DNA from: Methylomarinum sp. Ch1-1
GTDB lineage: Bacteria; Pseudomonadota; Gammaproteobacteria; Methylococcales; Methylomonadaceae
Direction: 5' to 3'
DNA length: 64,000 bases
Assembly (NCBI RefSeq): GCF_030717995.2
Contig: NZ_CP157743.1
Coordinates: 806,001-870,000 of the forward strand
Positions 1 through 64,000 of this stretch are shown piece after piece. Position 1 is the stretch's first letter, and each line of letters starts with the position of its first letter. The translations under genes and the position numbers were made by a program. The notes beneath the pieces are model-generated. The model saw nothing but the letters and a program-made list of their open reading frames with translations, ran no database searches and was not told the origin of the DNA.

Positions 1-322
1 CTCTTTGCATGATGGTTACATCCCAAATACCCAGACCCGCGAGGCCGACATTCAGTGGAACCGCATCGTCGAGATGCACATCGTGCCTCATCCCCGCTTG
101 GCGCATCCCGAAACCATCGCCATGGAATACGGTATGGAACACGACGTGTTGAAAGCAAATGTGCGCGCGGCAGTGGCGGGATATGTGTTGCGCAGATGGA
201 ACGTCGATTGCACTGACGACCATTCATTGACAGGATCGGAATACCATCTGTGGTTGAAAAATACCGTGACTTTATACGGCGTGGAAAATCTGGCAATTGC
301 CCCCGGATATCAGACAGAATAA
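1..322 (+). CDS. 3' end of an unrecognised protein (partial)
   Basis: An open frame enters from the left edge and ends at TAA 320-322, giving at least 106 residues. The TTG at position 5 is not a convincing start, because the frame is open before it and no ribosome site is visible. The visible part is mixed alpha/beta-like, with a His-rich stretch (VEMHIVPHPRLAHPE) and one Cys near the middle. I recognise no family and cannot assign a function. It reads as the C-terminal end of a larger soluble protein. Confidence 0.55.
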   Translation, partial: SLHDGYIPNTQTREADIQWNRIVEMHIVPHPRLAHPETIAMEYGMEHDVLKANVRAAVAGYVLRRWNVDCTDDHSLTGSEYHLWLKNTVTLYGVENLAIAPGYQTE

Positions 323-578
323 CCGTTGGTCGGGTTAGGTCTTAGGCCATGGTAACCCAAAGGGTCACCCATTAGCCAGCCGGTGTCAGGCCTTACATTT
401 GACATTTTTTCTATCCGCTTCCGGTAAATAAACATGAGTCAATGTTTGTTTAAATCGAGTCTGACCCCGTGCGCGTGCGACGGACCCCGTGCGACGTTTC
501 GGATGCCGGTGTGAAAGCGTTTGATTATAATAATGCGTCTTTTACTTACCGTTATGCTCAGAAGCAAGAAGAATTGAT

Positions 579-1118
579 ATGCAAACAATCACTAGAACAA
601 TGAAAAAAAATGGGATGCTGGTTATTTTCACTGCATTATTTTCTCCACTTAACACTACTTGGGCGGCGTCTGATATGCAGCTTATGGAAAAAGCATTGAA
701 GGCTCGCGAAGGTAAAAGTCACAATGCCATGGAGCATTCGGCTCATGCAAAACCGACTGATGCCAGCCGTGTATTTCGAGGCGTTTTTTATGGCTATCTG
801 CCTTGTGAGCAGAAAGATTGCGATGGCATCAAAGTGACCTTGTCGTTGAAACAAAAGAACAATTACTTGCTGGTTACTCAGTATGCAAAAGCGTCTACCA
901 GAGAGTATTACGAAAAAGGTAAATACGCTTGGGATGAAGAAAACCGTATCGTGACGCTAACCCCAAAAAAGCAAGCCGCCAAACGTCAATTCAGTATTCA
1001 AGACGAAGCCACACTGATTCAACTGAACAATGATGGAACGCCAATCGCCGGTAATCAAAAAGATTATACGTTGCAAAGAAGCGATGCAATCAAAACCCGA
1101 CAAGTCCATATACACTGA
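579..1118 (+). CDS. NlpE N-terminal-like exported protein
   Basis: A 179-aa protein with an N-terminal signal sequence (hydrophobic stretch to about residue 30, possible cut after WAA). Residues about 67-115 match the start of the NlpE (copper resistance/envelope stress lipoprotein) N-terminal domain: G-x-Y-x-G-x-LPC, a second Cys (C76, C81), then alternating beta strands. In NlpE the pair is CxxC; here the spacing is C-X4-C. No lipobox Cys is evident, so it is probably soluble periplasmic. The ATG at 579 has AGAAG just upstream; an in-frame ATG at 600 would give a shorter signal peptide. TATAAT at 526-531 is a plausible -10. The copper link comes from the family only. Confidence 0.7.
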   Translation: MQTITRTMKKNGMLVIFTALFSPLNTTWAASDMQLMEKALKAREGKSHNAMEHSAHAKPTDASRVFRGVFYGYLPCEQKDCDGIKVTLSLKQKNNYLLVTQYAKASTREYYEKGKYAWDEENRIVTLTPKKQAAKRQFSIQDEATLIQLNNDGTPIAGNQKDYTLQRSDAIKTRQVHIH

Positions 1119-1372
1119 GCGAGAAAGCGAGTCCGTATATTTAACATATCTTGAGATAATACGAATGGATTAGGGTGGTAAATTGATTTTGGCTGAGAGT
1201 TTCAATGCTGAAACCAGAAGATATTTGCCAAATTAGTAAGCTTCGATAAGCTGCAGCAAGCGTCGGCGTGTACGATGGGCATCTGGTTGGGCACGCCGCA
1301 GCTTTACTGATTTGTGCGGCCTCCGATTTGCTGCTAACCTTCCTCCTCTCAAAAAACGACCCTTATCAGTAT

Positions 1373-2626
1373 ATGAATACCCCTAGCGTTCAAGTCATTG
1401 CCAGACAAAGTCGCCTTGCGGCGCGCCAGCTATCATCGACCTCCGAATCAGTGCGTAATCTCGCTCTTGCGAAAATGGCCGATTCGCTTGAATCGGTTAG
1501 GCGGCAGATTCTGGAGATTAATGCCCAGGAAGTCGCGAAAGCACGGCAGGATGGATTATCGGCGGCGATGGTCAAGCGTTTGACCATCGACGACAAGGTT
1601 TTTCAGTATATGCTCACCCGACTGAGAAAAGTGGCCCGGCGACCCGACCCGTTGAATCGAGTGCTCGAAGGCCATACCAATCCTAACGGGTTGCAGGTCT
1701 ACAAAAAATCGGTGCCGCTAGGCGTCATCGGCATCATTTATGAATCGCGCCCCAATGTCACCACCGATGCCGCCGGCGTCTGCATCAAAAGCGGCAATGC
1801 GGTTATCTTGCGAGGCGGATCGGAAGCGCTGCAAACCAACACGATGCTGACCGATGCGATGATCGAGGGCGCCGTTGAGGCTGGGCTGCCAGAGCATGCG
1901 ATTCAGATGATCAGAGTTCCGGGCCATGAAGCGGTGGGCGAACTGCTGAAAATGGATGACTATGTCGACGTATTGATTCCGCGCGGCGGCAAAGGCTTGA
2001 TCAGGCGCATCGCCGAGGAAACCCGGATTCCCGTCATCAAACATTACGACGGCATCTGCCATCTTTATATCGCCGCAGACGCTGTCCCGGCGCAAGCGGT
2101 CGAGTTGGCGGTAAATTCTAAATGCCAAAGCGTGCAGGTCTGTAACGCGCTGGAAACGCTATTGGTCGACCAACGCTGCGCCGAACAGATGCTGCCGTTA
2201 TTGCAGAAGGCGTTCGATGCAAACGATATCGAGCTGCGCGGCTGCGGAAAGGCCCAACAGCTGTTGCCGGATATCGTGCCGGCGAGCGAAGAGGACTGGC
2301 ATACAGAATATTTGGCTCCGATTCTTTCGATAAAGGTCGTCGGCGGCATTGAAGAGGCGATAGATCATATCAATACCTATGGCTCGGGCCATACCGACGG
2401 CATCGTCACGCAAAGTCTGAGCAATGCGCAACAATTTGAACAGCAGATCGATTCGGCGTCGGTATTGATTAACGCCTCGACCCGTTTGTCAGGCGGCGGC
2501 GATTACGGATTGGGGTCGGTCGTCGGCATCAGCACCGACAAGCTGCACGCCCGCGGCCCGGTCGGTCCCGATGAATTGACAACCTACAAGTGGGTGGCTT
2601 ACGGCAATGGTCATTTGCGGGGATAG
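1373..2626 (+). CDS. proA: Gamma-glutamyl phosphate reductase (proline biosynthesis)
   Basis: ProA reduces gamma-glutamyl phosphate to glutamate-5-semialdehyde with NADPH, the second step of proline synthesis in the cytoplasm. The 417-aa product has the usual ProA length and aldehyde-dehydrogenase fold. It carries the family stretch with the catalytic Cys (SKCQSVQVCNALETLLV) and the C-terminal substrate/cofactor region (NASTRLSGGGDYGLG). The frame is open back to 1268, but the extra 35 residues are not family-like, so ATG 1373 is preferred. No strong Shine-Dalgarno site is seen there. No proB is adjacent. Confidence 0.95.
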   Translation: MNTPSVQVIARQSRLAARQLSSTSESVRNLALAKMADSLESVRRQILEINAQEVAKARQDGLSAAMVKRLTIDDKVFQYMLTRLRKVARRPDPLNRVLEGHTNPNGLQVYKKSVPLGVIGIIYESRPNVTTDAAGVCIKSGNAVILRGGSEALQTNTMLTDAMIEGAVEAGLPEHAIQMIRVPGHEAVGELLKMDDYVDVLIPRGGKGLIRRIAEETRIPVIKHYDGICHLYIAADAVPAQAVELAVNSKCQSVQVCNALETLLVDQRCAEQMLPLLQKAFDANDIELRGCGKAQQLLPDIVPASEEDWHTEYLAPILSIKVVGGIEEAIDHINTYGSGHTDGIVTQSLSNAQQFEQQIDSASVLINASTRLSGGGDYGLGSVVGISTDKLHARGPVGPDELTTYKWVAYGNGHLRG

Positions 2627-2666
2627 CCATGGCTGCGATGATCCATCATAGATACTCGACTCGTTT

Positions 2667-3854
2667 CTACTCAACATAGAAGTAAGAGGGAGCGTCATAG
2701 TATGGTGCACTAGGTTCGTAATGAGGCTGCCCATTTTGCAGTGCGCCGGTTTTCTCCAAATAATAGTAAACGCCGGCGGCTAGCAGCAATGCGGCGAGGC
2801 TCGCGAAGGCTATTTTCCACCCACTGTAAGGACGCTCACCTTGCACTTCGCCGGTGCGGCCGTTGACGATGTAGCGATAGGTTTTATTACGGTAGCGGAA
2901 AGCGGCGGACCAGACCGGCAACAGACAATGCTTATAAGTCGTGTCGCTATGGCGGGTTTGAACCTGATGAATGCGTTGATGATCCCCGCCGATATCGAAG
3001 GCGATATCGCGATATATCACGCCATCCATAACCTGCCTGGCAACATCGAACCCTTCGTCCAGGTCGACCTGATAGAATTCGCTGCGAAATCCGCTCAAGT
3101 AGTTCGCGTCATAAGGCACTAAGTTCTCCAGATCCCAGGGCTGCAACGCATCCAGAATCTTGCGCGGCAACGAGTTGCTGGCCCCGACCAGCACATCGTC
3201 AAAAAAGCGGCTGACATGACCGCGCACCGGCGTCCAGTGAATCTTGGGAACCCGTCTGATTTCGGTGACGCCCCGGTTGTTGCGCATGACCTGGACCGGC
3301 TGGTCGACATAATAGACATCGCCGCGCTCGCCGCTGTAAGTGGAATCGGTCTGGCTGTCGAAAGTCCAATATGGCAGATAGACGCCGGCCAATTTCGATT
3401 CGCCGCGCGCATATTTCTTGACCGCATTGGGGGCAAACCACAAACCGTTCAGCCAACGCTGAAACTGCCGTCTCGCTTCGCTTTCATCGATGCGGAAAGG
3501 CAGCAGCGACTTCGGTTGTATAGGCTTGATTTGCGCCGTGGTCGAAATGATCGGGGTGCCGCAAAACGGACATTCGCCGGCATGCTGGTTGCTTGCGAAC
3601 TGGAATGCGGCGCCGCATTCGTCGCAATGAATCTGGGACTTGGGGGCTTCGCTACGCGGTTGCGTTAAGTCTCTCAATGCCTGTTGCAGATCGTATTCCT
3701 CGATCATGCCGCCGCGTCGGGCGATGGGGTTGTCGAATCCGCAATAGTCGCACAGCAGATGCGTTGTCCCTGGCGCGTATTTCAGCACCGCTCCGCATTG
3801 GCCGCAAGGAAAACGCTCTACATCTTTGTTCGTTGACTTTTTGCTTGTTCGCAT
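2667..3854 (-). CDS. Zinc-ribbon membrane protein of a TelA/XpaC-type unit
   Basis: A 395-aa protein with two tandem zinc ribbons at the N terminus (CGQC...CDYC about residues 17-40, CDEC...CPFC about 78-100). A long central beta-rich domain follows, then one transmembrane segment near residue 350 (FASLAALLLAAGVYYYL) and a short Tyr/Pro-rich tail. Relatives are often labelled TFIIB-type zinc ribbon or 'primosomal protein N' -like', but no helicase motif is present and that label should not be trusted. It is the last gene of a leftward set, 11 bp after the SPFH gene. A structural or adaptor role at the membrane is inferred from the neighbours. Confidence 0.75.
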   Translation of the reverse strand: MRTSKKSTNKDVERFPCGQCGAVLKYAPGTTHLLCDYCGFDNPIARRGGMIEEYDLQQALRDLTQPRSEAPKSQIHCDECGAAFQFASNQHAGECPFCGTPIISTTAQIKPIQPKSLLPFRIDESEARRQFQRWLNGLWFAPNAVKKYARGESKLAGVYLPYWTFDSQTDSTYSGERGDVYYVDQPVQVMRNNRGVTEIRRVPKIHWTPVRGHVSRFFDDVLVGASNSLPRKILDALQPWDLENLVPYDANYLSGFRSEFYQVDLDEGFDVARQVMDGVIYRDIAFDIGGDHQRIHQVQTRHSDTTYKHCLLPVWSAAFRYRNKTYRYIVNGRTGEVQGERPYSGWKIAFASLAALLLAAGVYYYLEKTGALQNGQPHYEPSAPYYDAPSYFYVE

Positions 3855-3865
3855 CGACGATCAGG

Positions 3866-4963
3866 TTATGCTTTAGGCAAAGGCGGAGGCGTCATTGCGA
3901 ACAGTCCGCTCAATTCGGAGACTTTGTCGGCGCGCGTCCATTCCGTCAAGTCGGCATGCCAGACCAGCGTAGAACGGTTGATTTCGCCATTGTTGATTTT
4001 TTGGACCATGATGTCTTGCTGGAAAGGCCCCTGTTGTTGACCGTCGATCGCGACATAATAGGCGACCGAATTTGGTAGCGGAGGCGGGCTTTTCGGCTTC
4101 GCCGTTTGTTTGGAAAAAGCCTGTCCCATTTGATTGGCCATCGCGAAACCCATGCCCATGCCGATGCCCTCGCCGGCGGCACCCGACGGGTTGTCGGCGG
4201 CCTTCGTCATCGCCTCGGCCGCCTGATAATGGGCATAACGGCCTAAATCGCCGATGATGCCCATGCTGGTGCGCTTGTCCAGAGTCTCTTCGACTTGCGG
4301 CGGTAGCGAAATATTCTCGATCGTCAAATGCAGCACTTCGAGGCCGTAGGCGGCAAATTCGGGATTGATTTGCTCGGTGATGAAGTCCCCAAGATCATCG
4401 TAATTGGCGGCCAGATCCAGTATCGGAATGCCCGATTCGCCGATGATGCTGGAAAAGCGCGAGACGATCAGGTTGCGCAGTTGCTGACTGATTTCGCCGG
4501 TTTGGAAGTGACCGTCGGTGCCGACGATTTCCTTGATGAAGGTGACGGGGTCTTTAATCTTGATGGAATAGGTTCCGAAGGCTCTCAGCCGTAAGGGGCC
4601 GAATTCCCGGTCGCGCAACATCACCGGATTTTTGGTGCCCCACTTCAAGTCGGTGAAACGGCGCATATTGAAGAAATACACTTCCGCCTTGAACGGACTG
4701 GAAAAACCGTGCGGCCAGCTTTCCAGCGTGGTCAGGATCGGCATGTTAGCGGTTTCGAGCTGGTATAAGCCCGGCTCGAAAAAGTCCGCAACGCGGCCTT
4801 CGCTGACCAACACCGCCGTTTGCGATTCGCGGACGGTCAGCATCGCGCCATACTTTATTTCGTTGCCATAGCGTTCGAAGCGATAGACCATCGTGTCGTT
4901 GGAATCATCAATCCATTCGATGACGTCGATGAATTCGCCGAATAATTTATCCCAAATGCCCAC
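3866..4963 (-). CDS. SPFH-domain protein with C-terminal GYF_2 (DUF4339) domain
   Basis: A 365-aa protein. Residues about 25-240 form an SPFH (stomatin/prohibitin-like) domain with the typical run of beta strands and the motif DFITEQINPEFAAYGLEV. A Gly/Met-rich linker about 255-285 follows (GEGIGMGMGFAMANQMG). A GYF_2/DUF4339 domain occupies about 305-355, with Y-V-A-I-x-G-x-x-x-GPF. No transmembrane segment is visible, so it probably forms a scaffold with the zinc-ribbon membrane protein downstream. About 250 bp separate it from telA upstream, holding a palindromic repeat but no gene. Confidence 0.85.
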   Translation of the reverse strand: MGIWDKLFGEFIDVIEWIDDSNDTMVYRFERYGNEIKYGAMLTVRESQTAVLVSEGRVADFFEPGLYQLETANMPILTTLESWPHGFSSPFKAEVYFFNMRRFTDLKWGTKNPVMLRDREFGPLRLRAFGTYSIKIKDPVTFIKEIVGTDGHFQTGEISQQLRNLIVSRFSSIIGESGIPILDLAANYDDLGDFITEQINPEFAAYGLEVLHLTIENISLPPQVEETLDKRTSMGIIGDLGRYAHYQAAEAMTKAADNPSGAAGEGIGMGMGFAMANQMGQAFSKQTAKPKSPPPLPNSVAYYVAIDGQQQGPFQQDIMVQKINNGEINRSTLVWHADLTEWTRADKVSELSGLFAMTPPPLPKA

Positions 4964-5047
4964 TGTCTGTTTCTCCCGTTCGTGACGCTAGTAAAGTAAA
5001 TCTTAAATTCCCACAATTTAAATTAGATGGCCGCGATTATTTGCAAA

Positions 5048-5140
5048 CGTAGGTCAGGGTGCGCGATAGCGTTCCCTGACAATAGTTTTCTCGTCACCTC
5101 GATGTGTCACGTAGCCGCTAAAGCGGCAACATGACCTACG
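5048..5140. repeat. Palindromic intergenic element between telA and the SPFH gene
   Basis: CGTAGGTCA at 5048-5056 is matched by its reverse complement TGACCTACG at 5132-5140. Inside are two hairpins: GTCAGGG/CCCTGAC at 5053-5080 and GCCGCT/AGCGGC at 5114-5127. There is no coding potential. It resembles a REP/MITE-like unit inserted inside an operon, and could lower expression of the two downstream genes relative to telA. Confidence 0.5.
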
Positions 5141-5216
5141 ATTTAAAGCAGAATTCTTGTCAGATACTCCATGCCCTCCTTGATTCCCCTATTGGATCGA
5201 GATCATATTCTTGATC

Positions 5217-6380
5217 CTAAGCACTTGCCTTGGCGTTCGCCGAGGCAAGAGTCTTGCGCAGTTCGGTTTCGCATTCCTGCAATTGAACCACGGCGTCGCT
5301 GCGCATCTTTTTGCCCTGATCGGCGATCTGCAGGCTTTCCTCTATCGTCGCGATCAGGGTTTCGTTGGCTTTTTTGACCGTCTCGATATCGAATACGCCG
5401 CGTTCCAACTGTTTGCGGGTTTCGGCGTTGGCCTGTTTCAGATTTTCCGCGTTGGCGGCCAATAGCTCATTGGTCAGGTCGGTCGCGGCTTTGACCGTTT
5501 CCGCCGCCTGCGAGGAACGGTATATGGTCACCGCGGTCGCCAGTTGCTGGCGCCATAATGGCACTGTGTTGACGATGGTCGAGTTGATTTTGTTGACCAA
5601 GCCCTTGTCGTTTTCCTGCACCAGACGGATGCCGGGCAGGCTTTGCATCGATACTTGCCGGGTCAAGCGCAGGTCATGGATACGGCGTTCCAGGTCGTCG
5701 CGGGCGGCGCGTAGATCGCGCAAGTTCTGCGCGTCTAGGACTTCGGCGCTGGTTTCGGCTGTTTTGGCCAGTTCCGGAATGATCGTATCATCCAATTCGC
5801 GCAATTTTTCTTCGCCGGCGGCGATATAATCCTCAAGCGCATGAAAATAGTCCAAATTGGCTTGGTAAAGGCGGTCCAGCGAGGTGATGTCGGTCAGTAG
5901 ACTGGTTTTATGGCGCTCCAGCTTGTCGATGATCGAGTCGATTTGTTTGCGAACTTCCTCGTAACGTTGCAGGAACTTGACGACAGGCTTGGCCTTGCCC
6001 AACAAGCGGTCGAAAAAACCCTGTTTCTTATTAGGATCCAGTTCATCGACGTCGAAGCCGCGAATTGTCGCCACCATTTCGTTGAGGTCTTCGCCGGCGG
6101 GTCCGACATCCTTGTTTTTGACGCCGTCCAGCATTCGGTCGGAAATGGTCGTCAACTGCTCCTGCGCCCTGCTGCCGAAGAAAATAATCGAATGGGTGTC
6201 GTTGATGTCGATTTCGATGAGCAGCTGTTGAATGCTCTGTTTCCTGTCATCTGACGCGTCGCCAAAAGGAACGACTTCGGCCTTGACGCCCGGTACAATT
6301 TCCTTGAATACCTCGCTGCCCGGTATGTCGGTCGTGTCGCTGCCTGATGGCGTCGTCGTGGTTGTCTGTTGTTCACTCAT
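5217..6380 (-). CDS. telA: TelA family protein (toxic anion resistance)
   Basis: A 387-aa protein matching the TelA family (PF05816): a long helical, coiled-coil-rich body with the characteristic NKKQGFFDRLLGKAKP and YEEVRKQIDSIIDKLE regions. The N-terminal 25 residues are Thr/Ser-rich and probably disordered; there is no signal peptide or transmembrane segment. TelA proteins were first linked to tellurite resistance, but the molecular activity is unknown. It starts 19 bp after xpaC and is the central gene of this leftward set. A role in a membrane-associated stress response is inference from family and context. Confidence 0.9.
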   Translation of the reverse strand: MSEQQTTTTTPSGSDTTDIPGSEVFKEIVPGVKAEVVPFGDASDDRKQSIQQLLIEIDINDTHSIIFFGSRAQEQLTTISDRMLDGVKNKDVGPAGEDLNEMVATIRGFDVDELDPNKKQGFFDRLLGKAKPVVKFLQRYEEVRKQIDSIIDKLERHKTSLLTDITSLDRLYQANLDYFHALEDYIAAGEEKLRELDDTIIPELAKTAETSAEVLDAQNLRDLRAARDDLERRIHDLRLTRQVSMQSLPGIRLVQENDKGLVNKINSTIVNTVPLWRQQLATAVTIYRSSQAAETVKAATDLTNELLAANAENLKQANAETRKQLERGVFDIETVKKANETLIATIEESLQIADQGKKMRSDAVVQLQECETELRKTLASANAKASA

Positions 6381-6399
6381 GCTTGAATCCTCCTGAGCA

Positions 6400-7254
6400 T
6401 CAACGGATGCCTTCTCGTTTAAGTTGCGTATTCAACACTTCGATTTGTACGTCCAGATCGAACACATCATCTTCCAATAATTTCTGTTTTTGTTCCTGAA
6501 ATACCGATTCAATCGTGGCCAGCACGTTGCGGAAATTTTGTTCCAGCTCGCCGGACTGGCTGTGTCGATGCGTGCGTGCATAACCTTCGGTCACTTTTCT
6601 GGCGCCGTCTAGATAAACGTTAAGGAATTTACGAGCCCGGCGTATGTCGCGGGGATCGGCTTCAATTTCGGCGAGGATGCCGTTGGCAATCTCGCAAATG
6701 CGTTCGATCCGCTGATTTAATTCGGGATTTTCAATCTTGTCATTGGCTTGCTCGATGTCGCGTATGATCAGGGCCGATTCTTCGAGGGTCCGAAAAATCT
6801 CATCACCGGAGTAGCCATGAGCGCCGGCAATCTTTTTTTCCCGTCTCGGGTCGAAACCGTAACTCAGATACATGCCCAGCAAGGCGCCGCCTGCTATTAA
6901 CAACGCAGACACCGGCGGTTGCCGGACGCCGAGCCATGCGATTAGGCCGGTCGTTAACGCGGTCATGACGGCCGCGACTAGCTTCAAAGGCCAGCGCGGC
7001 GGACGGGCGATGCGGTTTTGCTGATAGAGCGCTTCGGCCTTTAATCCTTGGCGTATACACCAAGCAGCCAGCATGTAGCCGGCAAAGCCGGAGGCATTGA
7101 TAATGATTGTTGCAACATGGCCTTTAGCCAAGCCAATGATCGTCGCCGGAATCAAGGCCGCCGGCAAAAAATACATCAACAAGCCTCGCGGCGAATAGCG
7201 CTGCAAGGCGTCGTGAACAAAACGCTTGGGTTTTCTGGAATAGAATGGTTTCAT
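6400..7254 (-). CDS. xpaC: XpaC family membrane protein
   Basis: A 284-aa protein with two hydrophobic hairpins in the N-terminal half (about residues 25-70 and 92-130), then a helical cytoplasmic domain ending in a coiled coil (about 150-280). This is the layout of the XpaC family, named from 5-bromo-4-chloroindolyl phosphate hydrolysis; the enzymatic claim in that name is weakly founded. XpaC and TelA genes are commonly adjacent, as here. It probably anchors TelA at the inner membrane, which is inference. Confidence 0.87.
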   Translation of the reverse strand: MKPFYSRKPKRFVHDALQRYSPRGLLMYFLPAALIPATIIGLAKGHVATIIINASGFAGYMLAAWCIRQGLKAEALYQQNRIARPPRWPLKLVAAVMTALTTGLIAWLGVRQPPVSALLIAGGALLGMYLSYGFDPRREKKIAGAHGYSGDEIFRTLEESALIIRDIEQANDKIENPELNQRIERICEIANGILAEIEADPRDIRRARKFLNVYLDGARKVTEGYARTHRHSQSGELEQNFRNVLATIESVFQEQKQKLLEDDVFDLDVQIEVLNTQLKREGIR

Positions 7255-7267
7255 TGTTGTGGCGCCA

Positions 7268-7405
7268 CTAGATTTTTGATCCTGACGTCGTTAGTTCCAA
7301 TCCCTGTTTTGCCGGTTCCGCCTTCACCATCGACTGACAGGTCGTCAGCCCGACTGTGGCGAGCAATAGTATGAATCCCAGCAATCTTCGTAATATCGTC
7401 GGCAT
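7268..7405 (-). CDS. Small lipoprotein (45 aa) at the head of the xpaC-telA unit
   Basis: A short frame with ATG at 7405-7403 and TAG at 7270-7268 encodes MPTILRRLLGFILLLATVGL, then TTC and a Lys/Ser/Thr-rich tail. It has two Arg, a hydrophobic core and a lipobox-like LTTC with Cys 23, so about 22 residues would remain after lipidation. GAGG lies about 9 bases before the ATG. It ends 13 bp before xpaC on the same strand, so it is probably the first gene of the operon. Its size recalls entericidin-like lipoproteins, but no homology is claimed. Confidence 0.68.
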   Translation of the reverse strand: MPTILRRLLGFILLLATVGLTTCQSMVKAEPAKQGLELTTSGSKI

Positions 7406-7899
7406 CGTTTCAGGTCCTCACACAGCATTAGATTTAGGTTCATCGATGCATTATCCTTCACCGCTGTGAAAACTGCAAAACCGTCCGAATAGGCCGTCAG
7501 GCAAAATAAATCTGTAATTTGGATACCGTTTTGCCTGAATTTTTCAACCCTATGCCAATCTAAAAAACCGGTGCGCTTCCTATCGTCAGCACTCCCTACC
7601 CGCACCGTAGGGCGGCTTCGCGAAGCAAGCCGCCAAAAACCGCCTCCGGGGCAAAATTGGCCGTGCACGCGGGGGGGATTATTTAACAGACCCTAAACGT
7701 TTAACTTACTTTAGGCGTATTTGTTGTTAATTTTCTGTTTTGCCACTCATTCATTTAATGAGGTGGCCCTGATAAATCGACGCTTTAGTATTGACCTGTC
7801 GATGTATTTATGAAAATCTAGCGCTGCCACGTCGATGATTGTTTAGAAGTATTCGATTTGATTCCCACCAAATAAGCGGCTGTTTGAGCCGTTTAGCGA
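7406..7899. other. Intergenic region between the xpaC unit and ampD
   Basis: About 490 bp without a convincing gene. It must hold the promoter of the leftward unit and that of ampD. A hairpin GGCGGCTT/AAGCCGCC at 7611-7634 is REP-like. A G7 run lies near 7671. TTGACC at about 7793-7798 is a possible -35 toward ampD, without a good -10. A 107-codon leftward frame here has no family-like features. Confidence 0.5.
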
Positions 7900-8442
7900 A
7901 TGAACATCCACAACCACTGTATTAGCACGGCGCAACAAATCGCTTCGCCGAATTTTGATCAACGCCCCGATCCTGAAGATATTTCCCTGTTGGTGATTCA
8001 TTGCATCAGCCTGCCGCCGCAGCAGTTCGGCGGCGACTATATCGCCCAGCTGTTTTGTAATCGTCTGGATCCGGAAGACGACCCCTATTTTAAGCAGATT
8101 TACCGGCTCAAGGTGTCTGCGCATTTGTTGATCCGGCGTGACGGCGAAATGATTCAGTTTGTGCCCTTCGATCGGCGCGCCTGGCATGCCGGTCAGTCCT
8201 GTTTTGCCGGACGGGATCGCTGCAACGATTTTTCCATCGGCATCGAGCTGGAAGGCTGTGAATCGACGCCTTATAGCGATGAGCAGTATCAACAACTGGC
8301 GGCGGTCACGCGTTTGTTGCTGGAAAATTATCCCGGATTGAACAAGCAGGCCATTGCCGGCCACAGCGATATTGCGCCAGGCCGCAAGACCGACCCCGGA
8401 CCGTCGTTCGATTGGGATCGTTTGTTGAGTCTGTTGGATTAG
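7900..8442 (+). CDS. ampD: 1,6-anhydro-N-acetylmuramyl-L-alanine amidase (cell-wall recycling)
   Basis: AmpD removes the peptide from 1,6-anhydroMurNAc-peptides in the cytoplasm during peptidoglycan recycling, and in many species controls AmpR inducer levels. The 180-aa product has the usual length and no signal peptide. Zinc ligands expected for the family are seen: H34 (VIHC), H155 (AGHSD) and D165 (KTDPG), with E116 in IELEG. No ampC or ampR is nearby. Its last four bases overlap the end of the convergent TonB-dependent receptor gene. Confidence 0.95.
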   Translation: MNIHNHCISTAQQIASPNFDQRPDPEDISLLVIHCISLPPQQFGGDYIAQLFCNRLDPEDDPYFKQIYRLKVSAHLLIRRDGEMIQFVPFDRRAWHAGQSCFAGRDRCNDFSIGIELEGCESTPYSDEQYQQLAAVTRLLLENYPGLNKQAIAGHSDIAPGRKTDPGPSFDWDRLLSLLD

Positions 8443-10343
8443 TCGAAGCGGTAGCTGATTTCAAAAAAAGTCTGATCGGACCAGTGCTGGCCCGGAGTGA
8501 ACTCGTCTTTGGAACCGAGCACATTCTGATGTATCAGGGCCAGATTCAGGGACTGGTTTTCGGTCAGCTTCAGCGACTTTTGCAAAATAAGATCCAGACG
8601 CTGGAATTGATTGATTTCTGTCGAGCGCAGATAAGTCATCGCGCTTTGATAGTAATAACCGACACTGGCCTGCCATTGTTGGGGAAACCGGTAGGAGGCA
8701 AGCAAATTTGCCGAATGGTGGGGAGCCGACGATCCATAGTCGATCAATGCCATCGGGCGACCGTCGATGTTTATCCAGGAATAGCCCATATGCAGCAATG
8801 TTTCAGGATTTGGCCGGTAATCCAACTGCATTTCATAGTTCAACGCCGTGGCGACATCGCCGGTCTGATAGTGAAAGATCGGTTCCCCTGTTTCCGGGTC
8901 CACGTCGAAACCCGTTATCTGGGTCAGGCGTCTAAAACGCTGATGAGAAAACTTGATATCACTGGTCAGCGTCTTATCGAAAAACTGTCCGTGATGACCG
9001 AACTCCAGAGTATAGACTTCTTCAGGCATTAAATGGCCGGTCGTTTTGACCAGAAATGGCAATATCGACGGCACCGTGTTGCGAATATCGATATGCTGTT
9101 CGCCGATGGTCGGCATCCTAGACGCCTTGGAGGCGATCAAACGAAAACTGTGTTGCTCCGACCACAAATAGTTCAAGGCCGCTTTCGGCGAAATATCGAC
9201 GTTTTGATAGGCGTTTTTTTCCAATAAGGCGCCCAAGTTCAATGTGAAGTCCTCTAGAAATTTCCATTCGAAGTTAGCGAACAAACGGTATAGCACATTG
9301 CTTTTGTCGTCATGGGTGTTTAGCCAAAAGGGTAAGCGGGTGCGATCCAGGCGACTGCCCAAACCCCACACCATACGGAGATCGTCGAACAGCTGTGTCG
9401 TATGCTGTAATTCGAAATCCAGTCTTTCGCTCATCGTATCATTGTTGAGATTTGTTAGCCCCACACGAACAGGCTCTACGCTGTCCCTGCGGATATGGGT
9501 GAGCTGGACCAGTAATTGTTCATTCATATCGAATTGATGCGTCCAACTCAGGTTTTGGGAGATGCGACTGGCGCGTTGATTGCGAACCGAGTCGTTTAAG
9601 CCGCCGTGGCCTCCGGTTTGGCTTTTATCGGCGCTATAGCCGAAATTATATTGCAGGGCGCTATTTTCCGATAGGCGGTAATCGAAGCGGGTGCTCAGCA
9701 CATCGACCAGTTGACTGTCCGCGACGCTTTCGAGCCCGTCTTCCTGCTGATGCATGTAGCTGAAACGGTAGCTTAAATCGTTCCAGGTCCCGGCATAGCG
9801 TGCCGTCGAGCGGTAATAGTCGTTGCTGCCGGCTCGGAATGAGGCATGCGCGCCTTGATCCTGAGAAGTATGGGTGGTGATGATATTGATGACCCCTAAA
9901 AAAGAATTGGGACCGTAGGTGGCCGCATTGGGGCCGCGAATGACCTCGATTCTTTCGATATCCTCGATTAGCAACGGGTAATCATCCCAATGCACGCCGC
10001 CAAAGCTGGCATTGTAAATGGAGTGTCCGTCGATCAGCACTTGCATGCCGCGGGAGAATTCATCGGACATGCCATGGTAGGTGGCGGAAGACAGGTTTTT
10101 GCGTTTGTAACCTATTTGCATGCCGGGCACCAACCGGAACAGTTCGACAATTTCCTTGGCGCCGCTGGCCTTGATCATCGTTTTGTCGATCACCGTCATT
10201 GCGCCCGGCGCTCTGGATAACGGTTGTTTTAGGCGGGTCGCGGTCAACACGGCAGGCGCGTCGTCGAGAAAGAAGTCATTAGCGTCCTGTGCGTAGGAGG
10301 CCTGACTGACGAACAAGGTCAGAACGCCTGCGACCCGCTTCAT
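8439..10343 (-). CDS. TonB-dependent outer-membrane receptor (copy 1)
   Basis: A 634-aa protein with a signal peptide (about residues 1-18, cut near SYA-Q), a plug domain about 30-150 starting at AVLTATR (TonB-box-like), and a beta-barrel ending in Phe-Asp (SYRFD). Plug motifs include VIDKTMIKASG, IERIEVIRGP and NIITT. The substrate is unknown; similarity to BtuB/CirA-type receptors is only at the general plug level. It is a close paralogue of the receptor at 10815-12728, with long identical stretches in the plug. The 470 bp between the copies hold mobile repeats. Confidence 0.9.
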   Translation of the reverse strand: MKRVAGVLTLFVSQASYAQDANDFFLDDAPAVLTATRLKQPLSRAPGAMTVIDKTMIKASGAKEIVELFRLVPGMQIGYKRKNLSSATYHGMSDEFSRGMQVLIDGHSIYNASFGGVHWDDYPLLIEDIERIEVIRGPNAATYGPNSFLGVINIITTHTSQDQGAHASFRAGSNDYYRSTARYAGTWNDLSYRFSYMHQQEDGLESVADSQLVDVLSTRFDYRLSENSALQYNFGYSADKSQTGGHGGLNDSVRNQRASRISQNLSWTHQFDMNEQLLVQLTHIRRDSVEPVRVGLTNLNNDTMSERLDFELQHTTQLFDDLRMVWGLGSRLDRTRLPFWLNTHDDKSNVLYRLFANFEWKFLEDFTLNLGALLEKNAYQNVDISPKAALNYLWSEQHSFRLIASKASRMPTIGEQHIDIRNTVPSILPFLVKTTGHLMPEEVYTLEFGHHGQFFDKTLTSDIKFSHQRFRRLTQITGFDVDPETGEPIFHYQTGDVATALNYEMQLDYRPNPETLLHMGYSWINIDGRPMALIDYGSSAPHHSANLLASYRFPQQWQASVGYYYQSAMTYLRSTEINQFQRLDLILQKSLKLTENQSLNLALIHQNVLGSKDEFTPGQHWSDQTFFEISYRFD

Positions 10344-10555
10344 TGCACGCCCTTTTGCTGCTTAGCGCTAACCGAATCGATGGTGTAGGCTAGATGAAGC
10401 GAGTCGAGGGCAAAAATCACAAAGCCGATATAGAACTGATAGGGAGCTGGTAACATCGGTTGAATAGTGAGGCTTGTTAAAAGTATTAAAAGGATTCAAT
10501 TTCATACAGAATAGCAAATTATTATATGCGCTAGAAAGCCTTGCTGGCTATCTAC

Positions 10556-10800
10556 AGCAATTCTCATCAGTTTGAGCATTTTGCTGTGTTTAGGGTATGG
10601 GGTATGTCTGTCGAGGAGCGCCGTTCACCCAGCACCTAAATTATCCTGGAATGTAAAATATATATAGTCCTGTAGCCATGGAATTTAGGTGCTGGGTGAA
10701 TCCCTATAGGCTTGGATGCGACATCCCTGTCGCATACGCTTTTTCCGCAAGCAATCGATAGTAAAAGAAATATTTTCTCAGTATCAAGCTGAATAGTTAG
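10556..10800. repeat. Composite of F1 (left part) and F2 (right part) mobile elements
   Basis: The left part starts with AGCAATTCTCA and contains the F1 signature (GTCTGTCGAGGAGCGCC, then the inverted pair CACCCAGCACCTAAATT/AATTTAGGTGCTGGGT at about 10626-10698). Instead of the F1 right end, the sequence passes into F2 material that matches the F2 copy at 36036-36200 in reverse (AAGCCTATAGGG...GATGTCGCATCC). It ends with the F2 terminus CTGAATAGTTA at about 10790-10800. No coding content. It fills most of the 471-bp gap between the two receptor genes. Confidence 0.7.
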
Positions 10801-10814
10801 TTCGGAAATTAAGC

Positions 10815-12728
10815 TCATTCAAACCGATAAGATACTTCGACAAAGGTCTCATCGCTAAGCTGTTCACCTTCGAGAAATTCGTCATTCGATCCCAAATTGT
10901 TTTGATGCACCACTGCGAGGTTCAATGTTTGTTTGTCAGCCAATTTAAACGACTTTTGCACGATTAGATCGAGGCGTTGAAAGGCGCCGATCGGGGCTGG
11001 TGTACGCAGGTATTGCATTGCGCCGCGATAATAATAAGCGACACTGGTTTGCCATCCCTCGGTAAATCGATAAGAGGCCAGGATATTGGCGGTGTGATGC
11101 GGCGCCGAGGCGGCGTAATCGATATGGCTGCCATCATCATGATCGATATTGATCCAGGAATAGCCCATGTGCAGCAAGGTTTGTTGATTCGGCTGGTAAT
11201 CCAGTTGCAATTCGGCGTTCAGGCTGTTGGCCACATTGGCGCTGGTATATTCTAAAACGGGTTCAGAGGCATTTGGCAAGACGAATTGAGTCAATCTGCG
11301 AAAGCGCTGATGGGCCAGTTTGATATCGGTCGTCAAGGTGTGATCGAAGAATTGGCCATGATGACCGGCTTCAACGGAGATTACCTCTACCGGTTTCAGG
11401 GTGCGTTCGGTTCTGACTCTGACCGGTATGATCGAATGGACCGTTTTTTGCACGTCGAGGTTTTGCTCCCCGATAGTCGGCATTCTAGAAGCTCTCGATA
11501 ACATCACCCGAAAACTGTGCTGATCGGACCATAAATAATTCAGGGCGATTTTCGGTGAGACATCGATATCTGTATAGGCGTTTTTTTCCAGTAACGCGCC
11601 CAGATTTAGGATGAAGTCATCGAGAAAAGTCCATTCGATGTTGCCGAACACTCGATAAAGCACATTGCTTTTGTCATCACCGTCGCCTAACCATAGCGGC
11701 AGACGAGTGCGGTCCAAACGACTGCCGACGCCCCACATCATCCTGGCCTGGTCGAACGGTTGAAAAACATGCTGCAATTCGAAATCCAATCTTTCGGTCA
11801 ACGTAAGATTGTCGATCGGCATTCCCAGCGATTCGAATCGCTCGTCCTTTTCTCGTCTGATATGAGTCAGGCGCAAGACGAGTTGTTCATCGGCGCTTTT
11901 CAGATGAGTCCAGCGAAAACTCTGTGACAACAGGTTGGCTTGGGCGCTGCGCCCGGGATCGGCCGGATCGCCCTTATCCCCGACATTGCTCTTATCTTCG
12001 CTGTAGCCGAAGTTGTATTGCAAGACATCCCGGTCCGTTAAGCGATAATCGAAACGGCTGCTCAAAGCATCGACACGTCGAGCATCATACAGTCCCTCTA
12101 GTCCGTCATCCTGTTGATGCAGAAAACTGAGGCGATAACTCAAATCACGCCAGCTCCCGCCATAGCGTCCCATGCCGCGGTAATAGTCGTTGCTGCCGGC
12201 GCGGAACGAGGCTTTGCCGCCCTGATCATGAGCGGTGTCGGTGGTGATGATATTGATCACCCCCAAAAAAGAATTAGGGCCGTAGGTCGCCGAATTGGGG
12301 CCGCGAATGACCTCGATTCGTTCGATATCCTCGATCAGCAGCGGATAATCGTCCCAGGTGACACCGCCGAAGCTGGCATTGTAAATGGAATGACCGTCCA
12401 CCAATACCTGCATGCCTCGCGCCAGCTCATCGCTCATGCCGTGGTAGGTCGCCGCAGCTAAATGGCCGCGTCTGTAGCCGACCTGCATGCCGGGCACGAG
12501 GCGGAAAAGTTCGACAATTTCCTTCGTCCCGCTGGCCTTGATCATGGCCTTGTCGATCACCGTCACCGCCGCCGGCGCGCTGGCCAAGGGTTGTTTCAGG
12601 CGGGTTGCCGTCAATACGGCCGGGGCGTCGGCGAGGAAGAAGTCGTCGGCATCCTGATATGGCTGTTGTTGATCGGCTCGAGACAGAGGGCTGCCGAGCG
12701 CGGCCAACAGGCCTACAATCCGGAGCAT
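10815..12728 (-). CDS. TonB-dependent outer-membrane receptor (copy 2), coupled to lspA
   Basis: A 637-aa receptor. The frame is open back to 12824, but the start that gives a signal peptide (MLRIVGLLAALGSPLSRA) is ATG 12728-12726. This ATG shares one base with the lspA stop (TAATG), so translation is probably coupled to lspA. The plug begins with PAVLTATRLKQPL and the barrel ends SYRFE. It is a paralogue of copy 1, with near-identical plug regions and a more diverged barrel, so the two may import related but different ligands. No transport partner genes are adjacent. Confidence 0.9.
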   Translation of the reverse strand: MLRIVGLLAALGSPLSRADQQQPYQDADDFFLADAPAVLTATRLKQPLASAPAAVTVIDKAMIKASGTKEIVELFRLVPGMQVGYRRGHLAAATYHGMSDELARGMQVLVDGHSIYNASFGGVTWDDYPLLIEDIERIEVIRGPNSATYGPNSFLGVINIITTDTAHDQGGKASFRAGSNDYYRGMGRYGGSWRDLSYRLSFLHQQDDGLEGLYDARRVDALSSRFDYRLTDRDVLQYNFGYSEDKSNVGDKGDPADPGRSAQANLLSQSFRWTHLKSADEQLVLRLTHIRREKDERFESLGMPIDNLTLTERLDFELQHVFQPFDQARMMWGVGSRLDRTRLPLWLGDGDDKSNVLYRVFGNIEWTFLDDFILNLGALLEKNAYTDIDVSPKIALNYLWSDQHSFRVMLSRASRMPTIGEQNLDVQKTVHSIIPVRVRTERTLKPVEVISVEAGHHGQFFDHTLTTDIKLAHQRFRRLTQFVLPNASEPVLEYTSANVANSLNAELQLDYQPNQQTLLHMGYSWINIDHDDGSHIDYAASAPHHTANILASYRFTEGWQTSVAYYYRGAMQYLRTPAPIGAFQRLDLIVQKSFKLADKQTLNLAVVHQNNLGSNDEFLEGEQLSDETFVEVSYRFE

Positions 12729-13198
12729 TATTGGTCTTTCTGTCGGCCGACGCCGATGCTTTCCAGCAGCATCAGGACAACGCCGAGCGTAATCGCCGAG
12801 TCGGCAATATTGAAGGCCGGCCAATGCCAGTCTCGGTAATAGATATCGAGAAAATCGATGACATAGCCGTAAGCGAGGCGATCGATTAGGTTGCCGAGGG
12901 CGCCGCCCAAGACCAGCGCCAAGGCGATCGCCAGTAAGGTTTCATGTTTTTGCAAACGAGACAGCCAGATCGTCAACACCGCGCTGATGATCACCGCCAG
13001 CGCGGCAAACAACCAGCGTTGCCAGCCACCGGCCTCGCTGAGCAGGCTGAAGGCGGCGCCGGTATTATGGACATAGGTGAGATTAAAATAAGGCAGCACG
13101 GCTATGGATTCATACAAACGCATCGAACCGGCAACAATCAGTTTACTGCCCTGGTCCAACAGCAAGGCCAGCAGGGATAACCATAACCATTTAAGCAT
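12728..13198 (-). CDS. lspA: Lipoprotein signal peptidase (signal peptidase II)
   Basis: LspA cleaves the signal peptide of lipidated prolipoproteins at the inner membrane. The 156-aa product has four hydrophobic segments and the two catalytic Asp motifs: NLIDRLAYGYVIDFLD and FNIADSAITLG. The family start region LDQGSK is present. Order ribF-ileS-lspA matches other gammaproteobacteria, but fkpB and ispH do not follow; a TonB-dependent receptor does, through a TAATG overlap. A 161-bp F2 element sits between ileS and lspA. Confidence 0.96.
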   Translation of the reverse strand: MLKWLWLSLLALLLDQGSKLIVAGSMRLYESIAVLPYFNLTYVHNTGAAFSLLSEAGGWQRWLFAALAVIISAVLTIWLSRLQKHETLLAIALALVLGGALGNLIDRLAYGYVIDFLDIYYRDWHWPAFNIADSAITLGVVLMLLESIGVGRQKDQ

Positions 13199-13245
13199 GT
13201 TAAATTTCTTGCAATCTTAGCGGAAAAATCATTGTTGGCGTCAAC

Positions 13246-13406
13246 GTAACTATTCAGTATAAAAATGCTTTTACTATCAGCCGACCCGGTGGATGCGCTC
13301 CGCTTATCCACCCTACGAATGGGGGTGAGTAGTGACAGGCATGTAGGGTGGATAAGCCTGAAGGGCGCATCCGCCAAAGATGCTCAGTATCAAGCTGAAT
13401 AGTTAC
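13246..13406. repeat. F2 mobile element (MITE-like), copy between ileS and lspA
   Basis: A 161-bp element with perfect 12-bp inverted ends, GTAACTATTCAG and CTGAATAGTTAC. The flanking 8-mers GCGTCAAC and CCGTCAAT agree at six of eight positions, as expected for an aged target duplication. The interior carries two inverted GTGGAT/ATCCAC-type hairpins (about 13290-13375) that are also found, rearranged, near 59030-59115. It has no coding capacity and separates lspA from ileS in an otherwise compact operon. Confidence 0.85.
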
Positions 13407-13469
13407 CCGTCAATAAGCCACAGAAGTAGTGATGATGGGTTTCGCTACGCTCTACCCATCCTACGCCAG

Positions 13470-16301
13470 TTAGGCGAAATGGCGTACTTCCCCGTCGCCG
13501 GCGATGTTCTCGACGCAGCGGCCGCACAATTCGGGATGTTCGGCATCGGCGCCGACATCCTCGCGTTGATGCCAGCAACGCACACATTTAGCGTGTTGCG
13601 ACGCCGTCACTTTCAGTTTGACGCCTTCAAGATCGGTTTGCACGGCATCGTCCGGGCATTCCTGGTCAGCGAAAACGCGGGCGGCGGAAGTGATGAAGAC
13701 AAAATGCAGCTCGCCGTCCAACTGATTCAGCGCCGAGGCATAGCCTTCGTTGCAATACAGTGCGACTTCGGCGTTTAACGAGGCGCCGATGGCGCCTTGC
13801 GAACGTAATTGTTCGACTTCCTTGCTGACCACGGTCCTGACGGCCATAACCTTGTCCCAGGTGTCACGGGAAACGGCTGCGTCTTGATCCATCTCGAACA
13901 TGCCGTCATACCAGGTTTCCAGGAAAGCCGATTCGCCTCTGTCGCCGGGAATATATTGCCAGATTTCATCGGCGGTATAACTGATGATCGGCGCCAGCCA
14001 ACGGGTTAGCGCCTCGATGACATGATACATCGCCGTTTGTGCGGAACGGCGCGGAATGCCGTCGGCTTTGGCGGTGTATTGGCGGTCTTTGATAATATCC
14101 AGATAGAAACCGCCCAGGTCAATCGCGCAGAAATGATGCACTTTTTGATAGACCTGTTGGAATTGATAACTGTCATAGGCCTGCTTGACTTCTTCTTGCA
14201 GACGCCAGGTTCGGTCGACGACCCAACGGTCCAGCGCCAACATGTCTTGTTTGGCGACGCTATGTTGGGCGGGGTCGAAGCCGTTCAGATTGGATAGCAG
14301 GAAGCGGGCGGTGTTTCTGAGGCGTCGATAACCGTCGGAGGTGCGAGTCAGAATCTCATCGGAGACATTCATCTCGCCGCGATAGTCGGTCGCCGAGACC
14401 CATAGACGCAACACGTCGGCGCCCAGCGATTTCATCACCGATTGCGGCGCGACGACGTTGCCTTTGGATTTGGACATCTTCTTGCCTTCCGCATCGACGG
14501 TGAAGCCATGGGTCAGCACCGCCTTATAAGGGGCGGCGTCGTTCATCGCCGTCGAGGCCAATAACGAGGACTGGAACCAACCTCGGTGCTGGTCCGAGCC
14601 TTCCAGGTACAAGTCGGCCGGGAAGTCCAGTTGATCACGTCTGTTCAGCACGCAGGCATGGGTAACGCCGGAATCGAACCAGACATCCAACGTATCCTGC
14701 ATCTTGTCGTAATGTTCGGCATCGGCGCCGATCAGCTCCGCCGCATCGAGCTCGAACCAGGCTTCTATGCCCTTTCGTTCGACGCGCCGGGCGACTTCCT
14801 CGATCAGTTCGGCGCTGCGCGGATGCAGCTCTCCGCTTTCCTTGTGAATGAAGAACGCGATCGGCACGCCCCAGGTGCGTTGTCTGGAAATACACCAATC
14901 GGGACGTTTCTCCATCATGCTTTCGATACGCGCCTGTCCCCAGTCGGGAATCCAGGCGACCTGTTTGACTTCATTCAGGGCGGTTTCGCGCAGGCGGTTT
15001 TTATCCATCGAGATAAACCACTGCGCGGTGGCGCGGAAGATGATCGGCGTCTTATGCCGCCAGCAGTGCGGGTAACTGTGCAATAAGGCCTCGTGATGCA
15101 ACAGCTTGCCCCTCTCTCTGAGAACCTCCAGCACATGGTCGTTGGCGCTGAACACATGTTCGCCGGCGAACAGTTCGGTGCTGGGCAGGAATACGCCATT
15201 GGCGCCGACCGGATTATCGACCGGCAATTGGTATTTAAGGCCGACCGCATAGTCTTCCTGACCGTGGCCGGGAGCGGTATGCACCGCGCCGGTGCCGGCG
15301 TCGACGGTGACATGGTCGCCGAGGATCACCGGCACCCGACGGTCATAGAAGGGATGTTGAAGCAACTGGTTTTCCAGCACTTCCCCCTTGCAATAGGCAA
15401 TGACATGATAGTCGTCGATGTCGTAGCGCGCCATCGCGTCTTTCAGCAGTACTTCGGCGATCAGCAAACGTTCTTTACGGCCGTCGGTTTCACATTGCAC
15501 GACGGCGTATTCCAGTTCCGGATTAACCGCCACTGCCTGATTGGCGGGCAAGGTCCACGGCGTCGTGGTCCAGATCACGACCGACAGCGGCCCCTCGCCT
15601 TCGTGTTCGGGCACATGGTGGCAGCCGGCCAGGAAGGCGGCATCGTCGACGACCTGAAAACGGACATCGATCGCCGGAGAGTGTTTGTCTTCATACTCGA
15701 CTTCCGCCTCGGCCAGCGCCGAGCCGCAATCGGTGCACCAGTGCACCGGTTTGGCGCCTTGACTCAAATGGCCTTTGGCGGCGATCTTGCCCAGCGAACG
15801 GATGATGTCGGCCTCAAAGGCGTAATCCATGGTCAAATAAGGATTGTCCCAGTCGCCGAGTACGCCCAGACGAATGAATTCGTCTTTTTGCATCTTCACC
15901 TGTTTGCCGGCATAGTTGCGGCATTCCTTGCGGAATTGGGCATGGCTAACCTTGGCGCCGGCCTTACCGACTTTTTTCTCCACCATCAACTCGATCGGCA
16001 GACCATGGCAATCCCAGCCAGGCACGTAAGGCGCATCATAACCGCTCAAGGTTTTTGCTTTAATGACGATGTCTTTCAGGACTTTGTTGACCGCATGGCC
16101 GATATGTATCGCACCGTTGGCGTAAGGAGGGCCATCGTGCAAGATGAATTTCGGACGCCCGGCGCACGCTTCCCTGATTTTCCGGTATAACGCCTTGTCA
16201 TTCCATTTTTTCAACATTTCCGGCTCGCGCTGCGCCAGATTGCCTTTCATCGGAAATCCCGTTTTAGGTAAATTGAGTGTTTTTTTATAGTCCATCGTCA
16301 T
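13470..16301 (-). CDS. ileS: Isoleucyl-tRNA synthetase
   Basis: Charges tRNA-Ile with isoleucine and edits valine. The 943-aa class I synthetase has the HIGH motif at residues 66-69 (GAIHIGH), the KMSKS motif in KKMSKSKGN, an editing domain with [11 protein letters not shown], and a C-terminal zinc-binding segment with two Cys pairs (CVRCWH...CGRC). Its ATG overlaps the ribF stop by four bases (ATGA), so the two are translationally coupled. lspA follows after 271 bp carrying an F2 element. Confidence 0.98.
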
Positions 16302-17239
16302 GTTTTGTTTAAATCAGCAAAAATCTTTTTAGCCTGCAGCACATCGCGATCGATCTGCTGTTTTAGTTGTTGCAGCGACTGAAAACACATTTCATCCCGT
16401 ATTTTCCGTTTGAAATGCACTTCGACATAAGCACCGTAGATTTCCCGGTGAAAGTCAAACAGGTGCGTTTCCAGAATCACCTTGGCGCCGCCATCGACGG
16501 TTGGCCGGGTGCCGACATTGGCGACGCCGACATATTCCTGGTCGTCGATCCCGGTCATCGTGACCGCATAAACGCCGATGATCGGCGTGTTGTTTCTGAA
16601 CATTTCGATATTGGCGGTCGGAAAACCGATGGTTCTGCCCCTTTTATCACCATGGGCCACTCTACCGCAAACCGAATAATCTCGCCCCAGCATTTTCGCC
16701 GCCAAGGCCAGGTTGCCCTCTCCCAGCGCGTCGCGTATCAGCGTGCTGCTGATGCGCATGCCGTTCAGCTCGTAGGAGTGGGTGTCTTCCAATTGAAAGC
16801 CGAAGTTTCGCCCGGCTTCCTTGAGCATCGCAAAATTGCCGCGCCGAGCCTTACCGAAATGAAAATCGTCGCCGATCACCAGGTATTTCACGTTCAACTT
16901 GGCGATCAGTATGTCTTTGATAAAGTCCTCGGCCCGGTAATTCGCCAAGTGTCGGTTAAATCGCAGCACCAGCAGTTGATCGACCGGTAGTTTGGCGAAC
17001 TGTATCGTCTTCTCCCGCAGGCGAGTCAGTCGTGAAGGCGCGTTTTCTCCGAGGAAATATTCCAACGGCTGCGGCTCGAACAACAGCACGACCACCGGCA
17101 GCCCCAATCTTTTTCCGTGCGCCGCCAGTTTTTCTATGACCGCACGGTGCCCCAGATGCAATCCATCAAAGTTGCCTATCGTCAACACACAGCCATGCTG
17201 CAATGGTTCTAGATGAGCCAGGCCCCTGATTAACTGCAT
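16298..17239 (-). CDS. ribF: Bifunctional riboflavin kinase / FAD synthetase
   Basis: Converts riboflavin to FMN and then FAD. The 313-aa product has the N-terminal nucleotidyltransferase domain ([12 protein letters not shown] at about residues 21-32; [10 protein letters not shown] about 167) and the C-terminal riboflavin kinase domain ([11 protein letters not shown], with the GxPTAN signature). Length is typical. It is the first gene of the ribF-ileS-lspA unit. The promoter should lie in 17240-17438, shared with the divergent radical SAM gene. Confidence 0.97.
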
Positions 17240-17438
17240 GATTATCGGATAATTTGAAAACCGTTCATTCTACCATTAACTTGTCAAGCCTAGAAAGTTA
17301 AACACAAATCTGCTAATGAACTGAATTTTAGGCGCCGAAAAAAAATATTGCGCCCAATTGCGCGAGGCTTCGGTACAATCACCGATTGACAATATAGCAG
17401 AGTGGATGGGCCCGGCGCCATCCGTCAGCAGGGCAGCG

Positions 17439-18431
17439 ATGATCGATAGCATCTATATAGAACAGCATATTCTCCAACATCCGCGGGTCAAGCAGATTTG
17501 CGCCCGCTTTCCCGACGCACGGCAAATCCTCTGCCGTCGCTACGGCGAAGTCTTTAATCCGAAAGCGCAAAATTTCCGCCTGCAGAAACAGCGCCCGGCG
17601 CTGATTCTGGCGGAAAAATTCAAGCACTTCGTGCTGCCGGCGCCGCCCGGCTACGGCATCGGGGCGAAACATAATTATTATTTTTCCCATATGCTGAACT
17701 GTCTGTACGATTGCCGCTATTGTTTTTTACAGGGCATGTACCAATCGGCCAATTATGTATTGTTCGTCAATTATGAAGATTACCAGGACGAAATTCGCCG
17801 CATCAGTCGGCAACATAAGGATGAAGCGGTGCATTTTTTTTCCGGCTACGATTGCGATAGCCTGGCTTTCGAGCCGGTGACCGGTTTTGCCGAACATTTT
17901 CTGCCGTTGTTCGAGACCTTGCCGAACGCGTGGTTGGAATTGAGGACGAAAAGCACGCAAATCAGGACGTTGCTCAACCGGCCGGCCATGCCGCGCTGCG
18001 TGGTGGCCTTTAGCTTGGCGCCGGAACAGGTCGCGGCCAAGGTGGAGCATAAGGCCCCGCCGCTGCAGCGTCGTCTGGAGGCGATGCGTAAGCTTCAGCA
18101 ACAAGGATGGTCGTTGGGGCTGCGTTTCGATCCGCTGATTTATCAACAGGGCTATCAACAACAATATCAGCAATTATTTGATCAGGTCTTCGAGGTGATC
18201 GACGTGGAATCGCTGCATTCGGCCAGCTTGGGAGTGTTTCGTTTGCCGGAAAAATATTTCAAAAAAATGCATAAGCTTTATCCACAAGAAAAGCTGTTCG
18301 CCAGTCCGCTGCAGACTCAGCAGGGCATGACCTCCTATCGCGCGGAGCTTGAACAGGAAATGATGCAGACCTGTGGCGAATTGCTGCTGAACTATATTCC
18401 GGCCGATAAGTTTTTTCCATGCACACTGTAA
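17439..18431 (+). CDS. SPL-type radical SAM protein (spore photoproduct lyase-like)
   Basis: About 330 aa from ATG 17439 (AGGG upstream); a longer frame to 17358 lacks family-like sequence. The radical SAM cluster motif reads C-x3-C-x2-C (CLYDCRYCFLQG). The surroundings (HNYYFSHMLNC, the DxDS-type DCDSLAFEP) match the spore photoproduct lyase-like family found in non-sporulating proteobacteria. True SPL splits the thymine dimer of spores; the substrate of these homologues is not established. It overlaps the downstream SDR gene by 13 bp, so the pair is probably co-translated. Confidence 0.85.
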   Translation: MIDSIYIEQHILQHPRVKQICARFPDARQILCRRYGEVFNPKAQNFRLQKQRPALILAEKFKHFVLPAPPGYGIGAKHNYYFSHMLNCLYDCRYCFLQGMYQSANYVLFVNYEDYQDEIRRISRQHKDEAVHFFSGYDCDSLAFEPVTGFAEHFLPLFETLPNAWLELRTKSTQIRTLLNRPAMPRCVVAFSLAPEQVAAKVEHKAPPLQRRLEAMRKLQQQGWSLGLRFDPLIYQQGYQQQYQQLFDQVFEVIDVESLHSASLGVFRLPEKYFKKMHKLYPQEKLFASPLQTQQGMTSYRAELEQEMMQTCGELLLNYIPADKFFPCTL

Positions 18432-19144
18432 GTCGAACCATACTCGTCACCGGCGCCAGTTCCGGCATCGGTCGGGCGACCGCCAGACGCTTGCTGGCGT
18501 TGGGTCATTACGTCATCGGCAGCGCCAGAGACTGCCGTTGCTTTACCACCGAACATCCTCGCTTTAGCGGCTATACATTGGATTTTTCCAAGCCGGACAG
18601 CATTCCGCAGCTGGCCAGGCGACTGCAACAAGCTTATCCGGCCCTGGATATGGTGGTCTTTTCCGCCGGATACGGCCAGTTCGGCTCGTTGGAGGAGTTT
18701 TCCTTTGACCAGATCGAGCGGCTGATGATGGTCAACTTTACCGGTCAAGCATTGTTGACTCGGGCCCTGCTGCCTGAATTGAAGCGCCAAGAACGCTGCA
18801 ACTTGGTTTATATCGGCTCGGAGGCGGCCTTGCAAGGTAGCCGCAAAGGCAGCATCTATTGCGCCAGCAAATTTGCCTTAAGGGGATTTACTCAAGGTTT
18901 GCGTGATGAATGCGGCAATAGCCGCGTCAGGGTGTCGCTGGTCAATCCCGGTATGGTGCAAACGCCCTTTTTTGACGACTTGTCGTTCATGCCGGGCGAA
19001 GGTCAAGGACAAGTGCTGCAGGCCGACGATGTGGCCGACGCCGTGACTTATATCTTAGAGGCGGCAACTCATATGGTGGTCGATGAAATCAACCTAAGCC
19101 CAGCCAATAAGGTGATTAAGTTTAAGACGAAAGGCCGACAATAA
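18419..19144 (+). CDS. Short-chain dehydrogenase/reductase
   Basis: A 241-aa classical SDR: the cofactor motif TGASSGIG near residues 11-18, a catalytic-type Ser (YIGSEAALQG), and the YxxxK motif in IYCASKFAL. Arg at the end of beta-2 (SARDCR) hints at NADP(H) preference. The substrate is unknown. Its start lies inside the last codons of the SPL-like gene, a tight arrangement that suggests one pathway or repair process. A membrane channel gene follows after 22 bp. Confidence 0.88.
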   Translation: MHTVSRTILVTGASSGIGRATARRLLALGHYVIGSARDCRCFTTEHPRFSGYTLDFSKPDSIPQLARRLQQAYPALDMVVFSAGYGQFGSLEEFSFDQIERLMMVNFTGQALLTRALLPELKRQERCNLVYIGSEAALQGSRKGSIYCASKFALRGFTQGLRDECGNSRVRVSLVNPGMVQTPFFDDLSFMPGEGQGQVLQADDVADAVTYILEAATHMVVDEINLSPANKVIKFKTKGRQ

Positions 19145-19166
19145 TGTTTATTGACAGATAGATCGC

Positions 19167-20771
19167 ATGATTTCCAGAACCGTCGTTTATTGCGCTTATT
19201 ATTTAAAGAACGCGCGTCGCTATAACCTTGTCAAGCGTCTGTTCTACGATCTGTTGGAGAATCCGGACAGTCGGGCGAAAAAACAGTTCGACGTGTTTAT
19301 GATCTTTTTGGTCATGTTCAGTGTTTTTGTGCTGGTTTATCGTGTCGAGCATGAAGTCGGCAGGCTCGGGGAATATTTGGAGCATGGCGTCGTGACGATA
19401 TTTATTATCGAGTACTTGCTCAGGGGGTGGCTTTATTCCGATTCGCATCGGATCATTATCGAACATTACGAAAAAGCGCAGTATCTGAATATCCGTTTCA
19501 GTTTATCGCGGGCGCTGAGACAGGCGATGGACAAAAAACTGCATTATGTTTTTTCGCCGTTGGCGATCATCGATTTACTGGCGATACTGCCCAGTTATCG
19601 GTCGTTGAGAATTCTGCGTATTTTTTTGATCTTCCGTCTGTTCAAGCTATTCCGCTACTCGAATAGCATCAAGGTATTTGCCGATGTCTTAGCCAGCAAA
19701 CGCTTTGAATTGATTACCTTGATGGTCTTCATGGGCTTTTTAGTGTTTATCGCCAGCATCGGCATTTACTTGTTCGAGAACAAGGTTGCTGGAGGTCATG
19801 TCGATAATTTATATGATGCGCTGTATTGGTCCATCGTGACTATTTCCACCGTCGGTTATGGCGACATCGCTCCGCAGACCGTCGGCGGCCGCTTGGTGAC
19901 CATTTCCTTGATTCTGACCGGGCTGGGCGTGCTGGCCTTTTTCACCTCAATTATTGTCGCCGCCTTCAGCGACAAGATGCTGGCCCTTAGAGAAAACAGA
20001 ACGACTTCGGAATTGGAGCGTTTTAAGAGTTTCATTATCATCTGCGGTTACGGCCGGGTCGGGCAGGAAATCGCCCGGCAGTTGGCTAATGACCGACAGA
20101 ATTTCATCGTTATCGATAAAGACGAAAGCAATATCAACCTCGCCAGACAACAGGGCTTTCTGGCCAATCTGGGCGACGTGAACAAGAACGATAGCCTGGT
20201 CAAGGCCGGCATCAAGCGAGGCGCGACGGCGGTGTTATGCGTAACGGGCGATGATGTCACCAATGTCTATATCACCCTGAGCAGTCGACAACTGAATGCG
20301 GATATTCAGATCATTTCTCGCGCCAATCAGCCTGAAAATATCGATAAATTTTATCAGGCCGGCGCCGATAATGTGATAGAACCGTTCGCGACCGCCGGCC
20401 TGCTGGCCGCCGAATATATTGGTCAACCGGTGGCTTTTGAGGTTATTTTCGGCATACTGCAAGAACAAAAAGATGTGCGCTTGGAAACCATTCGAATTAG
20501 ACCGGATTCGATGCTGGATAATGCCCAAGTCGGAGGCTTTGACTTTACCGGCATCAGGCTGACGCTGGTTGGCGTGATCAGCGCCAATCCGATCCATTTG
20601 AAGCATAGGAACAAGTATCCACTTAAACAACAGCATTTTTATTTTAATCCCGATCCCCATTTCATCTTGCGGGCCGGGGATATACTCGTGGTGTTGGGAC
20701 GGCAATATAGCATCGAGCATTTTCGCGACCAAATCGAACAGAAACGATTGTTGAAAAGGAATAAAGTATGA
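19167..20771 (+). CDS. Voltage-gated-type K+ channel with RCK domain
   Basis: A 534-aa inner-membrane protein with six hydrophobic segments. S4 is at about residues 145-163, with regularly spaced Arg/Lys (RSLRILRIFLIFRLFKLFR). The K+ selectivity filter TVGYGD is at 228-233. A cytoplasmic RCK/TrkA-N domain starts near 290 (GYGRVGQ, nucleotide-binding loop), followed by a TrkA-C-like region about 450-530. It probably conducts K+ under voltage and nucleotide control. Its last codons overlap the next gene (ATGA), which encodes a second regulatory subunit-like protein. Confidence 0.92.
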   Translation: MISRTVVYCAYYLKNARRYNLVKRLFYDLLENPDSRAKKQFDVFMIFLVMFSVFVLVYRVEHEVGRLGEYLEHGVVTIFIIEYLLRGWLYSDSHRIIIEHYEKAQYLNIRFSLSRALRQAMDKKLHYVFSPLAIIDLLAILPSYRSLRILRIFLIFRLFKLFRYSNSIKVFADVLASKRFELITLMVFMGFLVFIASIGIYLFENKVAGGHVDNLYDALYWSIVTISTVGYGDIAPQTVGGRLVTISLILTGLGVLAFFTSIIVAAFSDKMLALRENRTTSELERFKSFIIICGYGRVGQEIARQLANDRQNFIVIDKDESNINLARQQGFLANLGDVNKNDSLVKAGIKRGATAVLCVTGDDVTNVYITLSSRQLNADIQIISRANQPENIDKFYQAGADNVIEPFATAGLLAAEYIGQPVAFEVIFGILQEQKDVRLETIRIRPDSMLDNAQVGGFDFTGIRLTLVGVISANPIHLKHRNKYPLKQQHFYFNPDPHFILRAGDILVVLGRQYSIEHFRDQIEQKRLLKRNKV

Positions 20772-21463
20772 GAAACATCGTCGTTTTCGGTTATAACCGC
20801 TTGTCGATAGAAGCCTTGAAACGCCTGGATACCGAACGCCATAACGTTATTATCGTCGAACAAAGCGAAACGGCGATCGAGTCGGCAACGGAAAAAGGCT
20901 ATGCGGTCGCGACCATCGATTTTCGCGATGATGAGGATTTAAAGTCGATAGGCCTAGGCAAACATATCGATACGATTTTTTGTTTTTTAACGGAAGATTC
21001 GGAAAATGTATTCTTGACGATTTCGGCCCGGGCGATCGATCCGGCGCTGCACATCATCGCCATCGTCGAAGATCCCGATGCCGTTGACAAGCTGATCGCG
21101 GCGGGCGCCAATAAGGTAATCGATCCCTATCAGATCTGTGGCCGAAAAATACATGAATTGATCAAAAAACCGGATATTACCAATATCATCGATCACACCG
21201 TTTTCGGTCGCCAGGACTTGAACATCGCCGAAGTCGTGATTCCCGAAAACAGCGTATTGGAAAATATTCATAGCAGCCGACTAAGATTGAATGAAGACCA
21301 TAATTTGATTTTAATTGGTATCATAGACAAGGATTTGGGGGAAGACCTGCATTTTGCCACCGGCGAACAGGATTACTTGTTGAATGCCGGCGATACCCTC
21401 GTTATTTTAGGCCCCTCCAGGGACATCAGAGCTTTTAAAAAAGAAGTCGCCCATGTTGAATAA
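20768..21463 (+). CDS. TrkA-like (RCK) protein paired with the K+ channel
   Basis: A 231-aa soluble protein with a TrkA-N Rossmann-like half (residues 1-120) and a TrkA-C half (about 145-230). The usual GxGxxG loop is altered to GYNRLS, so nucleotide binding may be weak or different. Its start overlaps the channel stop by four bases and its end overlaps dsbB by 11 bp. It probably serves as an extra gating subunit of the channel; this is inference from domain content and coupling. Confidence 0.82.
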   Translation: MRNIVVFGYNRLSIEALKRLDTERHNVIIVEQSETAIESATEKGYAVATIDFRDDEDLKSIGLGKHIDTIFCFLTEDSENVFLTISARAIDPALHIIAIVEDPDAVDKLIAAGANKVIDPYQICGRKIHELIKKPDITNIIDHTVFGRQDLNIAEVVIPENSVLENIHSSRLRLNEDHNLILIGIIDKDLGEDLHFATGEQDYLLNAGDTLVILGPSRDIRAFKKEVAHVE

Positions 21464-21983
21464 AATTAAATTTAATCCCCGAACCTGGTTTTTTATCGGT
21501 TTTTTTAGTTGTTTTAGCATGCTAGCCATAGGTGCCTATTTTCAATTGATCATGGATCTGGAGCCCTGCCCGCTTTGTATTTCGCAACGCATCGCCATTT
21601 TTTCGACCGGCCTCGTCTTTTTGGCCGCTTGTATACACAATCCGGTGGCGACGGGGCGGAAGATATACGCGATACTCGGCGCCGTGGTCGCTCTGGCGGG
21701 CGCCGCGATATCCACCCGTCATGTCTGGCTGCAGAATCTACCGCCGGAAGAGGTGCCGGAATGCGGTCCCGGATTGTCCTATGTTTTTGAACACTTTCCG
21801 TTGACGGAAACGATCAAGCTGATGCTGAACGGCACCGGTGAATGCGCCGATGTGCTGTGGACCTTCTTAGGCCTGAGCATTCCCGGCTGGACACTGATCG
21901 CCTTTCTGATGCTGGCCGCGGTCAGCTTGCTGCAATACTGGAATGACAACACCTTGACACCTAGAGGCCTAGACGATGAATAA
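21453..21983 (+). CDS. dsbB: Disulfide bond formation protein B
   Basis: DsbB re-oxidises DsbA by passing electrons to quinone in the inner membrane. The 176-aa protein has four hydrophobic helices. The first periplasmic loop has the redox pair C39-P-L-C42 and the second has C104 and C131, the expected arrangement. It overlaps the TrkA-like gene upstream by 11 bp and the next gene by 8 bp, so it belongs to the same transcript. No dsbA is in the window. Confidence 0.94.
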   Translation: MLNKIKFNPRTWFFIGFFSCFSMLAIGAYFQLIMDLEPCPLCISQRIAIFSTGLVFLAACIHNPVATGRKIYAILGAVVALAGAAISTRHVWLQNLPPEEVPECGPGLSYVFEHFPLTETIKLMLNGTGECADVLWTFLGLSIPGWTLIAFLMLAAVSLLQYWNDNTLTPRGLDDE

Positions 21984-22788
21984 ATACTTATTAGCCTTAT
22001 GTTTCCCCTTATTGTTTGCATCGATAGCCGGCGCGCAAACGCCGGATGGCTTGCAGGCGGCGATTGACGGCGAGCGGCGCAGCGCCGCAAACAAGGCTCG
22101 CGACCAATATCGTCACCCGGCCGAGACGTTGACATTTTTTGACGTGAAAGACGACATGACCGTCGTTGAAATCTGGCCCGGCGGCGGCTGGTACACGGAA
22201 ATCCTGGCGCCGTACCTAAAAGGCCGGGGACAGTTGTATGCGGCGCATTTCTCGGCCGAGTCGACCGTTCCCTATTTCAAAAAAAGTCTGGCCGCCTTCA
22301 AAGATAAAATCGCCGCCGAACCCGAAGTCTATGGCGAGCTTAAACTGACCGTTTTACAGCCGCCGCAAAAACTGACGATCGCCCCCGAGGGCAGCGCCGA
22401 TCGGATCTTGACCTTCAGGAATGTGCATAATTGGATGAAAAGTGGTCAGGCGGAAACGGTTTTCAAGGCGATGTACCGGGCCTTGAAACCGGGCGGTTTG
22501 CTGGGTGTTGTCGAACACCGCAGTCCGACCTATATCACGCAGGATCCACAGGCCGTCTCCGGCTATGTGCGCGAGGATTATGTGATCGATTTGGCCGAAA
22601 AAGCCGGTTTTAAGTTGCTGGATAAAGCCGAAATCAATGCCAATCCGCAGGATACTGGCAAACACCCTAAAGGGGTTTGGACCTTGCCGCCGACATTGAG
22701 GCTCGGAGAGACGCAACGGAACAAATATCTGGCCATCGGTGAAAGCGACAGAATGACGCTGAAATTTATCAAGCCGGACTATCAATAA
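21976..22788 (+). CDS. Exported SAM-dependent methyltransferase-like protein
   Basis: A 270-aa protein with a clear signal peptide (cut near GAQ, residue about 21) before a methyltransferase fold. The motif-I region is VVEIWPGGGWYTEILAPYL, and a later strand reads GGLLGVVEHR. This matches the COG4798 predicted methyltransferase family, which is often exported. A SAM-dependent enzyme in the periplasm is puzzling because SAM is cytoplasmic, so the fold may have been reused. The substrate is unknown. It follows dsbB with an 8-bp overlap. Confidence 0.82.
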   Translation: MNKYLLALCFPLLFASIAGAQTPDGLQAAIDGERRSAANKARDQYRHPAETLTFFDVKDDMTVVEIWPGGGWYTEILAPYLKGRGQLYAAHFSAESTVPYFKKSLAAFKDKIAAEPEVYGELKLTVLQPPQKLTIAPEGSADRILTFRNVHNWMKSGQAETVFKAMYRALKPGGLLGVVEHRSPTYITQDPQAVSGYVREDYVIDLAEKAGFKLLDKAEINANPQDTGKHPKGVWTLPPTLRLGETQRNKYLAIGESDRMTLKFIKPDYQ

Positions 22789-22860
22789 ATCAACAACCGC
22801 CCTATTCAGCAAATGATGCCGAATAGGACAGTATTTTTTCTTCAAATATACGGATTCAAT

Positions 22861-23598
22861 ATGTGTTTTAGTGCCAATATGTCACTTGGTTTAGGCCTGG
22901 TCGGGCTCGCTGCATCAGGCGTCACCTACAGGGATAAAAGCGAACCGCTGTGGGTGCGGGTTGCCCGCTCCTATGCGATTTTACATTTTTCGATGATGGA
23001 GTTTATTCAATTTTTCGCTTATCCGGTTGCCGATCAATGCGGCTACGGAACGAATTTATTTCTCAGTGAACTATCGACCTACCATATCAGTCTTCAGGCT
23101 TTGGCCATCATGCCGGCGCTGGCCACCTATTCTTCGGACAAGGGAGCATTGAAAAAAGCCTTTATGATCGGGATGACCTTAAGTGGTTCATTCTTGGTTT
23201 TTAGCTTCTTGCCGACTAGCTGGCAGCTGTTCGACATTAATCCGAACTTCATCGGCGATATGATTGCCTGTTTGTTCATGGGCGAATATCACATCGGTTA
23301 TCAAATTCCCAGCGCTTTCGGCTTGTTGGTCACCTGGGGCTCTTTATTCGCGCTGGCCGTCAGCGGTTTCCTGTGGAAAGACAACTGGAAAATCGCTTCC
23401 TATCATTTCGGCATGGCCATCATGACTTTGTTCATGCCGCAATGGCTATTCGGCGTCAGCACCGGCGAAGCGGCGGCGATGTATTGCTTTTACTCGATCC
23501 CGATCACCGCCAGCTTCATGCCGTACTTCAAGAGATTCTTCTCCGCGCAGTCGCAACAACAGCAAGCCGGCGAGTTGGCTTATAAGAGCAGCGAGTAA
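22861..23598 (+). CDS. Polytopic membrane protein of unknown function
   Basis: A protein of about 245 aa with six or seven hydrophobic segments. I chose ATG 22861 rather than 22813 because the resulting N terminus, MCFSANMS, matches the MCFSA start typical of a DUF5765-like membrane family. The Shine-Dalgarno site is weak. Conserved-looking polar residues inside helices include FSMMEFIQFF and GEYHIGYQ. No function can be assigned. It follows the exported methyltransferase by 72 bp on the same strand. Confidence 0.72.
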   Translation: MCFSANMSLGLGLVGLAASGVTYRDKSEPLWVRVARSYAILHFSMMEFIQFFAYPVADQCGYGTNLFLSELSTYHISLQALAIMPALATYSSDKGALKKAFMIGMTLSGSFLVFSFLPTSWQLFDINPNFIGDMIACLFMGEYHIGYQIPSAFGLLVTWGSLFALAVSGFLWKDNWKIASYHFGMAIMTLFMPQWLFGVSTGEAAAMYCFYSIPITASFMPYFKRFFSAQSQQQQAGELAYKSSE

Positions 23599-23617
23599 GA
23601 ATAATTAAAGCCGAATC

Positions 23618-24120
23618 CTTCCTGTGCTTCATGAGCTTCATGGTGAGGAATACGGTTGGTGCGTGTTTCCGCTATTTGGGCGGATCCGCTGCGCTTGATC
23701 CGTCCTACGATTGGCAATGATTCGACTAGACGCGACCATGGAGAACATCAAGAGCATGAAGATTGATCGACTTACTGTCTTCCTGTGCTTCATGAGCTTC
23801 ATGGTGAAGAATACGGTTGGTGCGTGTTTCCGCTATTTGGGCGGATCCGCTGCGCTTGATCCGTCCTACGATTGGCAATGATTCGACTAGACGCGACCAT
23901 GGAGAACATCAAGAGCATGAAGATTGATCGACTTACTGTCTTCCTGTGCTTCATGAGCTTCATGGTGAAGAATACGGTTGGTGCGTGTTTCCGCTATTTG
24001 GGCGGATCCGCTGCGCTTGATCCGTCCTACGATTGGCAATGATTCGACTAGACGCGACCATGGAGAACATCAAGATTGATCGACTCGTTGTCTTCGTGTG
24101 CTTCATGGTGAATAATACGT
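23618..24120. repeat. Three tandem 161-bp repeats plus a partial fourth
   Basis: The unit starts CTTCCTGTGCTTCATGAGCT at 23618, 23779 and 23940, an exact 161-bp period. Copies 1 and 2 differ by one base (TGAGGAATACGG against TGAAGAATACGG). Copy 3 lacks a 9-base piece near its end, and a broken fourth start follows at about 24092. Each unit contains a GGCGGATCCGCTGCGCTTGATCCGTCC-type imperfect palindrome. The period is not a multiple of three and frames are short, so it is not coding. It fills the gap between the membrane protein gene and ppnN. Confidence 0.93.
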
Positions 24121-24154
24121 TCTTGGCGAACGGGCAAATAACATTTTCCCGTTT

Positions 24155-25525
24155 TTATTTTACAATCTTGTAGCAAGGCACATAGGCTTTGCCCGGCAGT
24201 TTCATGCGCTGTTGATCGACGAACGCGCTCAATAACCTGTCCACAGGCTCCATAATCTCCGCATCGCCTTTGATTTCAAAATGACCGTACTGTTCTATCG
24301 CTCGTATGCCCTCATCTTTGACATTGCCGGCCACGATTCCGGAAAATACCCGGCGCAGATCGGCCGCCAGTTGATGCCTCTCCTGGTTTTTGTGTAATTC
24401 CAGGTTAGCCATATTTTCATGCGACGGCACAAACGGCAGCTGAAATTCAGGGTTTATTCTCAACAACCAGTTGAAATAGTAGGCATCGTCTTTTCTATGG
24501 CGAAATTCGCGCACCTGACGCATGCCTGTTCTCATTTCCCTCGCCACCCGTGCGGGATCATCGATGATGATTTTATAGCGCTGCTGCGCTTCAAAGCCCA
24601 AGGTGTCGCCGATAAATTGATTGATCTGTTTGAAATATTCCAAGGCGGAGTGAGGGCCGGTAAAAATCAACGGAAACGGAATTTCACGGTTATCAGGGTG
24701 CAACAGAATGCCGAGCAGGTAGAGTATTTCCTCGGCCGTACCGGCGCCGCCGGGGAAGACGACGATGCCGTGGCCGGTGCGCACGAATGCTTCCAATCGT
24801 TTTTCGATATCCGGCAGAATCACCAGGTCATTGACGATCGGGTTGGGCGATTCGGCGGCGATGATGCCCGGCTCCGAGATGCCGATATAATGGCCGTTGT
24901 TGATGCGCTGCTTGGCATGGCCGATGGTCGCGCCCTTCATCGGTCCCTTCATCGCGCCCGGCCCGCAGCCAGTGCAGATATTCATGCCCCGCAAGCCGAT
25001 CTGGTAGCCGACCTCTTTGGTGTAATTGTATTCCTCGCGGGAAATGGAATGTCCGCCCCAGCACACTATCAGCTTTGGTTCCGTGCGTGGACGAATGATG
25101 TTGGCGTTGCGGAGGATATGGAATACCGCATTGGTGATGCCTTCGGAATTGTTCAGGTCGAACTTGGGATTGTCATTGATTTCATCGCTGACATAAACGA
25201 TGTCGCGCAACACCGCAAATAGATGCTCCTTGATGCCCTTGATCATATAGCCATCGACAAAGGCATTGGCCGGCGCGCCGGTGACTTCCAATTTGATGCC
25301 ACGCTCTTCCTGAATGACTTGGATTGAAAACGAACGGTAACGCTCAAGCAATTCCTTGCCGTCATCCATGTAATTGCCACAGTTCAGCACCGCCAGAGAG
25401 CAGTTATGCAACAAGCGATACAAGCCGCCCTGGCTAGTGTCCAGTAGTTTATTTACTTCGGCTTTCGAGAGAACGGCTAGCGGCCCTTCGGGCGAGACTC
25501 TGGCGTCAACGGTCATTTCTGTCAT
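24155..25525 (-). CDS. ppnN: Nucleotide 5'-monophosphate nucleosidase (LOG family)
   Basis: PpnN (YgdH) cleaves nucleotide monophosphates into base and ribose-5-phosphate; in E. coli it is activated by (p)ppGpp. The 456-aa length agrees. The central Rossmann/LOG domain has the substrate-loop signature PGGAGTAEE (about residue 275) and an upstream GGHSISREEY segment. N- and C-terminal flanking domains are those of the longer proteobacterial form. It stands alone, with the 161-bp repeats downstream. Confidence 0.93.
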   Translation of the reverse strand: MTEMTVDARVSPEGPLAVLSKAEVNKLLDTSQGGLYRLLHNCSLAVLNCGNYMDDGKELLERYRSFSIQVIQEERGIKLEVTGAPANAFVDGYMIKGIKEHLFAVLRDIVYVSDEINDNPKFDLNNSEGITNAVFHILRNANIIRPRTEPKLIVCWGGHSISREEYNYTKEVGYQIGLRGMNICTGCGPGAMKGPMKGATIGHAKQRINNGHYIGISEPGIIAAESPNPIVNDLVILPDIEKRLEAFVRTGHGIVVFPGGAGTAEEILYLLGILLHPDNREIPFPLIFTGPHSALEYFKQINQFIGDTLGFEAQQRYKIIIDDPARVAREMRTGMRQVREFRHRKDDAYYFNWLLRINPEFQLPFVPSHENMANLELHKNQERHQLAADLRRVFSGIVAGNVKDEGIRAIEQYGHFEIKGDAEIMEPVDRLLSAFVDQQRMKLPGKAYVPCYKIVK

Positions 25526-25932
25526 GGCAATTTTTTCCTTAAAGGTTATCTACAGAGTTTAGCCCGGATAATCGGACGAGGGAAAGCTCTGGCGTGGAAA
25601 TCGGTTATAACGACCGCGGATGTCATCTAGCCACGGCTTAACTCGTTCCCAAGTTTTAGAGGGGGGGGATTATACAAGGCAGTCTTGGATTGTTCTGGGA
25701 TTATCCGGTAGCGGCAACGATTGCCGGTGATTGTCGAGTATTTTTTTGTAAGCAAACAACGGTGATTTCTGTTTTTCCGTCTGATCACTGCAGAATTGTG
25801 TCAATTGACTGAGTCAGTATGGTAAATGCCATAAAATCAATGCTAAGAGTATACGGCTAAGCCGATTTTCCGGTATTTCTGTTTGGCCAAAAGATATACA
25901 TAACAAAATCCATGCCGATTTCGGCGGCATAT
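25526..25932. other. Intergenic region upstream of ppnN
   Basis: About 400 bp without a gene. It should hold the ppnN promoter. A G8 run lies at about 25661-25668. I see no clear hairpin or mobile element before the conserved promoter that starts at 25933. Confidence 0.4.
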
Positions 25933-25983
25933 TGTCGCGCGACACTATGCCACATTTCAATTTTCGCCATCCGACGCTAAACT
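25933..25983 (+). promoter_or_regulatory. Conserved promoter with palindromic operator (copy A)
   Basis: The perfect palindrome TGTCGCGCGACA (25933-25944) is followed by CTATGCCACAT, a weak -35 (TTTCAA, 25955-25960) and a -10 (TAAACT, 25978-25983). Two other copies, at 28319-28369 and 28780-28830, have the same palindrome, the same following block and exactly 33 bp from palindrome to -10. This suggests one activator or repressor controlling all three. Confidence 0.7.
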
Positions 25984-25989
25984 TTTTTG

Positions 25990-26073
25990 CAACTCTTGTA
26001 TGCGACCCTTCCAAGCGGGAACTAGAGTTGAAAACCCTTCCTCTGATGCGGCTTTGCGGCCGCATTCTTTTTT
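25990..26073 (+). ncRNA. Candidate small RNA / leader RNA A
   Basis: The predicted transcript starts near CAACTC, seven bases after the -10. A 5' stem pairs CAACTCT (25990-25996) with AGAGTTG (26024-26030) and encloses ACCCTTCC in the loop. An unpaired linker with CCTTCCT follows at 26036-26042. The intrinsic terminator is ATGCGGC/GCCGCAT (26046-26065) plus a T-rich tail to 26073. RNAs B and C share this plan. The C/U-rich loop and linker resemble anti-Shine-Dalgarno seeds. It ends 30 bp before the ATG of the 189-aa gene, so it could also act as a terminating leader. Confidence 0.65.
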
Positions 26074-26103
26074 GTTATCTCGCGATATCCAAAGGAGCAA
26101 CAG

Positions 26104-26673
26104 ATGGCATATGAATATCTGGATCTCGAAAACAAACTGTATATTCCGACACAGAAACTGCTCGATCAGATTCAATTGGATTTAGCCGGGCTTTTTACGA
26201 TGATTCGTCAAGGCGCGATCGATGCTCATAATAGCCTCGCGGTCCTGGGCAGGGAATGGTATGACGACCCGATCGCAACGTCGGAGCGTTGGTATAACCA
26301 GGCGGTCGCATACGGCGCCGATCTTTATGCCGTTTTTTTTGAAAAATGGCTGCCTCAGGCCGAGCAAAGCTATGATCAGATGCTGCTTGCCGCGTCAGAG
26401 TTAGCGACGCAGACGCTCGATAACGTCGACTATATCGTCGAAAATCCGGAACAGGTAAGCGCCGAAGCCATAGCATCGATGACGGAAAGCCTGACAGCGG
26501 CAGGTCATTTATCGGCGGAACTGGTGGAGGACTTACAAAACAAAAGCGAGGAAATCATTGCCTTGTTAATGGAACAGCCATTACAGACCTTGGAAACGGC
26601 CACTATGGAATTATTATCCAGTCTGCTCAATGCCTATTACGAACTGGCGACAACGATATTGGCAAGCTTGTGA
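26104..26673 (+). CDS. Helical protein of unknown function (phasin-like appearance)
   Basis: A 189-aa, almost entirely helical acidic protein with many Ala, Leu, Glu and Gln and no Cys, signal peptide or transmembrane segment. Amphipathic helices of this type recall phasins or coiled-coil scaffold proteins, but I do not recognise the family. AAAGGAG lies 6 bases before the ATG, a strong ribosome site. It lies just downstream of RNA A and its terminator, so expression would need readthrough or another promoter. Confidence 0.78.
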   Translation: MAYEYLDLENKLYIPTQKLLDQIQLDLAGLFTMIRQGAIDAHNSLAVLGREWYDDPIATSERWYNQAVAYGADLYAVFFEKWLPQAEQSYDQMLLAASELATQTLDNVDYIVENPEQVSAEAIASMTESLTAAGHLSAELVEDLQNKSEEIIALLMEQPLQTLETATMELLSSLLNAYYELATTILASL

Positions 26674-26734
26674 ACAGCCGTCGGAAGCTATTAAGCCGTC
26701 GTTGACGGCAAAATAGACTCACTAGATTTAGACC

Positions 26735-26941
26735 TTATTCTTCCGTTTCGCAGCAACTTGCTTCATTAATCTGTTGCCGGTATTTATGCAGATAAATGCC
26801 GGCAACCACGCCGACGCCAAATAGCAAAACAGGATGTCTGGCCGCGCCCCCTAGGATGCGAGCGCCCAGACCGCTACCGGTGGCGATTGCTCCGGCCTTG
26901 ACGGCGCCCTTGGCGCCATGATTCGCGTGTGAACTCATCAT
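26735..26941 (-). CDS. Small Gly/Ala-rich membrane protein (68 aa)
   Basis: Residues 1-35 are rich in Gly and Ala (GAVKAGAIATGSGLGARILG), and residues about 37-52 form a transmembrane segment (HPVLLFGVGVVAGIYL). The tail ends NEASCCETEE, with a Cys pair. Two consecutive ATG codons give 68 or 67 aa. It lies 16 bp after the 59-aa metal-binding-like gene on the same strand, so the two are probably an operon. Function unknown. Confidence 0.68.
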   Translation of the reverse strand: MMSSHANHGAKGAVKAGAIATGSGLGARILGGAARHPVLLFGVGVVAGIYLHKYRQQINEASCCETEE

Positions 26942-26957
26942 AATTCTCGATAATGGA

Positions 26958-27137
26958 TTAGTGTTTATCGGCTTTTTCTTCCGGCTTTAATTCCTCGGCA
27001 TTAATCAGCCTGTAAATATTTTTGCAGCCTTCGCAGCAAAAATGCAATACCTGATTGTCTTTGGTTAATTCGGTAAAGATATTCAGCTCAACAGGCAGAC
27101 TGCACAATGCACAGGCTTTGGGCGCTTGTTCTTTCAT
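26958..27137 (-). CDS. Small Cys-rich metal-binding protein (59 aa)
   Basis: ATG at 27137-27135, TAA at 26960-26958. The 59-aa product has CALC near the N terminus (C9, C12) and FCCEGCKNIY in the middle (C34, C35, C38). It ends in a Lys/Glu-rich tail. This resembles the Cys-rich metal-binding (TRASH-like) module at the N terminus of some heavy-metal P-type ATPases, here free-standing. It precedes the 68-aa membrane protein with the CC tail, which suggests a metal-binding pair. The ribosome site is weak. Confidence 0.68.
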   Translation of the reverse strand: MKEQAPKACALCSLPVELNIFTELTKDNQVLHFCCEGCKNIYRLINAEELKPEEKADKH

Positions 27138-27301
27138 TGTTATTCAGACTCATTACCGCATAGTCGCGGCTTAGTTGCAACCGTATCGTTAACCGTGACA
27201 GATGATCGGTTTATCACGATGCATGGCGCTTGCATTACCGGTGCGCATGTCAATAATCGTTAGGACATTCTAACCGCGGATAAGCAAAAAACACAAACTC
27301 C

Positions 27302-27564
27302 GCTGTGTTAGCAGCAATTCCCATATCATCAGTTTGAGTATTTTTGCAGGGTTTAGGGCATGGGATGTGTCTGTCGAGGAGCGCCGTTCACCCAGCACCT
27401 AAATTATCCAGGAATGTAAAATATAGTCCAGTAGACATGGAATTTAGGTGCTGGGTAAACCCATCCCTGGGGGCTTGACGGCAGCATCCTTGCTGCCGAC
27501 ATCCTCGCCAAACACACCCCATGCCCTTTTTGAACGCCAAAGTGGGAATTGCTGCTGTGTTAGC
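27302..27564. repeat. F1 mobile element, full-length copy with flanking direct repeats
   Basis: Inverted ends AGCAATTCCCA (27313-27323) and TGGGAATTGCT (27543-27553) bound a 241-bp element. GCTGTGTTAGC occurs directly outside both ends (27302-27312 and 27554-27564). If the ends are drawn at 13 bp, the direct repeat shrinks to TGTGTTA. Inside are nested inverted repeats: GTGTGTCTGTCGAGGA against TCCTCGCCAAACACAC, and ACCCAGCACCTAAATT against AATTTAGGTGCTGGGT. There is no coding capacity. Confidence 0.88.
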
Positions 27565-27584
27565 CGGACAACGCTGAAGTCATT

Positions 27585-28223
27585 TTAACGATGATAATGG
27601 TTGAAAACTGTGATGATTTCTTCGCAGGAAATCGTGTCGTGGTCATGAGCCAGGATAAACTCCGCCAGTTGCATAACCGCTTGCCAATAACTAGGCCGAT
27701 TGATAAAGCGGTAGGCTTGCATGAATAGTTCCTGCATTTTCTTTTTTTGCCGCGATGGCGAACCGATGAAATATTGTAAATAGGTGGTGGCTTTTTTGAC
27801 ATCGGAACAGCCGCCGTAGTGTTTCAAGGCGTTGCAATTGACCAAGTTTTGATTGAACACTTCTCCGTCACGTTCGGCGACATATTTCGCTTCGGCTAAA
27901 GGGCCGACCAGCAAATTCATCACATCCGCTTCATAGGCGCATTGATAACTGTGTTTATCGGCATCAGAGAGATCGGCTAGGTTATCGATGACGGTGACGG
28001 GCAAATTTTGTATTAGTTGTCCGTCAATCACCTTGGCGAACAATTGCGCGTTATTTTCAGCCGGCTTGCTGACCTGAATTTCAAAATAAACCGGCGGCAG
28101 TTTTTTTTGGCGGTTGCCAAAATAGATGGCGGCGGCATGTCCAGCTTCATGGAAGGCTGTTTGTGCATACAGTTCCAGGTTATCAATTTGGATGGCATCG
28201 GTGGTGTGATAATTTCTTTCCAT
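27585..28223 (-). CDS. Stand-alone FtsH peptidase (M41)-like zinc protein
   Basis: A 212-aa protein from ATG 28223 (GAGG upstream); a GTG at 28229 is less likely. The motif FHEAGHAAAIYFG near residue 26 is an HEXXH zinc site of the FtsH/M41 form. A later LVGPLAEAKYV resembles the region of the third ligand in FtsH. No AAA+ domain or membrane segment is present. It may be an active small metallopeptidase or a binding relic. Candidate RNA C and its terminator lie directly upstream, the U-tract ending about 12 bp before the ATG. Confidence 0.75.
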   Translation of the reverse strand: MERNYHTTDAIQIDNLELYAQTAFHEAGHAAAIYFGNRQKKLPPVYFEIQVSKPAENNAQLFAKVIDGQLIQNLPVTVIDNLADLSDADKHSYQCAYEADVMNLLVGPLAEAKYVAERDGEVFNQNLVNCNALKHYGGCSDVKKATTYLQYFIGSPSRQKKKMQELFMQAYRFINRPSYWQAVMQLAEFILAHDHDTISCEEIITVFNHYHR

Positions 28224-28234
28224 GGGCACCTCGC

Positions 28235-28313
28235 AAAAAAGCGGCCCGAAGGGCCGCAGTAGGAAGGATGGTAAAACTCAACTTCTCCGAGGAGGGAGCA
28301 GCGATAAGAGTTG
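28235..28313 (-). ncRNA. Candidate small RNA / leader RNA C
   Basis: Reading leftward, the RNA begins near CAACTC at 28313. Its 5' stem pairs CAACT with AGTTG and has an inner CTCC/GGAG hairpin with CCTCC in the loop. The linker CCTTCCT follows, and the strong terminator GCGGCCC-TTC-GGGCCGC (28257-28241) runs into T6. The plan and linker are shared with RNAs A and B. It abuts the ribosome site of the M41-like gene, so it could be a terminating 5' leader or an independent RNA. Confidence 0.65.
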
Positions 28314-28318
28314 GGTAA

Positions 28319-28369
28319 AGTCTAGCGACAAGACTCTGTCTTGAATATGTGACATAGTGTCGCGCGACA
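28319..28369 (-). promoter_or_regulatory. Conserved promoter with palindromic operator (copy C)
   Basis: TGTCGCGCGACA at 28358-28369, followed leftward by CTATGTCACAT, -35-like TATTCA (28342-28347) and -10 TAGACT (28319-28324). The palindrome-to-hexamer gap is 33 bp, as in copies A and B. RNA C would start six bases later. Confidence 0.68.
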
Positions 28370-28385
28370 ATATGCCGCCGATTGT

Positions 28386-28683
28386 GGCAAGAAGTTTGCA
28401 ATGTATGCTGGGTTTGCCTGGCTGAAATGCGCTAGATGGGTATCTTGAGGGCTGAAAAGAACGAAAATTGGGTGATATGCCCTATTTAACCGAGTCATAT
28501 CCCCTAGTTTTGTATTGCCGAGTCGATCAGCCCTTTTTTTCTCTGATGAGCGGCGGAAATTAGTTGAAAATATTTTTTCAGATGAGGGGCGGTGGTTGCC
28601 GGTTTATATGGGATGCTGAATCGTGTTGTCCAGGATTTCTCAGCGTTCGATCTGAGACATATGCGATTTTCCCGAGCAATAGG
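28386..28683. other. Gap between RNA B and the promoter of RNA C
   Basis: About 300 bp with no convincing gene. An 86-codon leftward frame overlaps RNA B and lacks a ribosome site. A second stem-loop-poor A/T-rich stretch lies at 28536-28580. I see no mobile-element ends. Confidence 0.4.
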
Positions 28684-28684
28684 C

Positions 28685-28774
28685 AAAAAAAATGCGGCCT
28701 GAGGCCGCATTAGTATAGAAGGATATATAAAAAAACTCTCTATCCCAGGAGGTTGGGAGCGCATTCAAGAGTTG
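28685..28774 (-). ncRNA. Candidate small RNA B (free-standing)
   Basis: Leftward RNA from CAACTC at 28774. The 5' stem AACTC/GAGTT holds an inner CTCCC/GGGAT hairpin with CCTCC in the loop. A linker with CCTTCT follows, then the terminator AATGCGGCC-TCA-GGCCGCATT (28712-28692) with T8. Unlike A and C, no gene follows directly, which favours an independent small RNA. It starts about 95 bp after the stop of the GGDEF-EAL gene. Confidence 0.68.
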
Positions 28775-28779
28775 TGCGT

Positions 28780-28830
28780 AGTTTATAGCGCAATGACCAT
28801 GTTGAAAATGTGGCATAGTGTCGCGCGACA
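28780..28830 (-). promoter_or_regulatory. Conserved promoter with palindromic operator (copy B)
   Basis: TGTCGCGCGACA at 28819-28830, then CTATGCCACAT, -35-like TTTTCA (28803-28808) and -10 TAAACT (28780-28785, within TATAAACT). The 33-bp palindrome-to-hexamer distance matches copies A and C. Confidence 0.7.
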
Positions 28831-28868
28831 AATTGTCGCTATCGCGATGACGATCAGTTGCGAGCAGG

Positions 28869-31172
28869 CTATGCCAGTTCGCTGAGCAGCATGGGTTTTT
28901 CCACCCCCCAGCCTTGCGCATAATCGACGCCTATTTCGTGCAGCAAGGCGTGGATTTGATCGTTTTCGACATATTCGGCGATGGTTTTCAATCCTAAACT
29001 ATGAGCGATCTCATTCATCGAGCGGACGATGGCGACATCGGTGCTGTTGTTGAGCATGTCTTTGACAAAGACGCCATCAATTTTCAGGAAATCGACATCC
29101 AGGCTTTTCAAATAAGAATAGGATGAATAGCCGGAGCCAAAGTCGTCTAAGGAAAACTTACAGTTGTAGCGTTTGATTTGTTTGATGAACTGTTGAGTGA
29201 AATAGACGTTTTCGGCGGCGACGGTTTCGGTGACTTCAAAGGTGATTTTTTCCAACGCTATATTGCTGGAGGCCAGCGTGTTTTTTAAAAAAGCCAGAAA
29301 ATCTTCGCTATTCATCGATTCGCCGGACAGGTTGATCGAGAAGCCATCCAGCGCCTCGAAGACTGAGGGGTGTTGTTCTATCCAGGCTAAAACCGTCAAC
29401 ACCACCCAGCGGTCTATTTCGGACATGCGCCGGCAACGTTCGACGGCCGGGATAAAATCGTCAGGGGCGATGACCTTGCCGTTTTCATCTTTGACGCCAA
29501 GTAGGATTTCATAATGGCAGTGAGCCTTTTTTTGCGGATCGATTGCGGCGATTTTCTGGCATCTGATGAACAGGCGGTCATTGTTGAGGACCTGATCGAT
29601 GCGCCCGGCCCAGTCATGGGTATTGAGTTGGGACTTCAACATCTGATCATTTTTCTGGAATATGCGGATGCTGTTGCGACCCGCGTTTTTTGCCGAAAGC
29701 GTGGCCGAATCAACCTTTTGCAGCAGGCTGGCGATGTCGTAACTATTATCGTTGAAAGGCAACATGCCGATACTGGCGCCGATCGCATAACTTTTATCCC
29801 GCCACTCGAAATGACTGTCGATGAGCCGGGATTGCAGTTTTCTGGCCATATCATAGGCGGCTTCGGCGGAGCAGTTTCTCAATAATATGGCTAGCGTGTT
29901 ATCGCCGAGGCGGGCCAGGATTTGTCGATGATGCAGTTGGTTTTTCAATAAGTCGGCCAACTGTTTTATCAGTGCTTCGCCGCCGGCCAGGCCGCAGGTA
30001 TTGGTGATCATGCGGAAGTCCTGGATCTCGATATTGCAGAGCACATACTGGGCGCCGTCGAGTCTGGACAGCTCTCTTTTGAACTGTTTGATAAACTCTT
30101 TGTGATTGATCAGCTGAGTCACCGGATCATGAGTGGCGTTATAGACCAGTTTTTCATGCATTTTCTGCAGCATGGTATGAGTTGCACGGTCCATGACCGG
30201 CACATCGAGGCTTTCAATGCGGTTGGCGGTGCCGTTTCTGATCAGATCGGATAGCGCCTCCCGCTCCAGTTCCAGCTTTTTCATACCGTTTCGGTCGACA
30301 AAGACGTAGACATCCTGAATGTCGCCGATCCAGACCAGTTTCAAGGGTTCCAAATTATCGTCAATTAGGACGGTCAGCCATTCTCCAACCCGGAGTTGAT
30401 CGACTCCTTCGTCGTGACTGATGGTCTTATCGGCAATTTTATCGGTCTCGGAAACCGGGAATGTGATCATTTCCGCCTGGTTATCAGGGGCTCCCGACAA
30501 TAATGTTTTCAATTGGCGCAGTATTTTTTGCTGTACAAACGTATTGGTGCAGACCTGCTGCAGGTGGGTATCGATGAATTCCAGCGTCGTTAGCGTTTGC
30601 GCTTCGCTAACCTTGTTTGGTCCGGTTAGCCAGTTATTCAGCTGATCGATGAGACGCAGATAGTTGCTAAAGGCATCGTCACCGGCGCCGTCATTTAATT
30701 TGGCGATGACCAATAAATGTTGCCAACCGGCCGCTAGCAGAGCCGTGATGATTTTCGGGATGCGTTTGCCGGCAAAGCGCCGATTGAGTTCGTGCTGGAC
30801 CGATAGACGCGCTTTTTCCAACTTCTGTTTGCCTTCATAAACTTCGATGATGCGTTTAATGTTGTGGTCGATGGATTGATTGACCGATTGAGTCAGCTCA
30901 TTGAGTTGCCGTTCCACCGACACGAAAATATCGGGATTTTTCACTGACTGATGGGCGATTTGTTCGACCAGTTGATCTAAGGTCTGCTTAAGGCGTCGGT
31001 TCCGGATCACTTTATTGTCTTTGACGGCCGACTCCAGCCAGGCCAGGTGATTGACGATATTACGGGCAGGATGCTGATCGGATTCGAGGAAGCTCGGATC
31101 CAGCAAGGCTTGAGCCATGACGGGCAAATAAATGTTTTGCAGATACGGTTGAATTTCCTTGTTCAACGACAT
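28869..31172 (-). CDS. DUF1631 C-terminal part with GGDEF and EAL domains (downstream half of a split gene)
   Basis: 767 aa from the first in-frame ATG. The N-terminal part (LLDPSFLESDQHPARNIVNHLAW) is the C-terminal portion of DUF1631. A GGDEF domain follows at about residues 345-505 with the signature degenerated to RLGDNT, so cyclase activity is unlikely. The EAL domain at about 525-765 has EIL in place of EAL but keeps DDFGSGYSSYSYLKSL, so it may still hydrolyse c-di-GMP. The frame stays open upstream to the A8 run at 31331-31338, where it joins the PilZ half in another frame. One extra A would make a single protein of about 1260 aa. Confidence 0.85.
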   Translation of the reverse strand: MSLNKEIQPYLQNIYLPVMAQALLDPSFLESDQHPARNIVNHLAWLESAVKDNKVIRNRRLKQTLDQLVEQIAHQSVKNPDIFVSVERQLNELTQSVNQSIDHNIKRIIEVYEGKQKLEKARLSVQHELNRRFAGKRIPKIITALLAAGWQHLLVIAKLNDGAGDDAFSNYLRLIDQLNNWLTGPNKVSEAQTLTTLEFIDTHLQQVCTNTFVQQKILRQLKTLLSGAPDNQAEMITFPVSETDKIADKTISHDEGVDQLRVGEWLTVLIDDNLEPLKLVWIGDIQDVYVFVDRNGMKKLELEREALSDLIRNGTANRIESLDVPVMDRATHTMLQKMHEKLVYNATHDPVTQLINHKEFIKQFKRELSRLDGAQYVLCNIEIQDFRMITNTCGLAGGEALIKQLADLLKNQLHHRQILARLGDNTLAILLRNCSAEAAYDMARKLQSRLIDSHFEWRDKSYAIGASIGMLPFNDNSYDIASLLQKVDSATLSAKNAGRNSIRIFQKNDQMLKSQLNTHDWAGRIDQVLNNDRLFIRCQKIAAIDPQKKAHCHYEILLGVKDENGKVIAPDDFIPAVERCRRMSEIDRWVVLTVLAWIEQHPSVFEALDGFSINLSGESMNSEDFLAFLKNTLASSNIALEKITFEVTETVAAENVYFTQQFIKQIKRYNCKFSLDDFGSGYSSYSYLKSLDVDFLKIDGVFVKDMLNNSTDVAIVRSMNEIAHSLGLKTIAEYVENDQIHALLHEIGVDYAQGWGVEKPMLLSELA

Positions 31173-31264
31173 GTCCCTGAGCAGGGTGTCAAACAGACGT
31201 TGATGGACATCGAGAGCACTTTGGTCGGCGTTGGAGAGATTTTTGTGGTCGCCAGCGAATTTTT

Positions 31265-32605
31265 TTAACGTCCGTTGCAGTTCCTTTTGCAGAGACTGGC
31301 CTTCGAGATGGGGAGTGGGGCTGCCGGCGGTTTTTTTTGCAAGTGTGACAGGGCGGCGGCGATTTCTTCGGGTGAATATTCCGCATCCCTGGACGGCGAC
31401 TCGGCGGTTGTGGAGTGCTGGGGAGAAATTTGGCCTTTAACCAGGCGCAACAGATGACTGGCGACATTGACGAGCGGTTGGCTGCCTTCGGTGTTAAGCG
31501 CCGTTTGAGTGGACGGAGTGTCTTTGTTGAAGGCGGCATTTGCAGGATATCTAGGATAAGTCCTATCGGCAGTAGCAAGGCCTTCCGTAACTGCGTTGCC
31601 TAGGATGATGTTTTTCCAGGTGTTGGGCCCCGTAATTTGTCTGGGAGCGCCATGGGCAACAAGGATTTGATCCATTTTTTTATATAAATCCGGCAGACAG
31701 TCATGCAGCGTTTGTTCAAAGACAGCATAGAGGGTGCGTTTGACCTGGGGATTTTCCTCTATACCGGTTAAGGCGTCACGTAAACAGTCGCATAATTTTT
31801 CCGGGCTGGCGGGATTGCTCGCGCTATTGGCATCGGCGCCGATAAGATAGGCCGTTTTGTGTTGCAGTTGTCGTAGCTCCGATCGGTATGACGCATCCAG
31901 GTTTCTGATGGTGGCCGATAAATCGAGCCAGTCTTCAAACTCATTTTTATCAACCAATGACAGCGGTAAGGCTATTTCCTTGTCTTCTCGACTTGGTTGG
32001 TTAACGTGACGAGGCTCTTGCAGTGCGGCATGGCAAAATCTGTCAAACAACATGTTTTTGTTGAGTTGCAGATTGGGAATGGCGTCGAGTAAGGCCGTAT
32101 AGTCGTGAAAATCGGCGACATGCTCGGCGGTTTCAGTTAATTTCGGCGCCGCTCGTTGATAAAATTGCCGGAATATCCTCGACAGATGCGCCTGCAACAG
32201 GGTAGCCAGCTCCGCTTCCAGGATATTCGATGGATCGCGAGGCGGTCCATTGGTCGTCGAAGAGGCTTCGTCGGAGATTGCTGCGTGCTGTTTTAGCGCC
32301 TGAAAAGCCGCTTTGGCATCGCCTGCAAACGCGACGCCGACGCCATGGGCGCGGAAATGGCGGATTTGTACGTCTAACTCGAAGTCTTTGCCGCCATCTT
32401 GGCCAAGGTTCAAGGTAAATTGAACCTGTAACATTTGTTGAAGTTGTAAGTCCCCGTCCTGATGAGCTTGTTGCAGTTCTATGAACAAACCGCCGGAGCA
32501 AAAATCCCGTATCATGCCTTTAATTTGCTGGGAATCATTAACGACCAGCGTGGCGGCTAGTTCAATTCCATGACGCATATAACGGCGACGCTTTATCATA
32601 GGCAT
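31265..32605 (-). CDS. PilZ domain and DUF1631 N-terminal part (upstream half of a split gene)
   Basis: About 446 aa from ATG 32605. The PilZ domain near the N terminus has RRRYMRHG and DFCSGGLFIEL, the RxxxR and D/NxSxxG c-di-GMP binding motifs (the second has C-S-G-G). DUF1631 sequence follows (HAALQEPRHVNQPSREDKEI and LKRTLYAVFEQTLHDCLPDL-like region). After the A8 run at 31331-31338 the frame gives about 25 unrelated residues and stops at 31265, while the -1 frame continues into the downstream half. It is either frameshifted, a sequencing error, or expressed by slippage. Confidence 0.82.
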   Translation of the reverse strand: MPMIKRRRYMRHGIELAATLVVNDSQQIKGMIRDFCSGGLFIELQQAHQDGDLQLQQMLQVQFTLNLGQDGGKDFELDVQIRHFRAHGVGVAFAGDAKAAFQALKQHAAISDEASSTTNGPPRDPSNILEAELATLLQAHLSRIFRQFYQRAAPKLTETAEHVADFHDYTALLDAIPNLQLNKNMLFDRFCHAALQEPRHVNQPSREDKEIALPLSLVDKNEFEDWLDLSATIRNLDASYRSELRQLQHKTAYLIGADANSASNPASPEKLCDCLRDALTGIEENPQVKRTLYAVFEQTLHDCLPDLYKKMDQILVAHGAPRQITGPNTWKNIILGNAVTEGLATADRTYPRYPANAAFNKDTPSTQTALNTEGSQPLVNVASHLLRLVKGQISPQHSTTAESPSRDAEYSPEEIAAALSHLQKKPPAAPLPISKASLCKRNCNGR

Positions 32606-32648
32606 TCGGAAATGTAATATTAGATGAGTTGCTAAGACTTGATCAAAC

Positions 32649-32873
32649 ATAACTATTCAGCGTGAGATAGGGCATCGGCAGCGGCCGCCGCACAGGGAGG
32701 TGCAAGTGACGCGTGAGGCAGGATGCCTTTAGCTGCCAGGGATTTACCCAACACCGAAATACCCCAGGTTATTGGCTATGATTAAAAATCTTCGTTAATT
32801 TAGGTGCTGGGTAAACGCGTCCTCAGAAATCAATGACCTACTGCCTAAAACCCGAAAGATAGTGAATAGTTAC
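32649..32873. repeat. Composite F2/F1 mobile element
   Basis: F2-like ends (TAACTATTCAG at about 32650-32660 and GTGAATAGTTAC at about 32862-32873) enclose F1 inner inverted-repeat arms (TTTACCCAACACC at 32743-32755 and GGTGCTGGGTAAAC at 32803-32816) without F1 ends. No exact target duplication is seen. It lies immediately upstream of the PilZ-DUF1631 gene, about 45 bp before its ATG. Confidence 0.65.
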
Positions 32874-32967
32874 CAATCATACTGCTAAAAAATAAATTGC
32901 CAAAGGAAATAAACATCAGAGCCACGACTATTGCCAGGTCCTTAGGAGCTTCGGCGCGAACCGCGGC

Positions 32968-33936
32968 TTAATGCCATAAGCCGTTAATATGCCATCTGGG
33001 CCGACGTTTTACCGTTCGTCTTTGCAGGATATCTTGCAAGGGACTGCTGCCCAACATCAATGGCAGCGGAGTTACGGTTTCCGGAATCTTAAGCTCCATT
33101 AAACGACGCACTCTTTCCTGGGTGGGAGGATGGGTGCGCAGCAAAGACGGCTCGGGTATTCTGCGGCCGGGGAAAAATACGCGCTCCATCCAGCCTCCCT
33201 GCACATGTTCAATTTTAATCAGCGCTCGGGCCAGAGTTTCCGGGGCGCCGGTTAGACGCGCCGCATTCAAATCCGCATTGTATTCTCGGGTTCGGGACAA
33301 GCCGAGTTGAGCTAAGGCGCAGATATTGGGCGATAAAATCAGCAATATGATGGCAAACCAGTTTATAGTGGCGTCGGTGAGCAGGATCAAAGGCAGGTTA
33401 AGCAACAATAATAGCTGACCAAATAAAGAAAGCAGACTGGTTAGGCGGCTGAACATGTCGGCCAGCCCCATTACGCCCATATCATTGTTGCCGATATGAC
33501 TGATTTCATGGGCTAACACCGCGACCAGTTCCTCGATATTCAGCGCGCGCAACAGGCCGTCGCTGATGCCAATGCTGGCGTCAGAAGTTTGGCCGACCGA
33601 AAAGGCATTGAGCGTTCGGCTGGGGATGTAATGCAGTGACGGCGCCTTGCTTAAACCGGCCCTGCGGCTCAATTCTTCGATCGCCCTATGGATCAGCGGG
33701 GCCTGATGGGGCGGCAACGGATAAGCGCCGTATAGGCTCATGATCAGATTTGGCGTAAATCTAGGATTTAACAGCAGCAACAGCAAGCACATCAAGGCCA
33801 GGGCGATGACGCCTTCGAATTCCCATAGCAAGTAGCCAAGCAATAACATGAGGCTGCCCATCACCACGAGCAACAACAGGGTTTGCATCCGATTGGCTAA
33901 GGAGTGTTGCTTCCAGTTGTCTACATCAAGCGCCAT
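32968..33936 (-). CDS. HtpX-like membrane zinc metalloprotease (M48)
   Basis: 322 aa from ATG 33936 (AAAGAG upstream). Two N-terminal hydrophobic segments (about residues 20-60) precede the zinc site HEISH at 143-147. Two further hydrophobic segments (about 165-205) follow, then SRTREYNADLNAARLTG, which should supply the third ligand Glu. This is the HtpX/M48 pattern of inner-membrane quality-control proteases. It lies 67 bp downstream of the HtrA-type protease gene on the same strand. Confidence 0.9.
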   Translation of the reverse strand: MALDVDNWKQHSLANRMQTLLLLVVMGSLMLLLGYLLWEFEGVIALALMCLLLLLLNPRFTPNLIMSLYGAYPLPPHQAPLIHRAIEELSRRAGLSKAPSLHYIPSRTLNAFSVGQTSDASIGISDGLLRALNIEELVAVLAHEISHIGNNDMGVMGLADMFSRLTSLLSLFGQLLLLLNLPLILLTDATINWFAIILLILSPNICALAQLGLSRTREYNADLNAARLTGAPETLARALIKIEHVQGGWMERVFFPGRRIPEPSLLRTHPPTQERVRRLMELKIPETVTPLPLMLGSSPLQDILQRRTVKRRPRWHINGLWH

Positions 33937-34003
33937 AATGCGGGACTCTTTGATTAATTCGCCTGGGCTCGATGCCGGTGCGTGCGAGCCCAAGCATAGT
34001 GGT

Positions 34004-35350
34004 CTAACGAATGATCAGATAAAAGAATCTGCCGCTGCGGTTGATATGCAGCAACAACTCTTTATCCGTCCGACTCAAGGCCTTGCGTAAACTATCGATG
34101 TCGCTGACCCGCTTGCGATTCGCGCCGGTAATGATATCGCCGGGACGCAAGCCGCTGTAAGCGGCCATGGAGTTGGGCGCAATCGCGGTGATAATCACGC
34201 CTTCGTTGTTGGGCGTATTTTCCAATTTGACGCCTTGCAGTAGTGCATGCTCGCTGGCGGCGACGGCTTTAGGCTTTTGGATTTCGACGCTGAATTTGCG
34301 TTCTTTGCCGTCGCGAATCACTCCCAATGTCAGTTCGTCGCCTATCGCCTTGACCGCAATCATGCTGCGCAGCCGGCCGGTGGAACGGGTCATTTGATCG
34401 TCGACGCTGATGATGACATCGCCCGCCTTCAATCCGGCTTTGTCGGCGCCGCCGCCCTCTATGACGCCGGTTACCAGCACGCCTTGCTGACCGTGTTTCA
34501 GATCGAAGGCCTTGCGCAAGTCCGAGGTGATGTCTTGGATATTGACGCCGATCATCCCGCGTCGGACTTCACCGAATGCGAGTATTTGCCGCATGCTTGC
34601 ATTGACCATGTCGATCGGAATTGCGAAGCCGATGCCGATATTGCCGCCCGAGGGGGCGATGATGGCGGTATTGATGCCGACCAATTCACCGAGTAAATTA
34701 ACCAATGCGCCGCCGGAATTGCCCGGATTGATCGAGGCGTCGGTCTGAATGAAGTTCTCGTAGCCCTCGATGCCCAACCCGGAACGTTCCAATGCACTGA
34801 CTACACCGGTCGTGACCGTTTGTCCCAGTCCGAACGGATTGCCGATCGCGACGACGAAATCTCCGACCTCAAGCAGACTGGAGCGACCTATTTTCACTTC
34901 GGTCAGATTCGAGGCCTTGATTTTCAGCACGGCGATATCCAGGTCGCGGTCTTCGCCGACGACCTCGGCCTTAAAATCACGACCGTCGATCAACGACACA
35001 TAGACTTCGTCGGCATTGTTGATGACGTGAAAATTGGTCAGCACTATCCCTTCGTCTTTATTAACGATGACGCCGGAGCCGGCGCTTTGTTGACGCCGCT
35101 TCGGCTGATAGCGGGGCTGCTCGGGAATTTGAAAAAAGTGGCGGAAAAAAGGATCGTTTAACAACGGGTTGTAAACTTCCCGGGTCGAAAATGTAGAAAT
35201 ATTGACGACGGCCGGATTCACTTGTTTCAACATCGGCGATATGGACGGCACCGGCCGGCCGCTGCTGTCATAGTTCGGTAACGCGGCATTAGCGGCGGTA
35301 ACGGAAAACAAGGTAATACACAGGATTAAGACTCGATGGGCAAAAAACAT
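34004..35350 (-). CDS. degQ: HtrA/DegQ-type periplasmic serine protease
   Basis: 448 aa from ATG 35350, with AGAGG upstream and a signal peptide cut near ANA (residue 22). The frame is open to 35416, but the extension is not signal-like. The trypsin-like domain has the triad H108 (NFHVINN), D138 (DLDIAVLK) and S212 (NPGNSGGAL). Two PDZ domains follow (about residues 255-345 and 365-445). It degrades or refolds damaged envelope proteins. DegP and DegQ cannot be firmly told apart here. It lies 62 bp after the Hsp20 gene in a stress cluster. Confidence 0.93.
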   Translation of the reverse strand: MFFAHRVLILCITLFSVTAANAALPNYDSSGRPVPSISPMLKQVNPAVVNISTFSTREVYNPLLNDPFFRHFFQIPEQPRYQPKRRQQSAGSGVIVNKDEGIVLTNFHVINNADEVYVSLIDGRDFKAEVVGEDRDLDIAVLKIKASNLTEVKIGRSSLLEVGDFVVAIGNPFGLGQTVTTGVVSALERSGLGIEGYENFIQTDASINPGNSGGALVNLLGELVGINTAIIAPSGGNIGIGFAIPIDMVNASMRQILAFGEVRRGMIGVNIQDITSDLRKAFDLKHGQQGVLVTGVIEGGGADKAGLKAGDVIISVDDQMTRSTGRLRSMIAVKAIGDELTLGVIRDGKERKFSVEIQKPKAVAASEHALLQGVKLENTPNNEGVIITAIAPNSMAAYSGLRPGDIITGANRKRVSDIDSLRKALSRTDKELLLHINRSGRFFYLIIR

Positions 35351-35412
35351 GACGACCTCTGCTGGTTCTGAAAGAGTAAAATGGGCGGAATTATGCTCCC
35401 GCCCTATTGCGC

Positions 35413-35991
35413 TCACGATTTTTCGATGTTGATGGTTCTTGTATCGCTGTTCGGCTGTTGTTCGCGCGGTATGCGCATGGTCAGCAGGCCGTTTTTCATC
35501 GATGCCTTGATGTGGTCGGCATCGGCATCATCCGGTAACGACAGAACCCGCTGGAAGGCTCCATATCGGCGTTCGATGCGATAGAAGCTCTTGTCTTGGT
35601 CTTCACTCGCTTCTTGTTTGTTTCCTTCGATGGACAGACGCCGTCCGTTCAGCTTAATGTTCAGGTCTTTTTCTTCCAATCCCGCCGCTTCCAGCGTAAT
35701 CGTGTATTCCTTGTCGTCGCTGGAGATATTCAGTTCCGGATTGAAGGTCGGCAATCGTTGCCATTGAAAGCCGGTCTCAGGAAAGACGTCCCGGCTAAGC
35801 GCTGGAAATCTGAAGCCTCTGAAGGCCTCGTCAAACAGACGGTCGATTTCGCGATGAAAGCGGGCCATGGGATGCTGCGCGCCGAGTTGTTTATCGTATT
35901 GCTCTCTGCGTACCGGTATGGTGTCCGGTTGGGCAGTCGGGGATTCTTCGTGTTTAAACCAATTCCAGGGGTTCAGTTTTTTTAAGTTCAT
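35413..35991 (-). CDS. Hsp20-family small heat shock protein
   Basis: 192 aa with a variable N-terminal arm (about 65 residues) and an alpha-crystallin domain about 70-175. Signatures are the beta-strand run YTITLEAAGLEEKDL and LPDDADADHIKASMKNGLLTM. A C-terminal I-x-I-like tail (TINIEKS) follows, though the exact I/V-x-I/V anchor is not clear. It holds unfolded proteins for refolding. GGGAG is the ribosome site. An F2 element begins only about 45 bp upstream of the ATG, inside the expected promoter region. Confidence 0.93.
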   Translation of the reverse strand: MNLKKLNPWNWFKHEESPTAQPDTIPVRREQYDKQLGAQHPMARFHREIDRLFDEAFRGFRFPALSRDVFPETGFQWQRLPTFNPELNISSDDKEYTITLEAAGLEEKDLNIKLNGRRLSIEGNKQEASEDQDKSFYRIERRYGAFQRVLSLPDDADADHIKASMKNGLLTMRIPREQQPNSDTRTINIEKS

Positions 35992-36035
35992 AGCCGATCT
36001 CCCAAATTTTCAAACAGATAAGACCAACATTTTTC

Positions 36036-36200
36036 GTAACTATTCAGCTTGATACTAAGAAAATTTTTCTTTTACTATCAATTGCTTGCGGAAGAAGTGT
36101 ATGCGGCAAGGATGTCGCATCCAAGCCTATAGGGACATATTTACGGCGTCTTCTGGAGCAAGTAACTGATAGTAAAAGTATTTTTATACTGAATAGTTAC
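36036..36200. repeat. F2 mobile element with exact 8-bp target duplication (hsp20 upstream)
   Basis: A 165-bp element with GTAACTATTCAG and CTGAATAGTTAC ends. CATTTTTC lies directly outside both ends (36028-36035 and 36201-36208), an exact 8-bp direct repeat that supports transposition. The interior differs from the copy at 13246 and contains the AAGGATGTCGCATCC segment shared with the composite at 10556-10800. Confidence 0.9.
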
Positions 36201-36329
36201 CATTTTTCATTTTTCTAAAATTAACGCAAAATCATTTGATGGATAATCTAACACATTATTTAAGTCGTTATCGCTTTGTTTGCACCCAAACTTTTCGAGT
36301 ATTCTGCTTCAGGGCGAGTCGTTGTTTCG

Positions 36330-36358
36330 CTTTGAAACCATGCACAGCAAGCCATATT
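36330..36358 (+). promoter_or_regulatory. Sigma-32-like (heat shock) promoter candidate for cbpA
   Basis: CTTTGAAA at 36330-36337 and GCCATATT at 36351-36358 are spaced like the RpoH consensus (CTTGAAA, then CCCATNT after 13-17 bases). The GTG/ATG start of cbpA is 45 bp further on. Read by eye only. Confidence 0.5.
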
Positions 36359-36402
36359 GATTTAAACTTCGTCAGAAGCGTTAGTCATATAGGGTGTCAA
36401 TA

Positions 36403-37347
36403 ATGGAATTTAAAGACTATTACAAAATCATGGGCGTCAGCCGGGATGCCAGCAAGGACGAAATCAAGCGCGCCTACCGAAAGCTGGCGCGCAAGTATCA
36501 CCCCGACGTCAGCAAGGAGCCGGATGCCGAGGCGCGTTTTAAGGAAGTCGGCGAAGCCTATGAGGTATTGAAAGATCCGGAAAAGCGTGCCGCCTATGAC
36601 CGTTTAGGCGCCAATTGGAAGGCCGGACAGGATTTTAGGCCGCCACCCGACTGGGACAAAGGTTTTGAATTTCATAGCGGAGGCTTTACCGACGCCGACG
36701 CCTCCGGGTTCAGTGATTTTTTTGAATCGCTGTTTGGCGGCGGCCTTTTCGGAAGAGGTTTTCAACGCGCGAATTTCAATGTCCGCGGCCAAGATACCTT
36801 CGCCAAAATCAGCATCGATCTGGAAGATGCCTTCAACGGGGCCACGCGTAACATCAATTTGCGCAACACCGAGTTGGGCGAGGACGGCCGCCCGCACGTC
36901 AAGACTCGCTCGCTGAATGTGCATATCCCCAGAGGCATACGCCAGGGCCAGCATATCCGCTTGTCTGGGCAGGGTGGCGCTGGCAGCGGTCAGGGCAAGG
37001 CCGGCGATCTTTATTTGCAGATCGAATTCAATCCGCATCGTTTTTATCGCGTCGATGGCAAGGATATTATGCTGGATTTACCGATAGCGCCTTGGGAGTT
37101 GGCTTTGGGGGCAAAAATAAAAACGCCGACGCCGAACGGTCCGGTGGATTTGACGATTCCATCCGGCAATTTATCGGGCAAGAAACTACGCTTGAAAGGC
37201 AGAGGCATTCCGGGCAAGCCGCCCGGGGATCTTTATGTTATCCTGCAGATTGTCTTACCGAAAGCCGACAGCGACCAGGCCAAGGCTTTATATCGGGAAA
37301 TGCAGCAAAAACTGGGGTTTAATCCGCGTGCCGGAATGGGGGTTTAG
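36403..37347 (+). CDS. cbpA: Curved DNA-binding protein / DnaJ-class co-chaperone
   Basis: 314 aa from ATG 36403 (AGGG 8 bases upstream; a GTG at 36394 is also in frame). An N-terminal J domain (about residues 1-67) has the HPD motif in KYHPDVSK. A Gly/Phe-rich linker follows ([12 protein letters not shown]), then two beta-rich substrate-binding domains. There is no zinc-finger domain, which is typical of CbpA rather than DnaJ. It stimulates DnaK ATPase. The CbpM modulator gene begins directly after its stop codon. Confidence 0.95.
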
Positions 37348-37671
37348 ATGACTGATAAATCCTATGTGTTAAAAGGCGTCGTGTTGGAAGAAGAAATGGA
37401 GTTCACGCTCGTCGATCTGAGTCGAGCTTGTTCGGTCCATGCCGAGTGGATCATCGCGCTGGTTGACGAAGGCATTTTGGAACCCAGCGGCAATGATGTG
37501 ACTGAATGGCGTTTTAGCGGTGATAACCTGAAACGGGTTCTTGCCGTTCAGCACTTGCAAAAAGATCTCGGCGTCAATTTGGCCGGCAGCGCGCTGGTGT
37601 TGGAATTATTGGAGGAAATCGAGGCTTTGCGCGCCCGCGTTGCCGCACTCGAAGGTCTGCACGAGCGATAG
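37348..37671 (+). CDS. cbpM: CbpA modulator protein
   Basis: A 107-aa protein with a MerR-like helix-turn-helix fold region (FTLVDLSRACSVHAEWIIALVDEGILEP) and a C-terminal helix (LVLELLEEIEALRARVAAL). CbpM binds the J domain of CbpA and inhibits its co-chaperone and DNA-binding activity. The ATG follows the cbpA TAG with no gap, the usual pair arrangement. Confidence 0.92.
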   Translation: MTDKSYVLKGVVLEEEMEFTLVDLSRACSVHAEWIIALVDEGILEPSGNDVTEWRFSGDNLKRVLAVQHLQKDLGVNLAGSALVLELLEEIEALRARVAALEGLHER

Positions 37672-38080
37672 TCATCGCGGTTACGAATCAACCTAGTACA
37701 ACACCATTATTCCAATGGCGGGTAAAGACATTAAAAAATAGCTAAGAATTCATCCGCTTGCTAAAGCAGACAACTCGTCAGATGAAAATGGATGCTGTAC
37801 TAGTACATAGTCAATATTATTCTGTCGGCAATTGCGAATGTAGGTGCAGATTTAGCCACGCTATGCGAATAAATTCGCACCTATCGCAGCAATTTCCAGT
37901 TTGGCTTTCAAAAAGGGCATGGGTCAACGGCGCTCCTCGCCAGACACACCTTAAACACAGCAAAAATGCTAAAACTGGGAATGGCTGGCGCCTACCGAGT
38001 ACCCGTCATATATAACATGACTGAATATTAGCGACGTTCCAAGCGTCGATATTTCGCATCGTAACCCGGGGGATAAAGCC
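37672..38080. other. Intergenic region with hairpins and a deleted F1 element
   Basis: About 400 bp without a gene. CTAGTACAACACCA near 37693 is roughly inverted to GGATGCTGTACTAG near 37790. GTAGGTGC and GCACCTA at about 37848-37883 form another hairpin. An F1 remnant occupies 37888-37986. The cation ATPase ribosome site (GGGGG, about 38069) is at the right end. Confidence 0.55.
37888..37986. repeat. F1 mobile element, internally deleted and reversed
   Basis: Starts AGCAATTTCCA and ends TGGGAATGGCT, the F1 inverted ends with small changes. Between them are only the F1 outer arms, in reverse orientation to 27313-27553 (AAAAAGGGCATGGG, then CGCTCCTCGCCAGACACACC). The central arms are missing, leaving 99 bp. 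Confidence 0.75.
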
Positions 38081-40942
38081 TTGGATAATAATTTATTCGA
38101 TTTCGTTTATCGCTATTTATCTCAGCCGCAGGTATGGCCCTGGTGGGTGATGTCCGCCTCGATTGTCCTCGGCATCGTCTCCGCCTGGGCCACTTGGCAG
38201 GTGCTGCAATGGCGACAAACGCAACGGGAAAGTCAGCCAAAACGCGCCGCTAAAAAAGCTTGGCACGCGCTGGACCCAGAACAAGTGCTGGTCAAATTAA
38301 ACGCTTCGGAGTCCGGCTTAGCGCCGGCAGAAGTCTCGAAGCGTCAGCGTCGCTACGGCCTCAATCGTCTACCGGAAAGCAAATCGCGCAGCGCCATATT
38401 GCGCTTCTTCGGCCAGTTCCACAACTTGTTGATCTATGTGCTGCTGATTGCTGCGTTGATTACCTATTTAATCGGCCATATCGTCGATAGTGCGGTCATC
38501 GTCGGCGTCGTCTTGATCAACGGACTGATCGGCTTTATTCAGGAGGGCAAGGCCGAGAATGCGTTGCGGGCGATTCGTAACATGCTGTCGTTGCAGGCGA
38601 CGGTGATGCGCGGCGGCAAACAGCTGAGCATCGCGGCCGAACAACTGGTGCCCGGCGATATCGTGTTGCTGCAATCTGGCGATAAGGTGCCGGCCGACTT
38701 GCGTTTGCTGAAATGTCGTAATTTCCGAGTGCAGGAAGCGGTGCTGACCGGAGAGTCACTGCCGGTTGAAAAACAGGTCGAAGCGGTCGAGCGACGGGTG
38801 GAGCTCGGGGACCGTGTGAGCATGGCTTATTCCGGCACCCTGGTCAGCAGCGGTCAGGCGACAGGCGTCGTCGTGGCTAGCGGCGGCGATACCGAAATAG
38901 GCTTGATCAGCGCGTTGGTGGCTCAGGTCGAAACACTGACGACGCCATTATTGAAGCAACTGGCGCATTTCGGCCGCTGGTTGACCGCGGCTATCCTGTT
39001 ATTGGCGACGGGCACTTTTCTATTCGGCTTTTTCTATCGCGGCTATCCGATGACCGAAATGTTCATGGCGGCCGTAGGGTTGGCCGTCGCCGCGATACCG
39101 GAAGGCTTGCCGGCGATCATGACCATCACCTTGGCGATAGGCGTGCAACGAATGGCTGATCGTCACGCGATCATCCGTCGTTTACCGGCCGTTGAAACCT
39201 TGGGCTCGGTGACAGTGATCTGCTCCGATAAAACCGGCACGCTGACCCGCAACGAAATGACGGTCGGTTCGGTGCTGACCGCCGAACAGTCATTTTCGGT
39301 CAGCGGCGTCGGCTATAATTCTGATGGCGGTTTTCAATGTCAGCAACAGGCCGTTGAAGCGCGGAATTTTCCGGTGCTGCAGGAACTGGCCCGTGCGGCG
39401 TTGCTGTGCAACGACGCCGTTTTGCATGAAACTAATGGCGAATGGACTCTGCAAGGAGATCCGACCGAAGTTGCATTACTGGCGATGGCGCTGAAAGCAG
39501 GTTTGAAAATCATGCCGGAGAGGGAAAAATGGCCGCGCACCGATGTCATTCCGTTTGAATCGGAACACAGGTTCATGGCGACCCTGCATCATGATCATGC
39601 CGGCCAAGGTTTTACTTATATCAAAGGCGCGCCGGAAAGACTGCTGGAGATGTGTACGAAACAGCGCAACGGCGCCGAAGACGGCGCGCTGGATCGCGAT
39701 TATTGGTTGGAGCAGATGCAGGCCCTGGCGCAACAAGGGCAAAGGCTGTTGGCGATCGCGATCAAAGAGGGCGGCGACGGTTTGAGGAGCCTAGAATCCG
39801 ATGATCTGGAAAGCGGTCTGACCTTGCTTGGCGTCGTCGGCATGATCGATCCGCCGCGTTCCGAAGCGATCGCCGCCGTGCGCCAATGTCAGCAGGCCGG
39901 CATCGTGGTCAAGATGATTACCGGCGATCATGCCGACACCGCGGCGGCGATCAGTTCGCAATTAGGCTTGAACGGCCAGGGCGGCGTATTGGCTGGCCAT
40001 CAAATCGAAGATTTATCCGATGCGGAATTGCGGCGGACGGTCGGCGAAGTGAATATTTTTGCTCGCTCCAGCCCCGAACATAAGCTGCGTCTGGTTAAGG
40101 CCTTGCAGGCCAATGGCCATGTCGTCGCGATGACCGGCGACGGCGTCAACGATGCGCCGGCGCTGAAAAGGGCCGATGTCGGCACGGCGATGGGACAAAA
40201 AGGCACCGAAGCGGCCAAGGAAGCGGCGGAAATGGTGTTGACCGACGATAATTTCGCTTCGTTGGCGCAGGCCGTCGTCGAAGGGAGAACGGTTTATGAC
40301 AACCTTAAAAAGTCGATATTATTTATATTGCCGACCAGCATCGGCGAAGCATTGGTGATTATCGCCGCAGTCATGCTCGGCGAGCAGTTGCCGATCACGC
40401 CGGTACAGATCCTTTGGATCAACATGATCACGACGGTGACGCTGGCGTTGACCTTGGGTTTCGAACCCAGCGAAGAAGGCATCATGCTGCGGCCACCGAG
40501 GAATCCGGACGAACCGTTGCTGACGCCGTTGTTGGTTTGGCGCATTCTTTTTGTCTCTCTGATCATGCTCTGCGGCGCTTTCGGCCTGTTTCTGTGGGAA
40601 AAATGGCAGGGTGAAACGATCGAACATGCCCGTACCGTGGCGATCAATACGATAGTGATGTTTGAAATCTTCTATCTATTCAACTCTAGGAAAATCGAGG
40701 CTTCGATCGTCAATTGGCGGGGGGTGACCGGCAATCGTTATGTGTTGCTGGCGGTGGCGATCCTGATCGTGTTTCAATTAGCCTTCACCTATTTGGATGC
40801 GCTGAATCATTTGTTCGGCACCGTCGCGATCGACGCGGAACAATGGCTGCCGATCATCTTGATCGCCTTTACGGTGTTGCCGCTCGTGGAGATCGAGAAA
40901 TTGCTTATCAGGGTATTCAAAAAGCCTAGGCGGCCGACTTAA
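38081..40942 (+). CDS. P-type cation-transporting ATPase (P2-type, Ca2+/Mn2+-like)
   Basis: A 953-aa inner-membrane pump starting at TTG 38081 with GGGGG about 9 bases upstream. Motifs in order: TGES (VLTGESLPVEKQ), the membrane motif AAIPEGLPAIMT, the phosphorylated Asp D383 in DKTGTLTRNE, KGAPE, and the hinge TGDGVNDAPALK. PEGLP in segment 4 is the P2A/P2B (SERCA/SPCA-like) form, so Ca2+ or Mn2+ is most likely; Na+/K+ types cannot be excluded. An extra N-terminal hydrophobic segment (WPWWVMSASIVLGIVSAW) precedes the usual cation-ATPase N domain. Confidence 0.9.
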   Translation: MDNNLFDFVYRYLSQPQVWPWWVMSASIVLGIVSAWATWQVLQWRQTQRESQPKRAAKKAWHALDPEQVLVKLNASESGLAPAEVSKRQRRYGLNRLPESKSRSAILRFFGQFHNLLIYVLLIAALITYLIGHIVDSAVIVGVVLINGLIGFIQEGKAENALRAIRNMLSLQATVMRGGKQLSIAAEQLVPGDIVLLQSGDKVPADLRLLKCRNFRVQEAVLTGESLPVEKQVEAVERRVELGDRVSMAYSGTLVSSGQATGVVVASGGDTEIGLISALVAQVETLTTPLLKQLAHFGRWLTAAILLLATGTFLFGFFYRGYPMTEMFMAAVGLAVAAIPEGLPAIMTITLAIGVQRMADRHAIIRRLPAVETLGSVTVICSDKTGTLTRNEMTVGSVLTAEQSFSVSGVGYNSDGGFQCQQQAVEARNFPVLQELARAALLCNDAVLHETNGEWTLQGDPTEVALLAMALKAGLKIMPEREKWPRTDVIPFESEHRFMATLHHDHAGQGFTYIKGAPERLLEMCTKQRNGAEDGALDRDYWLEQMQALAQQGQRLLAIAIKEGGDGLRSLESDDLESGLTLLGVVGMIDPPRSEAIAAVRQCQQAGIVVKMITGDHADTAAAISSQLGLNGQGGVLAGHQIEDLSDAELRRTVGEVNIFARSSPEHKLRLVKALQANGHVVAMTGDGVNDAPALKRADVGTAMGQKGTEAAKEAAEMVLTDDNFASLAQAVVEGRTVYDNLKKSILFILPTSIGEALVIIAAVMLGEQLPITPVQILWINMITTVTLALTLGFEPSEEGIMLRPPRNPDEPLLTPLLVWRILFVSLIMLCGAFGLFLWEKWQGETIEHARTVAINTIVMFEIFYLFNSRKIEASIVNWRGVTGNRYVLLAVAILIVFQLAFTYLDALNHLFGTVAIDAEQWLPIILIAFTVLPLVEIEKLLIRVFKKPRRPT

Positions 40943-40944
40943 AT

Positions 40945-41562
40945 CTATTTTATCGCCCGGATCAGTTTGACCATGTCGCCGCTGGCCGGGTCCAGCAGTA
41001 CCTTTTGAAACGGACGGGCCTGGACATTTTTCAGCGTTTGCCGGTTGATGTTGGCGCCGACCAGCGATTTGATCAGCGGGTTCATCAGGTTCATCATCGC
41101 CGCCATGACCTTGTTTGAACTCAATACATGCTCCAGCAATAATACCTGCCCGCCGGGTTTGCAGACCCGGTAAAGTTCCTGTAAGCCTTTGTTGGGTCTG
41201 GGCACCGAACAGAACACAAAGGTCGCGATCACGGTGTCGAAGCTGTTGTCGGCATAACATAAGGATTCCACATCCATCAGCTCCAGATCGACATTGATAT
41301 GCTTGCGATCGCGTTTGTTTTGCGCCTGTTCCAGCATTTTCGGACTGAAATCGATGGCGGTGATGTTGGCGTCCTGCGGATACAAGGGAAAATTCTTACC
41401 GGTGCCGACGCCCACTTCAAGGATATGCGGTCCCCTGGCCTTGGACCATAATAGCTTGCGCCAACGGCTGAAAAACAAGCCTTCCAGGACGCTTTCCAGG
41501 ACTTCGAAATAAGGTGCAATACGGTCGTAGCGGCGTCGAGTTTTTTCGCTGTCGGAGCTCAT
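40945..41562 (-). CDS. Class I SAM-dependent methyltransferase
   Basis: A 205-aa protein with motif I ILEVGVGTGKNFPLYP (about residue 48), an acidic end of beta-2 (ITAIDFSPKML), DTVIATFVFCSVP (motif II/III region) and GGQVLLLEH. It resembles UbiE-type and phospholipid N-methyltransferase-like enzymes, but the substrate cannot be read. It ends 2 bp from the stop of the convergent ATPase gene. Confidence 0.85.
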   Translation of the reverse strand: MSSDSEKTRRRYDRIAPYFEVLESVLEGLFFSRWRKLLWSKARGPHILEVGVGTGKNFPLYPQDANITAIDFSPKMLEQAQNKRDRKHINVDLELMDVESLCYADNSFDTVIATFVFCSVPRPNKGLQELYRVCKPGGQVLLLEHVLSSNKVMAAMMNLMNPLIKSLVGANINRQTLKNVQARPFQKVLLDPASGDMVKLIRAIK

Positions 41563-41648
41563 CGTGGAATAGCCTGGAAAAAGTGGGTGACAATAATGGG
41601 CCAGCTGGGTTGTCTCCCGATACCCAACTGACTCACCGTCTTCGTCGG

Positions 41649-42608
41649 TTAATTCTCAAGTTGCTGAATGCCGTCCAAATACCATTTAGGCTGGATGCTG
41701 GTTTTCGGTTTGATGAAATGCCAGACTTCGCGAATTTGTTCGGCCTGCTCATTGGCGTTTTCACGCATGATCGCATCGAACAGCACGACCGCTTCCAGTT
41801 CCGAGCCGATTTCGCGCACTTCCAGTAGTTCCGCTTGCAGTTTCAGCACGTCGGTTTGGTCTTCTTCATCGTTGGCCTGCAATTGTTCCTTTATTTCGGC
41901 AAAGACCTTATCGGTGGTTAGGCCGCGAATCTCAGCCAAATCCCGGTTGTCCCAGGCGGTCTGTAGGCTGCGGAAGGCGATTTCGGCGCCGGCCAGGAAA
42001 TCCTGTTCATTGAAGCCGTCGGGTATCATCGCCGGGGTGAAGTCGGCGTCCTGTTGAGCAGGGCTACGTGTATTCATGTTGCTTGTCTTGTCCTTGTTGA
42101 ATAACACGTCGGTGTCAAATTCGGACGAATTGCCGCCATAGGTCTGTTGATTGTCGCGGTATTGAAAAGGCGTCTGTGTATCATGGCCATCATTGCGACT
42201 ATAAGCCGGTGATGGCGTTTGTCCGGCCTTGGCCGCGAACAGGCGGTAGAGCAGATAGGCTATGCCGCCGAATATCAGGATATCCATGAAGTTAAAGCCT
42301 TCGAAGGCGCCGCCGAAAAGTAGCGAACCGAGCAGCCCGCCCAGAGCCAAGGCGCCCAACATGCCCATTAGGCCGCCGCGTTTGGAAAGATTCTGTTTAA
42401 GCGCCTGATTCTTATTATGAGCCTGCTGTTGACTGGCGGAACGGCTGCTCTGGCTGGTTGTTGAGCGGCGATAAGGCGAGCTGTAAGCAGACTTGCCGCC
42501 AAATGAGCGGGCGCCTCCGAAGCGTTTGGCTTCAGCATCGGATATAGCGCCCAAAGAAAAGGTCAGGGTCATGATGAGAGTTGCTGCAAGACCAAAAAAT
42601 TTATTCAT
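41649..42608 (-). CDS. Tim44-like domain protein (membrane-associated)
   Basis: A 319-aa protein with a signal sequence (cut near AEA, residue 27), a Ser/Arg/Gln-rich low-complexity region (about 30-75), two Gly-rich hydrophobic segments (LGALALGGLLGSLLFGG and MDILIFGGIAYLLYRLF), and a C-terminal Tim44/TIM44-like domain (about 195-315, EQDFLAGAEIAFRSLQTAWD). Bacterial members are common; their function is unclear. It is transcribed away from the metal-efflux operon. Confidence 0.88.
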   Translation of the reverse strand: MNKFFGLAATLIMTLTFSLGAISDAEAKRFGGARSFGGKSAYSSPYRRSTTSQSSRSASQQQAHNKNQALKQNLSKRGGLMGMLGALALGGLLGSLLFGGAFEGFNFMDILIFGGIAYLLYRLFAAKAGQTPSPAYSRNDGHDTQTPFQYRDNQQTYGGNSSEFDTDVLFNKDKTSNMNTRSPAQQDADFTPAMIPDGFNEQDFLAGAEIAFRSLQTAWDNRDLAEIRGLTTDKVFAEIKEQLQANDEEDQTDVLKLQAELLEVREIGSELEAVVLFDAIMRENANEQAEQIREVWHFIKPKTSIQPKWYLDGIQQLEN

Positions 42609-42720
42609 AACGTAATTTAAGTATCGGTGTTGTTGAATTAATAAGATTTATCTTATGTTCTGGGTAAATTAATTATTTTCAAGTAGAATAGTTAACTTTA
42701 TCTCGCTTAGCAATTTTAAG

Positions 42721-43125
42721 ATGATTTCATTCCTGCAAAAAATGATCATGGCGCTATTGGTGTTGCTGCAATTTGCAGCGCCGCTGGTGCATGCGCATGC
42801 AGGCATGGAAATCTCTAATCTGGGTGTGCATGTGCCAGGGTTGGAAGCTCTGTCGGTTGGAACGGATGTGGACAAGTTTAGTTCCATTAGCGGTCAATAT
42901 CATCAGGATAGCTGTTTGGTCGGCATCAGTTCGGCGATACCTCAGAAGCAAGATGCATCCGTTGAGTCTTCGTATATTGATTCGTATATTCCGGCTGAGA
43001 TGGTCTTTTCCATCGCGCTAAATGGCTGCACGATTAATTTTTCCCCGCAGGATAAGTCGCTCGTCGATCGTCTGCTTTTCTGTCTGCACAGTCCCCGTGC
43101 GCCTCCCCGTACTCTTCCTCTTTAA
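42721..43125 (+). CDS. Small secreted protein preceding the metal-efflux operon
   Basis: 134 aa with an N-terminal signal sequence (FLQKMIMALLVLLQFAAPLVHA), one His-containing segment after it (HAHAGME), and two Cys in the mature part. The C terminus reads SPRAPPRTLPL. Small exported proteins of this kind, often ending in RAPP, are seen upstream of czc/ncc-type operons (CzcI-like), but I cannot prove homology. Same strand, 78 bp before the outer-membrane factor gene. Confidence 0.68.
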   Translation: MISFLQKMIMALLVLLQFAAPLVHAHAGMEISNLGVHVPGLEALSVGTDVDKFSSISGQYHQDSCLVGISSAIPQKQDASVESSYIDSYIPAEMVFSIALNGCTINFSPQDKSLVDRLLFCLHSPRAPPRTLPL

Positions 43126-43203
43126 AAGTCATCGTCAGAATTTCTGACCTCTGTAAAAACTTCTTTTTATTTACCTGCGATCCGTTCGCAGCGGAGTTTT
43201 AGT

Positions 43204-44460
43204 ATGAAAGGCTCTAGCTTAGCTAAGTTTTGTCTGCCGTTGTTATGTCTGACGGCAACGCCGAATTTTGCCGAAAATAACTATATTGTCGAACATGTAG
43301 ATCCGATCAGCATCGATGTTCAGCTGACCCTGCCTCAGGTCATCGAGCAAACGCTGGCCAAATATCCGGATCGGACGCTGAATCAGGCGCTACAACGGGA
43401 AGCCGATGCCTTGAAGCAGCGTGGGGACAGCTGGTTGGCGGGTTCCTCCAGCCTATCGGTGCAATATCTCGATGATGTCGTGGCCGATGATATCGGCTAT
43501 CGACAGATTTCCGGACAAATACAAGTTCCATTATGGAACTGGAATCAACGTTCCGCCGGGGAGAAGGTCGCCGAGCAGGCGCAGTTGTCCGCGGACAAGC
43601 AAGTGGCGGTATTGAAGCTGCAGGTTGCCGGATTGGTCAGGGCGGCGTTATGGGATCTGGCGCTGGAAAATATCCGTTATCAGCAGTCCAAACAGATTCT
43701 CGATATTTCCGAGAAGCTGTTGCAAAAAATCCGTCGCCGGGTGGATTTGGGCGACCTGCCCCGCTCCGATTATCTGCTGGCAAAATCGGATTATCTGCAA
43801 AAACGTTCCTTGGTCACTCAGGCCGAAGCGAAAGTGATGCATGCCCGAAAAAATTATTCCATCCTTACCGGCATGAACCGGATTCCGGAAAATTATACCG
43901 AAACCTTAAGCGAGGAAGCGACGATCAGCGATCGACACCCGCTGTTGCAAGCCGTCAACGCCCAGATCGAACGCAAGCAAGCGGAACTGCATTGGGTGAA
44001 AAGCCAGGGTTCCGGACAGCCGAATCTACAGATCGGCATGCAAAACGAGAGGGATCAGCGCGGCGGCCGCGCGATACAAAGCGCCGGCGTCGGTATTTCC
44101 ATTCCGTTTGGCGGCAAGGCCTTTCTGCAGCCGCAGGTTGAGCAGGCCAATATAGAACTGACTCAGGGTCTGGCCCGGCGCGAACATTTATATCGTCAGC
44201 TGGAGAAAAATCTGCATGAAGCTGAGCATGCGCTGGAAGTGGACGAAGCGGAACTGGCGATCGCCAACGAAATGAAAGAGATCGCCGAAAGACATCTGAA
44301 GATGATCGAACTCAGTTTCGCCGCCGGCGAGATCAATTTACTGGACTTGTTGAAGATTCAGGCGCAAACCCATAACGCCATCCGTCACGCCAAAGAACAT
44401 GAAGTCCAAAAGCAACGTCACATCGCCTTTTATAATCAGGCGGTAGGAGTACAACCATGA
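43204..44460 (+). CDS. czcC: TolC-family outer-membrane factor of heavy-metal efflux (CzcC-like)
   Basis: A 418-aa protein with a signal peptide (cut near NFA-E, residue about 23) and the long coiled-coil helices of outer-membrane efflux factors, including a repeated pattern in both halves (residues about 75-210 and 260-410). It would form the exit duct for metal ions pumped by the RND protein. Its stop overlaps the next start (ATGA). The metal is not readable from this subunit. Confidence 0.87.
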   Translation: MKGSSLAKFCLPLLCLTATPNFAENNYIVEHVDPISIDVQLTLPQVIEQTLAKYPDRTLNQALQREADALKQRGDSWLAGSSSLSVQYLDDVVADDIGYRQISGQIQVPLWNWNQRSAGEKVAEQAQLSADKQVAVLKLQVAGLVRAALWDLALENIRYQQSKQILDISEKLLQKIRRRVDLGDLPRSDYLLAKSDYLQKRSLVTQAEAKVMHARKNYSILTGMNRIPENYTETLSEEATISDRHPLLQAVNAQIERKQAELHWVKSQGSGQPNLQIGMQNERDQRGGRAIQSAGVGISIPFGGKAFLQPQVEQANIELTQGLARREHLYRQLEKNLHEAEHALEVDEAELAIANEMKEIAERHLKMIELSFAAGEINLLDLLKIQAQTHNAIRHAKEHEVQKQRHIAFYNQAVGVQP

Positions 44461-45554
44461 GAATTCTTTTATGCACCCTGCTGTTGTTGATCGGCAGCAG
44501 CCCTATACAAGCTCAAAATGAGCAGATCAACATCTCGCAAATGCAGTTTTACAATCTGGGCGTCAAAATCGGGCGCTTGCAGTCGATTGAACAAATCCCC
44601 CTGCTTTATGCGCCGGCTAAAGTAGTTGTGCCGCCCAGTCAGGAATTCATCGTCAGCGCTCCGCAGGCCGGCTTGATCAGCAAGCTGAATGCGGCCGTCG
44701 GCGATCGAGTCGAAAAAGACCAGGTGCTGGCGCATATCAACAGCCCGGAATTGCTGACGCTGCAACGTCAGTTTCTGAAGGCCGGCAGTGAACACCGCTT
44801 AGCCTGGCTGGCTTATCAGCGCGATAAAAAACTGCTGCGGGAAGGCGTGATTGCCGATCGGCGCTGGCAGGAAACCCGCAGTCTATACAGCAGTAAGGTC
44901 TCGGAGTTGAACGAGGCGAAACAACTGCTGGAAATCGCCGGCATGTCGAAAGCGGACATCGACAGCCTACAGAAAAATCGTCACCTCAGCAGCCAGTTGA
45001 ATGTTCGATCGCCGATTACAGGCGTGGTGCTGGAACGCATGGTGGTTGCCGGCGAGCGCCTGGATATTCTGGAGCCGCTGTATCGCATCGCCAACCTGAA
45101 TCTGCTCTGGCTGGAGATCAACATTCCCCAGGAGCGCGTCGGCTTGATTAAGGTCGGCGATCAGGTGCTGGTCGAAGGCGGCGAGGTCAGGGCCAAAATC
45201 AGCATGCTGGGGCAGAGCGTCAATCCCGATAATCAGACGGTGTTGGCGCGCGCCGTGATCGACAACAACCGGCGCAAAATCCGCGCCGGACAGACGGTCA
45301 ATACGCAAATTATCCAGGCCGCCGCCGGTCAGTCCGCTTATAAGGTTCCCAATGTGGCGATCGCGCAAAACGAAGGGCAAGCCTATGTGTTTGTTCGTAA
45401 CGACGATGGTTTTGTCGCCACGCCGGTAACGGTGATCGGCAGGCAGGACGAAGATTCGGTGATCAGCGGTCCATTAACGGGACGTGAGGAGATTGCCGTG
45501 CGCGGCGCCGTGGCGCTGAAAGCCAATTGGCTGGGCTTGGGCGAGGATGAATGA
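44457..45554 (+). CDS. czcB: RND periplasmic adaptor (CzcB-like membrane fusion protein)
   Basis: 365 aa with a signal peptide (cut near IQA, residue 20). A lipoyl half-domain is at about 75-105 (GLISKLNAAVGDRVEKDQVL), followed by an alpha-hairpin of about 60 residues, the second lipoyl half, and beta-barrel regions. It links the inner-membrane pump to the outer-membrane factor. Overlaps of four bases with both neighbours indicate one transcript with coupled translation. It lacks an extended His-rich N terminus. Confidence 0.9.
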   Translation: MRILLCTLLLLIGSSPIQAQNEQINISQMQFYNLGVKIGRLQSIEQIPLLYAPAKVVVPPSQEFIVSAPQAGLISKLNAAVGDRVEKDQVLAHINSPELLTLQRQFLKAGSEHRLAWLAYQRDKKLLREGVIADRRWQETRSLYSSKVSELNEAKQLLEIAGMSKADIDSLQKNRHLSSQLNVRSPITGVVLERMVVAGERLDILEPLYRIANLNLLWLEINIPQERVGLIKVGDQVLVEGGEVRAKISMLGQSVNPDNQTVLARAVIDNNRRKIRAGQTVNTQIIQAAAGQSAYKVPNVAIAQNEGQAYVFVRNDDGFVATPVTVIGRQDEDSVISGPLTGREEIAVRGAVALKANWLGLGEDE

Positions 45555-48500
45555 TGACTGCGCTGATACGTTTTGCGCTGAGCCAGCGCATCTTAATGCT
45601 ATTGTTTATTCTGCTGCTGATCGGCGGCGGTTATTTGGCCTTTCAGAAAATTCCGATCGACGCCTTTCCGGAGGTCTCCCCGACCCAGGTGAAGGTGATC
45701 GTCAAGGCCAACGGCATGACCCCGGAAGAAGTCGAGACTCGTATCACGACGCCGTTGGAGTATGAATTGCTCGGCATACCGAAGCAGACGATGTTGCGTT
45801 CGTTGGCCAAGTATGCGATTACCGACATTACCATCGATTTCGAGGAAGGCACCGATATCTATTGGGCCAGGCAACAGGTGGCCGAACGCCTGAATACGAT
45901 CTGGGCCGATTTGCCGGAAGGCGTCGAAGGCGGCATCGCCCCGATGACGACGCCGCTGGGGGAAATGTTCATGTTCGCGATCGAAGGCGGTGATCTGGAT
46001 CTGATGGAGAGACGGACGCTGTTGGACTGGGTGATCAGACCGGCGCTGCGCACCGTGCCGGGGGTGGCCGATGTCAATTCCCTGGGCGGCCTGGTGCGTA
46101 GTTTCGAAGTCGTGCCCGATAATACCCGGATGACCTCACGGGGCATCAGCATCGGGCAACTGGTCGATGCGTTGAAGAGCAACAATCGCAATGACGGCGC
46201 CGGTCGTTTGACCGAAGGCGAGGAGACGCTGATTGTCCGGGCCGAAGGACGCATCAAGACCGAACGCGATGTCGGCGCCATCGTCGTCGCCGAACATCAA
46301 GGCGTGCCGATTAGCGTAGCCGATGTGGCCAAAGTGCGCATCGGAGCGCTGACTCGTTACGGCGCGGTCAGCAAGGACGGTAAAGGGGAAGCGGTGACGG
46401 GGCTGGTGCTGAGTCTTCGTGGCGCCAATGCCCGCCAGACCGTCGAGGATATCGAGAAAAAGCTGGCGGAGCTCAGTAGCGGTTTTCCGGAAGGCGTCAA
46501 GGTCAATGTGTTCTACAATCGCGGCACCTTGGTGGAAAAGGCGGTCAATACCGTGTCCGAGGCGCTGGTTCAAGCGATCGTGCTGGTCGTCGTCACCTTG
46601 ATTCTGTTTTTGGGTAATCTGCGCGCAGCCTTGACCGTTGCGCTTGCTTTGCCGCTGGCGGCGTTGTTCACGTTTATTTTAATGCATTATACCGGCATGT
46701 CGGCCAACTTGATGAGTCTGGGCGGCTTGGCCATCGCCATCGGCATGCTGGTCGACGGCGCCGTGGTGGTGGTCGAAAACATCACCACCCTGTTCGCCGA
46801 TAAGGAAAAGTCCAAACGCTTGCCGCATCTGCACAGCATCTACCGGGCGACCCGGGAAGTGGCGCTGCCGGTCGTTTCCGGCACCACGATCATCGTTATC
46901 GTGTTCGTGCCGTTGCTGACTTTGCAAGGGTTGGAAGGCAAGCTGTTCACACCGGTGGCGTTGACCATCGTATTTGCGTTATCCGGTTCGCTGTTATTGT
47001 CGCTGACGGTAATTCCTGTGTTGGCGTCGTTTTTATTGAAAAATGTGTCGGACGAGGAACCTTGGCTGCCCAGGCAATTGCAGAGGCTTTATTTGCCGGC
47101 GTTGGATTGGTGTCTACATAACAGCAAAAAAGTGTTTATCGGCGCCCTCGCGATGTTGTTGGTGACGGGGTTGATATTTACCCGGATCGGCAGTACGTTC
47201 ATGCCGACCATGGATGAAGGCGACATCATCGTGCAGTTGGAAAAGCTGCCGTCGATCACGCTGGAGCAATCCGTGGCTCTGGATGTGCAAGTCCAGAAGA
47301 ATATCCTGAAAAACATTCCCGAAGTCAGCAGTGTGGTTTCACGGGTCGGCACCGACGAACTGGGGCTGGACCCGATGAGCTTGAATGACACCGATACCTT
47401 CATGGTGCTCAAGCCCAAGGATCAATGGCGCATGGAAACCAAGGAAGAATTGATCGATGAAATCCGCAAATATATGGCGGAGACGCCGGGCATCGCCTTC
47501 GGTTTTACCCAGCCGATCGAAATGCGGGTGTCGGAAATGTTGACCGGGACCCGAGGCGATGTCGCCGTCAAGCTGTTCGGCGCCGATTTGGAGGTGTTGA
47601 ATCAAAAAGCCCAGGAAATCGTCACCGTGCTGAGAAGCATTCGGGGAGCCAGCGACGTGTTTACCCGGGAAAACGAAGGCATGCAGTTTTTGCAGTTGGA
47701 GATCGACAAACAAGCGGCCGGGCGTTGGGGGCTGAGCAGCGACGAAATTCAAATGCTGTTGCGTTCGCAGATTGAAGGATTGCGGGTTGGCATCGTGCAG
47801 GAAGGCATTGTGAAATCGCCGCTGATCGTGCGCGGCGACAGTAATAGCGCTAATTTCGATAATTTGCAGATCGCCCTGCCAGAGGGCGGTCATGTGCCGA
47901 TCACCGAGGTGGCCAAGATCAAACGCGTCGAAGGGCTGGTGTCGATACAACGGGAAAGAGGTCAACGTTTCGTCGTGATACGCAGCAATGTCGAAGATCG
48001 CGATTTGGTCGGCTTCGTCGACGAAGCGCGTCAGGCCGTCGCCGATAAAGTGTCGTTACCGAGCGGCTATTACGTCGAATTCGGCGGCCAGTTTGAAAAC
48101 CAACAACGCGCCGCGGCGCGGCTGTCGCTGGTGATTCCTGTCTCGTTGGGTTTGATTTTCTTACTGCTGTTTTCCACGTTTGGTTCGGTCAGACAGGCGA
48201 CGCTGGTATTGTCCAATATTCCGCTGGCGATGATCGGTGGCGTCTTCGCCCTGTGGATTTCCGGCGAATATCTGTCGGTTCCGGCGTCGGTCGGCTTCAT
48301 CACGCTGTTGGGGATCGCGGTATTGAATGGGGTCGTAATGGTGAACTATTTCAACCAGTTGTTCGATACCGGCATGGATCTGGATGAGGTGGTGTTGGTC
48401 GGTTCCGGCAGACGTCTGCGGCCGGTGTTGATGACCGCCTGCACCACCGCCCTGGGTTTGATTCCATTGTTGTTCGCGAGCGGGCCGGGTTCCGAAATAC

Positions 48501-48616
48501 AAAAACCCCTTGCCATCGTCGTGATTGGCGGGCTGGTATCGTCGACGTTTCTGACTCTGGTTTTATTACCGATATTGTATCGCTTATTCGGCCAATCTAA
48601 GGAGGCGAGAGCATGA
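45551..48616 (+). CDS. czcA: Heavy-metal efflux RND pump (CzcA/CusA family)
   Basis: A 1021-aa inner-membrane proton/metal antiporter of the HME-RND group, with the usual two sets of large periplasmic loops and 12 membrane segments. In the fourth segment GMLVDGAVVVVEN carries D402 and E409, needed for proton relay. The first Asp of the CzcA DFGxxxD triplet is absent here (AIGMLVD). FTQPIEMRVSEMLTGTRGDV is CzcA-like. Substrate could be Zn2+/Co2+/Cd2+ or Ni2+; monovalent Cu/Ag is less likely but not excluded. It overlaps czcB and the DUF3240 gene by four bases each. Confidence 0.92.
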   Translation: MMTALIRFALSQRILMLLFILLLIGGGYLAFQKIPIDAFPEVSPTQVKVIVKANGMTPEEVETRITTPLEYELLGIPKQTMLRSLAKYAITDITIDFEEGTDIYWARQQVAERLNTIWADLPEGVEGGIAPMTTPLGEMFMFAIEGGDLDLMERRTLLDWVIRPALRTVPGVADVNSLGGLVRSFEVVPDNTRMTSRGISIGQLVDALKSNNRNDGAGRLTEGEETLIVRAEGRIKTERDVGAIVVAEHQGVPISVADVAKVRIGALTRYGAVSKDGKGEAVTGLVLSLRGANARQTVEDIEKKLAELSSGFPEGVKVNVFYNRGTLVEKAVNTVSEALVQAIVLVVVTLILFLGNLRAALTVALALPLAALFTFILMHYTGMSANLMSLGGLAIAIGMLVDGAVVVVENITTLFADKEKSKRLPHLHSIYRATREVALPVVSGTTIIVIVFVPLLTLQGLEGKLFTPVALTIVFALSGSLLLSLTVIPVLASFLLKNVSDEEPWLPRQLQRLYLPALDWCLHNSKKVFIGALAMLLVTGLIFTRIGSTFMPTMDEGDIIVQLEKLPSITLEQSVALDVQVQKNILKNIPEVSSVVSRVGTDELGLDPMSLNDTDTFMVLKPKDQWRMETKEELIDEIRKYMAETPGIAFGFTQPIEMRVSEMLTGTRGDVAVKLFGADLEVLNQKAQEIVTVLRSIRGASDVFTRENEGMQFLQLEIDKQAAGRWGLSSDEIQMLLRSQIEGLRVGIVQEGIVKSPLIVRGDSNSANFDNLQIALPEGGHVPITEVAKIKRVEGLVSIQRERGQRFVVIRSNVEDRDLVGFVDEARQAVADKVSLPSGYYVEFGGQFENQQRAAARLSLVIPVSLGLIFLLLFSTFGSVRQATLVLSNIPLAMIGGVFALWISGEYLSVPASVGFITLLGIAVLNGVVMVNYFNQLFDTGMDLDEVVLVGSGRRLRPVLMTACTTALGLIPLLFASGPGSEIQKPLAIVVIGGLVSSTFLTLVLLPILYRLFGQSKEARA

Positions 48617-48918
48617 ATCATCAGGAGTTTCTAATCACCCTCAATGTGCCTCCCAGTCTGGAGGAGGCGATTGTCGATTGCTTGCTGACCTTCGAGTCGG
48701 AACACGGCTTCAGCAGCTTGCCGGTGTCGGCGCACGACCATAGGAATGAAGGTTTGTCGGTGGCCGAGCAGGTCGGTGGCCGGCAAAAAAAAGTGCGCTT
48801 TCAGATGTATATCGAGAAGCAGGCTTTATCGGCCTTGATCGATCGATTGAGAGCGGATTTTGCTGGGGCCGGCATCCATTACTGGGTGATGCCGGTGATC
48901 GAAAATGGCCTGATTTAA
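48613..48918 (+). CDS. DUF3240 protein of the metal-efflux operon
   Basis: A 101-aa soluble protein whose sequence (LTFESEHGFSSLPVSAHDHR and the HYWVMPV ending) matches the DUF3240 family, usually found directly after czcA-type genes. It has a PII/CutA-like alpha-beta pattern, so it may sense metal or regulate the pump; this is inference. The start overlaps the czcA stop (ATGA). Confidence 0.85.
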   Translation: MNHQEFLITLNVPPSLEEAIVDCLLTFESEHGFSSLPVSAHDHRNEGLSVAEQVGGRQKKVRFQMYIEKQALSALIDRLRADFAGAGIHYWVMPVIENGLI

Positions 48919-49151
48919 TAAGGACTCTTTGGCTAATTGCGATGCAGGAGGGGTTAAATGCAATGATGCGCCTTCTGCGTCGGCCGCATCCTATGTTTCC
49001 TGCGTTCCCCGCTCCGATCACCATTGTCGATAATTGCATAAATCGTAGGAGCGCCGCTCCCGGGGCAAAAAACTCAAGGCAATAAAAACCTGAAAAGGCG
49101 GCCCAGATGCATTTATACTAGACCCTAGCTCATTATTCGGTGAGGCCAACC

Positions 49152-50351
49152 ATGCGCGCTATCGATCTCATCACCTTATCCTATCGCAGCATCGGCAGCC
49201 AGAAATTGCGCTCGGTGTTGACGGCGCTGGGCTTGATTATCGGCATTGCGGCGGTGGTGATCCTGACGTCGATCGGTCGCGGCGTGCATCAATTTGTATT
49301 GGCCGAGTTCACCCAGTTCGGCACCAATCTGTTGGCGGTGTTTCCCGGCAAGACCACGACGTTGGGCTTGTCCGGCGCGACGATCAGCACGGTCAGGCCG
49401 TTGACCCAGGATGATGCGGCTAGCCTGGAAAGATTGGATCATGTCTTAGCGGTTGTGCCGGTGATACAAGGCAATGCCAGGATTGAGGCCGGCGATAAAC
49501 AACGCCGCGCCAGCGTCTTCGGTGTTGGCGCGGCGGTTCCGGAAGTGTGGAAAATCAATGTTCAGCAAGGCAGGTTCCTGCCGGCGGGCGAGATGAATAA
49601 CCCGCGAGCGTTTGCGGTGTTGGGCAGCAAACTGCGTGATGAGCTGTTTGGCGGCGACAATCCGCTGGGAAAGCGGGTGCGTATCGGCGCTGACCGTTAT
49701 CGGGTCATCGGCGTAATGGAGGAGAAAGGTCAGATGGTGGGGTTTGATATGGACGACTCGATTTATATTCCGATCGGTAAGGCATTGGAAATGTTTGATC
49801 GGGAAAGTGTCATGGAAATAGATCTACTCTATCAAAGCGGGGTTGCGGTCGAAGGCATCGAAAAAGCGGTTAGCCGCTTGTTGGTCGCCCGTCACGGTCA
49901 GGAGGATTTTACCATCATTACCCAGAATCAAATGTTGGAAACGATGGACTCCATCTTGAATATTCTGACTATGGCGGTGGCCGCGTTAGGCAGTATTTCG
50001 TTACTCGTCGGTTCGGTCGGCATCTTGACGATCATGACCATCGCGGTCTCCGAGCGCATTTCGGAAATCGGCCTGTTGCGAGCGGTGGGCGCAGAACAGC
50101 GCACCATTTTCCAAATTTTTCTCGCCGAAGCATTGGCCTTGAGCTTGGCCGGCGGCGCCGGCGGCATCTTGTTAGGCATCGCCGTTGCGCAGGCGCTTAA
50201 GCTGGTCGTGCCAAAACTACCGGTGGAATTGGCCTGGTATTACATCGTCGGGGCGTTTTTTATTTCATTGGTGATCGGTATCGCCGCCGGCGTATTGCCG
50301 GCGATGAAGGCGGCGAGATTGAAGCCGCTGGACGCATTGCGCACCGAATGA
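49152..50351 (+). CDS. MacB/FtsX-type ABC transporter permease without adjacent ATPase
   Basis: 399 aa from ATG 49152 (GAGG 8 bases upstream; a GTG at 49140 is also in frame). One N-terminal membrane segment (ALGLIIGIAAVVILTSIG), a large periplasmic MacB core domain (about residues 45-250), then three membrane segments in the FtsX domain (about 275-395, SERISEIGLLRAVGA). This is the MacB/LolC type of mechanotransmission permease. No ATP-binding or adaptor gene lies next to it, so it must use a partner from elsewhere. Confidence 0.88.
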   Translation: MRAIDLITLSYRSIGSQKLRSVLTALGLIIGIAAVVILTSIGRGVHQFVLAEFTQFGTNLLAVFPGKTTTLGLSGATISTVRPLTQDDAASLERLDHVLAVVPVIQGNARIEAGDKQRRASVFGVGAAVPEVWKINVQQGRFLPAGEMNNPRAFAVLGSKLRDELFGGDNPLGKRVRIGADRYRVIGVMEEKGQMVGFDMDDSIYIPIGKALEMFDRESVMEIDLLYQSGVAVEGIEKAVSRLLVARHGQEDFTIITQNQMLETMDSILNILTMAVAALGSISLLVGSVGILTIMTIAVSERISEIGLLRAVGAEQRTIFQIFLAEALALSLAGGAGGILLGIAVAQALKLVVPKLPVELAWYYIVGAFFISLVIGIAAGVLPAMKAARLKPLDALRTE

Positions 50352-50522
50352 AGGTCGCTTATTACATCGCCTTCATAGGTGTACTGAACGAAGTGAAGCT
50401 CATGCTCTTCCTGCCCTTGGCGGTGAGCTTTTCTATGCCGCCTTAGGTATGAAGACCGCTTTGTTCTCCTATGGGAATTTAAACAAGGAGATTCTCATTT
50501 CCGGCAAAGAGCGGAGAGAAGG

Positions 50523-50963
50523 TCACCAGCTACCGATATTTTCCATCGATGCCCAGGGCTCCTGAGGCTCCTGTTTGTCTCCTCTTTGCAGCAGTTCTAT
50601 GGAGATGTTATCCGGAGAGCGTATGAACGCCATCCAACCGTCGCGCGGCGGACGATTGATTGTGACGCCTTGATTCATCAGGCGCTGGCAGAGCGCATAA
50701 ATGTCATCGACCTCGTAAGCCAGATGACCGAAATTGCGTCCGCCGTCATATTGCTCGGGATCCCAGTTATAAGTCAATTCCAGTTCCGGGGCATGCGTCG
50801 ATTCCGCGCTGCCTTTGTCCAGCGGCGCAGACAGATAGACTAACGTGAATCGACCTTCTTCGCTCTCTATTCGGCGGGTTTCCACCAGCCCTAATTTATT
50901 GCAATAGAAATCCAGAGACTCGTCCAGATCCTTGACTCGTACCATTGTATGTAAATAACGCAT
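50523..50963 (-). CDS. gloA: Lactoylglutathione lyase (glyoxalase I)
   Basis: Converts the methylglyoxal-glutathione hemithioacetal to S-lactoylglutathione. The 146-aa product has the two beta-alpha-beta-beta-beta modules with metal ligands H5 (YLHTMVRV), Glu in ELTYNWD, His in [10 protein letters not shown] and Glu in SIELLQ. These are the four expected positions of the bacterial, Ni2+-type enzyme. Single gene with about 180 bp upstream. Confidence 0.94.
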
Positions 50964-51143
50964 TTGTTGATTTCACTGTTTGGTTAAAAGGATTCTGCTA
51001 TGCTAAGCGGCGCTATAGTGCGGTTCAAAATTCGCTTTTTACCCTTCACGAGCTTTTCTAGGGTTGTAAGCGATGAAAGAATTTCGATTTGCGCTGCATT
51101 TATTTTCAACCCGATACTTTAACCAGATTAGCCCTATAAAACA

Positions 51144-51476
51144 ATGACCGAGTACCCAGAAAAAACCTGTGACATAGATCGTCTGATTCGCCATCCGAAA
51201 TTAGTAGCAGCCGCCTTAGAAGGCCGTAAAACCCAGCAACGCCGCGACGGCTTGTATGCCTATCCCGATGAAACTTTCGAGCTGGAAGGGGTTCGCTTTA
51301 TCGTAACCGCGGTAGAAAAACAAACACTGGGCGACATGAGTGACCGCGATGCTCAGGCGGAAGGATACCCCAATCTGGAGTTCTATCGCGATTTAATTAT
51401 CAAGATGCATCCGGGGATGAGCTGGGACGATACGCACAGCGTATGGGTGCATACATTCACTCGCGTTCAGGAATAA
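51144..51476 (+). CDS. ASCH-domain protein
   Basis: A 110-aa protein with the ASCH pattern: EGRKTQQRR (basic binding loop), a beta-barrel core with FIVTAVEKQTL, AQAEGY and the closing strand VWVHTFTRV. ASCH proteins bind RNA or modified nucleobases; one group (YqfB) hydrolyses N4-acetylcytidine. The exact role here is unknown. Its last 20 bases overlap the end of the convergent hvfC gene. Confidence 0.8.
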   Translation: MTEYPEKTCDIDRLIRHPKLVAAALEGRKTQQRRDGLYAYPDETFELEGVRFIVTAVEKQTLGDMSDRDAQAEGYPNLEFYRDLIIKMHPGMSWDDTHSVWVHTFTRVQE

Positions 51477-52227
51477 CAATTCCCTTGCTGGCCATATCCT
51501 GCAGTATCGTTAAGCCGCCTTCGATAATGATTTGTTGATTCGGTTGGGCGGCTTCCGTGGCCAATTGCTGTAAACATGCTGCCGTATTGATGCCGTCGTG
51601 CTGTTGAATCATCTGCAGCAGTCTGAAGGTCATCGCGTTGATCTGGATAAAATGCACCTCATCGACGCTATCACGATACACCAGCAAATAAGTCGGTTGT
51701 TCCGGCGCCGTCTCCGGCAAATAGTCGGGAGAAATTTTTTGCACCGGGTATCGATAAACCAGCGGCCAGGCCAGCGGCGATAAGGCGATGTTTTGTTGCA
51801 AAAGCGTGTCGATAAAGGTCTCATCGGCTGGCGCGACATGCTCTTGGGCGATCGATAGCGCCATTTCCACCCATTCGTAATGCGCCAATTCCAGCAGGAA
51901 AGGGTAATCGTCGGCATTGTCACGTTCATGTTGCAGGTATTCCAGAAACTCTTCCGGTATTTCGGAAAAATACGGCGAGCGGCTGACATGCTTGCTGAAA
52001 AAATCCTGACTCAATTCAAACCATTGTTGATTGCTCAGAATGCGTTTTAACACCGGAAAGTTGCTGCTCAGGAAACTGTCGACATTGTTGAAAAATAGCT
52101 CTCGGTAGGTGTCCATGCGCTGTTTTTTGACATCGCTCGGGCACGGATTATTGGCCGGGTCGCGGATATAGGCGGCGAATTCGGCTTGCTTGGCTTTGAA
52201 GTCTGTCTTAGGCTGTGCGCTGCTCAT
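51457..52227 (-). CDS. hvfC: HvfC-type RiPP maturation protein (DUF2063)
   Basis: 256 aa. The N-terminal region (about 10-100; FAAYIRDPANN, RMDTYRELFFNNVDSFLSSNFPVL) is the DUF2063 domain, once called a putative DNA-binding domain. In MNIO systems such partners present the precursor leader to the DUF692 enzyme. The C-terminal half is a second alpha/beta domain. Its start lies 20 bp inside hvfB, so the two proteins are probably made in equal amounts. Confidence 0.92.
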   Translation of the reverse strand: MSSAQPKTDFKAKQAEFAAYIRDPANNPCPSDVKKQRMDTYRELFFNNVDSFLSSNFPVLKRILSNQQWFELSQDFFSKHVSRSPYFSEIPEEFLEYLQHERDNADDYPFLLELAHYEWVEMALSIAQEHVAPADETFIDTLLQQNIALSPLAWPLVYRYPVQKISPDYLPETAPEQPTYLLVYRDSVDEVHFIQINAMTFRLLQMIQQHDGINTAACLQQLATEAAQPNQQIIIEGGLTILQDMASKGIVIPERE

Positions 52228-53059
52228 GTTGGCTGCCCCAGGCTTTCTGAATGCTACGGATCGTGTCGACTTCTTTTAACAACACGTCCAATGACGGAAT
52301 ATTGAAGTCGCGCTCCAGTAACGTTGGAAACACGCCATAAAGCTCATAGGCCTTGCCCAGCAGTTTCCACACCGGGTCGATCACTTCGGCGCCGTGGGTG
52401 TCGACCAGAAAATCGTCCGCTTCGACATAGTGGCCGGCAATGTGGGCATAGGCGATGCGTTTGGCCGGAATCGCGCGCAGGAAGGCTTCGGCATCATAAC
52501 CGTGGTTGATGCTGTTGACATAGATGTTGTTGATATCGATCAGCACATCGCAATCGGCTTCTTCGGCGACGGCGTTGAAAAAAGCGATTTCATCCATTTC
52601 CTGGCCCGGCGCAGCGTAATAGGAGACGTTTTCGATCGCGATTTTTTGTTCCAGAATATCTTGCACCTGCTTGATGCGTTCCGCGACATGCTTGACGGCA
52701 TCAGAGGTAAAGGGGATCGGCATTAGATCGTATAAATGGCCTTCGTGGCTACAGTAGCTTAAATGTTCGCTGTAGAATTTGATTCGATGTTCGCTCAGGA
52801 AGGCTTTCACCGCGCGGACAAAGTCTTCATCGAGCGGATCGCTGCTGCCGATCGACAAGGACAGGCCGTGACAGACAAAATCAAAGCGTTCGGTCAGTGC
52901 GCGAAATTGTTTGCCTAGCTTGCCGCCTAGAGTCATCCAGTTTTCCGGCGCGACTTCGTAAAAAGAGACGTTTTCCGGCGGATGATCGACTATTTCGCTT
53001 AAAAATGAGCGTCGTAAACCCAGACCGGCGTCATGCACGAGATTTTGACATGTTTCCAT
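52208..53059 (-). CDS. hvfB: HvfB-type MNIO maturase (DUF692 multinuclear iron oxidase)
   Basis: 283-aa TIM-barrel enzyme of the DUF692 family (as in MbnB). Likely iron ligands are in CHGLSLSIG, YSEHLSYC, IAIENVSYY, DVLIDINNIYVNSINH, AHIAGHYV and DTHGAEV. Such enzymes oxidise Cys residues of the precursor with O2, giving oxazolone/thioamide or thiooxazole groups that bind copper. AGAGG precedes the ATG. It follows hvfA after 106 bp with hairpins and overlaps hvfC. Confidence 0.94.
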   Translation of the reverse strand: METCQNLVHDAGLGLRRSFLSEIVDHPPENVSFYEVAPENWMTLGGKLGKQFRALTERFDFVCHGLSLSIGSSDPLDEDFVRAVKAFLSEHRIKFYSEHLSYCSHEGHLYDLMPIPFTSDAVKHVAERIKQVQDILEQKIAIENVSYYAAPGQEMDEIAFFNAVAEEADCDVLIDINNIYVNSINHGYDAEAFLRAIPAKRIAYAHIAGHYVEADDFLVDTHGAEVIDPVWKLLGKAYELYGVFPTLLERDFNIPSLDVLLKEVDTIRSIQKAWGSQHEQRTA

Positions 53060-53086
53060 ATGTTTACCTCTTGGAAACTAACGATA

Positions 53087-53146
53087 AAAAAGTCAGCAGC
53101 TTTGACTGCAGAGAAGGGTGCAAGTCGGCCGGAGCCTATTGCACCC
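53087..53146 (-). promoter_or_regulatory. Intercistronic hairpins between hvfA and hvfB
   Basis: Reading leftward from the hvfA stop, GGGTGCAA (53146-53139) pairs with TTGCACCC (53123-53116), an 8-bp stem with a 15-base loop. Then AGTCA/TGACT is followed by T6 (53107-53087), terminator-like but short. The two could stop most transcripts after hvfA and protect its 3' end, giving more precursor than enzyme. Confidence 0.5.
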
Positions 53147-53165
53147 GACGGGATTTTTGGGGGAT

Positions 53166-53789
53166 TTATTCGCCCTTTCCTTCGTTTTCCATCATCGCGC
53201 CGCAGGACATTTCACCGCCCTTTCCTTCGTTTTCCATCATCGCGCCGCAGGACATTTCACCGCCCTTTCCTTCATTTTCCATCATCGCGCCACAGGACAT
53301 TTCACCGCCTTTCATGTCCTTGCCTTTCATCATGCCGCCCATGCCGCATTTGCCTTCCTTGCCTTTCATCATCGCGCCGCAGGAATTTTCCATGCCTTTT
53401 TTCATTTTGCCGTTTTCCATCATATCGCCGCAGCGTCCTTCGCCGCATTTACCTTCAGTATCTTTAGGCTTGGACATACCCATGCCGCATTTGCCTTCCT
53501 TGCCTTTCATCATCGCACCGCAGGAATTCTCCATGCCTTTTTTCATTTTGCCGTTTTCCATCATCGCGCCGCATTGACCTTCGCCGCAGCTGGCTTCCTT
53601 GGATTTTTTGCCGCCCGAATAAGGGACGACGCTATAGCCCTTACCCGCTTCGGCGACCTGCATGTAACCTTCGGAGAGTTCGGTCATCGCGAACGGATTG
53701 GTTTCGGCTTGTGCCGATGTTGCGGTGAGTGAGGTGACAAGAGCGGTTCCCATCGCAGTAGCCAATGGAGTTTTATGCATTTTTTTCAT
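53166..53789 (-). CDS. hvfA: HvfA/bufferin-type RiPP precursor with expanded Cys/Met repeats
   Basis: A 207-aa precursor. Signal peptide 1-28 (cut AQA-ET), a leader-like region about 29-65, then a core with 11 Cys (68, 73, 90, 101, 115, 120, 137, 148, 166, 181, 196), every one followed by Gly. A 38-residue block (about 66-103) recurs at 113-150. Residues 161-205 are three copies of a 15-residue unit containing EMSCGAMMENEGK. EGKCG, the usual motif of this family, occurs three times; SCGAMM occurs five times. The mature peptide should bind copper in the periplasm. AGAGGA precedes the ATG. No DoxX-type gene follows the operon. Confidence 0.92.
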   Translation of the reverse strand: MKKMHKTPLATAMGTALVTSLTATSAQAETNPFAMTELSEGYMQVAEAGKGYSVVPYSGGKKSKEASCGEGQCGAMMENGKMKKGMENSCGAMMKGKEGKCGMGMSKPKDTEGKCGEGRCGDMMENGKMKKGMENSCGAMMKGKEGKCGMGGMMKGKDMKGGEMSCGAMMENEGKGGEMSCGAMMENEGKGGEMSCGAMMENEGKGE

Positions 53790-53828
53790 TAGTAATCCTC
53801 TTTGCTGTTTTTTATTGTTTGAAATATA

Positions 53829-53878
53829 GTAACTATTCAGCTTGATACTGAGAAAACATTTTTATACTGAATAGTTAC
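53829..53878. repeat. Minimal F2 element (50 bp) upstream of hvfA
   Basis: Two F2 termini almost back to back: GTAACTATTCAG at 53829 and CTGAATAGTTAC ending at 53878, with about 26 bp between. GAAATATA is duplicated exactly at 53821-53828 and 53879-53886. It lies 39 bp before the hvfA ATG, so it must be in the promoter or leader of the operon. Confidence 0.9.
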
Positions 53879-53999
53879 GAAATATAAAGCGCATCCATTG
53901 CGGCATACGATATGAAATAGATCGATGCAGTTCATGTTAAGCATTGCCCTACGACTATACAGAAAAATGAACGTTCCATCCATAAAGGGGATGCCTTTC

Positions 54000-54219
54000 A
54001 GCAATTCCAAGTTTGAGCGTTTTAGCGCTGTTTAGGGCCTGGAGAGTGTCTGTCGAGGAACGCCGTTCACCCAGCACCTAAATTATCCTGGAATGTAAAA
54101 TATAGTCCTGTAGCCATGGAATTAGGTGCTGGGTAAACTCACCCCTGGGGGACTCCCTGCCGCCGACACCCTCGCCAAACACACCCCAAGACCTCTTTGT
54201 TATTCTAATGGGTAGTTGT
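54000..54219. repeat. F1 mobile element between hvfA and nth
   Basis: Begins AGCAATTCCAAGTTTGAGCG and carries GTCTGTCGAGGAACGCCG, the CACCCAGCACCTAAATT/AATTAGGTGCTGGGT pair and CTCGCCAAACACACC. The right end (ATGGGTAGTTGTT) is diverged from TGGGAATTGCT. No clear target duplication. Together with the minimal F2 copy it fills most of the 478-bp gap upstream of hvfA. Confidence 0.75.
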
Positions 54220-54267
54220 TGATATCGCCTCACGGCCTCATTAAGGTTCGTTGGGAAGTTTCGTGCA

Positions 54268-54903
54268 TTAACTGTCGGTCTTATCCTTATATTCGCACAG
54301 ATCCGCGATCACGCAGCTTTGGCAGCGCGGTTTACGGGCGATGCAGGTATAGCGACCATGTAAAATCAATAGGTGATGCGCGTCTTTTTTATGTTGCTTC
54401 GGCACCCATTTTTCCAACTTTTTTTCCACTTCCAGCACGGTTTTGCCCGGTGCGATTCGTGTGCGATTCGATACCCTGAAAATATGCGTATCGACGGCGA
54501 TGGTCGGTTGGTCAAATGCGGTGTTTAGAATCACATTGGCGGTTTTTCGGCCGACCCCGGCCAGTGCTTCCAATTGCTCGCGGCTCTGCGGAACTTCGCC
54601 GTCGTGTTTTTCCAGCAAGCTCCGGCACAGCTTGATGATATTGGCGGCCTTGCTGTTGTAGAGGCCGATGGTCTTGATGTATTCCTTCAGCCCCTCTTCG
54701 CCGAGCTCCAGAATGGCTTGTGGGGTGTTGGCGACCGGGTACAGCTTGGCGGTGGCTTTATTGACCCCCTTGTCGGTAGCCTGAGCGGACAATACGACCG
54801 CAATCAATAATTCAAATGGCGTGCTGTAGTTCAGCTCCGTCGTGGGTTCGGGGATGGCGGCGGCCAGGCGATCGAAAATCGCCAGTCGTTTTTCTTTGTT
54901 CAT
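54268..54903 (-). CDS. nth: Endonuclease III (base-excision repair)
   Basis: DNA glycosylase/AP lyase for oxidised pyrimidines. The 211-aa product has the helix-hairpin-helix LEALAGVGRKTANV with catalytic K120, the catalytic D138 (AVDTHIFRV), and the [4Fe-4S] cluster Cys at 187, 194, 197 and 203, all at the positions of E. coli Nth. F1 elements lie on both sides. Confidence 0.97.
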   Translation of the reverse strand: MNKEKRLAIFDRLAAAIPEPTTELNYSTPFELLIAVVLSAQATDKGVNKATAKLYPVANTPQAILELGEEGLKEYIKTIGLYNSKAANIIKLCRSLLEKHDGEVPQSREQLEALAGVGRKTANVILNTAFDQPTIAVDTHIFRVSNRTRIAPGKTVLEVEKKLEKWVPKQHKKDAHHLLILHGRYTCIARKPRCQSCVIADLCEYKDKTDS

Positions 54904-54953
54904 TAAAACGAGTGTTTATTGGATAATGCGCAATTTTCTGTTTGTTAGTTTAA

Positions 54954-55104
54954 AGCACCAGTTTGAGTGTTTTAGCGGTGTTTAGGACTTGGGGTGTGTC
55001 TGTCGAGGAACCCATCCTTGGGAGGGCTGACGGCGGACTCCCTGACGCCGAGATCCTTGTCAAACACACCCCGCGCACTTTTTGATCTCTTAAATAGGTG
55101 TTGC
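54954..55104. repeat. F1 mobile element, internally deleted, between nth and rep
   Basis: AGCACCAGTTTGAGTG at the left and AGGTGTTGCT at the right, with the outer arms GGGGTGTGTCTGTCGAGGAA and CCTTGTCAAACACACCCC. The inner ACCCAGCACC arms are missing. It fills most of the 239-bp gap. Confidence 0.7.
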
Positions 55105-55142
55105 TCGCATGCTAGCCTCAGACCGGCTTTAGCCTTTAGTGA

Positions 55143-57146
55143 TCACGCCAGCATGTTTTTCAAATGAGCCAGGCTAGCCTTGCCACGCTCCTTGACGACT
55201 TCGGGGTCCAGCTGTTTTTTGTTGGCCCATTCCAGGTCGCCTTCCGGTAATTCATTCAGGAAGCGGCTGGGTTCGCACTCGGTCATTTCGCCGTAGCGTT
55301 TGCGATGGGTGCAGTAACTGAACGTGCAGCTTTTCTGCGCGCGGGTGATGCCGACATAGGCCAGCCGTCGTTCTTCCTCGATATTATCGGTTTCGATGCT
55401 GTTTTGATGCGGCAGCAGATTTTCCTCCATGCCAATCAAAAACACATGCGGAAATTCCAGTCCCTTGGAGGCATGCAAGGTCATCAGACTGACCTGGTCG
55501 CCGGCTTCCTGCTCCTGATTTCGTTCCAGGATATCCATTAACAGCACCTTGCTGATGATTTCCGCCAGCGATTTTTCCCCGCCCTGTTCATTGCCGGCGA
55601 TGCGTTTCAGCCAGTCGATCAGTTCGTAGACATTGGAAATTTTGCGTTCGGCCGAGGCCGGCGTTTTACTGTTTTCCTGCAGCCATTGCTCATAATTGAT
55701 TTGCTGAATCACCTCGTCGATGACGGCGAAGGTGTCTTCCCGTTCGATGCGCTCGGCGGTATCGGAAACCCAATGGCAGAATCTTTGCAACCGTTGCACG
55801 GCTTTTTCCGCCAGCCTTTGTTGCAGACCGAATTCGGAGCAGGCGGCGAACAGGCTGACATGGCGCTGATTGGCGTAGTCGCCGAGCGTTTCCAGTGTGC
55901 TAGGGCCGATTTCGCGGCGTGGCGTGTTGATGATGCGCAAAAAGGCGGCATCGTCCTCGTGATTCACGAACAGGCGTAGATAGGCCAGGATGTCCTTGAT
56001 TTCGGAATAGGCGAAGAACGAGGTGCTGCCGCTGATGAAATAAGGCACATTGTTTTCCCGCAAGCCTCGTTCAAACAGCCGTGATTGATGGTTGCCGCGA
56101 TAGAGTATCGCGTAGTCGGCGTAACTGCCGCCGTGTCTGAATTTATGATGGATGATTTCGGAGACGATCTGTTTGGCTTCGGTGATATCGTTTTTATGGC
56201 TTAATACTCGCAGCGGTTCGCCAAAACCTAGATTACTCCATAGTTTCTTGTCGAAGGTATGGGGGTTGTTGGCGATCAGCTGATTGGCGACCTTCAGGAT
56301 GCGGCCGGCGGAGCGATAGTTTTGTTCCAGCTTGATGACTTGCAGGCGGCCGTAATCCTTCTGCAACTGGCTCAGGTTCTCCGGTTGCGCGCCACGCCAG
56401 GCGTAAATGGATTGGTCGTCATCGCCGACCACGGTGAAGCGGCCCAGGTTGCCGGCCAGCAGGCGCACCAATTGATATTGAGTGATATTGGTGTCCTGAT
56501 ATTCATCGACCAGCAGATAGCGGATGCGGTTCTGCCATTTTTCCAGGATCTCCGGATGTTGTTGGAACAATAACACCGGCAATAAAATCAGGTCGTCGAA
56601 ATCGACCGCATTATAGGCCTTCAGGCTGCGGTTAAAATCGACATATAGACGAGCTGCCGCCAAGGTCTCATGATCGGCATTGCTGAGCGCCTGTTCCGGG
56701 GTCACGAAGGCGTTTTTCCATTGTCCGATCTGCCGGTTATAGCTTTCCACGGCATCGATGTCGCAGTCCTTGAGGCCGTGATTGATTAGGCTGCGCAACA
56801 GGCTCAGCTTGTCCTGTTCATCAAATAGGGTAATAGCCGATTTGTAGCCCAATGTCTTATGCTCTTTACGCAGGATGTCCAAGCCCAAGGAATGGAAGGT
56901 CGAAACCCGCAGCCCTTTGCTTTGCGAGTCGTCCAGCAGGCGCGCGACCCGCTCCTTCATCTCCCGGGCCGCCTTGTTGGTGAAGGTCACCGCGGCGATG
57001 TTGCGCGCCGAGGTGCCCTGCTGCACCAAATAGGCGATTTTTTCGGTAATGACGCGGGTTTTGCCGCTGCCGGCCCCGGCCAACACCAATAACGGACGAT
57101 CGATAGTCTTCACAGCGGCAAGCTGTTGTGGATTTAATTTAGCCAT
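55143..57146 (-). CDS. rep: ATP-dependent DNA helicase Rep
   Basis: Superfamily 1A 3'-5' helicase that helps replication forks pass obstacles. The 667-aa length fits Rep. Motifs in order: Walker A AGAGSGKT (residues 23-30), TFTNKAAREMKERV (Ia), LVDEYQDTN (II), GDDDQSIYAWRGA (III), LEQNYRS (IV), TLHASKGLEF (V) and VGITRAQ (VI). It starts three bases after the yifB stop, so the two are co-transcribed. Confidence 0.96.
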   Translation of the reverse strand: MAKLNPQQLAAVKTIDRPLLVLAGAGSGKTRVITEKIAYLVQQGTSARNIAAVTFTNKAAREMKERVARLLDDSQSKGLRVSTFHSLGLDILRKEHKTLGYKSAITLFDEQDKLSLLRSLINHGLKDCDIDAVESYNRQIGQWKNAFVTPEQALSNADHETLAAARLYVDFNRSLKAYNAVDFDDLILLPVLLFQQHPEILEKWQNRIRYLLVDEYQDTNITQYQLVRLLAGNLGRFTVVGDDDQSIYAWRGAQPENLSQLQKDYGRLQVIKLEQNYRSAGRILKVANQLIANNPHTFDKKLWSNLGFGEPLRVLSHKNDITEAKQIVSEIIHHKFRHGGSYADYAILYRGNHQSRLFERGLRENNVPYFISGSTSFFAYSEIKDILAYLRLFVNHEDDAAFLRIINTPRREIGPSTLETLGDYANQRHVSLFAACSEFGLQQRLAEKAVQRLQRFCHWVSDTAERIEREDTFAVIDEVIQQINYEQWLQENSKTPASAERKISNVYELIDWLKRIAGNEQGGEKSLAEIISKVLLMDILERNQEQEAGDQVSLMTLHASKGLEFPHVFLIGMEENLLPHQNSIETDNIEEERRLAYVGITRAQKSCTFSYCTHRKRYGEMTECEPSRFLNELPEGDLEWANKKQLDPEVVKERGKASLAHLKNMLA

Positions 57147-57149
57147 AAT

Positions 57150-58658
57150 TTAAACAGCGCGATCGAGTTTGCGGTAACTGATGGCTTCGCTGACATGCGA
57201 AGTATTGATGGCTTCACTACCGGCCAGATCGGCAATGGTTCTAGCCAGTTTTAGGATGCGATGATAGGCGCGGTGCGACAGAGCGAATTTTTCCAGCGCC
57301 TGCTCCAGCAATTGATGACTTTGTTCGGACAAGGGACAGAATTCTTTCACGCCGGGGGAGGTTAACAGAGCGTTGGCTTTTCCGCAACGCGCCAATGCCC
57401 GTTGACGTGCAGCGACGACTCTTTGTTTGATGTCGGCGCTGCTTTCCTCGCCTTGTGGCGAGCCTTGGCGCAATACCTCCAGCGAGACCCTGGGAACTTC
57501 CAGGTGCATGTCGATGCGGTCCAGCAGTGGTCCGGATATGCGGGCGCGGTAACGTTCGACCTGTTCGGCGGTGCAATGGCAGCGGCCGGAAGGATCGCCC
57601 AGATAGCCGCAGGGGCAGGGGTTCATCGCGGCAATCAGCTGAAAGCGGGCGGGGAAGTCGGCCTGACGGCTGGCTCGGGAAATGGTGATGTAGCCGTTTT
57701 CCAGCGGCTCTCTGAGAACCTCCAGCACCTTGCGGTCGAATTCCGGCAGTTCGTCGAGAAACAGCATGCCGTGATGGGCCAATGATATTTCTCCAGGCCT
57801 TGGATTGCTGCCCCCGCCGATCAGCGCTGCGGCGGAGGCGCTATGATGGGGTGCGCGGAATGGCGGCCGGCGCCATTGACTGATATCCAAGCCCTGATTG
57901 CTGATCGACGCTATCGCCGCCGTTTCCTGCGCCTGTTGTTCACTTAGGTCCGGCACGATGCTCGGCATGCGCGCCGCCAGCATCGACTTACCGGTGCCGG
58001 GCGGGCCCATCATCAATAAATTGTGCCCGCCGGCGGCGGCGATTTCCAACGCTCTCTTGACCTGGAAGTGGCCTTGCACATCGGCAAAGTCTAGCGCGTG
58101 GTCGCTTACCGGCGTGTCGTGTTCAGCCAGCGTCGTTTCGATCGATTTTTGCCCACTCAGGTGAGCGCAGACTTGCAGCAGGCTATCGGCCGGAATTAGC
58201 TCGGCCTGCTTCACTAACGCGGCTTCGGCCAGGTTTTCGCTGGGCAGTATCAGCTGTCTGTCCGCATCGCGGCTATGAATGGCGACGGGCAGTGCGCCGC
58301 TGATCGGGCGTAACTCGCCGCCTAACGACAGTTCGCCTATGCACTCGTAACGGCTCAATGCTTGCTTGGGTATTTGCTCGGAAGCGGCCAGAATGCCCAG
58401 TGCGATAGCGAGATCGAAGCGGCCGCCTTCCTTGGGCAGGTCGGCCGGCGCCAGATTGATCGTGATGCGCTGGATCGGGAATTCGAAATGCGAGTTCAGA
58501 ATCGCGCCGCGCACGCGATCCTTGCTCTCCTTGACCGCCGTTTCCGGCAGGCCAACGATGCTCAACGACGGCAGGCCATTGCTAACGTGAACTTCGACCG
58601 TCACGAGTGGCGCATCGATGCCGGAACGGCCGCGGCTGTATACAATGGCGAGTGACAT
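57150..58658 (-). CDS. comM: YifB/ComM family Mg-chelatase-like AAA+ protein
   Basis: 502 aa with an N-terminal Lon-like (ChlI) domain, then an AAA+ domain with Walker A GPPGTGKS (218-225), Walker B MLFLDELPEF and the CPCGYLGD Cys segment, and a C-terminal magnesium-chelatase-type domain. ComM acts as a helicase that promotes branch migration during natural transformation in Vibrio; in this species the role is inferred. It lies between ubiK and rep. Confidence 0.94.
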   Translation of the reverse strand: MSLAIVYSRGRSGIDAPLVTVEVHVSNGLPSLSIVGLPETAVKESKDRVRGAILNSHFEFPIQRITINLAPADLPKEGGRFDLAIALGILAASEQIPKQALSRYECIGELSLGGELRPISGALPVAIHSRDADRQLILPSENLAEAALVKQAELIPADSLLQVCAHLSGQKSIETTLAEHDTPVSDHALDFADVQGHFQVKRALEIAAAGGHNLLMMGPPGTGKSMLAARMPSIVPDLSEQQAQETAAIASISNQGLDISQWRRPPFRAPHHSASAAALIGGGSNPRPGEISLAHHGMLFLDELPEFDRKVLEVLREPLENGYITISRASRQADFPARFQLIAAMNPCPCGYLGDPSGRCHCTAEQVERYRARISGPLLDRIDMHLEVPRVSLEVLRQGSPQGEESSADIKQRVVAARQRALARCGKANALLTSPGVKEFCPLSEQSHQLLEQALEKFALSHRAYHRILKLARTIADLAGSEAINTSHVSEAISYRKLDRAV

Positions 58659-58708
58659 AGGGGTAAATATACCAGCGTATGCTTATGAGGGCCAAGGAAA
58701 CCCGACTG

Positions 58709-58960
58709 TCAGTCTTTGGGCAGTTGTTGCTCCATGTCGGCAACGCGTTTTTCCAAGTCTTCCAGCTTGCTGCGCGTTTTTGCCAAGACCGCCTTTTGCA
58801 CTTCGAATTCCTCGCGGCTAACCAGATCCAGTTTGCCTAGCGCGCTTTGCAAAATGGCGTGAAAGTTTTTTTCCAGGTCTTCTTTCAGGTTGCTGAAGCC
58901 GGGAGGAATGGCGCCGGATAAGCGGCTGGCGATATCATCAATAGCTTTGGGGTCTATCAT
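58709..58960 (-). CDS. ubiK: Ubiquinone biosynthesis accessory factor UbiK (YqiC/BMFP)
   Basis: An 83-aa protein with an amphipathic N-terminal helix (SRLSGAIPPGFSNLKEDLEK) and a C-terminal coiled coil (AVLAKTRSKLEDLEKRVADMEQQL), typical of the BMFP family. UbiK works with UbiJ as an assembly factor for aerobic ubiquinone synthesis. It begins a ubiK-yifB-rep run on the minus strand. Confidence 0.93.
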   Translation of the reverse strand: MIDPKAIDDIASRLSGAIPPGFSNLKEDLEKNFHAILQSALGKLDLVSREEFEVQKAVLAKTRSKLEDLEKRVADMEQQLPKD

Positions 58961-59026
58961 AATAGTCTCTTAATCGTTGGTCTTGGGGAAGTGTCGATTT
59001 AATCAGCACTACTCTAGTTGTAACGT

Positions 59027-59172
59027 AACGACTCACCCCCATTCGTAGGGTGGATGCGCCCTTCAGGCTTATCCCCCTACATGCCCTGCCGCGTTCGATA
59101 AGTGGGGCGAGCAGTTACGTTGTAACTATTCAGTCTGGTCTCGAGAAAATCCATTTTATACTGAATAGTGAC
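59027..59172. repeat. F2-related repeats near ubiK and the MarR gene
   Basis: 59122-59172 is a 51-bp minimal F2 element (GTAACTATTCAG...CTGAATAGTGAC, one base off at the right). Immediately left, 59027-59120 is bounded by GTAACG/CGTTAC and contains a rearranged version of the interior of the F2 copy at 13246 (ACTCACCCCCATTCGTAGGG, then GGATGCGCCCTTCAGGC). The right end is 8 bp from the MarR gene stop. Confidence 0.72.
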
Positions 59173-59179
59173 CTCTAGC

Positions 59180-59740
59180 TTAACAAGGGAGATGTTCCCT
59201 GCATAACTTTTCGGTGTCGGCCTGTTCCAGCGGTGACTGGGTCAGTTCACAATGGAAATGATTTTCCCTCTCGCCAAAAAAGCGGCAGGTCCGACATAAG
59301 CCGAAGCTTTTCGAATGGTTGGCGGCTTGCAGGGCCGAAAGGGTCACGTTCAGCGCATCATCGATCGATTCGAATTGTTGCGCCGAAACCTGTTGTTCGG
59401 CTTGATCAAAAATTTCCAGCGGTTGCAAGCCGTTGATCAATTCCAATCCAGCTTCGGTCAGCACTAGATGCACGACTCGACGGTCTTCGGTATCCGGCAC
59501 TTTTTCGATGTAGTTTTTCCGTTCCAATACCTGAATCGATTGAGAAACCGTGCCTTTGGTCGAACCTAGATATTCGGTTACCGCGGCCGGCGTATCGCTG
59601 TATCGATTGCATTTGGCCAGATATTCCAGCACCTGTCCGTGAACGGGCTGCAGGCCGATAGCGGCGTATCGTTTGCGTTCTTCCGAACGCACCAAGGTGC
59701 TGATGCGTTCGATAAGCTTAAAGGTGTTTAACTCGTGCAT
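59180..59740 (-). CDS. MarR-family regulator with a cysteine-rich C-terminal tail
   Basis: 186 aa. Residues about 25-110 form the MarR winged helix (VTEYLGSTKGTVSQSIQVLE recognition region, DTEDRRVVHLVLT wing). The C-terminal 40 residues carry C149-x2-C152-x11-C164-x15-C180-x5-C186, a pattern suited to an Fe-S cluster or zinc. This makes a redox- or metal-sensing MarR protein likely. Its targets are unknown; no gene is divergent within a short distance. Confidence 0.88.
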   Translation of the reverse strand: MHELNTFKLIERISTLVRSEERKRYAAIGLQPVHGQVLEYLAKCNRYSDTPAAVTEYLGSTKGTVSQSIQVLERKNYIEKVPDTEDRRVVHLVLTEAGLELINGLQPLEIFDQAEQQVSAQQFESIDDALNVTLSALQAANHSKSFGLCRTCRFFGERENHFHCELTQSPLEQADTEKLCREHLPC

Positions 59741-59886
59741 GACGAAATTTTAGCACAAGTCATGCCAAACCCTAGCAATATTGGCGAGTTTATTTCGCCT
59801 CTGCTCGCTACGCTCCCTAGCTCAGAAACTATTCGAGATGGAAGAGGCAAGCATGAAGTCAATTAGGCGCATGAAAATTTAATGGT

Positions 59887-59955
59887 GGCTAAGCGTTTTA
59901 GCGGTGTTTAGGCCTGAGGTGTGTCTGTCGAGGAACGCCGTTCACCCAGCACCTA
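59887..59955. repeat. F1 mobile element, left part only, at the 3' end of speE
   Basis: Contains GCGTTTTAGCGGTGTTTAGG, GTGTGTCTGTCGAGGAACGCC and TTCACCCAGCACCTA and then stops. Its right edge lies 15 bp from the speE stop codon. No right end is found. Confidence 0.65.
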
Positions 59956-59970
59956 TGTTTCATCATGCCG

Positions 59971-60825
59971 TTATTGCGTTTTCATCGCCTTCTTGAAAAA
60001 CTCCGGCTGCGCCAGGCTGGCCTTATGGATATCGCTGTTGTAATAAACGGTATCGAAGACTTTATTGGCGGCATCCTGTTCGCGGAAGGTCGATAATTCG
60101 GCCTTACCGGCGATGGTCGCGCTCCACCAGCCCGACGGATAGACGCACTGCGGAAAGAATAAGGTCTGTAGATCGCCGAAGCCGGCTGCGCTCATCGCTC
60201 CGCGCATCTCGCCCAGCAAGCGCAGATGATACAGCGCCGATTCGCTTTGTTGTATCACCATGCCGTTGGCGGTCAGACAATTGTAGCAGTCGCGGTAGAA
60301 CGCTTCGCTGAACAGGCCTTCGGCCGGGCCGACCGGGTCGGTGCTGTCGACGATAATCAGGTCGACGCTGTCCGGGGCGGCGTCCTTGACCCATTTGATG
60401 CCGTCGATGAATTTCAATTGCGCGCGCGGATCGTCATTGGACGCGCACAGTTCCGGGAAATAACGCTCCGCCAGGCGGGTGACGCGTTCGTCGATATCGA
60501 TTTGCACGACTTCTTCCACGCCCGGGTGTTTCAGCACCTCTTTCAGCGTGCCGCAGTCGCCGCCGCCGATGATCCAGACTTTTTTCGGGTCCGGATGAGT
60601 GAACAAGGCCGGATGACTCATCATTTCGTGATAGAAAAAATTGTCGCGGCTGGTCAGCATCACGCAGCCGTCGATCACCATCAGGTTGCCGAAGCCTTCG
60701 GTTTCGTAGATTTCCAGGAACTGAAAGTCGGATTGCTCTTCGTGCAGTTTTTGTTTGATTTTTAATGAAAACGCCGAGCCATCGGCCGTCCATTGTTCGG
60801 TAAACCATTGTGAAGCTTCAAGCAT
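59971..60825 (-). CDS. speE: Spermidine synthase
   Basis: Transfers aminopropyl from decarboxylated SAM to putrescine. 284 aa from ATG 60825 (AGGA 8 bases upstream); the frame extends to 60864 without family-like sequence. Motifs: the N-terminal beta region (VMLTSRDNFFYHEMMSHP), the nucleotide-binding GGGDCGTLKEVLKHP and the catalytic-Asp segment IIVDSTDPVGPAEGLF. Divergent from speA across 82 bp, so both polyamine genes share a control region. Confidence 0.95.
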   Translation of the reverse strand: MLEASQWFTEQWTADGSAFSLKIKQKLHEEQSDFQFLEIYETEGFGNLMVIDGCVMLTSRDNFFYHEMMSHPALFTHPDPKKVWIIGGGDCGTLKEVLKHPGVEEVVQIDIDERVTRLAERYFPELCASNDDPRAQLKFIDGIKWVKDAAPDSVDLIIVDSTDPVGPAEGLFSEAFYRDCYNCLTANGMVIQQSESALYHLRLLGEMRGAMSAAGFGDLQTLFFPQCVYPSGWWSATIAGKAELSTFREQDAANKVFDTVYYNSDIHKASLAQPEFFKKAMKTQ

Positions 60826-60907
60826 TGTGTTGTCCTGAAATAAAGGTAAAAGAATCGGCTTCATTATATTAAAATTCTCTTTAAATTAGCATAGCCAGGA
60901 TGACAAA

Positions 60908-62737
60908 GTGAGACAAAAATGGTCGATTGAACAATCCGCGCAACTCTACGCGCTGCCGCATTGGGGAAAAGATTATTTTTCCATTAACGGCGAGGGACAT
61001 GTTTGTGTCAAGCCCAGGGCCGATCTCGACACCGAGGTGGATCTGTTTGAGGTCGCCAGGGCCTTACAGGGCAAGAAGCTGTCTTTTCCGGTGCTGTTGC
61101 GTTTTCCGGATATCCTGCGCGACCGGATCAACAGGCTGCAAACAGCCTTTGACGATAGTTGCGCCGGTCATGGTTATCGGGGCCGCTATACGCCGGTTTA
61201 TCCGATCAAAGTCAATCAACAGGGCACCGTGGTCGAAAATATCGTGGCCGCCGAGCATATCGGCCTGGAAGCCGGCAGCAAACCCGAATTGCTGGCGATT
61301 TTGGGGATGGCGCCGCGCGCCGGCGTGATCGTCTGTAACGGTTATAAAGACCGCGCCTATATCCGCATGGCATTGATTGGCCGGCAAATGGGGCAGCAGG
61401 TTTATATCGTGGTCGAAAAACCCTCCGAGCTGGACATGGTTTTCGCGGAGGCGGAAAAGCTGCAGGTCAGGCCGCAGCTGGGCATACGGGTCAGGCTGTC
61501 GACGATCAGCGCCGGCAAGTGGCAGAACAGTGGCGGCGAGAAATCGAAATTCGGTCTGCACGCCAGTGAGGTGCTGCAATTGATCGATCGCTTGAGGCAG
61601 CGGGAAATGCTGGATTGCCTGCAGTTAATGCATTTTCACATGGGCTCGCAAATCGCCAATATTCACGACATCAAGCTGGCCTTGAAGGAGGCGGGTCAGT
61701 TTTATTTGCAGCTGCAGAAACTCGGCGCCAATATCACCACGGTCGATGCCGGCGGCGGTCTCGGCGTCGATTACGACGGCAGCGCCTCCAGGCGTGAATG
61801 TTCGATCAATTACAGTCTCAACGAATATGCCGAAAATATCGTCAGAAGCTTCACCGAAGTCTGCGATGCCCATAATTTGCAACACCCGGACATCATCACC
61901 GAATCCGGCCGCGCGATTACCGCGCACCATGCGCTGATGATTACCAACGTCACCGAGGTCGAGGCGTTGCCGGTCGATGCCGCGGCGGTCGAACGGGTTT
62001 CTCAGCAGCGCAATATCGTCGAGGTCTATCACAATATTCAGTTCGACATCGCCGAGGCGCGCACCTTGTTTGTGCAAGGGGATCTGAGCTTGCAGGAACT
62101 GGCCGTCGCTGAAAGACGCTATATCAACGCCTGTCACGGCGTCCGCGCACAACTGAATCCGGAAAACCATAATCAGCGCGAAATTTTGCGGGAATTGGAT
62201 GAAAAACTGGCCGACAAAGTCTTCTGTAATTTTTCCCTGTTCCAGTCGATGCCGGATATCTGGGGCATCGAGCAGATTTTTCCGATCATGCCGATACATC
62301 GTTTGCAGGAGCGGCCACAGCGACGCGGGGTCATTCAGGATCTGACCTGTGATTCCGACGGCCGCATCGATCAGTATGTCGATCATCAGAACATCGAAAA
62401 CACGCTGCCGATTCATCAGATTGAATCGGACCAAGCGTATTTGATCGGTTTTTTCATGCTGGGCGCCTATCAGGAAATTCTCGGCGATATGCACAATCTG
62501 TTCGGCGATACCCATTCGTTCAATATCGAGCTGGATCAGAACGGTTATCACATCGGCGATTTTTTGGAAGGCGAACACGTCAGCGATTTATTGGACTATG
62601 TCCATATCAACGTCGAGTCGCTGAAATCGACCTATTACGAAAAATTGCAGCAGAGTCACTTGAGCGACGAACAGCGGGAGTGTTATCTACAGGAGTTGAA
62701 TGCCGGTTTGAAGGCTTACACTTATTTGGAGAAATAA
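60908..62737 (+). CDS. speA: Biosynthetic arginine decarboxylase
   Basis: Makes agmatine from arginine, the first step of the agmatine route to putrescine. 609 aa from GTG 60908 with AGGATG upstream. Fold III PLP enzyme: PLP Lys K101 in VYPIKVNQQ, MHFHMGSQIANIHDI, the glycine loop DAGGGLGVDYDGS, and the C-terminal CDSDGRID. Slightly shorter than E. coli SpeA (658). No speB or speD in the window. The next gene starts 1 bp after its stop. Confidence 0.95.
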   Translation: MRQKWSIEQSAQLYALPHWGKDYFSINGEGHVCVKPRADLDTEVDLFEVARALQGKKLSFPVLLRFPDILRDRINRLQTAFDDSCAGHGYRGRYTPVYPIKVNQQGTVVENIVAAEHIGLEAGSKPELLAILGMAPRAGVIVCNGYKDRAYIRMALIGRQMGQQVYIVVEKPSELDMVFAEAEKLQVRPQLGIRVRLSTISAGKWQNSGGEKSKFGLHASEVLQLIDRLRQREMLDCLQLMHFHMGSQIANIHDIKLALKEAGQFYLQLQKLGANITTVDAGGGLGVDYDGSASRRECSINYSLNEYAENIVRSFTEVCDAHNLQHPDIITESGRAITAHHALMITNVTEVEALPVDAAAVERVSQQRNIVEVYHNIQFDIAEARTLFVQGDLSLQELAVAERRYINACHGVRAQLNPENHNQREILRELDEKLADKVFCNFSLFQSMPDIWGIEQIFPIMPIHRLQERPQRRGVIQDLTCDSDGRIDQYVDHQNIENTLPIHQIESDQAYLIGFFMLGAYQEILGDMHNLFGDTHSFNIELDQNGYHIGDFLEGEHVSDLLDYVHINVESLKSTYYEKLQQSHLSDEQRECYLQELNAGLKAYTYLEK

Positions 62738-62738
62738 C

Positions 62739-63596
62739 ATGAAAGCGGGATTTATCGGATTGGGCGCGATGGGCATGGGCATGGCCCGCAATGTGGCGAA
62801 AGCGGGCTTGCTGGCGGCGGTTTATAATCGCAGCGAACATAAAGCCCGGCAACTGGCGACAGAATTGGGCGTTGTGGCCAGCGATACGCCGGAACAATTG
62901 GCCGAGCAGGTCGATGTGGTGTTGATTTGTGTCTCGGCCGATCAGGACGTGCTGGAAATGGTCAACGCGGTCGCGGCCGCGATCAAGCCCGGCGGCATCG
63001 TCGTCGACATGTCGACGGTCAGCATCGAAACGGCCAGGAAGGCGGCGGCGATGCTGGCGGAAAAGCGGGCGGCCTTTCTGGATGCGCCGGTTTCCGGCGG
63101 CGTCGAGGGCGCCGATAAAGGCACGTTGGCGATGATGGTCGGCGGCGAGGAGCAGGCGCTGGCGACGGTCAGGCCGGTGCTGGAAAGCATGGCGGCGCGC
63201 ATTATCCGTATGGGCCCTGCCGGCTCCGGTCAGGCGACCAAGGCGGTCAATCAAATCATGGCCGCCGGCATCAATCAGGCGGTGACCGAGGCCTTGGCTT
63301 TCGGTCAGGCCCAGGGACTGGAGATGGATAAGGTGGTTGAAGTGGTTTCCGGCGGCGCCGCCGGAAACTGGTTTTTACAGCATCGCGGTCCGACGATGAC
63401 GCGGGATATTTTCAAGCCGGGTTTCAAGGTCGCGCTGCATCACAAGGATTTAACCATTTGCCGGCAGATGGCCGAGCAAAGCGGCGTCGATTCGCCGTTA
63501 ACCGAGATGACGCTGGCCGATTACGAGAAATTGATGGCCGCAGACCATGGCGATGAGGATATTTCTGCGTTGTATCGTTTGAAACGGCCGAAATGA
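62739..63596 (+). CDS. NAD(P)-dependent beta-hydroxyacid dehydrogenase (GarR/HIBADH family)
   Basis: 285 aa with Rossmann motif GFIGLGAMGMGMARN (residues about 4-18), substrate-binding DAPVSGGVEGA, catalytic Lys in GSGQATKAVNQ and the C-terminal helical domain (KDLTICRQMAEQSG). It belongs to the 3-hydroxyisobutyrate/2-hydroxy-3-oxopropionate reductase family; succinic-semialdehyde reductases of the same family cannot be excluded. It follows speA by one base, so it is probably co-transcribed, though no pathway link is evident. Confidence 0.9.
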   Translation: MKAGFIGLGAMGMGMARNVAKAGLLAAVYNRSEHKARQLATELGVVASDTPEQLAEQVDVVLICVSADQDVLEMVNAVAAAIKPGGIVVDMSTVSIETARKAAAMLAEKRAAFLDAPVSGGVEGADKGTLAMMVGGEEQALATVRPVLESMAARIIRMGPAGSGQATKAVNQIMAAGINQAVTEALAFGQAQGLEMDKVVEVVSGGAAGNWFLQHRGPTMTRDIFKPGFKVALHHKDLTICRQMAEQSGVDSPLTEMTLADYEKLMAADHGDEDISALYRLKRPK

Positions 63597-63645
63597 TGGG
63601 CTCGCTTAACGCTTAAAGGCCCGGGGGCGGGCGCGCCGCGAACGG

Positions 63646-64000
63646 CTATTTACCGCAGCAGCGCTTGAATTTTTTGCCGCTGCCGCACGGACAGGGCGCG
63701 TTCCTGCCCTGATTGCTTTGTTGGCCGACCTTACCGACCGATTTGACCATGCCGTCCAGATACAGCCAACGGCCGGCTTTTTTGACGAAACGGCTGATCT
63801 CGTGCATCGCGTATTCTTCGCCTTCCAGCGTGTAATAGGCTTTGAATTCGACGATGCCTTTGCTGTCTTTTTCGCCGCCTTTCTTTTTGCCGACGATTTC
63901 CAGCCGGGTCCATTCGACGTCGCCCTCCTTGGAGAAATCGATGCCGTCCGGTCGTTTGCCGCTGTCCCACGTTTCCAGCAGATAGCTTTCGTTATGCTGA
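63646..64000 (-). CDS. YchJ-like SEC-C motif protein (partial, 3' end)
   Basis: The frame runs from the right edge to TAG at 63648-63646, about 118 residues. The C terminus has the SEC-C zinc motif APCPCGSGKKFKRCC. The upstream part (WTRLEIVG, GIVEFKAYYTLEGE, HEISRFVKKAGRWLYLDG) matches the UPF0225/YchJ fold (NTF2-like). Full YchJ proteins are near 150-160 aa with a second SEC-C at the N terminus, which would lie beyond the window. Function unknown. Confidence 0.88.
   Translation of the reverse strand, partial: QHNESYLLETWDSGKRPDGIDFSKEGDVEWTRLEIVGKKKGGEKDSKGIVEFKAYYTLEGEEYAMHEISRFVKKAGRWLYLDGMVKSVGKVGQQSNQGRNAPCPCGSGKKFKRCCGK

Follow-up and report, generated by a model that had tools for sequence, protein, structure and literature searches.

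Probable sibling small RNA cassettes behind candidate RegA-type operators in a family of methanotrophs

Introduction

Three similar short units lie within 3 kb of the chromosome of Methylomarinum sp. Ch1-1, in a window of 64,000 nucleotides (the whole stretch analysed, positions 806,001 to 870,000 of NZ_CP157743.1), and raise the question of what they encode and what switches them on. The original prediction, made from this sequence without database searches, regarded them as a family of regulatory small RNAs, each with its own promoter and terminator, whose C/U-rich motifs could pair with Shine-Dalgarno sites. A limited, exact-wording search found no literature on native regulatory small RNAs of methanotrophs; the one methanotroph paper found on small RNAs and Hfq concerned synthetic small RNA (PMC7720504). 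Here, we followed up the prediction with covariance models, operator patterns, fold statistics and comparisons across genomes. Judged from sequence, the three units are probably sibling anti-Shine-Dalgarno small RNAs activated by a RegA-type redox regulator, and they look like members of a previously uncatalogued family that is common in one methanotroph family.

Results

All three units, U1 (25,933–26,073, + strand), U2 (28,235–28,369, − strand) and U3 (28,685–28,830, − strand), were present exactly where they had been predicted, and each contained the shared −10, the CAACTC element, the C/U-rich loop, the CCTTC linker and a G/C-rich terminator followed by a T-run (Table 1). Their sequences read as promoter–RNA–terminator cassettes for RNAs of approximately 80–90 nt. 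The block TTGTCGCGCGACACTATG.CACAT was invariant in all three copies, and TGTCGCGCGACA occurred at three places in the 4.77-Mb genome, all inside U1–U3 (the reversed control pattern occurred at none). An independent scan recovered the terminators of U1, U2 and U3 among eight found in 3.6 kb, where 4.4 were expected in shuffles.

Table 1 Positions of the cassette parts and downstream genes within the window
Feature	Position	Strand	Basis
U1 distal operator GCGGCATATTGTCGC	25924..25938	+	sequence
U1 proximal operator GCGACACTATGCCAC, overlapping the expected −35 region	25939..25953	+	operator pattern, geometry
U1 −10-like hexamer TAAACT	25978..25983	+	sequence; stack of 78 units
U1 small RNA, start inferred, end at T-run	25988..26073	+	models R1/R2, fold
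U1 intrinsic terminator stem	26045..26066	+	terminator scan; covariation
Protein of 189 aa encoded behind U1, the partner gene of U1-type RNAs; phasin-like by eye	26104..26673	+	
HEAGH protein of 212 aa with a metalloprotease-like motif, encoded behind U2; its start codon lies 11 nt past the U2 T-run	27585..28223	−	
U2 distal operator	28364..28378	−	operator pattern
U2 proximal operator GCGACACTATGTCAC	28349..28363	−	operator pattern
U2 −10-like hexamer TAGACT	28319..28324	−	sequence; stack of units
U2 small RNA, start inferred; terminator 28257–28241	28235..28314	−	fold, terminator scan, models
U3 distal operator GCGACAATTTGTCGC	28825..28839	−	operator pattern
U3 proximal operator GCGACACTATGCCAC	28810..28824	−	operator pattern
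U3 −10-like hexamer TAAACT	28780..28785	−	sequence; stack of units
U3 stand-alone small RNA, start inferred; terminator 28711–28691; loop CCTCC, linker ATCCTTC	28685..28775	−	fold, terminator scan, models

The promoter architecture differed in part from the original description. The 12-bp palindrome noted there exists, but only as the place where two 15-bp inverted repeats (GYGRCAnnnTGYCRC), which resemble the RegA/RegR box, meet in tandem. The −10 stood, but in place of the weak −35 the proximal 15-bp operator covers the expected −35 region. Consistent with a missing −35 box, none of the seven sites from a sigma-70 scan fell at a unit on that unit's strand. The geometry was tightly kept: all 34 RNA matches picked without the promoter (25 in non-training genomes of related genera and nine in loci chosen by RegA) had the proximal operator at −49 with at most one mismatch, versus 9 of 534 control 80-mers. 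Among 82 representative units, the operator offset from the cut start was −49 in 63 and −47, −48 or −50 in 15, with no proximal operator at this stringency in the other 4, and in a stack of 78 units the T, A and final T of the −10 were each conserved at 96%. At one mismatch or fewer, the operator pattern occurred at nine places in the Ch1-1 genome, seven of them being the seven RNA loci found there (backward control, three). TonB receptor genes, too, are preceded by this operator. Motifs for the RegR box of Bradyrhizobium and the RegA site of Rhodobacter capsulatus are quoted in passages of PMC5506826. With up to two mismatches, the RegR box fitted 77 of 78 proximal and 75 of 78 distal operators, all of which had already been selected by our own consensus, compared with 52 of 57,278 background 15-mers; exact fits were few (8/78 and 6/78, respectively). 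The R. capsulatus motif matched 5/78 proximal and 38/78 distal operators exactly (background, 25/57,278).

We assessed the distribution of the units with two covariance models, one (R1) built from U1–U3 and the other (R2, RNA only) from 82 R1 matches. R1 placed the cassette in 143 of the 151 genomes of the host's family (E ≤ 0.01), and R2 placed the RNA in 170 of 177, with two weak matches among 74 genomes of the order's other families. In 274 genomes of the class, R2 was positive in two, both from the host's own family, and in 0 of the 272 others (E ≤ 0.001). The Methylococcales search that the original prediction had proposed found the RNA widely across the host's own family, often in several copies per genome. 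The Ch1-1 genome holds seven copies, one of them weak; R2 matches to these are not independent, because all seven loci were in its training set. After 18 of 154 rows were dropped by hand (reverse-strand or partial, <35 bits), 136 remained, including the 27-bit copy beside the regBA genes, and removal of two duplicates left 134 units; the 82 representatives share no more than 88% identity and exclude one aberrant tandem copy (L073:1019). Units were mostly intergenic (8 of 132 lay more than half inside a long open reading frame (ORF), while 51.5% of flanking DNA lies in such ORFs), the order U1–U2–U3 was repeated in another genome (G043), and in relatives stand-alone units were also arrayed in tandem, every one of them carrying a promoter and a terminator. 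The same 3 kb of Ch1-1 also contains a 211-bp interspersed repeat with at least 40 near-identical copies, in contrast to the units.

Predicted folds and their covariation point to a conserved structure. Shuffle z scores were moderate for U1 (−1.87) and lower for U2 (−3.19) and U3 (−3.67), and among the 82 representatives a 5′ hairpin was predicted in 68 and a fold z below −2 in 68. Of the cells counted, 87.1% were paired versus 80.1% in shuffles, with 85 two-sided changes versus 23.3. Compensatory changes, which the original prediction had named as a check, appeared in both helices, affecting four of seven pairs in the 5′ stem and seven of eight in the terminator; a total of 11 such pairs was equalled or exceeded in 19 of 500 shuffles. 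The 5′-stem covariation was counted on a hand-written structure, because RNAalifold by itself recovered the terminator only, and in this stem three of seven pairs varied one-sidedly only, with the outermost pair unpaired in 61 sequences. Outside the stems, the AUCCUUC linker was nearly invariant (its columns conserved in 67–77 of 82 sequences), as expected for Shine-Dalgarno pairing. The linker thereby fits the proposed pairing, whereas the loop motif is found less generally. Of the 82 representatives, 71 carried CCTTC or CCTCC (67 in the linker and 29 in their first 40 nt) and 11 carried neither, and 69 of the 106 occurrences were fully unpaired in the predicted fold. A target search for the complement of the U3 linker before an ATG gave two sites only, none before a long ORF. 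Hfq is encoded in the genome.

The units had been described as recurring in unlike surroundings, which did not hold: U3 stands alone, and U1 and U2 each directly precede a conserved protein gene before which an RNA of this kind also lies in other genomes. The HEAGH gene lay 10–19 nt behind at least 36 of the 134 units (47 in a relaxed test) and the U1-type gene 28–40 nt behind at least 11 (12 when relaxed). In the relaxed test, 59 units had one of the two partner genes and 75 had neither, the latter being an upper bound because diverged partners can be missed. Neither protein had a confident Pfam or NCBIfam match, and a HEAGH profile matched no PDB sequence. In the predicted folds of U2 and of three units at other loci (L014, L035 and L048), the linker pairs across the terminator with the downstream Shine-Dalgarno site. 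U1 and U2 may also serve as leaders for the genes behind them.

A RegB/RegA-like pair is encoded in the genome, and a copy of the RNA, with its operator, is divergent from it. The RegA homologue scored 196.6 bits (NCBI cut-off, 250) and the RegB homologue 208.6 (cut-off, 350), each model being the best NCBI family for its protein, and the top PDB sequence match of the RegA-like protein was 3rqi, a Burkholderia RegA (E = 1.4 × 10−48). The RegB-like protein carries GGASNPI, whose final residue departs from the quinone motif GGXXNPF (as given in passages of PMC8191878). At 20 regBA loci chosen by RegA alone, a divergent RNA was found at 9 and an operator at 10, leaving 11 without an RNA match and 10 without an operator. 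The RegA model matched in 151 of 151 family genomes, none above the cut-off (six, G004, G006, G064, G069, G101 and G115, at just E = 10−15 to 10−20), and also in 12 of 14 control genomes; because nearly every genome of the family encodes RegA-like proteins, their presence or absence is uninformative about the regulator. No literature joining RegA, RegB and Methylococcales was found.

Alternative explanations

The identity of the activator and the mode of action each admit another reading. The RNAs could be real and activated by some other regulator with a similar inverted repeat, given that the RegA assignment draws on motif likeness and on nearness to regBA, seen at roughly half of these loci, that the NCBI cut-offs were not reached, and that in Acidithiobacillus ferrooxidans published RegA-type motifs did not predict RegA sites (according to passages of PMC5506826). 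We consider this rather unlikely, since operator length and half-sites match the RegR and RegA boxes, and operator and divergent RNA recur beside regBA at loci picked without reference to either. The cassette could instead be mainly a cis-acting leader or attenuator, its terminator and Shine-Dalgarno-masking linker controlling the next gene and its stand-alone copies being decayed or incidental; the position of many units shortly before one of the two partner genes and the predicted pairing of linker with downstream Shine-Dalgarno sites favour such a role. However, more than half of the units had neither partner in the relaxed test, so the RNA is not always placed before a gene that it might control; stand-alone copies in tandem arrays each keep operator, terminator, linker and stems; and serial copies would be superfluous for a leader. 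A mainly cis-acting role seems unlikely.

Other identities are far less probable. Rfam 15 at gathering thresholds returned nothing in the window and one tRNA only at 20 related loci, and relaxed searches gave ncS025 (19.7 against 46 bits, U1), L20_leader (17.6 against 58.7 bits, U3) and STnc50 (21.1 against 55 bits, on the strand opposite U3), all below threshold, in agreement with the original prediction, which could name no RNA family of this design. RsmX, RsmY and RsmZ also form a multi-copy set of small RNAs with an activator palindrome upstream, and by this analogy the units might be CsrA/RsmA sponges under GacA control. This is very improbable: a fully unpaired GGA was absent from 81 of 82 minimum-energy folds, and none of the 82 had a GacA box with fewer than three mismatches within 200 nt upstream. 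We accordingly rejected a GacA–Rsm/Csr sponge, which would combine several exposed GGAs with that box. It is equally hard to credit a mobile REP or MITE repeat without RNA function, even though the presence of multiple related copies in a genome, in part as tandem arrays, might suggest one, as the Ch1-1 genome has seven copies, the same partner genes recur in many genomes, operator–RNA spacing is fixed and compensatory changes are present; the 3-kb region also gave no megablast match in plasmid and phage collections, a weak test at that sensitivity. The match to a mobile repeat that could have overturned the original prediction did not emerge, the units being few, mostly intergenic and conserved in synteny.

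Discussion

Model searches, covariation, absence from Rfam and non-mobile behaviour together support the original prediction of a family of regulatory small RNAs, and similar RNAs with individual promoters and terminators and an exposed C/U-rich motif fit the sibling small RNA class. Under the reading that we favour, a RegA/PrrA/RegR-type redox response regulator would bind both 15-bp operators of the tandem. With the proximal operator standing in for a −35 box, its centre approximately 42 nt upstream of the RNA start, the promoter would be activator-dependent. Transcripts of approximately 80–90 nt would stop at the intrinsic terminator and are predicted to form two hairpins, a 5′ one whose apical part is mostly C/U-rich and that of the terminator, with the AUCCUUC linker lying outside their stems. 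The linker, and in some copies also the loop, could pair with Shine-Dalgarno regions of other mRNAs and block their translation, probably assisted by Hfq. When transcription reads through the terminator of U1 or U2, the RNA would become the leader of the downstream gene, whose Shine-Dalgarno site the U2 linker could mask, and the copy divergent from regBA may provide feedback in the circuit. More tentatively, we see it as possible that a duplicated cassette has spread family-wide within one redox circuit, comprising trans-acting stand-alone copies, dual small RNAs and masking leaders, and a regBA feedback loop.

The family offers a test of how RegBA redox sensing could reach translation. It also presents a sharply defined candidate RegA operator, of a kind that could not be found in Acidithiobacillus (passages of PMC5506826). 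Redox-responsive promoters and small RNA scaffolds for methane biotechnology might be drawn from it.

Several known systems resemble the units in part. The CcsR or cuckoo RNAs of alphaproteobacteria have a CCUCCUCCC motif and exposed CU-rich motifs, and PcrZ is a PrrA-linked small RNA in a redox- and oxygen-controlled network. Like the units, CcsR RNAs are multi-copy and lie beside a protein gene, but CcsR1–4 are processed from a single RpoHI/RpoHII-driven precursor with a DUF1127 gene (passages of PMC10253847), whereas every unit here comes with a separate promoter and terminator. The Rhodobacter sphaeroides RNA PcrZ, mentioned in the same source, is a single RNA concerned with photosynthesis genes, and its likeness to the units is one of network role. 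The 15-bp inverted repeat is shared with RegR and RegA boxes, which most of our operators fit within two mismatches (motifs from passages of PMC5506826); ours differ in forming directly adjoining pairs at a constant position upstream of a small RNA promoter, while the half-sites of RegR boxes reportedly vary in spacing (passages of PMC4064962). By design, the units also compare with NmsRA and NmsRB of Neisseria meningitidis, likewise tandem siblings, whose single-stranded linker and loop, both UC-rich, base-pair with Shine-Dalgarno regions (passages of PMC5362039). That system is described there as having two copies, three predicted stem-loops and a link to RelA and the stringent response, whereas the units in methanotrophs have many copies and a RegA-type operator, and some of them precede genes.

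A family of promoter–RNA–terminator cassettes

The three cassettes U1, U2 and U3 lie where the original prediction had placed them and share an operator block, a -10, a CAACTC stem, a C/U-rich loop, a CCTTC linker and a terminator. A whole-genome search found TGTCGCGCGACA at 3 places in the 4.77-Mb genome, exclusively inside these units. A covariance model built from them (R1) matched seven loci in this genome, one of them weakly; the operator pattern, a 15-bp inverted repeat, occurs at 9 places, 7 of which are the RNA loci.

Coordinates of cassettes, neighbouring features and operator loci
Feature	Location	Strand	Remark
U1	window 25924-26073	+	R1 locus
U2	window 28235-28378	-	R1 locus
U3	window 28685-28839	-	R1 locus
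Cassette	C2:2255364-2255527		R1 locus, own genome
Cassette	C1:53233-53367		R1 locus, own genome
Cassette	C2:663111-663252		R1 locus, own genome
Cassette (L043)	G000:C2:327997-328140		own genome, weak R1 match (E 0.009); regBA-divergent subtype
HEAGH protein family	window 27585-28223
Nested inverted repeat	window 27335-27545		211 bp, MITE-like; between U1 and U2
L185 element	L185, about 348-560		gammaproteobacterial MAG
Double operator and promoter before TonB-dependent receptor genes	L126, L155, L165, L167, L184		no RNA match
Operator before SV[AG]W[YF].A proteins	L127, L131, L136, L142, L143, L148, L152, L162, L171, L177, L186, L196

The proposed check by covariance model bore the family out: R1 found the cassette in 143 of 151 Methylomonadaceae genomes (E ≤ 0.01), many of them with multiple copies. 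A further 80 regions were fetched, and 134 units were kept in all. An RNA-only model from 82 representatives (R2) was run with filters that lose weak matches. At E ≤ 0.01 it matched 172 of 251 genomes in the order, which its listing divides into 170 of 177 in Methylomonadaceae and 2 of 74 in other families, the latter at E values of 0.003 and 0.007, about the chance expectation. Among 274 genomes drawn from across the class, only the 2 Methylomonadaceae members matched at E ≤ 0.001. The original prediction knew of no named family of this design. No Rfam family reached its threshold for the three units or, apart from one tRNA, in the related loci searched, and we found no report of the RNA in the openly accessible literature searched.

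RNA structure and linker

On the 82 representatives, a hand-written structure (7-pair 5' stem and 8-pair terminator) pairs 87.1% of cells, against 80.1% for shuffles, and two-sided changes occur in 85 cells (23.3 after shuffling); slid versions reached at most 47.2% pairing and 22 such cells. Two-sided changes fell in 11 pairs, a number attained in 19 of 500 shuffles. The anticipated compensatory changes were seen in both elements, the excess coming mostly from the terminator; of the 7 pairs in the 5' stem, 4 show such changes, and the outermost is missing from most sequences. Predicted folds place a 5' hairpin near the start in 68 of 82 (mean z -3.25), and a run of at least 6 T stands near the 3' end in 74 of 82. 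Outside both stems, each column of the linker ATCCTTC is kept in 67 to 77 of the 82 sequences.

Promoter geometry and a candidate activator

The proximal operator was present within 1 mismatch in 78 of 82 representatives, 73 of which also match GYGRCAnnnTGYCRC (≤1 mismatch) in the adjoining upstream 15-mer. No -35 hexamer is visible in the stacked units; TAnnnT lies 32–37 nt downstream of the proximal operator centre. An independent check used 20 regions that R2 had picked from genomes not used in training, plus 20 regBA regions (encoding a RegB/RegA-like pair) chosen by RegA homology: the operator started at -49 from the model start (≤1 mismatch) in 34 of 34 RNA hits, and in 9 of 534 control 80-mers, some perhaps neighbouring copies. 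Fixed spacing with a site over the -35 region has the look of class II activation.

As to the activator, 77 of 78 proximal and 75 of 78 distal operators lie within 2 mismatches of the Bradyrhizobium RegR box quoted in PMC5506826, versus 52 of 57,278 background 15-mers; exact fits are few (8 of 78 and 6 of 78). Since a consensus drawn up in this analysis had already served to select the operators, the comparison gauges likeness and is no independent discovery. The genome encodes a RegB/RegA-like pair, for which ActS/PrrB/RegB and ActR/PrrA/RegA clearly outrank all other NCBI families, although both scores fall below the cut-offs. An operator and a divergent RNA copy lie upstream of its regB; elsewhere, the operator occurs within 440 nt upstream of regB in 10 of 20 regBA loci and divergent RNA in 9 of 20. 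We consider it probable that a RegA-type regulator controls the small RNA genes. The regBA-divergent RNAs (L043 and nine of L267–L286) form a subtype whose sequence is roughly CTAACTTTT...GAAAGTTGCGTTATAT..TTCCTAA; only one operator separates the RNA from regB.

A promoter scan of the whole collection returned 84 stretches, with 80 loci listed, 52 of which have an R2 match (E ≤ 0.1). The other 28 include Nitrosomonas, Mariprofundus and Chromatiales; ORFs were sought in 25 of them, and 10 scanned proteins included five TonB receptors. Because such loci exist, some before TonB receptors, the operator extends more widely than the RNA. The TonB-receptor loci come from Chromatiales and other gammaproteobacterial MAGs, Mariprofundus erugo and Crenothrix sp. 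D3. Small proteins (84–110 aa) with a common SV[AG]W[YF].A motif also stand behind the operator, in records titled methanotrophs of Methylococcales or uncultured proteobacteria; Pfam gave no match for three tested. At L185, an operator precedes, by eye, a different hairpin, a C/U-rich stretch and a terminator unmatched by the model, possibly an analogous RNA outside the family.

Gene context

Among the 134 units, a gene for a HEAGH protein (U2 type) follows after 10–19 nt in at least 36 and a U1-type gene after 28–40 nt in at least 11; a relaxed recount gave 47 and 12, with neither in 75. The order U1, U2, U3 is kept in genome G043. Units also stand in tandem, four of them spaced at 190 bp in L115 and at least five in L073, an arrangement suggesting that the cassette functions as a gene in its own right. 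HEAGH is invariant in the 15 proteins aligned, only 2 of which touch Peptidase_M41 (best E 0.0012), and a PDB sequence search with the family gave no match; they may represent a novel family that resembles zinc proteases and is linked to this RNA. The MITE-like repeat has at least 46 matches in the genome, at least 40 near full length at 95–100% identity including itself (40 of 385 candidates scored).

Proposed mechanism and known relatives

The sequence itself shows the anatomy of the units and its conservation, the covariation, the constant promoter spacing and the closeness to regBA. The U1–U3-type units are very likely transcribed small RNA genes. RegA would activate the cassette promoter, and transcription would release an 80–90-nt RNA that may use Hfq, which the genome encodes. 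Its linker and loop could then pair with Shine–Dalgarno sites, an action in trans towards which we lean. Leader masking may also occur: in predicted folds of some U2-type leaders (U2, L014, L035 and L048), the linker can pair with its own gene's Shine–Dalgarno site across the terminator. The family is close in design to the NmsR siblings of Neisseria, whose UC-rich linker and loop pair with Shine–Dalgarno sites (PMC5362039), and it resembles the CcsR RNAs (PMC10253847).
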